This document shows positions 1 through 64,000 of a DNA stretch of 64,000 nt, piece after piece. The position numbers and the translations under genes are program-made. Each line of letters opens with the position of its first letter. The first letter of the stretch is position 1. The notes beneath the pieces were generated by a model that was given only the letters and a program-made list of their open reading frames with translations, made no database searches and was not told the DNA's origin. Source of the DNA: Anisus vortex (lineage: Eukaryota; Mollusca; Gastropoda; Planorbidae); assembly GCA_949126835.1 (NCBI GenBank), contig OX421508.1, positions 19,046,598 to 19,110,597 on the forward strand. Direction: 5' to 3'.

Positions 1-105
1 GTTCCTAACATGCTGGCTGTGCATTGTACTGGCCACACAGTCCTCTTGTGTGTATAAACGTGTGAGCACTGCTTCACTAGCTCCATGGACCAACATAACC
101 TTTGC
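1..105 (+). repeat. tRNA-SINE, 3' fragment
   Basis: This is the tail half of the SINE family seen complete at 3637-3912, 4411-4688 and 63555-63826. It shares the block reading 'ctggccacaca' and then 'actgcttcac' with them, but lacks the tRNA-like head, which would lie outside the window. Confidence 0.6.
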
Positions 106-771
106 TTTTAACAGCAACAATGTCCTTTCCATTGGTACATTGGCTGCATTAGCTGGAAATACAGTCAACCCTCGCTACTTCACAGTTTGAAATTTGCAGA
201 TTCACAACTTCACTATTTTTTTTAATTATATCATATGAGAAAATATATTGCGGATTTTCTGGAAATTTCAAAAAAAGTTACAATATATAAAGACCCAAAA
301 TTTTGAGTTAATTCCACAAAATATTTAGCTAATTCCATTAAAACATGTGTGCCTGTGTACTGTATGTACATACTGTAGATATCTGTACTGTAAAGGGTGT
401 TTGTTAAAACTTTACGTACGTAAAGGGAGAGTTTTAAAAGTCAAAATACATGTTAAATAAATACTGTACATATGGTGACCCTACTTTGCGGATTTTCAGC
501 TATCGCTGCCAGTCTCGGAACCTATCTACCATGATAAATGATATATCTTCATTTGGCTACTTTTGCATTTATTTAGAAATAAAAAGCATCGTGGACGAAG
601 TAGCGCTACTTATCTTAATATCCAGTGTACATTAACAAAATTGTTGTTTGTCTTTTAACTAAACAGTCAACTACAAAAATTATTAGAATTATAATGTCAT
701 CTTTATATTTTATTTTGTTAGACTTTAATACAGCCATGGTAAATGGGTATAACCACAACAATTATTCTTAG
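106..771. other. XPG intron, non-coding
   Basis: AT-rich intron sequence before the first visible XPG exon. At 162 it contains 'cagtcaaccctcgctact', which resembles the end of a pogo/Tigger-type element, but I could not find a matching second end. No coding signal seen. Confidence 0.4.
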
Positions 772-985
772 GAACTGCTTAGACTTTTTGGAATCCCTTA
801 CATTGTGAGCCCAATGGAGGCTGAGGCGCAGTGCGCCTTCCTGGACATCACTGACCAGACACAGGGCACCATCACAGATGATAGTGACATCTGGCTGTTT
901 GGCGGTCGCAGGATGTACAAGAATTTTTTCAATCAGAGCAAATACGTGGAGATGTACAGCTATGACAATATACACAATCATTTTG
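772..985 (+). CDS. ERCC5: XPG exon: I-domain active site
   Basis: Acceptor 'attattcttag' precedes GAA CTG; donor GTAAG starts at 986 in phase 1. It encodes [20 protein letters not shown] and onward. The two glutamates of EAEAQCA and the aspartates of TDDSD are the acidic metal ligands of the FEN1/XPG family. Confidence 0.95.
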
Positions 986-3900
986 GTAAGTGGTCTGTGT
1001 TAACTCTTGCCATACTACAGGGCTCATTTGGTTTGGGAAAACTGACTTGATTTTTCAAGTTTGGGTAAACTGACTTGATTTTTCAAGTTTGGGAAAACTG
1101 ACTTGAATTTTCAAGTTTGGGGAAGTTTGGGAAAACTGACTTGACTTTTCAAGTTTGGGGAAGTTTTGGAAAACTGACTTGAATTTTCAAGTTTGGGGAA
1201 GTTTTGGAAAACTGACTTGAATTTTCAAGTTTGGGGAAGTTTGGGAAAACTGACTTAAATTTTCAAGTTTGGGGAAGTTTGGGAAAACTGACTTGAATTT
1301 TCAAGCTTGGGAAAACTGATTTGAATTTTGGGAAAACTAACCAAGGTGTGGGAAAGTTTGTGATTCTCACAAAGCTGGACTTAACACTTGTTGTAAAAAA
1401 AATTTTCACAGTAAAAAATTATGTAGTTAAGAAGTTAAGAACTTCCATTAAGTTTATTATAAGTACTTTAAAAATATCCACAAACTATTATTTGGACAAA
1501 TTATATACACTGCCAGTAAACATTAAGAAATTAATCACATACCTATGAACATTTGTTTGTGAAATTTTTTTGTGATGGTTTGTGAAAAGTTGGGGAATTT
1601 TTTGTATTGATTTTAGAGTAAGAACCCTGGCACTGGCTATTTTCTGAAAGTGTTAACTGTCGCCATCCTGCCTCCCATTCTTAAAACTAGTTTTTCAAAT
1701 TACAAACATGCTTTATATCTAATGGTAGTGCCAGATACTCAAAATTTCTTTGGCATTTTGGTTTTGCTTGCAATAGTGTGACTTTCTTGTTGCTATATTT
1801 ATTTTTGTTTGCAGACAGCTGTTGACTAATATAGTAGTCAACTTTCCCTTATGTAGGTTTCAATAAAGGATAGGTGATGGATATATGTTTTACTTTTTCG
1901 CTTTGTAGGCTTGAGCAGACAACAGTTAATTAACATAGCCTTGCTCTGTGGCAGTGACTACACAGAGGGAATCCAGGGTGTTGGACCAGTTAGGGCATTG
2001 GAAATAATGGCAGAGTTTCCAGGAGATGGTCTCAAAGGATTACTGTTATTTAGGTATTGAAACACTCCTCATAATTGCTTTATATTTTTCACAATTTCAC
2101 CTCTTGTTGTTTATGATTTCTAGGGAGAAATATTTTAATGTATTCAATATAATAGCTTTGTGTTTAAATAGATTTTTATGTAAAGCAGATGCTAAGCTCT
2201 TGCTAAGACTGGTGTTGCTAGGTCTTATTGAGTTACCCTCTTAAATGTCTGTGATTATTTCTGTTTTCTTCAATTATTTCAATAACAGTATTCAATATGA
2301 AATGATATTATAAGACGTAACATAAAATAGTTTAGTACTAAATCGCTATTTCATAGCATAAATAAAGCACATTAATATACTGTAATCCAATTCAAAATAG
2401 TACAAACTCAAAATTCATTTCTTCAACTTGCTAGTTACAATAAAATATCTTAGCTTTTTTCACTTAAGCGCCCAGAGGTTAACTAACCTTCCTTGGTCTT
2501 CCTATCACATGAATTTACGTCCCTTTACTTCAACTAAATTACATATCTCACGAATTCCCCGTAATCGTGATTAATACTTCTCAATCTTAAATAGATTCTT
2601 CTAGAAAGGGATTTAAGGGAATCAATTAGACTATATTTTCATGGTAATTTAAATATTGCATAAGTTATTTAGCTGGCCACACAATCCCCCAGTGTGCCAT
2701 GGCCACAAAACTGGTGAACGCTACTTTGCCAACCCAATGAATCAATATGGTCTGTAGGGAATACTAGAGATAGATCTATAACAGGATATTTTGCCTCTAG
2801 CAGACATTTTTGTTATATTGAACTGGATCATAGCTACAGCCCTCAAGTCAGACGTCGCTGTATTTTCATTATAAAAAAATGTTTATGTTGTATATTTATG
2901 TTACCGAGAGGATCAATATAAGCAATTATATGTTAGTGAGTCAAAAAGTAAAAAGTATAAAAATAACCAGATCAAGAAAAAAGAACATTTTTTAATATCT
3001 TTTTTTTTCCATCGACTTTGACTCTGTTTTCTAGGAAAACACTTTCTTGGTAATAACATTAAATATTGTTTTATCGTGGTTGTTTTTTTGTTTTAAATAA
3101 AAAGTAATGAAATGTTTTACCCAACAGAAAATGGTGGGACAAAGCCATCAATAAGAGAACTGGAAACTCTGAGAGTAAAGTCAGGAAACGTCTGAAGGAA
3201 CTGAAGCTCATACCTGGTAATTATTTGTGGATCTGTCACTGTGTCACTTTGACCTTCTTTTTTTTTTAAACATTAGGATATGTGGTTATTTCTTTTCTCT
3301 AAAGAAATATTTATGATTCTTAAGGTAAAGAGTAGATCTTTCAGTGGTAAAGAAAAACATATAAAAGTTGATTTTTTTACTCCCTTTCTCTTAGCTCATA
3401 CTGTCTGTCTGCTTGTAATCTGCTTGTAAAGCTTTGCATAGATTTTTTGACCACTTCCCATCATCCAATCGAGCAGAAACTTGGGCAGCAGACTTGTGGG
3501 GACTTACAAAACATTCTATCAAATTTTTAGTTTATACTATAATTTAAATTTTTACAAAGAAAGGGAGTCTAATAAAAACTTGGCTTTTATAGGTTAGTTT
3601 TTTATCAATCTATATATGTATATATATCAAGTTATAGGGCATGGTAGCCGAGCGCGAGCGCGTTTGAATGTCGATCCAAACGTTCTGGGCTTAAATCCTG
3701 GTGAAGGCTAGGATTTTTTTCCCAGGACTTGATAGTGTCCCTGAGTCTACCCAGCTCTAATGGGTATCTGACATTACTTTAGTTGGGATAAAGTAAAGGT
3801 GTCTGAGCATCGTGCTGGCCACACATCCCCTAGTATGCCGTGGCCACAGAAACTGGTGAACGCTGCTTTATCAACCCTATGATCAGTTTGGTCCAAAGGG

Positions 3901-6900
3901 TACTTTACTTTTATATATATATATATATATAAAGTTGGATTTGTGTGTCAATTTTGATGCACATTGGTCTTGTATATAACTTGGTGAATTTAGGTTTTCA
4001 CGTGCCTACTCTGTAGCATAGTAGTTTGAATTCTATTCTGAAATCCTGGTGACCTGATTTCAATTCTCTTTAAGGTAGCATTTTTTGTTTCTGTAATAAA
4101 AATGTAGGCTAATTGTTACCTCTTGCAATGCCGGGCAATTTAGCTGGTAAACAATAAAACATGAAGGTTTTTTTTTTTTAATACCATGACAGGTTTCCCA
4201 AGTGAAGTAGTTGTTAATGCCTACCTGAAGCCGACGGTGGATGAATCAAGGGAACGGTTTACCTGGCGCTTACCTGAACTAGAAATGCTGAGAGAGTATC
4301 CTTAATTCAGCCATTGATGAGTCATGTTGACTGTGACAACAATTTATCATAGACTTAACCATAAAAACTCAAATTTATTTCAAAGAATTTTATAATATTA
4401 AGAACACAGATAGGGCACGGTGGCAGAGCTTCAGCGCGTTTAGCTTGCGTTCCAAAGGTTCTGGGTTCGGATCCTGGTAAAGGTTAAGATTTGTTCCCTG
4501 GACTGGAGTTGTTCCTACGTCTACCCGGCTCTGGTGGGTACCTGACATTTTTTAGGGTAACGTCATGGCTGCCGGGCATTGTGCTGGCCACCACACAAAC
4601 TCCTAGTATGCCGGGGCCACAGAAACTGGTGAGTGCCGCTTCACCGGCCTTATGGATCAATTTGGTCTTACAGGACAATTTACTTAAATAAAATGTTACC
4701 ATAAACCTTGCCTAAGTTATCAGATATTTCAGACAAGAATTTTAATCATAGAATTACCTTAATAACTCAAGATTTGATAATAAAGAATTTAATATTAGAC
4801 TTAACTTCAGAAACCAGATTTGCCAAAAAAAAATTTGGTTGGCCCAGGGACAAAACAGATCAGATTTTACTTCCTATGATGAAACAGCTGAATAAAAAAG
4901 AAGTGAGTGTGCTTTTTTTTGTCTGTTATCTATGTTTATTTAATTAAAGGACGATGGCTACAATGATTTATCTTAAAATCATTGTCATGCAGAGCCCACA
5001 CAAGCCTATGTAGTGCCCCAGGCAAAAGTTTCAGCGACGCCCCCATGCATACTGTAATTGCTTTGTTTAGTGCTATATTTATACTATATTTGCCGCCCCT
5101 AGAAGTGTTGCCCACGGGTATATGCCCCCCTCTGCTCCCCCCCCCCTCCAATGTGAGATCACTGTCATCATGTACTTTTCTAGTGAATAATTATTTTTTT
5201 TTAACCATGTTTCCTTTCTGTGTTTAAAACTATTATTTCACCAGTGAAGTAAATTATTTTTTAATTACTTTTTTTTTTCCCCATTTTCATTGAAAGCACC
5301 AACCAAGAATTTCTGCATTCTTTCAACCCGAATATTTCTCCAAGAATTCAAAAATTAAAAGCCAGAGGTTGAAGAAAGCTTTGGATTTGGTTAAGACCAG
5401 TCAACCAGCCAATGGGGACAGTTCTGAAAGTGAAACAAGTGAAAGTGAAACAAGTGAAAGTGAAGATGAAAACAAGGGAAGAGCAGCTGTTGGTGCTATT
5501 GAGGGGAGACAAGCAGGCAAAGCCAAAATGAGTTTACCCCACAAGGTTGTCCCCAGAAAAAAACAGAACAAGCGAGAACCAGAAGGTAATAGTTCTAAAA
5601 ATGTGAAGAAACAGAAAAGGGAGGGGAAAAGTGTGAAAAAGAGTAAAAAATTGTCTCAAGAATCTTCACCTAAAGAGACTTCGGAAAGTGTAGGTGATGA
5701 CTTTATAGCCAATATGGCGCTGAAGGTTCAGCTTGCTCAAACTGAGCTGAATAAGAAGCAGAACACTGGGACAGGAAGTGACAAAACGTTGCCTCACTTA
5801 AAGACTGGTTTTCATGCTAGCAAAATGTTAGTCTCCCTGGACCAAACAAAGCCTCGGAAAGTGATGAAGATAAAGGGGGGGAGGCTGAAGACAGGGGCCA
5901 TAAATCTGTCTGAAAGCAGCAGTGAGAGTGATTCAAATGATCAGCACAAAACTAAAGAGCATAAAGCCGGCAAAGTTAAAATCACTAGCGGTAGAAAGAA
6001 TGTTAGCGCCATTGTTCCAACACATACTCAAACACATAAAGTAACTATGGAGGGTGCAAGGAAAACCAGTTCTAAACACATCAACAAACAATGTGCAAAA
6101 GCTATGTTGAAAGTTGATAATGAAACTGACCCGTCATGTGACATTGAAGCCTGCTCAACAGAGCAAGGTGCAGGGGCTGTCAACGCAGCCACGATGAAAA
6201 CTCTTTCCTCAAGACCCGCAGCCCTTGCCGCTCTGACATTGAATGCTGATGCACCAGAGGGCGACATCAGCAAAGCAGACGTCTCCGTCATCAACAGGCA
6301 GAATCTGCCGGAGACACTGGCCTACCTGAACCAGAGAAGTAAAGAAGAAAAGTTTATATTGCTGCAACTGAAAGGCTGCCGGAGCATGAACGCTGTTGAG
6401 AGGAGGCTGGAGGAGTGTGAGAAGAGGCCAGTGCAGACAGGCAGCCCCACATCTAAACACACAGAATCCGAAGTGTCAACCTTTGAAGACTTACTCACTG
6501 GAATTGACACCTTCACGTCAGCGGAAGCCCACAGTCGCAAAAAGAAAAGAACTTTGGAAACGTCAAATGCCTGGAAGGAAGCTCAAGTGAAAAGTAAGAA
6601 GCTAGATAGTGAACTGGAAACTTCTGACAGGATGAAAGCATCGAAGGAAACTTCAAACAAATCAGCATCTTATGCCTTGAAAAGGTTGCCTAAAAAAGTT
6701 GGATTTGGCTCTAGAGATGAAAGTTGTGATCAATTGAACAGGAGCCATGAATTAAATTTAATATCGCCCTCAGAAGGCAGGTTTAAGTCGAAAAGAGCTG
6801 TGCGCTTTGACCGCCCCATCGGGGGGTCAGACGACGAGGGTGACTGCATTAGGAAAGGTGGGAAGAAGAACAAATTTAGGCAGCAGATGAAACATTTGAA

Positions 6901-7144
6901 CGACTCCAGGTCAGTCAGGGGTCATGGCGCTCTGCCCTTATCAGACAAGCAAGATTTTGTCAGAGGCAGAGCCATGGCTGGGAAAGGCAAAGGTAGGGGC
7001 AAAAACAGACAACCATTGGCAATGTCTGATTCTGCAAGAAGTGAAACTTTGGGTAAGGGGAGGAACGTTGAAGCCGAGGATTGCAATGATTTTGATCAAA
7101 TTACAGAGGCTGATCTAGGAAGTGACTTTAGTGACTGTGGTTAG
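772..7144 (+). CDS. ERCC5: XPG/ERCC5 endonuclease, 3' half of gene
   Basis: Structure-specific 3' endonuclease of nucleotide excision repair (Rad2/XPG family), acting in the nucleus with TFIIH, RPA and PCNA. Exons are 772-985, 1909-2053, 3128-3216, 4193-4295, 4818-4902 and 5297-7144. Together they give 2484 bases, 827 codons plus a TAG stop, and every splice junction keeps the frame. Seen: the I-domain metal site EAEAQCA, then [10 protein letters not shown], then the helix-two-turn-helix [13 protein letters not shown]. Next come the FGW motif in [17 protein letters not shown] and a PCNA-binding QPRISAFF at the start of the last exon. The N-terminal domain and most of the spacer lie before the window. 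The family call rests on colinear motifs across six exons and is secure. Unusual points are a C-terminal tail about three times the human length and a minor-class intron. Confidence 0.95.
1022..1345 (+). repeat. Minisatellite in XPG intron, about 38-bp unit
   Basis: About eight tandem copies, most 38 bp and some shorter, of a unit containing 'gggaaaactgacttga' followed by 'attttcaagtttgggg'. Each unit holds a short palindrome (acttga-attt-tcaagt) able to form a hairpin. The array starts 37 bases after the donor of the exon ending at 985. Confidence 0.9.
1909..2053 (+). CDS. ERCC5: XPG exon: helix-two-turn-helix
   Basis: Acceptor 'ctttgtag', donor AG|GTATTG. It encodes [20 protein letters not shown] and onward through [33 protein letters not shown] carries the last catalytic aspartate and the K+-binding helix-two-turn-helix loop. 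Confidence 0.95.
2054..3127 (+). other. XPG intron with SINE 3' fragment (2671-2765)
   Basis: The intron runs from GTATTG to 'acccaacag'. Within it, 2671-2765 is a SINE tail ('ctggccacacaatcccc', then 'aaactggtgaacgct') without a tRNA-like head. The rest is AT-rich with no signal I recognise. Confidence 0.6.
3128..3216 (+). CDS. ERCC5: XPG exon
   Basis: Acceptor 'ttacccaacag', donor G|GTAATT. It encodes [20 protein letters not shown] and then RLKELKLIP, aligning with the human stretch that ends LRTLQLTPGFP. Phase 2 in, phase 1 out. Confidence 0.92.
3637..3912 (+). repeat. tRNA-derived SINE, near full length
   Basis: The head 'tagccgagcgcgagcgcg' resembles a tRNA A box. A degraded B box ('tgggcttaaatcc') lies about 45 bases further on. 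After this comes the body with 'gagtctacccagctct' and 'aactggtgaacgctgctt', ending 'gggtacttta'. Six other copies lie in the window. Confidence 0.85.
4193..4295 (+). CDS. ERCC5: XPG exon before U12 intron
   Basis: Acceptor 'accatgacag'. It encodes [20 protein letters not shown] and then [15 protein letters not shown]. The donor is GA|GTATCCTT, a minor-spliceosome consensus, in phase 2. Confidence 0.93.
4296..4817 (+). other. U12-type (minor spliceosome) intron in XPG
   Basis: The 5' site is GTATCCTTAA, an exact U12 donor. The branch-like GACTTAAC lies at 4798-4805, about 13 bases before the acceptor AACCAG at 4812-4817, and there is no pyrimidine tract. Only this choice joins the exons into [10 protein letters not shown], which matches the family. 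A SINE at 4411-4688 sits inside the intron. Confidence 0.85.
4411..4688 (+). repeat. tRNA-derived SINE inside the U12 intron
   Basis: The head is 'gggcacggtggcagagc', the B box 'gggttcggatcc', and the body 'ctacccggctctggtggg' and 'cagaaactggtgagtgc'. Same family and orientation as 3637-3912. Confidence 0.85.
4818..4902 (+). CDS. ERCC5: XPG exon: FGW motif
   Basis: Encodes [20 protein letters not shown] and then MKQLNKKE, ending in phase 0 at GTGAGT. FGW-RxKTD is a strongly conserved XPG block. Confidence 0.93.
4982..5160. mobile_element. Possible small hAT-like MITE in XPG intron
   Basis: C-rich patch whose ends ('gcagagcccacaca', and 'gagcagag' on the other strand) suggest weak terminal inverted repeats. 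I saw no clear target duplication. Tentative. Confidence 0.25.
5297..7144 (+). CDS. ERCC5: XPG last exon: PIP box and long disordered tail
   Basis: Acceptor 'cattgaaag' then CAC CAA CCA; the TAG stop ends at 7144. The first codons give [14 protein letters not shown], a PCNA-interacting box matching human QLRIDSFF, followed by the conserved [11 protein letters not shown]. The remaining roughly 580 residues are low-complexity and charged. They include a triplicated ESETS/SESE acidic run, lysine-rich clusters such as [15 protein letters not shown] that could act as nuclear signals, [11 protein letters not shown], and the acidic end [14 protein letters not shown]. The human protein has about 195 residues after its PIP box, so this tail is unusually long. 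It is one uninterrupted frame of 1848 bases, which argues against a pseudogene. Confidence 0.93.
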   Translation, partial: HQPRISAFFQPEYFSKNSKIKSQRLKKALDLVKTSQPANGDSSESETSESETSESEDENKGRAAVGAIEGRQAGKAKMSLPHKVVPRKKQNKREPEGNSSKNVKKQKREGKSVKKSKKLSQESSPKETSESVGDDFIANMALKVQLAQTELNKKQNTGTGSDKTLPHLKTGFHASKMLVSLDQTKPRKVMKIKGGRLKTGAINLSESSSESDSNDQHKTKEHKAGKVKITSGRKNVSAIVPTHTQTHKVTMEGARKTSSKHINKQCAKAMLKVDNETDPSCDIEACSTEQGAGAVNAATMKTLSSRPAALAALTLNADAPEGDISKADVSVINRQNLPETLAYLNQRSKEEKFILLQLKGCRSMNAVERRLEECEKRPVQTGSPTSKHTESEVSTFEDLLTGIDTFTSAEAHSRKKKRTLETSNAWKEAQVKSKKLDSELETSDRMKASKETSNKSASYALKRLPKKVGFGSRDESCDQLNRSHELNLISPSEGRFKSKRAVRFDRPIGGSDDEGDCIRKGGKKNKFRQQMKHLNDSRSVRGHGALPLSDKQDFVRGRAMAGKGKGRGKNRQPLAMSDSARSETLGKGRNVEAEDCNDFDQITEADLGSDFSDCG

Positions 7145-9074
7145 CTTGACTTTTGTATTTGTTTTTGGCATTTGTATTGCATGTCTTTTGGTATATTATG
7201 AAAGCTATTTTGAAGTATTTATATTTGAATATATGTAATATATCTTATGCAGCTGATATTTACTATATTTAGGGTTTCCTGTGCCTATGTCCTTCAGATT
7301 TATTCAAATTTAAGATGTGCTCATTCATCAGAATTAAATTTATACACTTCATTGGTATAGAGTAATATAATAACCCTGAGCTCAGCAGTTTCAGTCGCAA
7401 GACAGGAGATTGTGTGTTCAGCAGCATCAGCCAATGGACTTTTCCTTCCTCGACTGACATAAGAACTGGATTGACACAGGGACAAAATCTGGCCTAAGGG
7501 AAAGAAAAAAAACCCCAAGCCATTTACCCTTAGAATGGCAGTCCAACTCCAACACTTTTGCTTATTGTTAACAAACGGCCTTTTGAACAAATTTATATAC
7601 TGTATATGGTATATTGACATTGGTGGACATTTCAATTATGTATTCACATAAATTGTATCATATGTTCTGTTTAAAATATGGTTATATACTTTTGTAATCA
7701 TTTAGAAATAATTTGTTTATTTTTGCTTATTTTATCTTTCTATTTAACCTTTTTTTTGCAATTTTCATTCATGTAATTTGATGTTTAGTTAATAGCATGA
7801 AGGTCATGTTTTCAACGTAATTTTTTTGTACCCACTAATCGAGTCGTTTCCAAACTTTTTCCATGCACTGCGCCTTTTTTGGAGTTTTTTTTTCCATAAG
7901 ACAAAGCCCTAGACGTCACATTTTATCACACTGAATTGAAAAAAAAAACATAACAAATAATTATGAACACCTTTGAAATATTACGAAGCACCCATTTCAA
8001 CAGCCAGTGGCTCCCCACGTCATTGAGGCGCACTATTTGGGAACCACTGGCCTAAGCTGATCTCAGAATTAGCACACAAAAAAGTACAAGTCTTTTCTAT
8101 AATAATTTAATTATCAACTGAAAACATGTTTTAGTGTAACCCATTAGTAGAAGATAATATGAGTGTTATAGGTATCGGATATATACTTCTTAGAGAACAA
8201 AACCTGAACCTAATTTGTGTCAAGTGGATATTTCACTAAGTATCCTCAGCATTCTGTGTGTGTGTTGTTGTTTGTGTATATTCCTTCCTGGCAATCATAT
8301 TGTTTATTAGGTCTGCAATCGTCATAAAATATCTGGCATTTATATCTGCTACTTATAATGATTTAGAATGTTGGACTGGATCCAAAACACCTGTTGCTAA
8401 ATACACATTTTTTTTACCAAAAGTATTATTTTTTTTTTTACATGACTTTTTCTTGGATTGTTTTTGTTTTTCTTTGCAATAGTATAAAAGAAATATAAGA
8501 TATTTACGCATTATAATTATGTTGTGAATTAGCTACGAAATGTTCTATAAACGTTCTATATAAGATAGGAAAATGTTTTCCAAGCACTTGCTACAGAAGT
8601 AGAAAAATAAATAAAACTGTTAATAAATACCTTTATTTTTGTTATTTTTGTTATTTTTTTTTTAAGGTTTTGTTAACCTTGTGACTGGTCATTATAAAAG
8701 AAATTTAGGCCTATAATAAATATATAATAAATATATAATAAATAGAGTCAAATATTGTTAATTTTTTTACATTATTTTTTGTGGCAGAATCATTTCAAGA
8801 CTAGGTTAAAAGCGTGTTTGTTAATATTTTTTAAACCTGCATACAAAGTGTATGTATCCTCATATTGACATATCATTCAGCCTGTTTACACACGTAGGTA
8901 AACAATAAATCATATTTATATAAGCTTATATAGGCCTATCGAACGCTGTGTTGCAACGGTGATAGAGAAACAAAATGAAATGGACGCTTACAATTACGCA
9001 GTTTATTTTAATAGTCCGGGGCCAAAATATATATTCTATAGGCCTGACAATGGCGAAGTGTGTAAACTACAACC
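7145..9074 (+). other. XPG 3' UTR and downstream spacer
   Basis: AT-rich sequence after the XPG stop, presumably 3' UTR and then intergenic. I could not fix the poly(A) site; AATAAA occurs at several places around 8605-8740. A MITE lies at 7841-8049. No other gene seen. Confidence 0.5.
7841..8049. mobile_element. hAT-like MITE, about 209 bp
   Basis: The left end 'gtttccaaactttttcc' with 'actgcgcc' is answered at the right end by 'ggcgcactatttgggaacc' and then 'actgg', forming terminal inverted repeats. The target duplication is not clear. Confidence 0.5.
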
Positions 9075-9590
9075 AAATAGAAGGTATTATAAGAGCAGAC
9101 ACTCTAGCGAAGCAAGCAGCAACCAACTTTCAACCTTGACACACCAGCATCATTCGACAGAGCCAAACAGATTAAAGAAGAATGGTTAAATTGTTGGGCA
9201 CTGGACACAACCGGAAGATGTCTTCCCACATATGCCCAAACCAGATGAAAATGATCCAATAGATGCCATATAACTTTACTTAGAGACAAGATCATGTGAC
9301 CATCTTTCGCCTGCGCACAGAACACATGCATCTAAACTCACACCTTAACCGCATCAAACCAGAAAAAAAGCGGCGGTATGCCCACTAAAATGAAACAGTT
9401 GCCCATCACCTTTTTGACTGTCCGGCACTGCAGGACATACGAAAGGTCTACGCCTCTCCAGAACACCGAATCTCTCTGATTCTCTCTAACACATTGTATT
9501 TAACACTACGAACAGCTACAAAAGTATGCAATTTCTTCAACATAGGCTCAGGTCAAAGGACAAGCGCCCATATACTAGTTGCTGTATCGG
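9075..9590 (+). pseudogene. Decayed non-LTR retrotransposon: RNase H end and zinc-binding tail
   Basis: Broken frames spell GIIRADTLAKQAATNFQP (RNase H C-terminus), then RAKQIKEEWLNCWALD. Next come IFRLRTEHMHLNSHLNRIKP and ETVAHHLFDCPALQDI, the usual last zinc-binding motif of I/Jockey-type LINEs. Stops and frameshifts occur throughout, so this is a dead fragment. Confidence 0.7.
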
Positions 9591-10081
9591 AGGGATGATG
9601 AAACCCCCGATATGCTCCCATTGAGAGTACACCGGCTGGCTAACACAGAATATGAATATGATATATTCTATATTTATTCTATTGCGCGTCCGAGGATAAT
9701 TGCACATGCGAGATCCACCGAGACTAGGTAAGGAGGAAGGAATGCGCGCAACAGCCCGTCTCGCCAAGCCTTGGTGCCTATAGTGTGGAAATTGTGCTTC
9801 CGGACGACATTTCAGGTATGCGAGCGAGCCACCACGTTAATGATACAGGGGAATTCCACAGGTGAGGAGAAGAAGTGTAGTACATGTACTGCGGAAGCCG
9901 TACCCTTTGTTACGCGTGTCGTAGGGTGGCTAGTCTCGAACAGGATCTTGGTGTGTACCCCCCTCCTTGATCAACACCTTTACATCGTCGCCCTGAGCGT
10001 AAGACCTGGAAAGCTCGTCCGGATTTTTAGGAAAAAATTATAGATCGGTGAAAAAAATTTACGACCCATAGCCCTCAGAGC
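9591..10081 (+). repeat. Unclassified 0.45-0.5 kb repeat, copy A
   Basis: First of three diverged copies of a GC-richer repeat. Marks are 'gctcccattgagagtacacc' near the start, 'cgagccaccacgttaatga' in the middle and 'aagctcgtccggattttt' near the end. Copy B follows directly at 10082 and copy C is inverted at 32110-32555. No coding potential is evident. It could be the UTR of a retroelement, since an RNase H gene fragment lies just after copy B. Confidence 0.65.
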
Positions 10082-10735
10082 TAATGATGTGTGTAAACCA
10101 CCGATACGCTCCCATTAAGAGTACACCGGTGGGCTAATGCATTGGGGGGGGGGGGACAGCCCCTGTTGCGCGTACGAGATTTCATAGCACAGTTGAAAGC
10201 CGATTCGGTGGGGAGGAAGAAATTTACGCAATCATCCCTCTCGCCAAGAACGGTACCTGGATGACCTATAGCAGCGATGGCGAACCTATATGGCACGCGT
10301 GCCACATCTGGCACGCAGAGCCATTTCTGTGGGCACGCGAGCATTTACCAAAAATGGAACAGCTAAGTTATGATATTTGGTTTCAATTGCTGTGTTGGCA
10401 CGTTGAAAGAAATAAGTTGGTCTTGTATTGTACTTTGGGCACGCGGCCTCACAAAGGTTCGCCATCACTGACCTATAGTCTGGAAATTGTACTACCGGTA
10501 AGCTTATTGATCGATAAGTAGGAATACGAGCAATAATGCAGCGTTAATGACCCATTAGGGAATTCGCAGGTTGGAAAAAAGTAGTGCATGTGTAGGTTGT
10601 GCCCCATCGGACAGGGTCTTGGTATGCGTCCCCCCCCCCGGCCCACTCCTCTTACGTTACGCTCTGGACTATAGAGCTGGAAGCGTCGTCCGGTTTTTTA
10701 ATTAAAGAGTCATTAAAAATCGGTGACAAAAAGTT
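10082..10735 (+). repeat. Unclassified repeat, copy B (split by a MITE)
   Basis: Tandem neighbour of copy A, starting 'gtgtaaaccaccgatacgc' and ending 'gtcgtccggttttttaa'. It is enlarged by a 199-bp MITE at 10272-10470. Without that insert and its duplication it is about 446 bp. Confidence 0.65.
10272..10470. mobile_element. hAT MITE with exact 8-bp target duplication
   Basis: Ends 'cagcgatggcgaacc' and 'ggttcgccatcactg' form a near-perfect inverted repeat. Both flanks carry 'acctatag' (10264-10271 and 10471-10478). The interior has repeated 'ggcacgc' motifs. Confidence 0.9.
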
Positions 10736-10749
10736 GAAGCAATAGGCAT

Positions 10750-11850
10750 AACTACTGGTGATGTAGTTTCTTTCCGGGGAATACGCCAACGCTCCCCGAA
10801 ATACGGAGGAAGCTGAAGGACACCTCAGTTAGCAAAACGTCCGACCCAAAACTACTCAGAAAAGTAGCCATGGACACGCTAAATGCCCTACCGCCCAGGG
10901 CTGTCCATGTCTACACCGACGGGTCGGCTAACGCAGACACCGGTTTTGCCGGCTTTGGTGTTTACATAGAGTACCCCGGCAACCCGAATAGAGACGAACT
11001 ATGGGGGCCTTGCGACGGTCTCTGCAACTACGGCGCAGAGATCGAGGCCATCAGCCGGGCTCTGGAGTGGATCCGCCTTCGCCACGTCGAAGGCGCCCTC
11101 GGCTCTACGACCGTCATCATCCTGACTGATGCGTTGTCGGTGCTCCATGTTACTGAGAATCTGAGCAACTGGCCCCCTCAGATAGAGAAAATTCTACTGG
11201 CTTCAGACGAGCTAAGCCAGCGCTTTGGAGACCGCGTGCTACTGCAGTGGGTCCCAGGGCATACAGGCCTACCTGACAACGAGAGAGCAGACCACCTTGC
11301 CAAAAAAGGTGGGCTGAGCACACCCACCTCCGAGGAGCCCGGCAGCACGCCATGCTCCTTTGAGAAGGCCCGTACCTTGATCCGGAGGTGGAAGACAGAA
11401 AAGTGGAACAAGAGCTGGGACAGCTCTGACAAGGGCTGAGAAGTCTGGCGGCATTTGCCCCGCCCTAACCGCGCCGACCCATGGTGTTGCCTAAATAGGT
11501 CTGAACAGAGTATCATATCTCAATTCAGCACTGGCCACTGCCCCATTGGGGCATACTTCGCCAGGTTCCGGCCTAACTACGACTCGCGGTGTCGCCACTG
11601 TGGGGAGGAGGAGGAGACAGTGGAGCATATCCTGCGGGAGTGCCCCCGTCTTGTCGATCGAGGAGATGGGACGGGTGACCCAGTATCCACTAATCTCTAC
11701 GGAGATAGAGCCGTGCTCAAACGCACGGCTGAGTTCTTGTTCAGAGCTACAATGGAATAATACTCCCAGCTCTCGCTTCCAATAGGAGTTCTAGTCTGGT
11801 GAGGGGAGGGCCGACCACCCAATGCGCCTATGTTTGGAGAGGCGCCAAGC
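10750..11850 (+). pseudogene. Non-LTR retrotransposon 3' end: RNase H and zinc tail, one stop
   Basis: Frame 1 is open from before 10870 to 11760 except for one TGA at 11437-11439. The first part is an RNase HI domain with all four acidic residues: YTDGSA, GAEIEAIS, ILTDALSVL and NERADHLAKK, with PGHTG before the last. After the stop the same frame reads DPWCCLNR, then FSTGHCPIGAYFARF and CRHCGEEEETVEHILRECPR, the CCHC-type tail of I/R1/Jockey-like LINEs. Residues 11761-11850 look like 3' UTR. No reverse transcriptase precedes it, so the copy is 5'-truncated. GC content is clearly higher than around it, suggesting a younger insertion. Confidence 0.85.
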
Positions 11851-12159
11851 TGATGTCTACAATCAAAGAAATAATATTTTCAAAACATTTATTTTAAATA
11901 TAAATAAAAATGAATGTTTTCAGCATAAACTATAGACCCAACACAAACAAACGGAAAAAAAACAGTGTAAACACAAAAAATATTTATGCGCCGTTTATCT
12001 TCGGTTGTAAAAAATCATCAATGTTTAAATGAATTTCTTTAAAAAAAAAAGTGCAGATCTGCATGTCCCAAAGGGCGGATTGCAACCAGGTACAGGGCCA
12101 CGATAGCAAAATTACTGGGTCGTTTGGGCCACGGTGGTCGAGCTGGAAAATCTGACGGT
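11851..12159. other. Spacer between LINE fragments
   Basis: AT-rich sequence with a short GC-richer patch at 12060-12159. The patch contains 'gggccacggtggtcgag', which resembles the head of the SINE family. Nothing else recognised. Confidence 0.35.
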
Positions 12160-12277
12160 CAGCACCAGGAAGTTTCTTTCTTCCGGAGTGGCATTCGGGC
12201 ATGGAATGGGTTGCCTGAACAAATCAGGAAAACCAGTAATTTAACATCATAATTTAAAACATTAATAAAAATGCAAG
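12160..12277 (+). pseudogene. CR1-like LINE, C-terminal fragment
   Basis: Reads SFFRSGIRAWNGLPEQIRKT and then SNLTS, followed by a stop and FKTLIKMQD. The same tail appears on the minus strand near 30490-30560 and, more diverged, at 42970-43060, so it belongs to one LINE family. Confidence 0.65.
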
Positions 12278-12546
12278 ACTGTAGCCTAGTAGGTCTTATC
12301 ATGGACAAGCAGGCAAGGAAAAGTCGACTGAGCTGGGAGCCAATTGATGCCCGAATCACCAGAGCAAGATTTTTCTCGACATATGCTAAGATTACTGTCA
12401 TACAGTGCAATGCGCCCACGGAACAAGCAACAGAAGATGAAAAAGACATGTTCTATCCTAACCTGCAAAATCAGATAGATAAATCGCCCCGGCATGATAT
12501 TATGATAATCATGGGAGACCTAAATGCAAAGATTGGATGTGACAAC

Positions 12547-13569
12547 CGAAGCAGGACGTTTGGGCGCAGCCGTTTTGGCGGGACCGTTTTGGCGCGACCG
12601 TTTTGGCGCGACGGACGTTTTGGCGCAGGACGTTTTGGCGCGATGGACTGAAAACACATCACATCATTTAATCAAAATAACTTAATAACTTCATTTGATG
12701 AAAACAATATTTTTTGTATAATAAATGAAACAAATATGAACTAAAACATATTAAAACCATGTATATATTTGATTATTAAATTTTAATAACTTAGTTTTGT
12801 ATGAACTGATTGAATAATAAATAATGTAAATAATGACAAATAATGTAATAATATTAAATAATGACAACTGAAACTGCTTATTTTCCGCTCCCAATCTAGA
12901 TAACCACAATAAAATAATTATATCTGATTTGTACGCATATTGTTGACTGGACGCGATGACCACTCCTTATTGACCATTCCAAATAAAAAAAAGTTTCTTT
13001 TGATCTATTTACTACCCAGCCAGTATTCTAAAACATCCATTGTTGTCATTAATTCTCTGACCATCTTGACTACGATTGACCCTGGTTTTAATCACTCCCA
13101 ACTTTTTTACAACAGTCAAGTTATTTGAAAGGTGTGGCCACTGAGTTACATCATGAACATGTGTAGTTATTAGAATTTTGTTGAAAGACTAGCACGCGTA
13201 ATTTTCGCATATAGGCCTAATGTTCTAGGGGTTTAATAAAAAAAAAAAAAAAAAAACGTCCATATTAAGACGACATATAGATAAACAGATAAATAGATAA
13301 GCATTTTAGGCCGACAAATAGATACTTAAGTCTTTATGCATATAGGCCTATAAAAAAACACAGTTTTTAAAGTTTAATAGTCCTATAAATGCATTAACGT
13401 AGGCCTACATCGTTTTAAATTATTATTATTTATTTTTAGTTTCATTTATTATACAACAAAAAAAAATGTTTTTCTCAATTATTTCCTCGCGCCAAAACGT
13501 CCCGCGCCAAAACGGCTCGCGCCAAAACGGCCCGCGCCAAAACGGCCCGCGCCAAATCGTCACGTACCG
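12547..13569. mobile_element. Foldback-type DNA transposon with internally repeated TIRs
   Basis: The left arm (12547-12650) holds tandem copies of 'ccgttttggcgcga'; the right arm (13487-13569) holds the inverse, 'tcgcgccaaaacgg'-like copies. The flanks are an exact 8-bp duplication 'gtgacaac' (12539-12546 and 13570-13577), and removing the element restores the LINE frame. The interior is AT-rich with no transposase, so it is non-autonomous. Superfamily uncertain; 8 bp would suit hAT or a Mutator-like foldback. Confidence 0.88.
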
Positions 13570-13661
13570 GTGACAACAGTGGTTATGAGAATTGCATGGA
13601 CAAGGAAGCCATCAGGGAAAGAAACAACAATGGTCAACGCCTCATTGATATATGCCAACAG

Positions 13662-15613
13662 TAGGGGTCCGCAACCTTGTGCCAAACTAGGATTTCAAAA
13701 TCATTCAGCGTGCCAAAAGCCTGCTCAACTGTATTATTTTTATAAAATTTATTTAGAACCTTAGCAAGACCAAGACCAAAAGAAAAGGAGCGTAGGCCTA
13801 ATAGAGATAATCGTAAAAGCGTTTTACGGCCATTATCGTTTTTAATCCATTCATAGCCAAAGCTAATAGGGCCTACACTTTTTTATTCAACTTCCACATT
13901 AATGGTTAATGTATCAAGTATCAACATTTATATTTACTTGTCAAGATGTAGTTATATGGTTCTATTAATAGCTATAAATTTATTATAGTTTGATCTCCGC
14001 TAATATATTATGTACCTATATCGTGAAACCATAACAGTACAGTTAAGTGGAATAGATACGTAGTAATCATACGCACTGGGTAGTTAATGTAATGTTTAAA
14101 ATGTAAATATAAATTATTTAGTCATATAAAAGTATACATTTCAAATATCTAATATAGTTTTATCATTTTAAAGCCATAGATCTAAATTGTAAGCCTTCTT
14201 TTTTAAAAGGAAAAAAAACATTAGAAATATTAACGCAAAGAAAACGGGTTAATTGTCTCCCTTCAATTAAATTCTCCATAATATTATTTTGATGCTAGTG
14301 ATTCCAAAGTGATTCAAAACGTGTTCATTTAATTTTAACTATTGTTACTTATAAATTATTTTTTCTTTATAAAAATTCAGCACTATGATCTTTTTTTTCA
14401 ATGTGTAATTAGATGTATAAAATTAATTTACGTTGTAAATAAACATTTTTGCATTAATAATGTCGATTTGAGGAATTTATTTTTTTAAACATTAATAATA
14501 ACAATTACATAATGTCATGCTAGTATATAAGCGCCTTTTTTTTATAGCAATAGTAAAACAAACAAATTTGTTTTAGAATTAGTTATAATTATGCTTAATT
14601 AATATATATGAGCATAAACACGCTTTTGAATGTAATTAGCATGTATCAACAGCGCCTTTTCATTGAATGCTCTTCGCTAATTGTTCATTGTCAGGTACAT
14701 ATTTAGTCACTTCTGAGTGGTCAAGTGTAAGTGACTCTTTGTATACTTAAAACAGCTTTCATATGCGATAAAATATGTTCACTAGAGTAAATTAAACTAA
14801 AATCTGAAAGTAGAGCGACTGCCATTTACAATAGCAGATGGCTTTTCTAAGCAGCTTCCTATTTCTGATTTTCCCAAAATCGTAACATTTCGATGCCCAT
14901 TTTTCGGATATTTAAACTGAAAAAAATGCCAATATCCCTCCACTATATACAGATTCATATCTAATTAGTTTGTAGTATGATGATGCCAGTAAGGCTTGGT
15001 GTGGTATAGAAATACGAGTCAATGAATTTGAAAGTCTTGCCTTTGTTTAGAAAACTCCGCAATGAGTTCTTCAATGTACTTCTGAAAAAGCTCATCTATC
15101 TTAATTTGCCTTAAATTAAGGAAATAGTTAAATGTTTTGAAATTGATTTCACGACAAGATATGTCCAGTTTGAATGCAAATCCATTACAGTTATCCAACA
15201 CTACAAGTGCTTTTCGACCCCTGAGATGTGTCGCCGTGTCATTCCGCATTCAATACCGGAAATGTTTTGTTTTCATCAAGATACACCTTAATTGCTTCCA
15301 GTCAAGAAACGAATGTATCCAAGATTTGGCCTATATTCGTATCACCTTCTTCTAGAAGAGACTTAAGCAACTATAAAGTTAAATTCAATCACAGATCACA
15401 AGTCCATGCTTCGCATACAAACATTCCTGAACTTAAGCAGTCGACGTCTAGTGTGATTCCCATGTAGTTCACCACACAGCAGCTATTAGTTATGCTGACG
15501 TAAGTTGTTTTGACTTGCATTAAAAAATCTCTTTCCTGGAGGTCTCTCGCGTACCAATGAAAATCTTTCTGCGTGCCAAGTCTGGCACGCGTTTCTTAGG
15601 CTGCCAATCCCTG
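13662..15613 (-). mobile_element. hAT element, decayed, inserted in the LINE
   Basis: The left end 'taggggtccgcaacc' pairs with the right end 'ggctgccaatccctg'. The flanks 'gccaacag' (13654-13661) and 'gcctagag' (15614-15621) agree at 6 of 8 bases, and the LINE frame resumes across the gap (ICLENGLV). On the minus strand 15019-15249 is a short open frame with ALVVLDNCNGFAFKLDISCR and IEELIAEFSKQRQDF, which I take as a transposase remnant. The interior shares sequence with 17790-19332, 20612-20827 and 27290-27360. Confidence 0.75.
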
Positions 15614-16514
15614 GCCTAGAGAATGGCCTGGTGATAGGAGGTAGTGTTTTCCAGCAAAAGAATATTCACAGAGCCACCTGGACCTCTCCTGACAACAGGA
15701 CAAAGAATCAGATTGACCACATTGCCATCAACTAGAAGTGGAGAAGAAGTATGAAAGATGTCAAGGCGATTAAGGGTGCCGGCGTTGGTAGTGACCATAA
15801 CCTTGTCTTATACAAACTCAAACTAAAGAAAGTTACCAAAACTCCTAGTTACGAACTCTATGACTCTTCCAAATTGAAAGACGCATGAGTAAAAAACAGT
15901 TTTGTGTTGGAACTACAAAATAGGTTCAGCCAACTAGAAAATCTTTTAGAAGACGATATCAACAAACACTGCGATAAGATTGTATATGTATAACACTGAG
16001 ACCAGTAAAACAACACTAGGGCATATGGCACAAAACAAGACAGAGAAAGGAATGGATCTCAGATGCCACATGGAGCCTCATAGAACAAAGAAAGGAGGCA
16101 AAGCGGAAAATGCTCACAAAAAATGGAGAAAGTAATGCAGAAGCTAGACAGGATTACAAAAGACTCAACATTGACGTAATGCGAAGTGCAAGACAAGACA
16201 AAAGAGATTATGACGACAACATGGCACCTAGAGGCACAAGTAGCATAAAGGCGATAACCAAACAGTCTACAAAATTATTAATTCCCTTACGGGAGGTCTA
16301 AGGAGCAAATCGACGACTGTTAAATATAAAAATGGAAAGAATCTGACGACAGAGAAAGACCAGCTCCAGAGGTGGGCAGAATATTTTGAAGATATCCTAA
16401 ATAGACCCTGAAATAGAGAGTGACATCACAAACATTTTACAAATTGAAGTGTCAAAAGGGCCCCTTTTCTGGAACAAGAAATAGTCGAAGCCATCAAACA
16501 GACCAAAGGAAACA

Positions 16515-16801
16515 TGTGAAACTGGTTCCGCTGGCGAACGGGCATTCTCATACGTGGGCCCGTCCGCATGGAATGCCCTCCCACTACAATTTCGACAGTG
16601 CCCTAGCCTTGACACTTTCAGAAGCTGAAGACCTAGCTAGTCAATTAACAGTTTATTATTTTACTATTTTATTATTTCCCATTTATACATTTTTGTCTTT
16701 TATTCGTTGTCTGTACTAAGTCTGTAACTGTTGACAGCGCATAGAACTGTTTCAAGCGGGATATGCGCTATACAAGTCTTATTATTATTATTATTATTAT
16801 T
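16515..16801 (+). mobile_element. 5'-truncated CR1/L2-like LINE with 10-bp target duplication
   Basis: It reads AFSYVGPSAWNALPLQFRQC and then the 3' UTR 'gcgggatatgcgctatac', ending in a (TTA)n tail. The exact repeat 'aaaggaaaca' flanks it at 16505-16514 and 16802-16811. Its removal joins the host LINE as IKQTKGNKAPGEY. Confidence 0.88.
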
Positions 16802-17225
16802 AAAGGAAACAAGGCGCCAGGAGAGTATAGACTTACGGCAGACATGCTCAAGTCCAGCCCAACACTGTGAGCAAGAACACTGGTTGGACTTTTTAACAAA
16901 GTATGGGACAAAGAGCAGGTGCCTACCCCAAGGAAACGAGGGATTATTGTCAAAGTCCCCCCAAAAAAGCGACCTAAACATATGTGAGAATTGGAGAGGG
17001 ATAAATCTATTGTCTGCAACAGGAAAAATCTTTTGTAGAATCCTACTGATGAGAATGAGAACAGGAATAGAGAGAGTCCTACGTGAAGAACAAGATGGGT
17101 TGAGAGCTGGAATCTCATGCCATGATCAAATCTTTGTCCTGCGTACCATAGTGGAACAGTCATTGGAATGGAACTTCTCTTTGTACATCAACTACATAGA
17201 TTTTGAAAAGGCATTCGATTGCATC

Positions 17226-17495
17226 CACTGTGGCAGAGCGGAAGCGCGTTCGGCTGGCGTAGTTAAGGTCCTGGGTTCGAATCCTGGTGAAGGCTAGGAT
17301 TTGTTCCCGTGTCTGAAGGGTGTCCCAGAGTCTACCCAGCTCTGGTGAGTACCTGACATTAGTTGGGGTAAGTTAAGGCAGCTGGGCATTGTGTTGGCAA
17401 CACAATCCCCTAGAATGTCATAGCCACAGAAACTGGTTAAAACTGCTTCACAAGCCCTATGGATCAATTTAGTCCGATGGGATACTTTACATTTT
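17226..17495 (+). repeat. tRNA-derived SINE interrupting the LINE
   Basis: The head 'gtggcagagcggaagcgcg' and B box 'gggttcgaatcctgg' are well kept, followed by the usual body. It starts within the LINE reverse transcriptase motif DFEKAFDCIH and no LINE sequence resumes after it. Confidence 0.88.
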
Positions 17496-17789
17496 TACTA
17501 TATAAATATAAGTTAATATACTTCTCAGTATATTTGTTCAGTATATATCCTACCAACAAAGCGGCTCTAAGCAATTTTAAATATAAGTAATGATAATTTA
17601 CGTTGTCCTATCATGTCCGATAAGTGTATTGAATTTGACACTTGTAATTTGACGTCCTTACATAGCTTGTCACTATTAACTTTGGCATTCTTTGTATACA
17701 ACCTTAGCTGACTAACCACCTGTTCGTGTGTCAACTGACTTCAACATCTAGTTTTATTTAGCTTTATTTAGGAGAAGAATGGATCAAAA
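17496..17789. other. Unassigned AT-rich spacer
   Basis: No gene or clear element boundary seen. Confidence 0.3.
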
Positions 17790-19332
17790 CAGTAGGGGCT
17801 ACAAAACAAGAGGGATCGTTTTTCTGGCATGATGTGACAAATTCGGATACTTCTTAAACACAAATAATATTTTTTTTATTTTTCGAAAAGGTTTTCAAAT
17901 TTTATGCTATTGTCTAGTCTATGTCAGATTTAATCTCAAAGAATTCTATTTGACAACAGTAAATACTGCCTTCCTCTGCAAAGTCAATGATTTGGTACAA
18001 CATTTTCAGTTTCATCCAATACCTTCTGGAATCTGCAAAATCGGTCTGCTTACTCAGTAAGCAGCTTTGTATCGCTTACTGCATTTGTCCTACAATCGAG
18101 CCTAGGAAATCCAGTCTTCCAGATTGCAAGGCAGGTGAAAACGGGTTTGTAGGAACGTTTTTTTCCCAATTGAGACGGGAAATGATGGAACTGTTCTCAA
18201 AGTCAAATACGCATAGCAAGCTTAGTTTATGGGTTCAATTGCAGACATTTTCCTTGCATGTTCAGATATAGTTCTGAAAGTTGATATGTAATTCTGTTAG
18301 TGTTAGAACCGCTAATGAGTCATTTCTTGTATAAATTGAAATATATTTGAGATTAAGGCATGTAGGCCTAATTAGATAGAGAGTTAGGGCTTTTTCATAA
18401 GTGCGTCGAATTAATCAAAGCGAAGTTTTCTAACCAAAGGCAAGACTTTAAAAAACTTTTCAAAAATGGGCATCCAAACGTGCCCATTTGCTGAATAAAT
18501 CAGAAAGGAAGCTTCTTAGCTTAGGAAAGTCATCTACTATTCTCAACTGATAGGCATTCGCTCTTCTACTTTCAGCTATTGGTTCAACTTACACTTATAA
18601 AGAACTAAAAATAAGTCCTTAATTTTTTTAAATTACAAAACATAACAGTGGAAATGTGGAAACAATTTTTTTATTAGGCCTAAAAGGGAGATACCGGGTA
18701 ATTAAAGCAATTTTTTAGCGCTAATAATTTTAGTATGTTTCTTTTTTTTATATATAAAAAAAAAACGGCTTACACGTTATAACTTTGAAATGAACAAACT
18801 TTAAAAAGTATTTAAAAATTGTATAAATAGTTTATGACTAAAGAATATCTATGTATACTATCAAACATTACATTAACTACCCAGTTTGTCTGATTACTAC
18901 GTATCTATTCGCTTAACTAATATATATATTTATGATTATAAGACGTCAAACACATCTCTGAGATTACTGAGATCACAATATAATTCATGTTAGTGTTAGA
19001 TCATCATCCTGAGTACCAACATAATGTTAAGATTTTAGACAATAATTACCATAAATTATGTGTAAGTTAGGTAGACTAATAAAATATTGTATTTGATATA
19101 AATGCAAATAAAAAGGAGGATTTAAATCACAAACACGTTTTTTTTTTTATTAAATATCAAACGCTTGAAATATTTTTTCTATAAATAATCTCCTTTGCTT
19201 TTGGCCTTGGTCTTGCTACGGAGTTAAATTAATTGTCCTATAAAAATATTTTTAAGTATAATAGAATAGGTTGACTTTTAGGCGGTTGGCACGCAGAATG
19301 ATTTAAGAATCCTAGTTTGGCCGACCCCTGAT
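17790..19332 (+). mobile_element. Decayed hAT fragment, inverted relative to 13662-15613
   Basis: The right end 'ggccgacccctg', read on the minus strand, gives 'caggggtcggccaaactagg', matching the left end of the hAT at 13662. Interior stretches near 18863-18920 match 14050-14090 in inverted order. The left terminus is missing or unrecognisable; the start given is approximate. Confidence 0.5.
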
Positions 19333-19424
19333 ATATTATGCAACTCAACACACAACATTGTTTTACCCATAGATTAGATATTTTTCTCTTTTGTGTTGGC
19401 CCTACCCCTCCTTATTAGCTACTC

Positions 19425-19890
19425 ATCATCATTAATCCCATGACCGTTGTGGTCGTTGGGGGGGGGGGGAGCGAATGGACACTTCGGCAGTCAACTTTCT
19501 CCACTTTTGCCTATCTTGCACGGTTGTCAATAGTTGAGTCAACTGCAGCCCTGTCCAATACTTTACATTGTCGAACCAGCATCTCCGCTGACGGCCTCTC
19601 CTACCGCCCACCTTCCACCGTGCCCTGGAGGATTGTTTTTGTCAGGCTATTGTGCCGCAACACAAGACCGAACCATGTCAGTTTGCGTCGTTTGATTGTA
19701 GCCATAATGTTTTCTTGAGGGCCTGCAATTGAGGATATTATGTCCCACACATACGCATTAGTCCTGTGTTCTGCGTAGGAAATTCGAAGTATTTTTCTCA
19801 TGCATTTATTTTCGAACGCCTGCAACTTGTTTTCAGTTGTTGCATGAAATATAACATTATAAATCGGCATCGATTTCAACACCATTTCCC
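19425..19890 (-). pseudogene. LINE reverse transcriptase C-terminus
   Basis: The minus strand encodes ENKLQAFENKCMRKILRISY, then RKLTWFGLVLRHNSLTKTIL and GTVEGGRRGRQR. This is the familiar C-terminal region of snail and flatworm endonuclease-RT elements. It runs through a frameshift into DRQKWRKLTAE and a short 'gatgatgatgag' tail. 5'-truncated. Confidence 0.8.
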
Positions 19891-20611
19891 CCTAACTACT
19901 CCATTGATGTGAAGCTTTAATTATGATTTATTTGAGTTTTTGAAATGATTTATTTTATTTGCTATAAGTTTAAAGTTGACACGGAGAAAATGTGGTTTTA
20001 TTACTTCCCTTAAATCAAAGGGAGAGAATGGCTTTAAAAAAATGGAAATATAGCAACACCGAGCGAATTTGGAGAAAGAAAAAGTAGATGATCTAGATCA
20101 GCGGTGTGCAACAGGCGGCCCGCGGGTCACAACACAGCCCGCCAAGTCTTTTAATGTGCCCCCCCCCATACACCATCTATCTGCGATATTTTAAAACCCG
20201 TGTATAAATAGTGTAAATACGTGTTTAGAATGTGTATCTCCTTATTTGTTACTTTCAATTCCGTATAGGCTAGGGTCTAATGACAAAAACTAGTGTACAC
20301 CCCTTCTCAACTTATAGAGTTAAGTACCGCTCAGCAGACATCGGTGCTTTTCATCGAAACAAATATTCAGACGTGGAATTTTTCAATTTCATTATATATA
20401 TACGTGCCTAGACAAGAATGCAAAGCGGCAAAGGGAGATAGAGAGTTGAGATGGCGGTAAAAACAATCGTCCGGATGCAGAGATAAGAAGAGGAGCATTA
20501 AATTTTGCCACCTTTTTTTTCTGTTACAACTAGTTCAGTTATGTGTGAGCGAGGCAAATATCCGTTGTTTTTAACTGGTGATTACTGTACTACTGCGATA
20601 GTACCCTAATA
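19891..20611. other. Spacer with one-ended hAT-like terminus
   Basis: At 20099 'cagcggtgtgcaacaggcgg' followed by 'cccgcggg' looks like a hAT terminus, but I found no partner. Otherwise AT-rich with nothing recognised. Confidence 0.35.
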
Positions 20612-20827
20612 CAGGGGTCGGCAACCTTTTGATAATAGTGTGCCAAAGTAGGATTTCTAATTTATTTAGCGTGTCAACAGCTTAAAAGTAATTCTGCTCT
20701 AGCACTCAATTTCTTGCAGAAGAGACCTGGATTCTCTCTTTTTTTAGAGTCTTCCGCGTGCCATTAAAAATCTCTCTGCGTGCCAAGTGCCAAGTCTGGA
20801 ACGTGTTTCGTAGGTTGCCGAACACTG
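20612..20827. mobile_element. hAT MITE, 216 bp
   Basis: Ends 'caggggtcggcaacc' and 'ggttgccgaacactg'. The flanks 'ccctaata' and 'cccttata' agree at 7 of 8 bases. The inside ('gtgccaaagtaggatttc', 'ctgcgtgccaagt') matches the hAT at 13662-15613, so it is a deletion derivative of that family. Confidence 0.85.
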
Positions 20828-21109
20828 CCCTTATAGAATGGGGATATGGTAGGCTAGCTTTCTGCTTTCAGGACATGACCAAATTCACGGAGTGTAAGTC
20901 TAGGTCTATCCTACCTCTATCGGCGGGTCGTGGCATTCGAAATCATCAGCTGCTCAACAAAAGGTGCTAAAAATTTGACCACATGTAATTGACACTGGAT
21001 AGAGTCTTATTTTGGACCATGACGCATAGTCTATGGGCCTAGATATCTACCACCTGCAACTGTGGCAAGATATTTTTAAGGCACTACACTATACAACGTT
21101 TTGTGGTGT

Positions 21110-21325
21110 ATAAAATTGGTTGTTATCTATAGGCCCTATCTTGTTATTGTTATCTAAAATGGGTTGTTATCTATAGGCCCTATCTTGTTATTGTTATCTA
21201 AAATGGGTTGTTATCTATAGGCCCTATCTTGTTATTGTTATCTAAAATGGGTTGTTATCTATAGGCCCTATCTTGTTATTGTTATCTAAAATGGGTTGTT
21301 ATCTAAGCTTATCTTGTTATTATTA
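21110..21325 (+). repeat. 44-bp minisatellite, about 4.5 copies
   Basis: Nearly identical 44-bp units containing 'gggttgttatctataggccc' then 'tatcttgttattgttatcta'. High identity points to recent expansion. Confidence 0.92.
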
Positions 21326-21863
21326 TTCATATATATTTTCTTTCGTTTTTTTTCACCATCTTATTGTGTTTAATATTCTTTTTTTTTTAAATCATTTTTC
21401 TCTCAAAGTAAGTCTTCCTTTACCCAAGTGAATCTGATGAAAGATTATTAATTGCAATCAACTTTGTTAATAAGTGACGCCACATTACCATCAACATTAT
21501 CATTTCTTAAAGACTATTGATATAATACTAAGAGTGGTATCTCCTGTATCTGTATCCTATTTATAAACCAAAACCAAAATAATGGCAAGAAAAAAAAAGG
21601 GGGGTTTGAAAATCGTTACAAAAACAAGAAAAAGAGAACGCAATGCATCCTACAGTGCTACCTGCGTCTCACGTGACATTTTCTGATGTTGGCAAACCAG
21701 GAAATTGTAAAATTAGGCGTCCATGGCTTGCACACCTCCTGTTCCCTGGCTCTATCTCAGTGTGTGCGCGTTTGATTTTTGCCCCAACGTGCCGGTACGT
21801 TTGATTTCAAGATGGAACACATCTCTCATGGTTGTTATCAAAATACTGTAGTGAGTTAACTAG

Positions 21864-21866
<3 letters not shown>

Positions 21867-21926
<60 letters not shown>
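21867..21926 (+). repeat. (GA)n microsatellite
   Basis: Near-pure GA dinucleotide run of about 60 bases immediately before the duplicated 1.5-kb segment. Confidence 0.95.
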
Positions 21927-21929
<3 letters not shown>

Positions 21930-21938
21930 GGGAGAGGG

Positions 21939-23429
21939 AAACAGATAGTAAGATATATATATATATTGATATATAGGCTAGTGGTTATCATATTTGTTAT
22001 CTTTTACTAAAAATATTTTGTTATCGTTTTGTAACAAGTTGAATTTATATATAATTTAAAATAGATGCTTTAATAAGAAGAGCCAATGCTGAATCCCGAA
22101 ATAACTTGAGCGTATTCGAATCTAGATATTTCAATTTGTAAAACATTGTTCAGCTTTATCTATATTTTTAATAGGCCTACTTTATAAGCTTATTAACTTC
22201 GCCAAACTTTGTTTCTGACTGGCGACAGACCGACTGGACCTTTGTAAGGCTTATTGAACCACTTCCCGGTATCCTGTCGAACTTATACTTGGCACATAGC
22301 TGTTAAGCCCTAGACAACACGTCTCCTACCATCCCCTCATTCCAACACACAAAAATGAGTTTTTTTTAACTGCGCATCGGTATCAAATTTCTAGCCCTAT
22401 TCCCTCACTCCAACCCGCAAAAATCAGTCTTTAATTGCGCATTGGTGAATCCCTACTAGACACGCTTGAACGGACTTTCCCAATATTTTAAAATCATTAA
22501 ACACTATGCCCTCTTTATGATATATTATTTTAGCTTTTTGTTAATTTCCGTTTCTTTTTTTTTTTTATTGTAGGTCGCAAAGAAGAAATTCTAATGCCTG
22601 CTTAGGATAAAAAGGCTCATATAAATTTAAATATTATAAAGGATTTAGGCATGGGGACGTCCATTAATTACGTCAACAATTTTTAGGCGATTTTTTACCT
22701 CCCCCTCTCCCCCTTGTCAACAACTGTCAAACTTTCAGAGACCCCCCCCCCCCTAAATAATTACGTCAACGATTTGTTACCACCACCACCCCTCATAACA
22801 AGTAACAAAATTTTAGACGCTTGAAACGGAAAGGTCTATGCATAGACTATAATATACATGGACCACTTGCTTTAGTATTTCTGCTATATGATGACTTGAA
22901 ACACTGATGTTCGGAGTTCCCGATTCTAAATAACGTAATTGCTATTAGCTTACAGGAAATAAAGTTATTGAAATACAACTTCCGTTTTATTTAATCGCTG
23001 TGATTTTCTCAATGAAAAATTAAATTCGAAAGTTGTACAGAGCGGAAACATTTATAGATCAGTGTTGTGTGCGCAAGGAAAAAGAATATAAACTCTAAAA
23101 ATAGAGCAGGCGTTCCAGCTTATTATAGTCAATGATAATATTCATTTAAAGTCGAAAAAAATGCGATTTAATAAAACGGAACTTGTCTAACAATTACTTC
23201 ATTTAGAATCGGGAATTGCAAAAAAAAAAAAGACGATAATAGCATTAAAAACTAAAGCAAGCGGTCCATGTATATTATAGTCTATGATCTATGCTATAAT
23301 TAATTGTAGGCTAATACATTTTAAAACATGTTTAAAAGATTTCAGATTGACTATAACTCTCATAGTCTAAAGGCGTAGCCAGAAAGGGGGTGTAACATGG
23401 TTCCTGCCCCCCTCACTCGCCCCTCCCAC
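21939..23429 (+). repeat. 1.49-kb tandem segmental duplication, unit 1
   Basis: Starts 'aaacagatagtaagatatat' and ends 'cactcgcccctcccac'. The next unit begins with the same words at 23430, and base-by-base reading shows very few differences. Each unit contains an inverted repeat: an arm of about 150-170 bp at 22825-22990 is answered near 23155-23300. It also holds a GC-rich 'ggggacgtccattaattacg' motif at 22652 that recurs inverted near 29630. No protein-coding frame seen. Confidence 0.92.
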
Positions 23430-24954
23430 AAACAGATAGTAAGATATATATATATATTGATATATAGGCTAGTGGTTATCATATTTGTTATCTTTTACTA
23501 AAAATATTTTCTTATCATTTTGTAACAAGTTGAATTTATATATAATTTAAAATAGATGCTTTAATAAGAAGAGCCAATGCTGAATCCCGAAATAACTTGA
23601 GCGTATTCGAATCTAGATATTTCAATTTGTAAAACATTGTTCAGCTTTATCTATATTTTTAATAGGCCTACTTTATAAGCTTATTAACTTCGCCAAACTT
23701 TGTTTCTGACTGGCGACAGACCGACTGGACCTTTGTAAGGCTTATTGAACCACTTCCCGGTATCCTGTCGATCTTATACTTGGCACATAGCTGTTAAGCC
23801 CTAGACAACACGTCTCCTACCATCCCCTCATTCCGACACACAAAAATGAGGTTTTTTTTACTGCGCATCGGTATCAAATTTCTAGCCCCATCCCCTCACT
23901 CCAACCCGCAAAAATCAGTCTTTAATTGCGCATTGGTGAATCCCTACTAGACACGCTTGAACGGACTTTCCCAATATTTTAAAATCATTAAACACTATGC
24001 CCTCTTTATGATATATTATTTTAGCTTTTTGTTAATTTCCGTTTCTTTTTTTTTTATTGTAGGTCGCAAAGAAGAAATTCTAATGCCTGCTTAGGATAAA
24101 AAGGCTCATATAAATTTAAATATTATAAAGGATTTAGGCATGGGGACGTCCATTAATTACGTCAACAATTTTTAGGCGATTTTTTACCTCCCCCTCTCTC
24201 CCTTGTCAACAACTGTCAAACTTTCAGAGACCCCCCCCTATATAATTACGTCAACAATTTGTTACCACCCCCCCCTCATAACAAGTAACAAAATTTTAGA
24301 CGCTTAAAACGGAAAGGTCTATGCATAGACTATAATATAAATGGACCACTTGCTTTAGTTTTATCATTGACTATAATATACATGGACCGCTTGCTTTAGT
24401 ATTTCTGCTATATGATGACTTGAAACACTGATGTTCGCAATTCCCGATTCTAAATAACGTAATTGCTATTAGCTTACAGGAAATAAAGTTATTGAAATAC
24501 AACTTCCGTTTTATTTAATCGCTGTGATTTTCTCAATGAAAAATTAAATTCGAAAGTTGTACAGAGCGGAAACATTTATAGATCAGTGTTGTGTGCGCAA
24601 GGAAAAAGAATATAAACTCTAAAAATAGAGCAGGCGTTCCAGCTTATTATAGTCAATGATAATATTATTCATTTAAAGTCGAAAAAAATGCGATTTAATA
24701 AAACGGAACTTGTCTAACAATTACTTCATTTAGAATCGGGAATTGCAAAAAAAAAAGACGATAATAGCATTAAAAACTAAAGCAAGCGGTTCATGTATAT
24801 TATAGTCTATGATCTATGCTATAATTAATTGTAGGCTAATACATTTTAAAACATGTTTAAAAGATTTCAGATTGACTATAACTCTCATAGTCTAAAGGCG
24901 TAGCCAGAAAGGGGGTGTAACATGGTTCCTGCCCCCCTCACTCGCCCCTCCCAC
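23430..24954 (+). repeat. 1.5-kb tandem segmental duplication, unit 2
   Basis: Direct copy of 21939-23429. The main difference is an extra stretch at about 24349-24395 repeating 'gactataatatacatggacc' and 'gcttgctttag' within the left arm of the inverted repeat. It ends just before 'atttttttttcctatccg'. Confidence 0.92.
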
Positions 24955-26287
24955 ATTTTTTTTCCTATCCGAGGTTTTTAACAATATTTCTTTTCTTTTT
25001 GTTTACTATTGTTCTTTTCATAGAAATATTGAATAATTTCTAATTTTACGTTTCACTGATGAGCTTTTGGTACAATGTTAATTGTTAAATAGTGTATTTG
25101 TTAATTATAGCCTTCTATTGTAACCATATGTTCACTATTCCTTCTGGTATTATTGTCACCCCTCACACACACATTATACACACTGTAGTTGCCTTCCCGG
25201 TCCCCTAACTCTCCTACCTTGCGATATTTTCCACCCAAAACTTGCAATAGGCCTACTGGCGACGCCAATGATACTAATAAATTTTTATCTCATACATTTT
25301 TTACAAAAAAAATTATTAGAAATTAAAACGTAAAAATTACTAAATAGATCTATGTAGCATAATCGACCTAATTTTAATGTTTCACCGATTATAACGTAGT
25401 CAGCAAACATATATTAGTCTATATAACAGAATTAGGGATGTTAAATGGAAATAAGGTATTCTTATGTATACTAAGTAGGCCTGTTCCGTACTTCATTTGG
25501 TGGGCCACGAATTATATTTCTGAAGTAGGCCTAAATATTTTAAAATAACCATGTTAGAGATTCACACAATACACTTCATTCAATGCTTTGCAAACATTAC
25601 TTATAGTCTCAGAGAGGGCCTATTGTTGTTTGTAGTTCTATTGCCAATCCCAGCCATCGCTTACATGGCTTACATAACGAACTTCAGTCTCTGGCGCCTA
25701 ATTTAGATGTACTGAGCGGCCAAAAACTTGGTTTCTGAACGTACTCTGCAGACAGTTTTTTGGTGTGTTTGTGTTCCTTTGTTATTCCAGCCACCATGTC
25801 TCGCTAGACTAGGGTTGCCTAACGTCCGGCAAAATGAGGACCTGACCTCCTTTTTAGACTCTTGTCCTCCGTCCGGCAGGCAAAGCACAAAACCTTTAAA
25901 TATCCGGCTTTTGTAATATTTTGTTTTGTAGGAAGTAGGAATACTTACTTTACTTTACTTATGCCTTTCGCCCCACCTGGGACACCATAGCAACAAGAGT
26001 CCTCCAGGTATGCCGATCCTGGGCCAATTTCTCTACCTGACACCAGTAGGCATACAGACAAATAATTTTTTTTTTAAATGTATTAACATGTTAAGAATAT
26101 AATTAATAAACAGGTAATCATTTGTACAAGAAAATAATTATCCTTTTTTTTAAAGACTTGCATGAGCTTTAAGTTGCCCAACCAAATGCAAGCTGCCCAT
26201 TAGCCTACAGTGAATTTATATGTTTATTTTTAACAAAACTGTTTTTGCTCAGTTTACCAATACACATTTAAACTTATTGGCTGCTCT
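24955..26287. other. Intergenic sequence with hAT-like end near 25810
   Basis: AT-rich. A single terminus 'tagggttgcctaacgtccgg' at about 25810 looks hAT-like without a visible partner. 'cttactttactttactta' at 25945-25962 opens a short GC-richer patch I cannot classify. No gene seen. Confidence 0.35.
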
Positions 26288-26557
26288 CATGGGCGCCCGC
26301 AGAAAATTTTCTAGGGGGGGGCAAAATATTTTTTAGTATTGTTTTAATGTAGTTTTAATTTACTGAGCGCATTTGTATGGTGAACGAACGGACAGAACAC
26401 TGAAGTAATTGTAGTACACTGTACCGGTAGTAATGAAGGGCATACTGTAGCAACACATTTTTTATTAGCACAATATATGTATATAATAGACGTAAACCAT
26501 ACAAAAAACCTTACTTTAAACAAACAATATTACAACGTAAATTTAAAATAAAATGTA

Positions 26558-26764
26558 TTATTTAAACAAGAACTGGAGTCGTCTGTTATCGCCAAACATA
26601 TCTACAATTTTGTCCATAAACTCTTTTTTGTTGCTGTTCACTTTGTCTCTGTGTACTAACAACATGCACAATCTTGACAGACGTTCATCTGACATTGTAG
26701 ATCTAAGCCATAGGTTTTCAACCTTTTTCGGCTCACCGCACCCTTTTAAAATCTTACCGCTCAC
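26558..26764 (-). pseudogene. hAT transposase C-terminus, fragment
   Basis: Encodes LRSTMSDERLSRLCMLLVHR and then KKEFMDKIVDMFGDNRRLQF, the end of the hAT dimerisation domain. It is separated from its upstream half (28811-28900) by about 2.1 kb of later insertions. Confidence 0.8.
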
Positions 26765-27415
26765 CGCCCCCCAACTTAATTTTAATTAAACATATATAGG
26801 CCTATCATTAATTCTAAAACAAATTTATTTGTATTATTAATTTAGAAATATAAGAGACTTATTTAATAGCACTATATCATGTTATTTCTGTAATTATTAA
26901 TGTTTTAAATATAAACTCCTTAAATGGACAAAACAATTAATGCAGGAAATGTTTATTTACAACTGTTTAACGTAAATTATTTTAATCCTCTAATAATTAA
27001 ATCTTGTTATGAATACCACAATGTTGAATGTATATAAAGAAATAATAATAATCAGTAAAATTTGTTATATCACAAAACAGAACTTGTTCGGCATCACTAT
27101 TGAATCAAACGTAGAAACATTTGTTAATTAAAGGGGGATAATTATTTCGTTTCATTTGAGCTAATATTTCTGTATTTTTTTCTTTTATAAAAAAGATTTA
27201 ATGTCTTACATTTATAACTTTAAAATGATCAAACTGTAAAAAGTATTTGAAAATTATATAAATATTATATGACTAAAGAATTTAAATGTATATTTTTAAG
27301 CATTACAATAACTACTCAGTTTGTATGATTACTACGTATCTATACCAGGATTATAGGACATCTCGGTAAAACTGATATCAAAATATCATTAATATTAACA
27401 TGTGTTAGGGCGAAA
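26711..27415. mobile_element. Second hAT-like element nested in the first
   Basis: It begins 'aggttttcaacctttttcgg' followed by 'ctcaccgcaccc', a common hAT terminus. Its interior near 27290-27350 ('attactacgtatctata') matches the hAT copies at 14050-14090 and 18863-18920. The far end is hidden at the LINE boundary. Confidence 0.5.
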
Positions 27416-27479
27416 GTGAACGGTCAGCAGGGTTGACAGTCCGGTGAACCAACAATAGGACCAGCCAGCCGCACACCAT

Positions 27480-28812
27480 ATTTACCAAGACGTGTCAGAC
27501 AGCCATTTAGCAGATTTCGTTACATTATATAAGAACAAAGGGGACCGCAGCGACTGCAAAAAGACAGTAATCTCCCTTTTGAGCATAGTTGGTAAGATCC
27601 TTGCAAGAGGCACTATCAGGGCTGCAGGTGCTGTCATCTAGAGTCTATCCAGATTCTCAGTTTCAGAAGCGACTTATCCACTATAGACATGATCTCCTCC
27701 ATTCGACTGCTACAAGAGAGGTTCCGAGAGATGAATAAGCCATTATACATTGCTTTCCTTGATCTCACTAAAGCATTTGATATGGTCAGCAGAAGTGGAC
27801 TCCTCAAACTCCTGGCAAAAATAGGATTCCCTCCAAAACTGCTCTCTTTCATTGCCTGTTTTTTTTTAGAAAACCAGGTACACAGTGAAGTTTAATCAGA
27901 GCCCTTTGAAGTCTGCAGCGGTGTTAAACAAGACTGCGTACTTACACCCACCTTGTTTGGAATATTCTTCTCGTGTCTACTGTACTATGATTATGGAGAC
28001 TGCAACGAGGGTGTCTACATTCACACAAGCAGATCTGGAAAGCTCTTCAATCTAAACAGGCTCAAAGCCAAAATCTCAAGCAGTGTTCTCCTAGATGGGG
28101 AGATTAATAGTAGAATAGCTAAAGCCATGGGCACTATGGCAAGATTTAACACAAAAAAAACGAGTCTGGATGAACTCACTGCTCACACGCTCCACTAAGT
28201 CGCCAGTTTATCGAACATGCGTTCTGATTACCCTGCTGTACGGCTGTGAGACATGGAGCACATATTCCTGGGAGGAGAGAAAACTGAACACCTTTTACCT
28301 TAGGTGTATCAGACTCATTTTAGATATAAGATGGCAGGACAGGGTTTCAATCGCAGAGGTCCCACGAAGAGCAGAGTGTCAAGACATCCGTAATACTCTC
28401 AGTAACAGACGTCTCAGCTGGCTAGGTCATTTACGCCGAATGCCACAGGGTCGACTTCCACAGGACATTCTATATGGAACGTTAGCTTCGGGACAGAGAC
28501 CTGCTGGACGTCCAAAACTGAGATTTGCGGATGTCTGCAAAAGAGATATGAAACAACTCAATCTTGACCCAAACAGTGGGGAGATCATGGCGCAGGATAG
28601 GCCTACTTGGAGGGCAGGAATCAAAGAAGGTTTCAGGCTTGCGGGAGAGGAGCACGCCAGGAAAAAGACAGTGGAGAAAAATGTGGTCCACTCCGCTACA
28701 TTTAACTGCAGCAACTATGACCGTGCCTGTACGTCCAGGATTGGCCTCTTTAGCCACATGAGGACCTGCAAGGGAAATGAATCGTCTCTCGAGACGTAAA
28801 ATGCCGACGATT
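27480..28812 (+). pseudogene. LINE reverse transcriptase, 5'-truncated and frameshifted
   Basis: Pieces read YKNKGDRSDCKKTVISLLSI and then VGKILARG. At 27689 they read MISSIRLLQERFREMNKPLY and then IAFLDLTKAFDMVSRSGLL. From 28170 one clean frame gives LLYGCETWSTYSWEERKLNT, RRLSWLGHLRRMPQGRLPQD, GRPKLRFADVCKRDMKQLNL and RIGLFSHMRTCK. This is the RT fingers/palm start plus the C-terminal region of an endonuclease-RT element. The palm with the catalytic aspartates (FADD-like) is missing or scrambled. Confidence 0.85.
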
Positions 28813-28900
28813 GTGCTGAACGATCGCTCCACCGTACATGTTGTTGCTGGTAATGTTAGCAAAACTAGTAAGGCATACGGCAAGGTAACAAGTCGATGAA
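28811..28900 (-). pseudogene. hAT dimerisation motif, fragment
   Basis: The minus strand reads LLTLPATTCTVERSFST, the diagnostic ERSFS motif of hAT transposases. It continues at 26764 once the nested insertions are ignored. Confidence 0.82.
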
Positions 28901-29189
28901 ATTTTGGCTACTTTTGTATCCTCGCGTTTTCCGAAAATCAAACCAACTCAAGGCTTCACTATCTCAATTATCAATGTGGTATACCTGATTAATCCCCAAA
29001 GATAATGAGATCGATATGACAATGGAAGGAGTCACAGTTGTTACAATTAATTATAAATGTTTTAATTATTAATTTTTTTTTCTTTTTTAGTGCAAATGTT
29101 TTTTTTATCTATCAATCGGGGGGGGGGGGGGGAGCACTTTTCCAGGGGGGGCAAGTGCCCCCCCTTGCCCCCCCCTGCGGGCGCCCATG

Positions 29190-30109
29190 GCTGCTCTTAT
29201 AATAAAATTATAGTGATTGCGGGTTTAATGCAAAACGATCCAATTGAAACACAATGTCCAACCCTACGGTAGACAGCGAAGGTGAGGTTTTCTACAATTT
29301 TGGTTGGTCACACTGCCTTGCTAACAATTGCATTAGTTTCCACCCATACATAGATCTACAAACGAACAAGATGAACACAAAAATGACATCTCAACTGTAG
29401 TTTCCATAATTGATATATTTGTATTAATGTAAAACCATGTTTTTATATATTAGGCCTAACTCTATAAGTTGAACAGAGCAAATGTAGAATTTTGTAATAA
29501 ATTTGTATCAAGATTTTTTTCATAAAAAGTAACCTTGTTGACATCAACTTTTCTTGACCTCCCCCCCCCCCCCTCCCACATGTCAACAATTATCAAACTT
29601 GTTCAGACCCCCCTCCCCCCTATTTTGTTTACGTAATTAATGGACGTGCCCCATATAGGGAAAACTTTGTTTTTATGGGTTGTAAAGTCAATGTAAAAGC
29701 AAAGCGCAGGAAGAGCCGGCCTCTTAGGCCTAACTCAGGCCTATCTTAGGCCTAATAAGCATTCATTATTACTCAATGCGAGAACATGAATTCTTGGGTT
29801 TTTTTGTAATTGTAAAATTGACCACAATTTCATTTTATGTTCCAATTGGGCACCCGCGATGTTTGATGGGAAGTTGGAATCTAGCTTTAAAATTTTGTTT
29901 TCGTTGTATTAAAAACGTAAATAGCTGTTGGTTTTATCAAAGCAGCAGACGAGAATGCTCCATGTGCAGTGGTTGCCATACCTTAAGTTGATAATATTCT
30001 GGAAAGGTAGAATGATAACTGAATGCAGTAGGTCTTAGATTGTAGGCCTATAGGTTATGCTCTCTAATCTCTTCTAGCAATATCTCCTCTTTTTTCCAGT
30101 CCCATACTC
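29190..30109. other. Spacer with a GC-rich repeat end (29518-29662)
   Basis: Within it, 29518-29662 has poly-C stretches and ends 'cgtaattaatggacgtgccc', the inverse of the motif at 22652 in the 1.5-kb duplication, so both are ends of one repeat family. Several AGGCCTA motifs cluster at 29720-29755. No gene seen. Confidence 0.45.
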
Positions 30110-30320
30110 CCCCTAGCTCACTCCCTTTTTTATCCCCTCTCTTTCTCCCACCCCTTCTCTCTCTCTCTCTCTTTCACACACATTCTTCTTTCTCTTTCTC
30201 TCTTTCAGATACACTTTTCTCTCTCCCTTTTTCTCCCTACATTTCCTAAAGTCCTTCAATAATATTTCCTTACTTTCCAATCGTCTTTCTCGTCTCATTT
30301 TCTCTCTGTCTTTCACAACA
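30110..30320 (+). repeat. Pyrimidine-rich (CT)n tract
   Basis: About 200 bases of imperfect TC/TTTC runs, giving spurious R/E-rich open frames on the other strand. Confidence 0.85.
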
Positions 30321-30439
30321 TCCTAAATCGTCACACTCTGTATCTTGGCTAAATATATCTTATCTTATACATGCTTATCTTATACATTACAGACGCTCCT
30401 TCTATAAAAAAGAAGATTATTGCGTCCTACGCTCATTCG

Positions 30440-31740
30440 TGGTCCGAGTCTTCTAGTCTTGCATTTTTATTAAAGTTTTAAATGATGTTAAGTTACTGGT
30501 TTTCCTGGTTTGTTCAGGCAACCCATTCCATGCTCTAATGCCACTCGGGAAGAAAGAGTACTTATATGCATTTGTTCTCGCATAAAATTATAAGTGTTTG
30601 TGTCTTTATGTTTATCTGAGCTTTGCAACAGGTTGTAATTGGGTTGTATTTCTAAATTAGAGTTTAATGCCTTATGTATTATTACTACTTTACTCTTTGC
30701 CCTTCTGTCCTCTTCTAGGTTTGTGATTTGAATAACGGTGTTACTCTTGTTAATTGGGAATATTCACTTGTTATGAACCTTGCAGCTCTTTTTGAATTTG
30801 TTCTAGTTTTTTAATGTTTTCTTTAGTGGATGAATCTCATAGCCTACAGATGCTGCATATTCTAGTAGGCCTAACTAATGTGAAATAGCATTTTAAATTA
30901 ATATTCTTATTACATTTGTTAAAGTTCCTTTTTATGAATCATAATGTTTTGTTTGATTTTTTAATGACTTCATCAATATGTGGGTTCCAAGAAAACTTGT
31001 CATTTATTATTACTCCTAGATACTTAGCATTGTTAGTTTGAGTTAGTTCTTTACCATGAATGAAGTAGTTTGCTATTATTTGTTTCCTTTTCTTGGATAC
31101 CCTTATTAGTTGGCATTTTTCTGGGTGAAAAGACATACTCCAGTTTGATTCCCATTTTTGTAGTTCATCTAGATCTTTTTGTAGGAGTTCACTATCTTTT
31201 CCTGTCTTTATTATTCTATAAATGATGCAATCATCGGCAAATAATCTTACTTTGTTCCTGTGTTGATGCAATTTGGTAGATCATTAATATAAATTAGAAA
31301 TAGTAGGGGTCCTAGAGAACAGTTAATTGTGGAACTCCTGAGTTTACGGTTATTGGTGATGATTGAGAGCCATTTATTAACACTGTTTGTTCTCTGCCTA
31401 TAAGAAAATCCTGAATCCACTGATGTAAGGGACCAGAGATGCCAAAATATTGAAAGTTTTTTTTTAGTAGACTAGAATGATGAACTTTATCGAATGCTTT
31501 GGAAAAATCTAGCAATATAGCATCAATCTGGTTGTTATGCTATTATCTAATCCCTTAGACAAGTCATCTATTAAGCCTATTATTTGAGTCTCACGTGATA
31601 TGTTTTTCCTGAAGCCATGTTGGTATGGGCACAGTGCATTAGGTTGGCCAAATGATTTACTATTCTACTATATATTAGGCCTATATGCTCAAGTATTTTA
31701 CATGTTATGCATTTTAGGGAGGTATATTTTGACTCAGTAT
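30440..31740 (-). pseudogene. CR1/Jockey-like LINE reverse transcriptase, truncated
   Basis: The minus strand reads ILLDFSKAFDKVHHSSLLKK, then LHQWIQDFLIGREQTVLING and VNSGVPQLTVLGPLLFLIYI. Next come RLFADDCIIYRIIKTGKDSE (the FADD active site), then ANYFIHGKELTQTNNAKYLG and FSWNPHIDEV. The C-terminus near 30490-30560 reads SGIRAWNGLPEQTRKTSNLT. Order and motifs are those of a CR1/Jockey-type LINE. A few frameshifts and stops break it, and the 5' part is missing. Confidence 0.85.
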
Positions 31741-32109
31741 AACCCATGACGCCACACTACGAAAGGCATCAATATCGTCCGTTAAAATATCTGTATCAAT
31801 GCATTATATGTATTGCAAACAAATGCTGGTATAATTATTTAGGCCAAGTAACCAGTCGTCGCCACAAAACAACAATGACGTCATGCACGATAAGGAAACA
31901 GACTCGTACGCTGCCATATTATGCGCAAGGGTTTATAATACACTAAACCATATAATTTTTTTTTAAAGATGCTATCATGATTAAAATGAAAGTAAGATTA
32001 TACCAATAGCACCAGGCTAAACAGATGCAAGGGGAGAGTTGAGCAAAGAAGACCTAAACGACAGTGAGAACAGTCGATATAATTATAATAATCTGGAATG
32101 CACAGAATT
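31741..32109. other. Unassigned spacer
   Basis: No gene or element boundary seen. Confidence 0.3.
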
Positions 32110-32555
32110 AAAAAGTCTCTTAAGAACCCGGACGAGCCGAAGCTCTTATGTCCAGGGCGTAACACTTAGGTTTGAGCATAACTCTGTCCGAGTTCCAGCC
32201 ACCACACGACACGCCAAAGGCGTGGCGTGCCGTGTAACAGGGAAGGATTCCTAAGGCCAGCGACCGTTCACTGCGGTTCCCATAAGGATCATTATCGTGG
32301 TGGCTCACTCGTATTCCTGCGCTGTCACCCGGTAGCACAAATCATATGCTATAGGCACAGGCATCCAAGCACCGGGTGGATTTCGAGACGGGGTTGCAGC
32401 GTCCATTGCTACCTCCCCACCGAGACCCGGTGGCCTCTCGGCAGTGCAATGAATTTCGGACCCGCTGCGGGGGCTGTCCCCCATGCGTTCGCCCGCCGGT
32501 GTATTCTTAATGTGAATGTATCGGCGGTTTACACACTACGCCAGTCTTTGAGGCG
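32110..32555 (-). repeat. Unclassified repeat, copy C (inverted)
   Basis: Read on the minus strand it starts 'gtagtgtgtaaaccgccgat', contains 'gagccaccacgataatgatc' and ends 'ggctcgtccgggttctta', matching copies A and B (9591-10735). It carries an inner palindrome at 32197-32237 ('acacgacacgcc' and its inverse) not obvious in the others. It is GC-rich against an AT-rich background. Confidence 0.7.
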
Positions 32556-32621
32556 CATGGGTACAGTAGTGGGAATGCACAGAAGACGGCGTAAGATTGA
32601 TATAAATATAGACACAATGAC

Positions 32622-33011
32622 TAGAGGCCGACCGAAACCAAATTTTTTTTTTGGCCAAAAATGAAACCATACCGAAAGTTATACATTGACTTTTGGCCGA
32701 AACCGGAAGTTTAACTACACCTTCAACCGAAACCGAAAGATAAACCGAAATCGCAAAACTAAAGATTTTAAAAGACTGCACAGTAATTCCACACTCCATT
32801 ATTCGAGATTCTTCGAGGTGATTAAATAATCCGTTTATTATGAACTTCAATTTTCTACTTCACACAAATTAATTCGCAACAGTTTAACTAAATGAAATTA
32901 TCAATAAGCAGAGTAATAGATGCATTTTGTCATCGGCCGAAACCGAAACTACACCGAAAGGCCCCCATTTGGCTACTTTCTGTGCCGAAACCTAATTTCG
33001 GTCGGCCTCTA
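32622..33011. mobile_element. hAT-type MITE, 390 bp
   Basis: Ends 'tagaggccgaccgaaa' and 'tttcggtcggcctcta' are exact inverse copies. The flanks 'acaatgac' and 'acattgac' agree at 7 of 8 bases. The interior repeats 'ccgaaacc'-like words. Confidence 0.9.
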
Positions 33012-33789
33012 ACATTGACATTCCTATAATTTGTAACTAGAGAGATTTGGGGATGGGGAGGGTGCGATAAAAAAAAACGCTCAGAGACAGCGGGAGAGTG
33101 ATTGATAGTGGAATAGGGAGATTTCCAAAAATAAAAATATGCGCCTTCGACATTTGGCTTTTAAATACAGAGTTTAATTTAAAGAAAAATGAATTAAAGG
33201 TTGACTGAAGGCTAAATTAAAGTAAAATTCAATTAACCCTCTCTTCTATTGATTGTTTTACATACGATTCTATGATAGATGATTCATAATGGAATCAGAA
33301 AGGGCATTCACAGAGTATGTCTGGGACGGAATATCCTCGATTGCGGGCCCTCAAGAAACCATTATGGCAAAAAAAAATATATTTTTTTCGCGATCTCACC
33401 TGCCCTCTTCCTAATAGAATAGCACAAGGTGGGCTACTCCAGACAGACCTAGAGCAGGGGTCGGTAACCCACGACACGAGAACGGGAACATTGAAATTAT
33501 AATCTCCAACAGATTTGTGATGGCAGCACGGGCTTCTAGCAGAACCGGCAAAATCTGGAAATCCTTCTGACTGCAGCTTATTAGAACAAAGCTGAAGCTC
33601 TACAAATCAAATGTATGGAAGATTTAAAAAAAAAGATTTTGAAAGGTTTCAAGGGAAGATGCCTCAGTCGAAAACTAAAGATCCATAGAGGGAAGAACAT
33701 ATCTCCAGCATTAAAATTAAAAATAGAACAGAAATAAATGGCACCATATATTATATAGGCCTTATAGTAGATGGAAATGGTTGTTTCAC
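33012..33789. other. Spacer with LINE and hAT scraps
   Basis: 33500-33620 reads FVMAARASSRTGKIWKSF and then RTKLKLYKSNVW, a scrap of an endonuclease-RT element. 'caggggtcggtaacc' at about 33455 is a lone hAT-type end. Nothing else recognised. Confidence 0.45.
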
Positions 33790-33792
33790 CCT

Positions 33793-33841
<49 letters not shown>
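33790..33841 (+). repeat. (GA)n microsatellite
   Basis: Pure GA run of about 50 bases. Confidence 0.95.
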
Positions 33842-33842
<1 letters not shown>

Positions 33843-36229
33843 TTCACAATACCATTTTTTTTAATTTATTGATATTTGAACGATAAGTTCTTTGTTTAAT
33901 TCTTATGTGACTTAAACATTTCTATGAGACTAATAAGAAATGTAGCTTAAATCTAATTTCCTAACATTCATCTTTGTTAATTTGTTAGTTTCTTTAGTGC
34001 CGTTATAGACCACGCCACGGCGAATTCCATATTATTATTCTTCTTCAGGTCTGCTGCTGTAGGCTACCTCACACCTATTATGTGCCTCACAGCGTCTCCA
34101 TGTAAAATTGGTTTATTTCCCTTGATTTTCGTTTTTTTGCACTGAGTTATGTGCTTTTTTTTTTTATCCATAGTAAGCCTTTTAAAAAAAATGAAGCTAT
34201 TGTTTGAATTAAAACATTGAGAAACCCTAAGTCTAGACAAGGTGTGGTCAAGAAAAAGTCCACCGAGACCGAGAGCAGCATTACGACTTATAGATATTAG
34301 CCTATAAAGAGCCACACGTGTACAATATTAGCCTAACTTACAAAATTGGCCTTACGAAAGCATACGCCTATGTTTTGTGTGTTGTTTTGTTTATTTATTA
34401 TTAAAAAAATATATTTGAACTAAAATCGAGCAGGAACTAGGCCTATTACAGGCCTACCTGTAATAGTAGGCTACTAGATCTACAGACCAAGAAGACATAA
34501 TGGGGGCTACCTACAATAAAATATAGGCCCTTTTTTTTTAAAGGCCACAAAATTGTTTTTCATTATTTTCATTTCTTCGTCCCCAAAGCCCAAAGTAACA
34601 ATATAGGTCACAAGCATTTTAAAGTTATACATTATAGGTCTATGCTATTAAAATTATATTAGGTAGGTTTATGGCTTATTAGCGTAGGCCTATTTCCTAT
34701 TTATAGAGTATAGACTTATTATAGCCTACTTTTAATTATAGATCTAACTAGATCTATAGTCAGTCAATTAGTCTAATATTTAGCCATAAAATGACTTTGT
34801 ATCCCTCATCTAATTTTCTTGGAAAGAAAAAGTCTAACTAAAGAGTTATAACATAGAATTCCATGGGTTGAAAACCTAAAACTAAGCTTAGAAATAAATA
34901 TCTTCTCTTTCATTGCATAGGAAAAATCTTTCAATGGATAAGACAGCAGGGGAAATCATCCTAGAGGAAGCTCACCATTTTGCTTTGATTGGTCAGTATT
35001 TTTAGTCAGTGATGGTGAATAATATGGCAGCCATGTAGAAGGCCGGGTTCATGTTGGAACTGTCAAAAGACGTATCGATATCTTCTATGAAATACTACTA
35101 ATAAATGGTCGACGTTACATTTTTAATACCAGTAAGATTCAATTTACGTTTTAAAATCATTTTTAGATTACTGGGATGAATAATAGAAGGATAATACGAT
35201 AAACATTCGCGACAATGCAGGAAAGTATTTTTTATCACCTCCAAACAAGACTATCCGTACATTCTGTTTTGTTGTTCTGACTGACTCATCAACACTCATC
35301 CCTACTTGGCAATATAAATAAAATAAATACATCCAAAAGTTAGTTATGTCACATCAATATTAAACGTTAACGTTTGAAATTGAATTATGATCAAGTGCCT
35401 AAATGTTCCGATTTCATCTTATTCAATTTTTATTGAACTTATTCTACAACTACAAGTTAGATGACTTAGACTTTAGACTTAGAGACTTAGACTTATAATT
35501 ATAATAACGATGTCTTAGAGTAAGACTTAGACTGTCTTAGACTTAAACCTTAAATCTTACTTGTACTTAGGACTTAGACTACACTACTTAGTTAGTGACT
35601 TACTTACTACTCTTAGTCTTTCTTAAAAGTTTCTTATTCTTAGGTATAGGATAGGTAGGCTATAGGCACTATAGTTATAGCAACTTATAGCCTATATATA
35701 GTCTATAGGTATAGATAGCTAAGATATGCCATAGCCCATAGGCCATAGGCCTATATCAGATTATCAGGCTATATCTTGCTTCTAAGAAATCTCTCACTAA
35801 AATAGGCCTACTAAGACTATAACAAATTAAAGGAAGTACTTTTAAGAAGAAATAAAACACCTAGCCTAGTGCCTAACATTAAAATTTAGTTAACTCCTAC
35901 ATTTTAAATTTGTATTCATATATAGACTATATAATATATAAATGTGTTTAATACCATGCTGACCATGCCATTTTGCCATTGAAATGACATTTATTCATTT
36001 ATTACTATTCTTAGCCTTAAAATATTTAATGTTGTTGTCCTAAGTCCCTAAGCCTAGGGATTTAAAAAATTTAAAAAAATCAAGATTTCTACAACTTACT
36101 AGATGTAGATTTGTACAAATCTAAGCATAGGCCTAATAGTTTACTAATGGACAGGCCTACTTACCTTTTCTTATCAGATTGACTACTAACTTTGATACTG
36201 AGGGCTGTTAATTCATTTCAATTATCCAA
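33842..36229 (+). other. Region upstream of Mtl, with ACTTAG-rich tract
   Basis: Probably 5' flank and UTR of Mtl. 35455-35620 is a degenerate tract of 'gacttaga/cttagact' words. AGGCCTA motifs are frequent to 36153. I could not place a promoter or a non-coding first exon. Confidence 0.4.
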
Positions 36230-36354
36230 ATGACGGACATGGCCCAGGGTCGCCCAATCAAGTGTGTCGTCGTTGGTGATGGCACAGTGGGCAAGACTTG
36301 TATGTTGATTTCATATACAACAGACAGTTTTCCAGGAGAATATGTTCCAACTGT
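36230..36354 (+). CDS. Mtl: Mtl exon 1 (P-loop, switch I start)
   Basis: [20 protein letters not shown] and onward to GEYVPTV. Donor GT|GTAAGT, phase 2. Confidence 0.93.
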
Positions 36355-39300
36355 GTAAGTACATTTTCCTTCTTTAAAAAAATTCTTTATAGGGTTTAGG
36401 GTATAGGCTAATTGGTAAAAGTAAGTATACCTTTGTGAAGCTGTTCAAACATTTTTGTGGTCTTTGCATACAAGGGGATTGTGTGGCTAGCACAATGCCC
36501 AGCCACCTTTACTAGGCTATCCCCCCAACTAATGTCCGGTATCCATCTGGGACACCCTTCAGATCTGGGAAAAAATTATATCCTTTTTCAGGGTTTAAAC
36601 CTGGGGTCGCTATATGCCAAGGGAGTGTGCTGCCCCTGGACCACCTTCCTACTGCACTGGGTGTACAAGCTAAGTGTTCTGGACAGACAGACATATCTGG
36701 TCTTTTAAATCTATTTTTTTAATGATAAATTTCAAAGAATATAAAATACCTACCATATATACTTGCGTATAGGTCACACCATATTTTTACTTTAAATTTT
36801 GATAAAAATTAGGGTGCTACCTAAACACTTGGCTTAGTTTTGAAAAAGTTTGAAAAACATCACTACTCTGTCATTAAGTTGCAACTGTCACCTGTATCGG
36901 TGGTTGTTATAATGTATAATTACTAGGCTATATATTGCTTAGCTTTGGCCTACATTTTACATTAACAAAACTTTCGTAGGTGTACAAAATTTGTTTATAT
37001 AACTGACATTGAAATGGACAAATATTTTAGGTTTTCAGACCCCCAAACCCTTTTTTTTTAAAATTCTGGACCAATTTTGTATTGACAAAGCGTAGCATAA
37101 ACTTAAGACAGCATTTTTTGTATTGATCCCAAATTACAATATGGAAAGAATCCTAGATACGTAAAATAACTTATATGACAAATAATACTAGACAAAGGTT
37201 GCAACCTATCCACTTGTATGCGAGTACAATATCTAAAATGTATGCATGTTTTTATTTTTCTTGAGCTTTGAGCTATACAATTTTCTTATTTTTACTCTAT
37301 ATTTTTTATACTGAATCCTTTGAAATACAATATGATACAATACTATGATGTATTGTCTTAGAATATTTTATTCTCTTTAAAAAATTATGTATTGTTAAGG
37401 TTAAGCCTATTTAAAAACATAATAACCTTTTTCTTGTTTTCTTTTTTCCTATTTTTTTACTGCAGCTTTGACAATTATACAGCCAACATGATGGTTGATG
37501 GCGTGCCAGTTAGTTTAGGTTTATGGGACACAGCAGGACAAGAAGACTATGATAGGCTTAGACCCCTTAGCTATCCACAGGTACTGTTCATAGGCTTAGA
37601 CCCCTTAGCTATCCACAGGTACTGTTCATAGGCTTAGACCCCTTAGCCATCCACAGGTACTGTTCATAGGCTTAGACCCCTTAGCTATCCACAGGTACTG
37701 TTCATAGGCTTAGACCCCTTAGCTATCCACAGGTACTGTTCATAGGCTTAGACCCCTTAGCTATCCACAGGTACTGTTCATAGGCTTAGACCCCTTAGCT
37801 ATCCACGGGTACTGTTCATAGGCTTAGACCCCTTAGCTATCCACAGGTACTGTTCATAGGCTTAGACCCCTTAGCTATCCACAGGTACTGTTCATAGGCT
37901 TAGACCCCTTAGCTATCCACAGGTACTGTTCATAGGCTTAGACCCCTTAGCTATCCACAGGTACTGTTCATAGGCTTAGACCCCTTAGCTATCCACAGGT
38001 ACTGTTCATAGGCTTAGACCCCTTAGCTATCCATAGGTACTGTTCATAAGGTGGATTTTTGCTAACTTTTTGAACTTTTCTTATATAGTGTGTGTGTTTT
38101 TTTTAAGGTTTTTAACAAAACAAACATTTAGGACTAACCTACCAGTAGCAGCCCAATTGTCATTAATTGCTGTGTTACCTGATGTTCTTTTACCATTACT
38201 CTCTTGAGTCCTGGGTATAGATCCCTTTAAAATGTGTTATTTGTTTGACAATTGTTACATTGACACAGTCTCCCCTACCAGATTTCACCAATTGTTTAAA
38301 TCTGACTATAATTTCCCTTTTATGATGAGAGGTGAGATTTTTAACAAATTAAATATACTCCATTTTTTTACAACACTATAAACTGAAACACAATGTCATC
38401 AATTACATTTTTGAAGAGGGAAATAAAACACATAAATTCACCAATTGAAAAAAAAAATTACAAATGCAACTAATCTTTGAATAAACATTCTGCAATTGTG
38501 GTAAAAGGTTACATCCTTATTTCTTTGTTTCAATAAGGTACTTGTGTATAAATACGATTCGGCTAGTGATATAAAATCTAAATGCGGAAAGTACTGGGCT
38601 AATGGGAGTAAAATTTGCTCATGATTATATGCTTGCCTGCTTCCAATAAAAGAGTGACTCAAATATTGATCAAAAATTAAAATTCTTGTTTTTTAAAAAT
38701 CTTTATCTTATATATTACAGATGCTCCTTCTATAAAGAAGATTATTGCGTCATGTGCTCATCTATTTTTTAGAACAGATTTGATGGCTTGATTCTATTGT
38801 ACTCTCTCTCTCTCCACAGACTGATGTATTCCTCATATGTTTTAGTGTTGTGAGTCCATCATCTTATGAGAATGTTTTAACCAAGTGGAATCCTGAAATA
38901 AAGCACCACTGTCCAGAAGCTCCAGTTATAGTCGTAGGTGAGGCTAGTTTGTCCAAGAGTTTTTGTTATGTTATACTAGTAGTGGGTTATGATAGTTTCT
39001 TCAGCTTGTTGTAATGCTGTAATAGTTTGCAATAAGTTTTCCAGAGTTGTAATGTTATAATAGTAGTAGGTCAACAGAACATACCAATTAACTTTGAGCA
39101 CAGAACAATATTTTTTAGTATTTTTAGATATGTATGTATTTACTTCTTTGTGTGTGTGTAAGTTTCTCAAAGTTTCCTTGATGTCAATATATAACTGTGT
39201 AAAGTTTCAATATATAACTGTGTAATGTTTCAATATATAACTGTGTAATGTTTCAATATATAACTGTGTAATGTTTCAATATATAACTGTGTAATATTTC

Positions 39301-42300
39301 AATATATAACTGTGTAATGTTTCAATATATAACTGTGTAATGTTTCAATATATAACTGTGTAATGTTTCAATATATAACTGTGTAATGTTTCAATATATA
39401 ACTGTGTAATGTTTCAATATATAACTGTGTAATGTTTCAATATATAATTGTGTAATATTTCAATATATAATTGTGTAATATTTCAATATATAATTGTGTA
39501 ATATTTCAATATATAATTGTGTAATATTTCAATATATAATTGTGTAATATTTCAATATATAATTGTGTTATATTTCAATATATAATTGTGTAATATTTCA
39601 ATATATAATTGTGTAATATTTCAATATATTATTGTGTAATGTTTCAATATATAATTGTGTAATATTTCAATATATAATTGTGTAATGTTTCAATATATTA
39701 TTGTGTAATGTTTCAATATATAATTGTGTAATATTTCAATATATAATTTCAAGGAACCAAAATTGACCTCAGAGAAAACAAAGAAACTATAGGAAGCCTG
39801 ACAGCTCAAGGGCTTAATCCAGTTAAAAGAGAACAGGGGATAAAGTTGGCAAATAAGATAAGAGGCGTTAAGTATATGGAGTGCTCCGCCCTTACTCAAA
39901 GAGGACTTAAACAGGTTTGATATTTGTATTTATATTCATGTATAGAAACATGTATTTATGAGATGCCCTTTTGTAAAAGGTGCTAAGGGTAACTGATTTT
40001 TACAGAAATTGAATTTTTAAGTAACAATTTAGCATCTTTTGATAGGTGTATCATATTTTCTATCAAATATATTTGAGTGCTAAGAAATTTATGTAGGCTG
40101 AGCTAATGATCAGCATATATAAGACATTCTTAAAGACAGTGGTGATCAGGGTTCTCACACAGTCTGGAAAAGTATGGAATTTCAAAAAAACAAATCAAGG
40201 CCTGGACAACCTTGAATATTGGCATTTTAGCCTGGACAAATAGCCTGTCAGCCTGGAAATTTATCTAAATCTATATTTATGTCTAAATTTATTATAAAAA
40301 TGAAAATCAGACAAAAAACGCCAATCCCATTTTTATACGCCATAAACGCCCACTGACCGAGCCTTAGATTAATACCTCATTCACGCAATATTTAGGTCAC
40401 TTAGGGGGGAGGAGACGTGTGACCGTTTTCCAAATAACGTGTTCCAGCAGCCTGGAATTTGGCTCTTAAAGCCTTGAAATTGTCTGGAAACAGCCTTGAT
40501 TTTTTTTAAAGAAAAAATGTGAGAACCCTGGGTGATAACATTTTTAAAAAAGTGACTTTGCACCTGTTGAAAGTTTACTAATCTATAGTATTTCTGAAAC
40601 CAAAGTCCTAAAATTGTTGTGTTAAGGAAAGATTTATGAAGAACTGGATGAATGAGGGATTAGGTTAAACGTTCTAGATCAGGCGTGTCAAACTCAAAAA
40701 GCACCATGGGCCGCATTAGATACTTTGAGTATACCGTCGGGCCACATCAACAAATTCGAGAAACACTGTAATATTATTGAATTATATTTAATTAATTTGC
40801 ACGCCTACACAGCAGCTTTATTAAGCTAACGCCCCACAACGCCAAATATAAAACAATAAGTGTAATTTAACATATTTTTTGTATAATCATTCAATCATTT
40901 TTACACTTTAATCAGTGTTTTGTCCTGAGGTTTGATGCCTCCTCTTTATGACAATTTTTGGTATATATCTGGCTGAAATGTATTCGCATTTCCGACCTTC
41001 ATCAGGGATGACAAGTGTTCATCGGTCAGCCTTGTTCTCTGAGAAGTTTTTGTTAATTTCATGAAGGAAAATAACTGTTCACACACATAGGTGGAACCGA
41101 ACATTGCCATTATCGTATTTGAAAACTTTCTGAAGTTTGTAAACTTTTCAGGAAGGTATGAATAGAAGCCAGATACTTCTAGATACTTTGCTTTGATTGC
41201 AGAATAAGACTGCATTTCTAATAGCTCCATCTGCAAGTTTTCCTCCGCTTTGACAATATCAAAGTTGAATGGTGCCGAGAATAATGCAAGATGGTATTCA
41301 AAGATGAGAAATCACTAAATCTTTCCGGGAACTCTTTTGACAATAACTCTATGTGACTCTCTTATTTAGCAAAGATAGAGATTCAGCATTGGCCTGGTTT
41401 TTTAGTTCTTTGCAGTTAGGAAAAGGAACCAAATTTTCACGTGACAATTGTGTCTTCCATAAGCTTAGTTTTGTAATGAAACACTTGATGTCGTCGTACA
41501 ACTTAGTGATGAGTTTTTTTTTTTTGCTTTGTTTTTACCTTTCATCTCCAAAAATATAGCAATTTCTAGTCTCAGCAAATAAAATCTTTTCAGCACTTTG
41601 TAACACGACAACCAACGGACTGCTGTGTATAATGGAACATAGGTGATTCAGCTGACTGAACTGACGATGATTGAGAGCATTTGATAAAGTTCACTGTTTT
41701 TTGTGACCACATAAGCACGTGATTCAATTATAAAGTCTTTTAACACAAATTTTGCTGATGAATAATGTAGTGAAAATGTGCAAATGATGAATACGATCTG
41801 GATACGAGTTCTCAATTTTTGTTTGCATCTTGGCAGCAATACCATTATGTCAGCGCCGTCAGTAGATAAACATACACGTTTACTCAAATCAAAATCATAG
41901 TCATGCAGAATCTGCTCGACTTTTTCAAAGATGTCTTAGCTCGCTGTAGTGTCATGCATTGGGATTAGCTCAATCAGTTCTTCAGAAATATTAAATTCAC
42001 TGACACAGAGCCTAATAATAACTGCAAGCTGTGCTATTCCAGTGATGTCAACGGTCTCATCAATTGCAATAAATGTTCAAATTTGGATGATGCAGCCTTC
42101 ATTTGTTGTTTCAAATCATCTGCCATTTCATCAATCCGTCCAGCAACAGTGTTCCTGGTTAACGAAATATTCTTAAATAACTGCGCCTTCTGATGGCACA
42201 CAATGTCAGCCGCTTTCATAAGGCAACGCTTTACGAAATCTCCTTTACTGTAAGATATCCCACTAATGGCGACCATTCTACTGAGTTCATAGCTTGCAAG

Positions 42301-43950
42301 AAGGGAAGCGACATTGGCTTGATCTATTTTTATAAAACATGATGTTGCTGTATCAAGTGAGTCTTCAGTTCCTTGAGTCTTGAAACACGCATTAAGCCCT
42401 CATATTTTTCGCAGGATCGATTGTTGGTTTCATAATGTCTTTTTTAGTTGTACTCTTTTGGCGTGGCAATGCTGTTATTGCATACTAAACAATGTATCTT
42501 TCCTTTTACCATTGTACAAAAATACTGTAGTTACCATTTTTCTTAAAATACTCGCCTTTCTTCATCAAATGTCCATTTTCTTCTTAGCTGAAGGTGCTGT
42601 AGCCATTTTAAACTGTGTCAGCTTACGCAGTACTTCATAAATACAAATAATATAATTACCAGCACGATTCCACTAGATACAATTAATTTTTTTTTAAATT
42701 TTAACATTGCAATAACGACCTGTCTGCCAACTTTCATAGATAGAAAACCCTTACTAGCTTAAACTAGCCGTATTGTTTTCTTATACGTGCCACCGTATCA
42801 GATTTCTGTTTAATACGCCCAGTGTAAAGTATTAAAACTGACATTTTCGCCATTAAATGAGACAATTGCTGTATCCTTTGTGCGGGCCACACACGTACTT
42901 GCAAAGGGCCGCATGCGGCCCGTGGGCCGCACGTTTGACATGCCTGTTCTAGATCACTTTATATGGCTAAAGTTCTCTTCATTTCCAAGTGGCATTCTGG
43001 CTTGGAATGAATTACTTGAACTTGACAGAAATACTAATAACTAAACAACTTTTAAAACCCTCATCAGGATGCAACACTAGATTGAAACCACAGATAAGTG
43101 TAGGACATGATAATCTTCTCTTTAAAACGAGATGCTTGATAATTATACAATAAATAAAACAATTATATTTTCTTTTACTTTTACTTCTTACTAGTGAATA
43201 CATTATCGGGGTAAATTGTACATCTTTTACATTTTTATTCATTTGTGCAGCAATGAAAAAACAACAACACAAAAGAGACATATATTTTCTCTCTTTTTTA
43301 ATTACCTTAAATGTAAAAATTAAGGTAATCAATTTCATGGGTCTGTTCAACTGTATCAAAAGCTTATTTTAAGACAAGTGCCTTGCCTGCGAGTTTAGTT
43401 TATGTCACTTTTTTATCTCATTAATACTTCCGTGATCAAAATTATTTAATCTAATATGGTTTGCGCTGTGATGTCAATATATTCATAGCCAAAGCACAAT
43501 GTTTTGATACTGTTAAAATCTGTTATTCTCATATAATCCAAAATGATAAAACTATTTTTGTTTTTATAAATTGCTGCTAATGTCAGAAAAATCAAATAAA
43601 CCTTTAAAATGGCAAATTTTAAAAAATTAAAACGGGTTATACTTGAATGAGTCATACTTTTTTTTTTTTAAACAGATATTTCCATTTCCTTAATATGTTC
43701 TTAAGTCGATCATACTGCAATAGTGCTGTTTCGTCTTTTTAATTTAGGATGCTTAAACTCCAAATTGATTGTTCATTTTAAAAAAAATGTGGTGGTTTTA
43801 AAACCAAATATACATTGTACTTAGATATTTAATTATAGTATTGAAATTGATGTATTTTTAAACATATTTTAGGTGTTTGATGAAGCTGTACGTGCTGTTC
43901 TACAGCCACAACCTATCAGAAGGAAACAACACAAGTGTGTCATGCTGTGA
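36230..43950 (+). CDS. Mtl: Mtl/MIG-2-like Rho-family GTPase, complete
   Basis: Small GTPase acting at the plasma membrane on actin, cell migration and axon guidance alongside Rac. Exons 36230-36354, 37466-37580, 38820-38937, 39754-39914 and 43873-43950 add to 597 bases, 198 residues; all phases agree. Seen: P-loop [10 protein letters not shown], effector loop [30 protein letters not shown], the Rho-type [11 protein letters not shown] in [11 protein letters not shown], basic RRKQHK and CaaX box CVML (final Leu favours geranylgeranyl). [26 protein letters not shown], the NPVKREQG region and VKYMECSAL fit Drosophila Mtl and worm MIG-2 better than Rac1, RhoG or Cdc42. The start ATG at 36230 is the first in frame; a second lies three codons on. 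Introns carry two minisatellites, a SINE and a hAT. Rac is the alternative call. Confidence 0.93.
36447..36670 (-). repeat. Diverged tRNA-SINE in Mtl intron 1
   Basis: Read on the minus strand it has a B-box-like 'ggtttaaaccctg', then 'gaagggtgtcccaga', 'ttagttggggggata' and 'gctagccacacaatcccc', in the order found in the plus-strand copies. Confidence 0.7.
36671..37465 (+). other. Mtl intron 1, remainder
   Basis: AT-rich intron ending in a T-rich tract and 'ttactgcag'. Nothing recognised. Confidence 0.6.
37466..37580 (+). CDS. Mtl: Mtl exon 2 (switch I/II)
   Basis: [20 protein letters not shown] and then [18 protein letters not shown]. The donor CAG|GTACTG at 37581 is the only one of 13 copies that keeps the phase-0 join to exon 3. 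Confidence 0.93.
37550..38049 (+). repeat. 38-bp minisatellite that copies the exon 2 end and its 5' splice site
   Basis: Twelve full units of 38 bp follow the true donor. Each reads 'gtactgttcatagg' then 'cttagaccccttagctatcc' and 'acag', so each contains the last 24 exon bases plus the donor GTACTG. Donor copies lie at 37581, 37619 and every 38 bases to 38037. Very few substitutions (for example 'ccacgg' in one and 'ccatag' in the last) mean recent expansion. Confidence 0.95.
38050..38819 (+). other. Mtl intron 2, remainder, with LINE tail scrap
   Basis: 38697-38765 ('gctccttctataaagaagat' and neighbours) matches 30370-30430, which is the 3' UTR of the LINE at 30440-31740. The intron ends in a CT-rich tract and 'ctccacag'. 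Confidence 0.55.
38820..38937 (+). CDS. Mtl: Mtl exon 3
   Basis: [20 protein letters not shown] and then [19 protein letters not shown]. Donor G|GTGAGG, phase 1. Confidence 0.93.
39184..39750 (+). repeat. 23-bp minisatellite abutting the exon 4 acceptor
   Basis: About 24 copies of 'aatatataactgtgtaatg' plus 'tttc'. The first half of the array carries the 'aactgtgtaatgtttc' form, and from about 39445 the 'aattgtgtaatatttc' form dominates, so two variant families spread separately. The last unit runs directly into the acceptor 'aatttcaag' of exon 4. Confidence 0.95.
39754..39914 (+). CDS. Mtl: Mtl exon 4 (TKID and SAL motifs)
   Basis: [20 protein letters not shown], then [20 protein letters not shown] and [13 protein letters not shown]. 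Phase 0 donor CAG|GTTTGA. Confidence 0.93.
40147..40530. mobile_element. MITE, 384 bp, in Mtl intron 4
   Basis: Ends 'cagggttctcacaca' and 'tgtgagaaccctg' are inverse copies. An exact 6-bp repeat 'ggtgat' flanks it (40141-40146, 40531-40536). Inner words 'cagcctggaa' and 'agtctggaa' recur. No coding frame. Confidence 0.85.
40946..41236 (-). pseudogene. hAT transposase C-terminal domain
   Basis: Open frame of 96 codons with [20 protein letters not shown] and [20 protein letters not shown], the hAT dimerisation region. It is the best-preserved part of the element at 40680-42946. Confidence 0.85.
42034..42276 (-). pseudogene. hAT transposase N-terminal region
   Basis: Reads [20 protein letters not shown] then [20 protein letters not shown], corresponding to the start of the RNase H-like fold in GTF2IRD2-type hAT proteins. 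It is cut by frameshifts from the later parts. Confidence 0.8.
42970..43060 (+). pseudogene. CR1-like LINE C-terminal scrap
   Basis: Reads [16 protein letters not shown] and then [11 protein letters not shown], the same LINE tail as at 12160-12277 and 30490-30560 but more diverged. Confidence 0.55.
43061..43872 (+). other. Mtl intron 4, remainder
   Basis: AT-rich intron sequence ending 'aacatattttag'. Nothing recognised. Confidence 0.6.
43873..43950 (+). CDS. Mtl: Mtl last exon with CaaX box
   Basis: [20 protein letters not shown] and then KCVML, TGA stop at 43948-43950. The polybasic run before the prenyl cysteine is typical of Rac/Mtl membrane targeting. Confidence 0.93.
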   Translation: MFDEAVRAVLQPQPIRRKQHKCVML

Positions 43951-44516
43951 TGAGGTGGTCCCCCTTGTAACTAAGTTTGCATGTTTTATACTTGTGTGTG
44001 TGTGTGCCTGTGAGAGAATAAGAGAGTGAGTTTAGAGAAATGACAAGAGAACTTGATGAATGCTTGAAAGAATACATGAGCTAGTTATTATACTATTTGA
44101 CTGCATCCCCTCTAGGTACAATATTATTCAATTGCATATTAGTGAATGTCATTTATTCTGCATAAAGGCTTGTAATAACATTTATATCTTGTGTTGATCG
44201 GGAAATCCTGCTTTGCATTTTATTTTAATTTTTAGCCAATTTTATTTATCATCTAAATGTAAAACAATTGCGTTTTGTTTCTGTATTTTTTTAAACTCAG
44301 TTTTTTAAACCTAAATCTCAAATGCTACTCAGAATTTTAAAGTTTTTTACTTAAATTTAACTCAAAAACTTAATGCATAATCTTTTTTATTTTTTTTTCA
44401 ATTTTTATGTTTGTGTGTGTGTACGTGATTTGATAAAATATAATCTCTGCATTTCTCCAGTGTTTTTAATATATTTCATCAGACAGTGAGACCTTGTTAG
44501 AGTAAAGAATACAAAT

Positions 44517-44966
44517 TTCATTTTGAAGTTCTATCCTGTATGGATATATGATAGTTTTGAAGTTCTATCCTGTATGGATATATGATAGTTTTGAAGTTCT
44601 ATCCTGTATGGATATATGATAGTTTTGAAGTTCTATCCTGTTTGGAAATATGATAGTTTTAAAGTTCTATCCTGTATGGATATATGATAGTTTTGAAGTT
44701 CTATCCTGTATGGATATATGATAGTTTTTAAGTTCTATCATGTATGGATATATAATAGTTTTGAAGTTCTATCCTGTATGGATATATGATAGTTTTGAAG
44801 TTCTATCCTGTATGGATATATGATAGTTTTGAAGTTCTATCCTGTATGGATTTATGATAGTTTTGAAGTTCTATCCTGTATGGATATATGATAGTTTTGA
44901 AGTTCTATCCTGTATGGATATATGATAGTTTTGAAGTTCTATCCTGTATGGATATATGATAGTTTT
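44517..44966 (+). repeat. 34-bp minisatellite in Mtl 3' UTR, about 13 copies
   Basis: Unit 'gatagttttgaagttctatc' then 'ctgtatggatatat', nearly identical between copies. If the UTR is transcribed this far, the array is in the mRNA. Confidence 0.95.
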
Positions 44967-46737
44967 TGTAATAGGTTTTTTCCATTTTATTTTTTTTTAA
45001 AGTCTTTAACACTGTATATTTCATACTGTAAGCTATTGTAAAAAGAAACAAAAGTTTTTTGTTGTGTTGCCTGCAGTCAATATCATATCAAAACACTGAC
45101 CTTTATTTAAAGTCAGAATTTTTAGTCAAAACGTAAGGATGTATTTTGATTGACACATTTTATTTTTTAGACCTACCAGGTCTTTTTATGTAGATTTTTT
45201 TTTCCCTTTCAACTTTTATTTTACTTTGAATAAGTTCTGCCTTAAAACACAAATAGTTTCAACACTGTTCTAGGTAAAGCCCCATTTTGTGTATAACTGG
45301 TGTACACCCTTACCCACCCCAAACATCTGTGCTTAGTTAAGGTTCCATGTTGAAAGTAAGCTTTATCCAGTCCAATTTTTAAAATTTGCTTTGGTCGTAC
45401 ATTTAGAGTTTTGGTTAGCGGAGGTGAGCTTTTAGTCGCGAAGCACTATTGACGGTAATCTTTTGTAGCACTATTGAAAGTAAACTTTTGTAGTAACTTC
45501 AGATTGGAAAGAGAAAAAAACTTAGTGTCTACATTTGCCAGTAAATGTAAAAGATAATTACAACGAAGATGACCTAGGCCAGAACATTGTATTTTAGTTT
45601 GAATTGTGCCAGTCGTCATCAAGTGTGGCCTAGGAAGTAAATATGATCAATGATGATCAGTTTTCTTTTGCATACCATTAGTGCATACAATTTAAAAACT
45701 AGAAATTTCTCATTAAATTTACTACACACATTAATTTATTCGTCTAATTGAGCTAAATTTATGAACCAGCTGCACATTGCAGCGATAAAATGCCTAGATG
45801 TATAATTACAATGAAAATAATATGACTAAAACTAGTGTCCCTCTTTATTTTGTTCAATGTAAAGACATGTTTTAATTTCAAGTTTTTCTTTGTGTGCCAG
45901 CCACTGTTTTATTTTTCTTTATTTAACTGCTCAATATTTCCCATTGGTGAAAACAGGTGACTAGTTATTTCCTTGTAATTATGTACAGTTGTTTCTGGTG
46001 TTTTTTTTAAATTCAAAGCCTTTTCTGGAATATTTTTAAAAGATTATCATTGTGTACTGAGGAAAGATAAACCTTGTGTATACCTGTGTGCTGCTTAATT
46101 TTTAAGAAAATGAACCTTTTTGTTTTAAAATAAAACTGCCTAACCCCATTAACAGTTGTGGCTTTCTCCACTATCCACCCATCCCTCAAATAGCCGAATA
46201 AGTTAATCATTTAATTAACTTATGAGTTTTGTTTTTTTAAACTTGAAATCTTTTAAGAAAAATTATTTTTATCAGGATTAAAAAAATGTAATCAGTTTAA
46301 ATGCATTTTATATTGTTACATGGATTTCGAGTTTTACATGGTCAGATCTGGGGAAGATGTCACTATCGGATGTATTTGTGCAATATTAATCAGTGCAATT
46401 TGTTGTTTTTTTCCTTTCATGTTTTTGTTCTCGTTGATTCTTCCCTTCTCTATTTTAAACATTTTGGGAAGAGCAGGACCCCCAGTCTGACATGGCCAGT
46501 ATTTTATTTTTTGGCGTAAACTTTTGAGAAGCAGTTGTTTGTTTTTCTCCTTTTAAAATGGAATTCAATTGTACATCTAAAAAATTCCAAGTTTTAGTTT
46601 AAAAAAATATTTATTTAAACCTTATACAAACCAGGGAGAATCAATTAAAAATAATTTGTAGGCTGAATGTAATTTTCATCATGTGAATTTATACATGCAA
46701 GTTCATTTGAAGGTACTTGCTGAGAGAATGTGTGGAC

Positions 46738-46948
46738 CAGGGGGTTGGGCAACCTTGGACATGCATACTAGACATTGCATGCAGGGCGATTTTTCAGTGG
46801 CATGCAAAAGACTCCCAGCAGGCCATTCAAGTCTCTTGTGCAAGAAATAGAGTGCTAGATCAGGATGACTTTCAAGCTGTTGCTACGCTGAATACACTAT
46901 TTAATATCCTACTCTGGCACACTATTATCAAAAGGTTGTCTGCCCCTG
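46738..46948. mobile_element. hAT MITE with exact 8-bp duplication
   Basis: Ends 'cagggggttgggcaacc' and 'ggttgtctgcccctg'; the duplication 'gtgtggac' is exact (46730-46737, 46949-46956). 'tggcacactattatcaaaag' near the right end matches the MITE at 20612-20827 in inverse, so they are one family. Confidence 0.92.
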
Positions 46949-49235
46949 GTGTGGACATTCTCCATGTACTATCTATACAGCAGTCAATACTTGTGCAATG
47001 TTTTTGCTTTTAAATAAAATATTTTGTTTTGTTTGTTTAGTACCATGATATTACCTCTTATGAAAGATTTGGTTTTTTCAAAAGTCGGCTTAGTCTATAC
47101 ATTTTAACAGAGATCTAGTCTTGGGAAAAAAATGTGCTGGTTCTTTTTTTTTACTCCACATTTTTTCAATTTATATTTCATTGTGCCAGTTTTCTCTAGC
47201 ATCTATGTATCGGCCAACACAGATCTGATGTTTATTTTTTTGTTTGTCTTAAAATAAACAACATAAAAATGCTGTTAATGTGTGACAGTCTCATTTTGAA
47301 AGCAATCATTTACATATTTACGCATTGTGCTGTATTAAATGACATCTGTTGCAATATATTGCTTTTGCAGTTTAAGCCCCCCCCCTACCCACCAAACAAA
47401 AAAAAAACAAAGAGCACTGCCCTAAATTCACATTGAGGTAAATAGTTGGAAAGAATTTTATACATTGTCCACCATAGGTTTAGTTGTTGTTTTTTTATAA
47501 AAATTGTTTGAAAATGTGTTTTTAGATTTATAGAATGGTGAAATAAATGAAGACATAGCTGGGAAGGGAATGAAGTTTGCCTTATGAAGAATGTCATGAA
47601 TTTACTGTACTGGCTATCTCTACACCTTGTTCAGTGTTGGACGCTGGCTCTTTTATTTTGCGATTCTCAAGCAGTCCTGTCATAAATAGCACTGGTGTGG
47701 TGCCACAATTGTCTAGTCTTGTCCAGAAATGTTGGCCAGGACATGGTCATTAAACCACCACCATATATCTTTTGTATTTTGCACAAGTTGAACAGTCAGT
47801 ATGTTGTGTAGAATGAAGAATTCATCAATAATAATAATATATAGAGGTAATTGAATACAAGAAAATTTAAATATAATGACGTGGCTTAGTGTACTAGTTT
47901 AGTGTCTCAGCTCATAATTCAATTCTCAGGGGTACAAAAGAAAATGAATAAATTGGATAACTGAAACATTGCTAACTCTTCAGCTTTCTATTCTTTTTAT
48001 TATGGTGATTATTTGATGGAATATTTCTTTGTGTATGTTAAATAATATAAAGTAGAAAAAGTTGCCAGTAGTTCTTGTTATATTCAGCAATTAATAGTTT
48101 CCTGGAAACTGCAAATAGATTAGTAAATCAGCAATACCATCATTGACTTGTACTTGTATACTGTTATTTTTTTTTTTGCTTTCTCCACTTATTTTGCCTC
48201 TACCTGAAAGGTTGTGACTTTCTTTTGGAAGATTTTAAAGAACACTTTCTTTTTTGTTTGGATATATTTGTTCGAATTTATAGACAGCCTACATACTAAT
48301 TGACAATTTGGTTGTCCTGTATATTAATGTCCAACTATCTGGTTTTCCTTCTCAAATAGTCACATTCTGCTCGATGTATACTTGAATCTTGAGAGCTTTT
48401 AGGATATGTAATCTGTGCATTTTTTAATTTCTGTAATCAGAGTTCTTTTGTAAGAAAATGAAACTGTATTGCTAGTAGAAATTAAAGTATTTGGTTTCCC
48501 CCCTACTTGAACATGATTTCTAGAGGCAGTTTGGTTTTTTAAACTTCTGGTCTTTTACTAAACGTAAATACTGAAAATCATCTTTTTTTTCTGATGGGTT
48601 TATAAGTTGTTTGAAAACTGTTCCTGATATCAAAATGTTTGTTATTGAAATGGATATCAAAATAAGTTAATACACTGCAGGACTATGTGCAAATGTTCAT
48701 ACATCCCTGTCTGTTATATTCATGAAGTACTTACTGTAAACTATGAAACACTATAAGTATTAAGTAGCATTCTATCTACTGATCTTTCAATGGAAATTGA
48801 ACATTGTATGCAAGCAAAGAAGTGTAAGGAATGGAAACTAAATTGAAAGAAATATATATTGTTTAAAAAGAAACTTAGACATCAAGACTAAAGTCAGCAT
48901 CTCTTCCCTTTTATTGTAAATGTTCAAGGTTTTTTTGTATTTGTAACATTTCAGCTTTTCATGTCAGCTTTTTAGAATGTTTGTATGCCAGTCTCTTCCT
49001 CCCCCCCCCCCCCCTTCACCCAGCTATAAACATTGTTTTTTTTTTGTTTGTTCAATTACTATGTGGTGCACAGCCAATGACCTGAGTGTGTTGTGCAGTT
49101 CCTATATATAATAAACTGGTTTTTCACTGTACACCAGCAATTTTGATGTATGTTATGTATATGTTACCATTTATTCATGTAACAAAGTAGTCCTGTACTT
49201 ATCATTCTATCAAACATTAAACTTTTGACATTAAG

Positions 49236-51641
49236 TTTCTTCATGCCTTTATTTTCTCTGTGGGTTTGACAACAAAAGTATTATACTTGATCAGCAAAAA
49301 AAAAACATTAAAAAAAATTCTAAGTTAATCTGTTATAAAAAAAAATTGAGCAACAATGTAACATTTAAAAAAAAATCTTATATAATTGTATATAAAATAA
49401 AAGTTAAAAACAATTGAAAAAAAAATTATATAACGAAGAAGGAAAGAAATGTAGTAAGAGTTTTAATAGATTTCTAAAAAGTAAAATATTGAGCCTATTA
49501 TATATCATAAAAATGAAAATATAAAAGTAATATTGGATCGATATGTCAATATATTTTGTAAAAGATCTTAGATGGACAACAAATGTAAAATATTGAGTCT
49601 AAATATAACAGTCAATATGTTTCAAATATAAAAGTCTATATTTAAAACAAATTGAAATTAATGAAATTGTATACAGAGTATTTTCATTTAGAAATGTATC
49701 TTAACTTATTTAAAAAAGAAAAACACAGGCATAAAACATTGAGTGCATATTTTAACAAATGAAAGACAGCAGTTAAAAAAGCATCTTGGTAGGTACAAAC
49801 AAGAATTGAACAAAATAAAATGTGTACAATATTAAAAGTCTTAAAACAACTCTTTGGTGCTTGCCCAATGAACATTGTTGCATTATCACACTAGAATTCA
49901 ATGACAATAAAATAAATAACATTTTTATGACAAATATAACTAATTATATCATATGAATTTTGTTGCATGTGCTACATGGCAAACCTGCCAACTTACAAAT
50001 TAGCATATTAAATTTTCTTAACAAAACATTAGTTATTAGTAGTTATACCCCAAAATTAATATTCACATTAATCATTATACCCTGGTAATTAGTTGGCTAA
50101 ATCAAGTTACAAAACATATGATTAGATCACATCTTTCTTTATATTAAATATGAGCACTATTTCAATATTATACGGAATTGTATTAGTAAAACTATTATGC
50201 ACTAAGAATCTAACAATACACCCGAATTATTTAATGAATTAATAATTATTAACACACATGAATATATTTATTTACACAACATGGTTTTTATCTAATTAGT
50301 ACATATTCATTATTCAGTATAATTTGTTCAGAGTTGGCTATCGAATTAGTATACTTATAATTCACATATCTACATTATTCTCTTTGTTTAGTGAACATTT
50401 TTAAAAATATATTTTTGGACAATTCTTTGCCAGTTTTCTGTGACTGTTTACTTATTGAATTGATATTGTTAAGATCTTCATTTTGTAACTGACAAATGGG
50501 CATATCTAGACTAAATGATTATTATTTTAGCCATAGTAATACAATAAGCATGGACTAATGTATAACCTATCCTATGGCTTTAAGAATGTTAATGTTATAG
50601 AATCATGTATACAATTATTTTAATACAAGTACCCCAAAGATAAAATTGTAATTTAATTTAAATTCTTAGTCTAGGGAAAATGTTGCTCGGGGGGGGGGGG
50701 GGGGGAAGAGTTTAAATTTAACTTTTGTGTCAGGCTTCACTTAGCTATAGAGGAGGGTGATGTGATGAGTGGGTAGATTAACTAAAAATTGCATGCAGTT
50801 ATTACTTTAAACATAAGACATTCTGTTACATATCCAATGTCAATATTAACCTTTTATTAACTAATTCTAACCATTGAAGAAAACATGAAGTTATATCATT
50901 TGTTTTACTCATTTCACTCATTGAAAACTCAAGAGAATTAGTGAATTGGTAAGCTTCTACTGCACACATCAAGAAAAAACATTATGATGCTCAGTAAAAG
51001 AAGAGTTTGAAATATTCACTAATTCACACATTTTTTTTTAGCATTTGACAGGTCCGAGACATGGGTAAGATTGTAAAAATTAACATTTTTAAAAAATGAA
51101 AGACGATAAATATAATATTAATAAGATTCAAAAAACAAGACCAATGGATAATAAAGTGATTATGTTTAATTTATCACCATATAAATTGCACTGAAAAAAA
51201 AAGATGTTCTCTCTTCATCTTTTTTTAAATATCATTACAAGTATTTAAAAATAACAGTAAAGTTAACAAAAACAAGTATATTACAGTTGTAGTATTTTGC
51301 AGTTTGAAATCTTGAATAAAAATATAAAACATGGATTTATTTAAGCATCTTTAATGGACAGAGCTTGATTATCCAACAGCTTTCTCTTGTATATATACAG
51401 TGTAAGTAATTGTTCGAAAGCTGCCAATAAAAAGTGTTATAAAATATACAGTGGAGATAAAATTTATCCAAAAGAAAATAAACCTTATAAAATCAATTTT
51501 GTTAAAAAAAAATTACCGGTATACAATTTCAAATCATTATGAGTACCGGTAGCTTTGTTTTAAAAGCTTGTTAACAAAAAATATGTTTAAAAAAATCCCA
51601 GGCAAGGAAACCATGGCCACTACCTGGTATCAAAATACTGA
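49236..51641. other. AT-rich intergenic stretch
   Basis: Very AT-rich, with poly-A runs and a pure G run at 50691-50706. No gene or element ends recognised. It lies between two convergent genes. Confidence 0.5.
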
Positions 51642-52268
51642 TTTATTTTCAAACAGTATCACAAATTTAAATTTTCAAAACAACACTATATTTACTTTAT
51701 GTACAAATACATATATATACATAATCACATTGAAATTATTATAGGCTGGTACTTAATATCAAAACAACAGTAAGTTTAATACCATTTAGAAATTTTTGGC
51801 TCACTTAGTTTAGCAGCATCAACAAGCTGGACAGTAGAATTTTTTTTTTAAGTATCAATCTCAATAAACAAAAACTTTTAGCTTTGCAATCTGCTTTGTA
51901 GGCAGCTCTTGGTTTCTTTATTACTTTGGGGGGGGGGGGGGGGGGCACTTTCAACAATCAAATAGCCTGAGTAAGCATTGCCAACTGTTTTTGTTTGTTT
52001 TTTAAAGCAATTAAACATCAACAGTTGGTATTTAAACTTACCTCATCTGTAATGAAAAATAGAAGTGATGCTCAACAAGTAAGGAATGTACACTGTGTTT
52101 AAATCTTTGGTACATTATAGGAAACGATGATGAGCTTAACATAAACAGATGATGAAACCTTTCAATTATATGATTCATCTACTAGACTGCAAAAAATCAT
52201 TTTTCCAATGTCAGGACCAGTCTTAAATGCAGATGATCAGCTAATGGATGTAGACTATGTGAGTGTAA
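51642..52268 (-). terminator. 3' UTR of elongin-B-like gene with poly(A) signals
   Basis: AATAAA on the minus strand at 51917-51922 and 51642-51647, about 350 and 620 bases after the stop. A run of G at 51927-51944 lies between the stop and the nearer signal. Which signal is used is not known. Confidence 0.4.
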
Positions 52269-52537
52269 TCATTCCTCAGTCAGGACTATCCTTAAGTTTG
52301 CAGGTGAAAAGCAATTGGCTGTAGTTGAGGTTAGGCCGTAGGATGAGACTGGCAGATCTCCCTCAGCCAGCAGTTCATCATTTCTGTAGAGCATCATATG
52401 CTTGGGGTCAAGCTTTAAGATCCCTTCTATAATTTTCTTGACTTCATTGACAGTTGTGCCCTCAAGCACATCAGTGAATATGGTGGTTTTGTCATGATGA
52501 ATTATTAAATAGACTTCTTCATGTTTTACAGACTCAG
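52269..52537 (-). CDS. Elongin-B-like ubiquitin-fold domain, last exon
   Basis: Encodes ESVKHEEVYLIIHHDKTTIF, then TDVLEGTTVNEVKKIIEGIL, then KLDPKHMMLYRNDELLAEGD, and ends RIVLTEE with a TGA stop. It follows elongin B (human [20 protein letters not shown]... IVEGILKRPP...LYKDDQLL) in order and spacing, but with only moderate identity. It also stops where elongin B would go on for about 35 residues including the EPFSSPPELPDVMK tail. Elongin B partners elongin C in VHL- and SOCS-box ubiquitin ligases and transcription elongation. Molluscan elongin B is expected to be much closer to human, so this is probably a diverged paralog or another ubiquitin-like protein. The acceptor 'ttattgttcacag' joins phase 2 after exon 54551-54640. 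It has no stops, so a recent pseudogene is possible but not shown. Confidence 0.65.
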
Positions 52538-53500
52538 CTGTGAACAATAAAAAAAGAGATGGTGACATTTAGAATTAAGAGTTGGGTAACTTCTTGTAAT
52601 GGGTCAATGTACTTGAAAGCACTAAAAGGCTCAGCTGTGAACAATAAAAAAAAAGAGATGGTGACATTTAGAATTAAGAGTTGGGTAACTTCTTGTAATG
52701 GGTCAATGTACTTGAAAGCACTAAAAGGCTCAGCTGTGAACAATAAAAAAAGAGATGGTGACATTTAGAATTAAGAGTTGGGTAACTTCTTGTAATGGGT
52801 CAATGTACTTGAAAGCACTAAAAGGCTCAGCTGTGAACAATAAAAAAAAGAGATGGTGACATTTAGAATTAAGAGTTGGGTAACTTCTTGTAATGGGTCA
52901 ATGTACTTGAAATCACTAAGGCTCAGCTGTGAACAATAAAAAAAGAGATGGTGACATTTAGAATTAGAGTTGGGTAACTTCTTGTAATGGGTCAATGTAC
53001 TTGAAAGCACTAAAAGGCTCAGCTGTGAACAATAAAAAAAAGAGATGGTGACATTTAGAATTAAGAGTTGGGTAACTTCTTGTAATGGGTCAATGTACTT
53101 GAAATCATTAAAAGGCTCAGCTGTGAACAATAAAAAAAGAGATGGTGACATTTAGAATTAAGAGTTGGGTAACTTCTTGTAATGGGTCAATGTACTTGAA
53201 ATCATTAAAAGGCTCAGCTGTGAACAATAAAAAAAGAGATGGTGACATTTAGAATTAAGAGTTGGGTAACTTCTTGTAATGGGTCAATGTACTTGAAAGC
53301 ACTAAAAGGCTCAGCTGTGAACAATAAAAAAAGAGATGGTGACATTTAGAATTAAGAGTTGGGTAACTTCTTGTTATGGGTCAATGTACTTGAAAGCACT
53401 AAAAGGCTCAGCTGTGAACAATAAAAAAAAAGAGATGGTGACATTTAGAATTAAGAGTTGGGTAACTTCTTGTAATGGGTCAATGTACTTGAAAGCACTA
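52538..53500 (-). repeat. 97-bp minisatellite that copies the 3' splice site
   Basis: About ten copies of a unit of 95-99 bp. Each has on the minus strand 'tttttattgttcacag' then 'ctgag', identical to the true acceptor at 52537. Acceptor copies end at 52634, 52733, 52830, 52926, 53022, 53120, 53217, 53314 and 53411. After each comes CCTTTTAGTGCTTTCAAG or a close variant, open in one frame (AEPFSAFKYIDPLQEVTQ). Identity between units is very high. Confidence 0.95.
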
Positions 53501-54550
53501 AGCCCTTCTATGTGAATATGCTAGCATAGAAGGGTTCATGTATATTCAGTGATGTGTTACAGGAGAATAAGGATGCTACATTAGAGATTTTATGCTAATA
53601 TCCTTCTCAAATGCACAAATAAATGTCTTAGTCTTAATGTTTTTAGTATGTATATAGAGTAGCCTATAGGTAATCTATACTTTAAAATGTTATTTTTCAG
53701 TACTCAAAGAACATATTTTTCTGAGCTTCAATATATTTTTCTTTTAATTTTAGGATAACAAAAGCCAAAAAAAGCAAACAAATTTCTGCAAATTTTAAGT
53801 TTGATAATATATTTTCATAAAAAAAAAAATCAAATTATAAGGGCAAAAAATGAACAAAAACAATCAGCTCTCTAGAAATTAATACACAAGCATTAAAATT
53901 GATATTCTATAAATCCATTTTTTAGATAGGTAAATCCAACCATTCAAAAGTTACTTTAAGAATTGAGAAATTGTTTGTATCTATTGCTTAAAAAGAAAAT
54001 CTAAGATTTTTATCTTGTTATAAAGACATAACATTTCTTTAGTGACGGAAACTTTTGCTGCGTTTTCCATTGTAGTGAAATTCACTCATTTTTCTATCCA
54101 GTATTAAACTGTAAATCTAATTTGCTACTATTGCGACACATCCATCCCCTACTTCATGTGCAACTAAATTTCCGCCATGGTGTCAACACCTTGATTCGTT
54201 AATACATTTTTTCAGCTTTTTAGTTGGATTCTATTTTAGTCCCAGCAGAGCTGTTAGAAAGCGGTTTCTTAAAAAGAAATGTTTTTATTACAAAGAGTAA
54301 GTTGCATAATTGCTTGCCAAGTTGAAGTTATTGTAATGTCTGTTTATTCATTTGATTTTTTATTATGGCAAGACAAATGGTCTGCCAGTTTCATGACTGA
54401 TCAATACCATCTAATACTTTGTTTGATAATACTTCTGACAATGAGGATGATTCAGATATACCTTGAAAAATATGAACCCTGTTATAAGATGGTGATTCTT
54501 CTAATAACAACAAAGTTAATTGTATACATTATTCAAAAGTTCAACGATAC
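53501..54550 (-). other. Intron of elongin-B-like gene, remainder
   Basis: AT-rich sequence with no recognised element. The intron would start with GTATCG at 54550. Confidence 0.45.
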
Positions 54551-54640
54551 CTGCCAACTGTAAGTCAGAATGTTGTTCAAAGATCAAAGCATCTCCTGTT
54601 TCTTGGATCACACATACAAACTCTGGGCCTTGGAAGGAAT
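54551..54640 (-). CDS. Probable upstream exon of elongin-B-like gene
   Basis: Minus strand, acceptor 'ctgctgtgcag', donor GCAG|GTATCG. One frame is open over all 90 bases: SFQGPEFVCVIQETGDALIF then EQHSDLQLA. Its phase (2 in, 1 out) joins exactly to 52537, giving LQLA-AESVKHEEVYL. I do not recognise the sequence; it is not elongin B, so the protein would carry an N-terminal extension. Too short to be sure. The start codon and earlier exons were not found. Confidence 0.45.
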
Positions 54641-54915
54641 CTGCACAGCAGTGAAAAGATATTCCAATAAACAAAATGACATCTTTGTAAAATGTCCTAC
54701 TTAGATAGTATGTAATTTAATACTTCTATGAAAATGGAACCAATTTATTTTTTTTAAAGTCTGCCTTTAGTGGCTTTAAAATGAACTAATGGTTACAGCT
54801 CGTTACACCTTAATATAAACAATAATATAAAATAAGTAGACTAAATTAGTGTTCCAATAGTTAATAGAAAAAATCTATATCTGGTTGTTTACAATATACT
54901 TCTTGTCTAATAGAG

Positions 54916-55054
54916 CAGGGCCTCTTAAACCTATGCCTTGCAATACCCACAACTCAAACTGGACCGGTGATGTGTAGAGTGCAGGCAAAATATCCCCAAT
55001 GCTGTATATAATTTGTTTCAAAGTGAATTGGGATTGCAAGTTTAAGAAGCCCTG
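54916..55054. mobile_element. Small MITE, 139 bp
   Basis: Ends 'cagggcctcttaaac' and 'gtttaagaagccctg' are inverted repeats with a second matching block ('ttgcaataccc', 'gggattgcaa'). The flanks 'taatagag' and 'cattagat' are only partly alike. Confidence 0.7.
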
Positions 55055-57524
55055 CATTAGATCATACATGTTGGTAATAATGTACCATTCACTTTGCTCA
55101 TAAATACTTGTCACATATTTCTGAAATTCACTTGACAAATTTGTTTTAGTTTTAAAGTCACCTAGTTACTCTGATGCAGAGGTTACAAGCTGAATCCAGG
55201 TCACAGTTAGTCCTTATGTAGTGACATTAAAGGATGGTCAGCTTGTCTTTACATACAACATCCAAACTTTACTTCTTTCCAATCATAAGAATGTTTCATT
55301 CATTTCCACAATCTGTAAGCCTCATAATGATTCCATCCTTTCTCAGCAGCCAGATGGCATAGTTTTTTTATTTGGATGTGCGAAAAGTTTATATAAGCCT
55401 GGGCCTAAAGTTTGAGTCAAGATCCCATGTTTAATTTTCAGCAAATATGATTCCTTTCTATCAAGTGCTGATGTCCAGTGTTCTTGTAATATTATTTTTG
55501 TTGATATTATTAAGTTCTGGCTACTTATTAACATACCTGTCTTTCTTCAGATGCTCTCCGGACAACCAATTTCTCTTATATTCTATTCAATGCTGACAGC
55601 TAGCGCATTTTTTTTCTATTTTATAGTCATGACCTTTATGTATGGATTTTTGATTCTCCTTTTTTTCCCCAGTTCAACTCATTTCTCTCAGGCCACTTCT
55701 CATACCGGGTACCATTTATATTTTAAGTTGTGCAGCAAAGGCTATAAACACTAGCATTCAAACTCAGGTTGAAGATTTGTCCAGAGCAAAACATCATGAT
55801 TCAAGCCATAAAGCCAAAACAAGAGTGATGTGCTGCTGATCAGTACAAAATGTAGTGTTGTCATTTTCATTCACTGAATATTCTCAAGACACTCAAGTCC
55901 ACTTCAGGCTACAATTATACTTTACAGGACTGATCATTGTCATGGGAAATCTCTTTTTTCCTTTAAAAATCCAATTTGCCTATTACTACTATTAGTAGTA
56001 ATGAAGATACTTATCCTTTAGATAAATCACTTTTAAACATGTGCGGTATAACCCAGCTTTAAATGCTCAAGTTACACAATGTATAAAACCTACCTCAAAT
56101 AAGATGATATCAAATAAAGCTTCTTCTGCAAATCACACTTGCCATCAAACTGGATTCTCATATGTAGCTTATAGATAAAAAAATACTGCTCTATTTTTTC
56201 AAAAACCTATTGTGCAGGCTTTATGCAAGCAAATGACAAGTTTCATTGCTGGAAAAATGTTGAAGGATTAATATTTATAATATAGTCCCGAAACGTAATG
56301 CACATTACAGATGTTGCTTGTGCTTCAATAATCCAGTAGCTTTCAAAAGTTCAGGCTATTTACTATTAGTATTAGGATCCTGATTTTTTTTTTTAAGATA
56401 ATCTTATAATTCAATAAACATGGCAAAGTAAATTATCACCTTACACAACAATCTTTTTTGAGTCAATATTTTATCATTTACATGTTAATTAATGAAGACA
56501 TTATATTGCTGGCATTTTTCATTTCATTAGATCCCATAATTTTTTGTTTGTTGTATATCAATAAACTTGCACAAGTTCAGTTCCATAAACACCTTTGCTT
56601 TACTTTACTCCAACAGGTGAAGCTGTTTTTTTTTTTCAAATGTATGGTTTTAACACATTCTGTGTATCATTTGATAATTGGCCATCTTAAAAATGACTTC
56701 ACAATGATTTCAATCATTTGGAATGAAATACTTTTTTGATACTACATTTCATAATTTATTTTAAAAAATATATATAAATAGGCTAAGCTACAATGAGTAT
56801 TGGTACTTCAGGCTAACATGGCAAGGAGCTCTGGGGATTCTAACACACATTGTGATGACTGGCTGTGGTTGTCAATTAAGGACAAACAATATCCACACAT
56901 ATCATTACTGAGTGAAGAAAATATCTCTCCTAAGCTGTCTCCTTGTGTTTAGCTTCACACACCTCTTACCTTAAGCTAGCGTTATCCAGTGTAGTTTAAT
57001 TCCTAATTATTTTAGGTATCAAGCTCTCTTTTTGACTGCTTCTGGTTCTCTGAACCATAAGAAATCTCTGTTCATGTTATCACTTTAAAAAAGTGAGGTT
57101 CAGCTTTGCTTCTAATTGAAATCTCAGCACAGAGGATCCAGCTTGCTGCACATACTGACATGTTCCCAACCTTCCCTACTAAGTGATAACATGCATCTGC
57201 ATAGCTACATACCTATGTTGATAACTTATGCAGTAAAATTAAGGCTCTTCCTTCTCTAAAAAAAAATTAATTAATTCCGAAATGTCTACATTGCTTCTAA
57301 AGTATGATGATTTGATTTTCAGAATGACACATTTTTGTGAGTAAAAGTTGATCAATAACTTTTACAAACAGCTTCACCCTAACTGATGCTTTTCCTTTCA
57401 GTCCAGTTGGCATGCATCATTTTACTGCTTCCAAAACCTGCTTCCTCTTTAATTCCCATTCCATTATTTCCAATGACATTCAGAAATTAACATACAAATG
57501 AAGAAAGCATTCTTTAAACATAAA
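55055..57524. other. Spacer between the two minus-strand genes
   Basis: Should contain the 5' end of the elongin-B-like gene, but I could not identify another exon. No clear mobile element ends. A better-than-background GC patch lies at about 56815-57000. Confidence 0.35.
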
Positions 57525-57530
57525 TTTATT
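57525..57530 (-). terminator. Poly(A) signal of the RS/RGG-rich gene
   Basis: AATAAA on the minus strand 444 bases after the TAA stop at 57974, the first clear hexamer I saw downstream. Confidence 0.5.
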
Positions 57531-57973
57531 TTGAACCCAAAACGTAAAAACGAGCACAGTGACAAGATTACAAAGTAAAATGATTTACAGCACTAGGTTC
57601 TAGCACAAACAATGAAATGACCGAATATAACATACACAGTAATGATTTAATTTTCTTCATCATGAAGTGTTCATTTGCAGGGTAAATAATGGCAATCTAA
57701 AACTTGTCTACTGCCACCCAATTCAACTAAGCATTCTTAGAGAATCTCCAGTCTGTTTTTTATAGCCCTCCGTACGTCTCAAACACTTTTTGATAAACAT
57801 ATGCCACATGATTGTTGGCTAGTTGGATAAAATAATTATAAAAAAGGAAACAAGGCTTGTTTGGTAAAATTTCCATACATCCCGAAAAAAGTTCTGTACA
57901 ACATCAATTTATTCTTTCTTTCAGTGCTCATCTCCATCTGTTCCGATTCCAAAGCAAAATTTCAAGCCTCCAT

Positions 57974-58122
57974 TTATCGCCTACTACTATAGCTGTCTCC
58001 ACTTTCCATGCGTGGTCTTTTCCCAAGTGAGCTGTCTCTGCCAGGCGGGGAACGACTACCCCGTCTGCCCCCAGAAAAACCTCTACCCCTGCCTCTTGGG
58101 GGACCGCCTCTGCCTCGAGAAC
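57974..58122 (-). CDS. RS/RGG gene, last coding exon
   Basis: Acceptor 'taaatgcacag'. Encodes SRGRGGPPRGRGRGFSGGRR, then GSRSPPGRDSSLGKRPRMES and GDSYSSRR, TAA at 57974-57976. Confidence 0.9.
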
Positions 58123-61100
58123 CTGTGCATTTAGTTTGTGAAATAAATCATTGCATTATTGAACAATAGAAACTAAAAGTCATTTATTGCATTATTTCAT
58201 GTGACCATTAACGTAGTAGCTAAGTATACAAATCAGTAATAAATAGTTTTTCCAGGGTCTAGACAGACAAAATAAAACAGTAAAATACTGGACTCCAAAT
58301 ATGTCACATTATTTTGATACCATTGATAATACTCTTTCACCAATAGTATTGCCATTTAAATGTTTCAGTTGCCAAGCACTAGTTGTTTTTACTGTCTTCT
58401 TGAAATGAACATTTCTTTCATCAATAAACATAATGTGTTTGTTTAAACACCTTCATTTCACCTTCATTGCAAATCATCCACTATCACTTTTACAAGTGAT
58501 CACTTCAAGGCAACCTCTGGTAGCATCTGCAGTTTTGTACAAAGGGGAAAATAGAACTAACAGTTTTCAAATAGGAAATGGCTCGAGCTTTGCTTTCCCC
58601 TCATCAAATATGTTTGCTCTGGCAACAGAAAAAGTTGACCAAATTGAGCAGAAATAATAGAAAATAGCCTATCATCCTTCAGGCTTGGATTTTTCATTGC
58701 GCTGGTCCTTGTATTCAGCATTAATGAAATACACAGAAAGATTTATATTCATTCAAGTAAAAAGCAGAAACATAAATGTGAGTTGATTCATTAGAACTTT
58801 AAAAAACTCATCCAATATAATTGTCATTTTTCTTTGTTTTATAACCTAAATTCTTATTGTTTGAAAAGATGTATCAAATTTGATATTGTATATATCCTGT
58901 TTGTTTAATAGCCCTGATAGCTTTCCATCAGTAATGGCGTTATTAGCCCTTGGATTTGCTTTCACACAATACATTGTACAGGCTTTCAGCTTTTCCAGAA
59001 TTTCAAGTTTAGTAAATTGTTCTGTTTATATCGTGGTTGTACACTGTATAATGTGCTTGTATTTATGCATATTAAAATAATGTTAATCTTGATACATTTT
59101 TTTAAAATACAGAGACTTTGTATGGGCACAACTATAAACAAATTGCAATTTGATAGATATGTGTATGTCATCAAGAAAAAACAACAGCCCAAAACATCAT
59201 CAACAAAAGGTCTATTCAAACTATTAGAAGAAATTTCATGATTGGTCTATTCAGGTCTCCACACATTACATTCATTGTTGTTGTGAATATACCTGTAACT
59301 AATATTTCCTTGTAGGCCAAAACAATAGAAACAAAGCCCATGTAGTGTTCCATGTCAAACTAAATTCAGATTATATATGTGCTAAGATAATATGCAAAGG
59401 AATTGTGTGTAAGAACTCTACAACTTACCCATATAGCCGCCTCTACTTCCATGATCATCACGCCCATCACGCATTCCACCCCTTCCACTATGACCTTTTG
59501 GAAGAAAACAAAATTAATTTACATTATTGGTACAAGTTTCCACTTTAAGCACAACTAGTTTTTTGGTATTAAAAAGAGAATATGCCTTGGGTATGTTATA
59601 CAAGAATCAGAAATTTGATTAAGATTTTTAAACGCTATAATAGTGGTTTTGTTAGATGGTAATCTTTTACATCAAGTAGCATAAATGATATTGGTTCTGA
59701 AGGTAAGATATTTTTAATACTCATGTTTGATTTTCAGAAATCAAGTCTAAATGCTTTCCAAACTTAAGATTTATCTTTTTTCAATAAATCTTGATCATGA
59801 CTTTCAGTGAGTATAAACAAAGCCATCACTGGCTCTACCAGTCTATAGTACTAAATGGGAAGGTTTCTTTTGATCTCCAATTGTGTTATGGACAAAATTA
59901 ATGATCAGTTAAAATCAGATTCCTACAAATGACAATCAGTTTGAGAAAAAACACCATCTCTACTGGAGATGAAATGAAAACCTACTTTTAAATTCTCTAG
60001 GGGGTCCTCTACCTGAAGATCTGTCATCTAATTTAGGAAATCTACTGGAAGAAAAGTCTCTGTTTCCAGAAAAAGGAAAATAAAAAAATATGCCATGAAA
60101 GAACAAACATTATGGATATTTGTAATAAGCATTAGTAGCATGTAAAGCAGGAATCAGAGAAAACTGAACATTCAGTCAGAAGATAATAATAATCTATAAT
60201 ACATGTGAAAGATAATTAAAATGTATGTGTAATACTTTAATGTTGAAATTTGTTTCTGTATCCTTTATTAGCTAAATAATATTTTATTGTATAAACCTCT
60301 TGTTTTAAATCATATTCAATTAAATATATTGAAAGTTGAGCAGAATGAGTCTATGTGAAATTAAGAACTACCAATGACATTCATTTACAATTACAACATA
60401 AAATTCACAAAATAATTTGAGGGGAGATGCAAAGCTGCTAAATTACAAAACACATGAAAAATCTAGCCTTTTATTTGTTTCTTTAAATATCTAAAGTTAT
60501 TATACCGGTAATAGCAATATTATGCAGAAATATAAAATGTTATCAATAAAGTGAAATTAAGTCAGTATTGTTGAAGAAAAAAAAAAGAACAAGTTTATCT
60601 GTCTATTTCACACAGGAGTAATTTGTTAATAGTAATGTTTATCAAATAGAATGTTTACAGCAATAAAAAAAAAAATGTATCTTACAATCAGGGTAAAAAA
60701 TGTCTATAGGTTATCTATCAGAACCTTACAGCATGTCCATAATAAAAGGTTTCAAGTGTGTATGAGCTAAGCTAAAGTAAAGAGCCCAAAATTACCTGTC
60801 CCCATTATGGTGGTGATCTCTGCTGTCTAATAAATCACTACTATGCCTACCCATGTGGCCACCTCGCCCACCCCTTGAAGAGAACTCGCGATCAGAATTA
60901 TGGCTGCGTTCTGTGTTATAGCTGCGATCAGTACTAGAGCCATGCTGTGCTGACCTGTAAACGAGAAAAATCTACCGCTAAACATTCCAGGAATAGGAAA
61001 GCATTAATAAGCCAGTATTAACCCTTTCTGAGCCACGATCATTAAATTTTTATTTAAATATAACAAATAAAGAAAAGATAATACAGTTCTTGAGAAAAAA

Positions 61101-63493
61101 GCACATAAAGGAAAGTGACCTAAAAAAAAAAATAATCTAGAAAGGGTTTAAAAAAACCAAGATTAAGCAGGGGAAATAATACATGCATTACTAAAGTAAA
61201 ACAATTTTTATTTTCCTTTCATATGTAACAGCTATATAACATGCCTAGTAAAAAGAAATTACTGATCAATATATAAAAGCTTGGTTTATCAATATATTTG
61301 ATTATAACACATTCACAAAATGATTACCCAAAGATTATTAGACTAGAACCTAATCGTAAATCACCTCACAATTATTTGCCTTGGCAAACAATAGGCAAAC
61401 AGAGTTTAAATTAAGAAAAAAATATTTATATTTCAAGAAAAATCCAACTTTTCATAGAGCAATAGCTAATGGTGTCAAAAAGTCTCCATGTCACAGTATT
61501 ACATATATGTAAACAACCACCATTTTGCAGTTAATAAAATGAGAATAAAACACTGTCATAGCGACAACTATCTGTCAAAGGCTGACACTGCATTGATGTG
61601 ATGATCTTATGCTCAAAATAGTTTAAATTGTTTGAATTTGTGGAATTATATTCATATGTCACCTTAAGCATAGTTATAGCATGTCTTTTTTTAAATATAT
61701 TTTTGGCAATGTTTTGTTTATTCACAAACTTTTCCATTTGTTGGTCAGTTTACCCAAACTCTCCCAGCCTGTATGAACCATGTGTAAAAAAGCAACATAT
61801 TCAGTAGAGCCATGAGTTGAGTAGACAAATGGAGATGGATATCCACAAAAAAAGAAACAACACATCAAAAATAATATTTTTATATGAAAACATGATCTAC
61901 ACACACAAGAAGAAAATACTATATGAACATGCACAGCTAACATAAACTGCTTGCATATTATTATTATAAATTACAAATGCTTACCGGTCTCTTGGTGAAC
62001 TATCTCTGCGTAGTGGCTCTCTAAAGTCAGACGAGCGTGGGTAATCTCTTGATCCATAATCCCGGGTAGAATCCCTAAAATCCCTGCTACTCTTTTCCCC
62101 AATGTAGTCACCACTTGATCGTGGGGAGATGAAATCCCTGGGCCTTCCAAGGTTTTCCCGTCTGTCTTCTCGTAGACTAGAACTAAACGCTTCCCTAAAA
62201 GATCTGTGTATGGACATTGATGATAAATTGTTACTAGTTTGTTTTTTTTTAGTTTGTAAGTTAACCAATATTTTTAGTAAGAAACATGCATGTGTATATA
62301 TCTTTATATATATATATATGATCTATAAAAAAAAGTATTGTGTGTCTAGATAGAAACAAAGATGTGAATTACCCAGAATCTCCTGATAAGCTTAAACGAG
62401 GAGAAAGCAAAAAGTCACGAGAACCTGAGCCAAAGTCTCTATCTCGCAGACTGCTTCTCAGCGGACTGAGCCTGCAAAAGATAATACAACATTATTATGA
62501 TGAAACGATTGGCTTAATAACAGAATAACCCTTACAGTCTACTCATCCATAAATACAGCCTAGCCATTGCTTAAGGTATTTAATTACATTTACCTGTCTA
62601 AAAGTCTGCTGCTTTCACGCGGAGGTGAAGAATAAAGATCTCTGGATCTGGAAGGGAGGCCTCTTTCAAAATCATCATCAAATCTGTCCCTTCGACCTGA
62701 CATAATGGAATTTAAAATAAAAATTACTGTTTTTGTGACATGTCATCAATACATTTTTTTGTATTATGATTTGAATACAGAAAACACAGAGCAAAGTAAG
62801 AATAAGAAAAAGGAAAGGGAGAGAAAAATAAATTGCTAAGTCAGGTATTGTGAATATGGTGAAGAGAACTGATATAAATACAATAGTTTTATGCAAAACA
62901 AAGATCTATATTATATTGGTATGTTTTGTTTAGTAACGTACATTCCACAAATTAGACCTTTTAATGTTTCTGAAATTATATACCGTAAAATCTATGACCC
63001 CCTCTTGTATAAAGGATTGGTGTCTGACTTGCCGGGGTAAGCGTACAATTTTCTTTCATAAATTATGCAAATATTTTGTTTTAAAAGCAACACGCTGTTA
63101 AACAGTATTACAGTAGTAAAAGGCATAAGGAGACAGATGCTGATAGAAAAGGGTTATTGCCACATTCAACTACATTTCAAGATTTGTTCATTATTTTATA
63201 GTCTTAGTGATATAGGTAATGGTAATCCATCATAAATTTCAATTGATATCTGAACCTATGAAAAACACAATTTTACATTTATTTGCACGTAAGCCGTATC
63301 CTTTTTTCTTTGACATAAAAATTGTGTAAAAATTGTACAGCTTAGACTTGAGATTTTATGGAACGGATATGTGAGATTATAAAGTTTACCCTTACTTTTA
63401 CTCAAAGGTGGACCTCTGCCTCTATCTGAATCAAATCCTCTTGACATCATGGGTACTTTTCTTGGTGGAGAGTCATCGTCACGACTAGAATGC
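57974..63493 (-). CDS. RS/RD/RGG-rich nuclear protein, last eight coding exons
   Basis: Coding exons in transcript order are 63396-63493, 62594-62696, 62373-62471, 61985-62203, 60796-60954, 59986-60059, 59429-59494 and 57974-58122. They give 967 bases, 321 residues, and all phases agree. The protein is low-complexity: RD/SR-rich blocks (REDRRENLGRPRDF, RDFRDSTRDYGSRDYPRSSD) pass into RGG blocks (EFSSRGGRGGHMGRH, GSRGRGGPPRGRGRG). It ends KRPRMESGDSYSSRR with a likely nuclear signal. Such tails bind RNA and are methylated and phosphorylated in splicing or hnRNP-type proteins (RBMX- or SAFB-like in style). The defining domain must lie beyond the window, so I give no name. Strict phase keeping over eight exons shows a real gene. 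Confidence 0.88.
58123..59428 (-). other. Intron of RS/RGG gene
   Basis: From GTAAGT at 59428 to 'gcacag' at 58123. AT-rich; no element or exon recognised. Confidence 0.6.
59429..59494 (-). CDS. RS/RGG gene, seventh coding exon in window
   Basis: Encodes HSGRGGMRDGRDDHGSRGGY and M. Acceptor 'tcttccaaaag', donor G|GTAAGT. Confidence 0.88.
59986..60059 (-). CDS. RS/RGG gene, sixth coding exon in window
   Basis: Encodes DFSSSRFPKLDDRSSGRGPP and REFK. Acceptor 'ctggaaacag', donor A|GTAGGT. Confidence 0.87.
60796..60954 (-). CDS. RS/RGG gene, fifth coding exon in window
   Basis: Encodes SAQHGSSTDRSYNTERSHNS, then DREFSSRGGRGGHMGRHSSD and LLDSRDHHHNGD. Acceptor 'gtttacag', donor AG|GTAATT. Confidence 0.9.
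61985..62203 (-). CDS. RS/RGG gene, fourth coding exon in window
   Basis: Encodes SFREAFSSSLREDRRENLGR, then PRDFISPRSSGDYIGEKSSR and the RD-repeat block to RRDSSPRD. Donor CG|GTAAGC. The longest internal exon and the richest in RD pairs. Confidence 0.92.
62373..62471 (-). CDS. RS/RGG gene, third coding exon in window
   Basis: Encodes LSPLRSSLRDRDFGSGSRDF and then LLSPRLSLSGDS. Acceptor 'cttttgcag', donor GG|GTAATT. Confidence 0.9.
62594..62696 (-). CDS. RS/RGG gene, second coding exon in window
   Basis: Encodes RRDRFDDDFERGLPSRSRDL and then YSSPPRESSRLLD. Acceptor 'attatgtcag', donor AG|GTAAAT. Confidence 0.9.
63396..63493 (-). CDS. RS/RGG gene, first coding exon in window
   Basis: Encodes HSSRDDDSPPRKVPMMSRGF and then DSDRGRGPPLSK. 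Donor A|GTAAGG; an alternative donor 8 bases downstream would also keep a frame (adding KG). Acceptor 'caattccag'. Earlier exons lie past the window. Confidence 0.85.
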
Positions 63494-63554
63494 CTGGAAT
63501 TGATTTAAAAAAAAACAAAAAACCATTTCAATATAAGGTGATCTAAATGGTCTA

Positions 63555-63826
63555 GGGGGCACGGTAGCCGTGCGGAAGCGCGTTAGACTGGCAAGCCGAA
63601 GATCCCGGTTCGAATCTTGGTGCAGGCTAGGATTTTTTCCCGGGTCTGGAAGGTGTCCCTGAGTCTACCCAGCTCTGATGGGTACCTAACATTAGTCATT
63701 AGTGGGGGGTAAAGTAAAGGCGGCTGTGCATAGTGCTGGCCACACAATCACCTAGTATGCTGTGGCCACAGAAACTGGTGAACGCTGATCTCAATTCGGT
63801 CCGACAGGTACTTTACTTTAAATGGT
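63555..63826 (+). repeat. tRNA-derived SINE, best-preserved copy
   Basis: The head 'cacggtagccgtgcggaag' with 'cgcg', B box 'ggttcgaatc', body 'tctacccagctctgatgggt' and 'cagaaactggtgaacgctg', ending 'ggtactttacttta'. It lies in an intron of the RS/RGG gene on the opposite strand. A and B boxes suggest RNA polymerase III transcription when new. Confidence 0.9.
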
Positions 63827-64000
63827 ATAATTATGGAAGACTTTTGTTAAGCAGCAGCACAATAACCTACAAACAGTGGTTGTACAATTTTCACTTTCTT
63901 TTACGATGAAATAACACAGCCCGTCCAGTATTGTACAGTTAATGTATCCTCTTCCTTTTACTAATAAATACACTTTTGTATTTTGTTCTTCTGTGTTATA

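Follow-up and report, generated by a model that had tools for sequence, protein, structure and literature searches.

The last exon of an elongin-B-like gene in Anisus vortex is preceded by a tandem array of ten 97-bp units, each of which carries a copy of the predicted 3' splice site of that exon, and a 38-bp array in the Mtl gene of the same window (the whole 64-kb stretch of DNA that was analysed; GC = 35%) multiplies a 5' splice site (Table 1). Among 137 exon hits outside the window, splice-site copying was found in five other arrays, at a donor in four and at an acceptor in one, and array edges were not in excess at the ends of these hits. The best explanation, in which we place good though not full confidence, is that an ordinary minisatellite crosses a splice junction blindly and is limited by deep overlap with coding sequence.

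Table 1. Window positions of the arrays, exons and splice sites discussed in the text (the slash marks the splice junction).
Feature	Position	Strand	Remarks
28/38-bp array, intron of the XPG-like nuclease gene	1031..1329	+	donor at 985 lies 46 bp before the array; splice sites not copied
Mtl (Rac/Mig-2-like GTPase) exon	37466..37580	+	3' end of the exon begins the 38-bp array
38-bp x 13 array in Mtl	37552..38048	+	starts 29 bp inside the exon; donor CAG/GTACTG copied
23-bp x 24.6 array, next Mtl intron	39184..39748	+	stops 6 bp short of the next exon, which begins at 39754
Elongin-B-like last exon	52269..52537	-	divergent paralog, without an intron of the canonical gene
97-bp x 10 tandem array	52533..53501	-	TRF, unit split, unit alignment
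Exon-proximal acceptor AG	52538..52539	-	first exon base 52537; presumed working site
Nine decoy acceptors	52634..53411	-	unit split, matrix scores, frame check
Perfect 10-bp inverted repeat, 12-nt loop	53503..53534	-	directly adjoins the far end of the 97-bp array
Candidate upstream coding exon, 90 nt	54551..54640	-	hypothetical; phase 1 at both ends, in-frame join to CT GAG

For the 97-bp array, TRF on the 64-kb window gave a period of 97, 10.0 copies and 97% matches. At its end, each unit has a polypyrimidine tract, then CACAG and the first five bases of the exon, CTGAG, which are the only exon part (5 bp) of the unit. CACAG/CTGAG occurs ten times on the minus strand, with the first bases after the AG at 53411, 53314, 53217, 53120, 53022, 52926, 52830, 52733, 52634, and 52537, and the lengths of the units, split at the acceptor, are 97, 97, 97, 98, 96, 96, 97, 99, and 97 bp. 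The proposal of the first-pass annotation that a 97-bp minus-strand unit carries the acceptor of the exon is thus borne out by TRF and the unit split; its statement that the acceptor was copied ten times holds for the number of copies present, of which one is the exon's own and nine are extra (decoys). Scored with an acceptor matrix derived from three gene models of the window (18 acceptors), the ten copies range from 8.1 to 12.7, and the exon-proximal acceptor reaches 11.4, above 99.6% of 7289 AG sites.

In the unit alignment, substitutions are few, the length of the T-run varies among the units (7, 8, or 9), and an AATGAT variant is common to the adjacent units 3 and 4. The T-run differences and the variant common to two neighbours are as predicted by slippage and local duplication. 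Ten copies at 97% identity are not a chance match; whether their location at a junction goes beyond chance is a separate question. A search of the 863-Mb genome, which skips simple repeats and very common words, detected no array sequence beyond its own locus. In addition, a BLAST search of the window at E 0.01 with the elongin-like exon, the hairpin flank, and six units of arrays gave no match outside their own places, and a dispersed origin of the units was rejected on the basis of this window search. The inverted repeat at the far end of the array is of an uncommon kind: a perfect stem of at least 10 bp was present in 0.27% of 1500 random 65-bp stretches, and in 1 of the 12 array edges examined, the far end of the elongin-B array alone. 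Stalling of a replication fork at this inverted repeat could be conceived. The stretch from 53503 to 53534 was also observed to fold as DNA at -8.9 kcal/mol (z -3.25).

Conceptual splicing yielded the elongin-B-like frame from one acceptor of ten, the exon-proximal one, and a stop before the elongin-like sequence from all nine upstream acceptors (9/9). Because all nine others give a premature stop, splicing would need the exon-proximal acceptor, and from this we infer the use of the site at 52537. The frame argument of the first-pass annotation is correct insofar as 97-bp units shift the frame, but the 99-bp unit, which had been expected to keep it, brings no rescue, as the next unit is 97 bp and every upstream acceptor leads to a stop. 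Between 57600 and 53515, two open exons of 30-250 nt with phase 1 at both ends have sites over the thresholds: the candidate upstream exon (acceptor score 5.6, donor score 7.3) and another of 42 nt. On the minus strand of 52500-64000, a start codon directly before a phase-1 intron (ATGG/GT[AG]) was found only at 60854 and 59432, and both were rejected as such a start, as they lie within the RGG-rich gene model.

It is also conceivable, although unlikely, that the elongin-B-like ORF begins unspliced in the last unit, at the ATG at 52568, so that the acceptor motif would be incidental and the array a repeat in the 5' leader. The frame from this ATG to the stop is open (99 residues), and the gene body lacks an intron of the canonical gene, as expected of a retrocopy. 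However, the N-terminus added by this start would merely be a translated polypyrimidine tract (SPSLFLLFTA), the splice site scores on par with the best known acceptors, and the candidate upstream exon joins in phase.

The elongin-B-like ORF matched the elongin-B chains of the PDB with a best E of 3.5e-16. A protein database search with this ORF gave no match at E 0.001, and Pfam at E 0.001 recognised Ras in two and XPG_I in one of the ten window ORFs submitted, with none for the other seven, including the elongin-like ORF. The canonical elongin B of the same genome is located on contig C13 and is 58% identical over query residues 9-56. Its exon, which extends from DVFIMIRHKKTTIFTD to YKDDV, terminates in a donor, where the window copy continues without an intron. 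The window copy is thus a divergent elongin-B paralog lacking this intron, possibly a retrocopy. Over 47 codons, the two differ with a pS of 0.80 (saturated) and a pN of 0.24, and the combination of few amino-acid changes with saturated silent changes argues that the window copy, like the canonical one, is under purifying selection. An acceptor likewise precedes the canonical exon, which begins about 7 codons farther inward, and the intron before the window exon may be old and shifted, or new. As a separate observation, about 45% of the canonical locus (L005, C13:20343000-20352999, and L003) is tandem array over 10 kb, versus 6% of the window.

For the Mtl gene, whose name is the label of the first-pass annotation, which we presume to be right, the exon at the array matched RAC1 residues 37-74 (E 2.6e-20). 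The 38-bp array adds 12 decoy donors beyond the authentic one, and all of these downstream donors (12/12) lead to a stop after 96 or 103 residues. The two arrays are mirror cases, as first proposed, in which one gene has had its acceptor copied and another, approximately 14.5 kb away, its donor. The AG or GT is kept in 10/10 of the elongin-B-like acceptor copies and 13/13 of the Mtl donor copies. The gene models of the window are open, with 827 residues for the XPG-like nuclease, 156 for the Mtl GTPase (198, also open, when its first exon is included), and 321 for the RGG-rich protein. The 23-bp array in the next Mtl intron touches an acceptor without copying its AG, and its repeat itself was seen to form the sequence before this acceptor, TTTCAAG. 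A further 34-bp x 13 array lies at 44521-44966, approximately 570 bp past the Mtl stop codon, probably in the 3' untranslated region.

Taken alone, the window has more large arrays close to junctions than expected. With a 30-bp distance, a 200-bp array cut-off, and a 30-coding-bp limit that were all chosen post hoc, a junction was overlapped by two of the six arrays of at least 200 bp, compared to 1.0 expected (p = 0.26), and lay within 30 bp of an array edge for three, compared to 0.38 expected (p = 0.004), and under a null that bars arrays with more than 30 coding bp, both the two overlaps (0.09 expected, p = 0.004) and the edges within 30 bp (p = 0.0004) were unusual. Four of these six arrays had an edge within 50 bp (0.61 expected, p = 0.002). 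The edge counts within 30 and 50 bp, together with the presence of two donor-copying arrays in one Rab32-like gene described below, favour a process attracted to exon edges, such as slippage linked to transcription or splicing, or repair templated there, which would seed junction minisatellites. Against such a process, only 2 of 35 junction-centred 30-mers were copied nearby, versus 9.7% of 3000 random places. For all 20 merged arrays of the window, the p value for edges within 30 bp was 0.11.

The genome searched amounts to 863 Mb in 159 contigs, 837 Mb of which is in 18 contigs of 30-87 Mb. The 137 exon hits outside the window are a sample of two gene families, Ras and kinase, and not of the whole genome. 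For the Ras family, 117 of 151 matches were used, namely the best-scoring among the matches listed plus hand-picked others, internal stops included; they were surveyed over 226 kb around the 117 hits, with the two Mtl hits of the window excluded. For the kinase family, 20 of 140 matches were used, a non-random choice hand-picked among the stop-free ones, with 300 bp on each side.

In this sample, 13 array edges lay within 30 bp on either side of the exon-hit ends, which are only near the true junctions and may deviate by tens of bp (coordinates were checked in nine cases), compared to 16.6 expected from the density at least 100 bp away; a twofold excess would have meant 33. Farther than 30 bp inside the exon hits, one edge was found versus 20.5 expected. 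Outside the hits, the edge density per kb was 0.72 at 0-30 bp, 0.97 at 30-59 bp, 0.92 at 60-99 bp, 0.88 at 100-199 bp, 0.52 at 200-299 bp, and 1.10 beyond; inside the hits, it was 0.84 in the first 30 bp and 0.00 and 0.08 deeper than 30 bp. The lone deep edge is probably that of the Rab5-like array, which is 67 bp inside the hit and 28 bp when measured from the donor. Around the Ras exon hits, array coverage was 5% of the DNA up to 50 bp away and 12-13% at more than 400 bp. After refinement of hit ends to splice sites, for which 21 of the first 69 hits were dropped because of internal stops (the Rab5-like array among them) and 48 remained, 1 edge was found within 30 bp of 66 junctions, compared to 4.2 expected.

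The excess of arrays near junctions in the window is thus not replicated in the wider sample, and array growth looks blind to junctions, with arrays scarce only deep in coding sequence. On the window tests and the exon sample, attraction to junctions was rejected as the main cause, and we regard it as improbable. The recurrence that the first-pass annotation had suspected is real, given the five more arrays in the sample; the exon-edge targeting that it had connected with this recurrence is unsupported, and its expectation that boundary arrays are commoner than chance is contradicted in these two families by the edge count, an outcome that the annotation itself had named as contrary to its proposal.

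The five further arrays were assigned to genes by reading the exon peptides, and their copy counts include the authentic site. For the Rab32-like gene (L069), the first array contains eight copies of CCAATAAG/GTAGGC, all with GT (8/8), and the second contains six donor copies, of which 3/6 have GT. For the Rab5-like gene (L040), four degenerate donor copies were found. The Rab4/14-like gene (L080) has ten acceptor copies, TTTCCACAG, and is the twin of the acceptor array of the window; with the window matrix, these copies score poorly (-1.5, versus 0.7 for the true site), close to the bottom of the range of known acceptors (-1.4). For the NLK-like kinase (L107, C13:19273809-19274615), ten donor copies lie within the stretch fetched, and two decoy donors (GTGAGT) outscore the authentic donor (9.5 versus 7.6), suggesting that site strength may not by itself determine where splicing occurs.

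The exon overlap of these arrays is 19 and 21 bp (L069), 28 bp (L040), 1 bp (L080), and 9 bp (L107), so that for all seven arrays, including those of the window (5 and 29 bp), it never exceeds 29 bp. Other arrays lie near a junction without copying it. At a Rac1-like acceptor (L074), the tract is made of the repeat, which stops 6 bp short, and at the donor of a Rab32-like paralog (L075), the array starts 3 bp outside the exon. Like that of L075, the array of L050 overlaps its exon hit, but in fact starts outside the exon, by 11 bp. At a receptor-kinase-like acceptor (L112, C4:10472799-10473650), a repeat 1 bp away copies the tract and TTGCA, with AT for AG.

Every decoy tested yields a stop, and the decoys match the true site in score or, for two of the NLK-like kinase, exceed it. 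The decoys might accordingly be read as a regulator tuned by copy number, in which more copies would give more premature-stop transcripts and less protein; we consider this very improbable, as the edge profile is already as expected from tolerance alone.

Blind crossing by an ordinary minisatellite would account for the observed array, copies, stops, other examples, and edge profile as follows. The breakpoints of the founding tandem duplication would have been located in the intron and, on the other side, 5 bp into the elongin-B-like exon, and because these breakpoints straddled the junction, every unit would hold a 3' splice site. The array would then have grown by slippage or unequal exchange, and would be tolerated because the exon retains one intact junction at the end of the array. 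As minisatellites are dense in this genome and junctions are not avoided, such arrays would be common, and they would be eliminated only past approximately 30 bp into coding sequence, a drop that we attribute to selection.

Arrays of this kind are already known from amphioxus as mirages; the lineage, probably, the frequency estimate, and the junction-blind profile are new. In the portions of the literature consulted, boundary-spanning minisatellites are described only in PMC3087553 and PMC3902484, and others may exist. The former describes mirages as minisatellite-like duplications of intron-exon boundaries in globins (BflGb6 and BflGb9) and Adh3, which affect donors as well as acceptors and leave splicing regular according to RT-PCR (PMC3087553), and the latter adds PGBD5 and troponin C (PMC3902484). 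As in the mirages, the tandem unit here spans an exon-intron boundary, by 5 bp for the elongin-B-like exon (with its presumed acceptor) and 29 bp for Mtl, and the units carry AG or GT signals, which many of the mirage units also have. Unlike in the amphioxus case, the small sample examined here already contains several affected genes. The genome (863 Mb, 837 Mb of it in 18 contigs) and the GC content of the window also do not fit amphioxus, and the contig make-up would resemble that of pulmonate freshwater snails. Regular splicing despite the arrays, as in the mirages, is likely, given the stops predicted from all decoys.

The human 6-16 gene, which we take to be IFI6, offers a further likeness. 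A minisatellite with multiple splice donor sites is named in the title of Turri et al. (1995), as cited in PMC2915984 and PMC3618361. Going by that title, both systems have a minisatellite that supplies repeated donor sites, and in the human case these belong to a transcript that has several of them. In the model of Rogers, introns are gained by tandem duplication, and for the potato RdRp case, a duplication is described in which an intron-exon structure was copied together with its acceptor, tract, and branch site (PMC4974935). The arrays resemble this model in that tandem duplication copies splice signals; unlike in potato RdRp, the copies here are strung into long arrays that lie within the introns of the gene models.

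These findings make a curiosity of a few amphioxus genes countable, and would replace exon-edge targeting by the simpler idea of indifferent growth combined with selection against deep coding overlap. If 5/137 is near the true rate, repeated donors and acceptors, many of them nearly equal in strength, would occur in this genome as a large natural series, with which ordinary RNA-seq could test how sites are chosen, how exons are defined, and whether introns are gained by tandem duplication. We tentatively suggest, with slightly more doubt than conviction, that in this non-amphioxus animal several per cent of the coding exons have multiplied splice sites, owing to minisatellites that cross junctions and reach up to approximately 30 bp into the exon. 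If this is true, nature would provide thousands of tests of the way in which the spliceosome chooses one site among ten near-identical ones.
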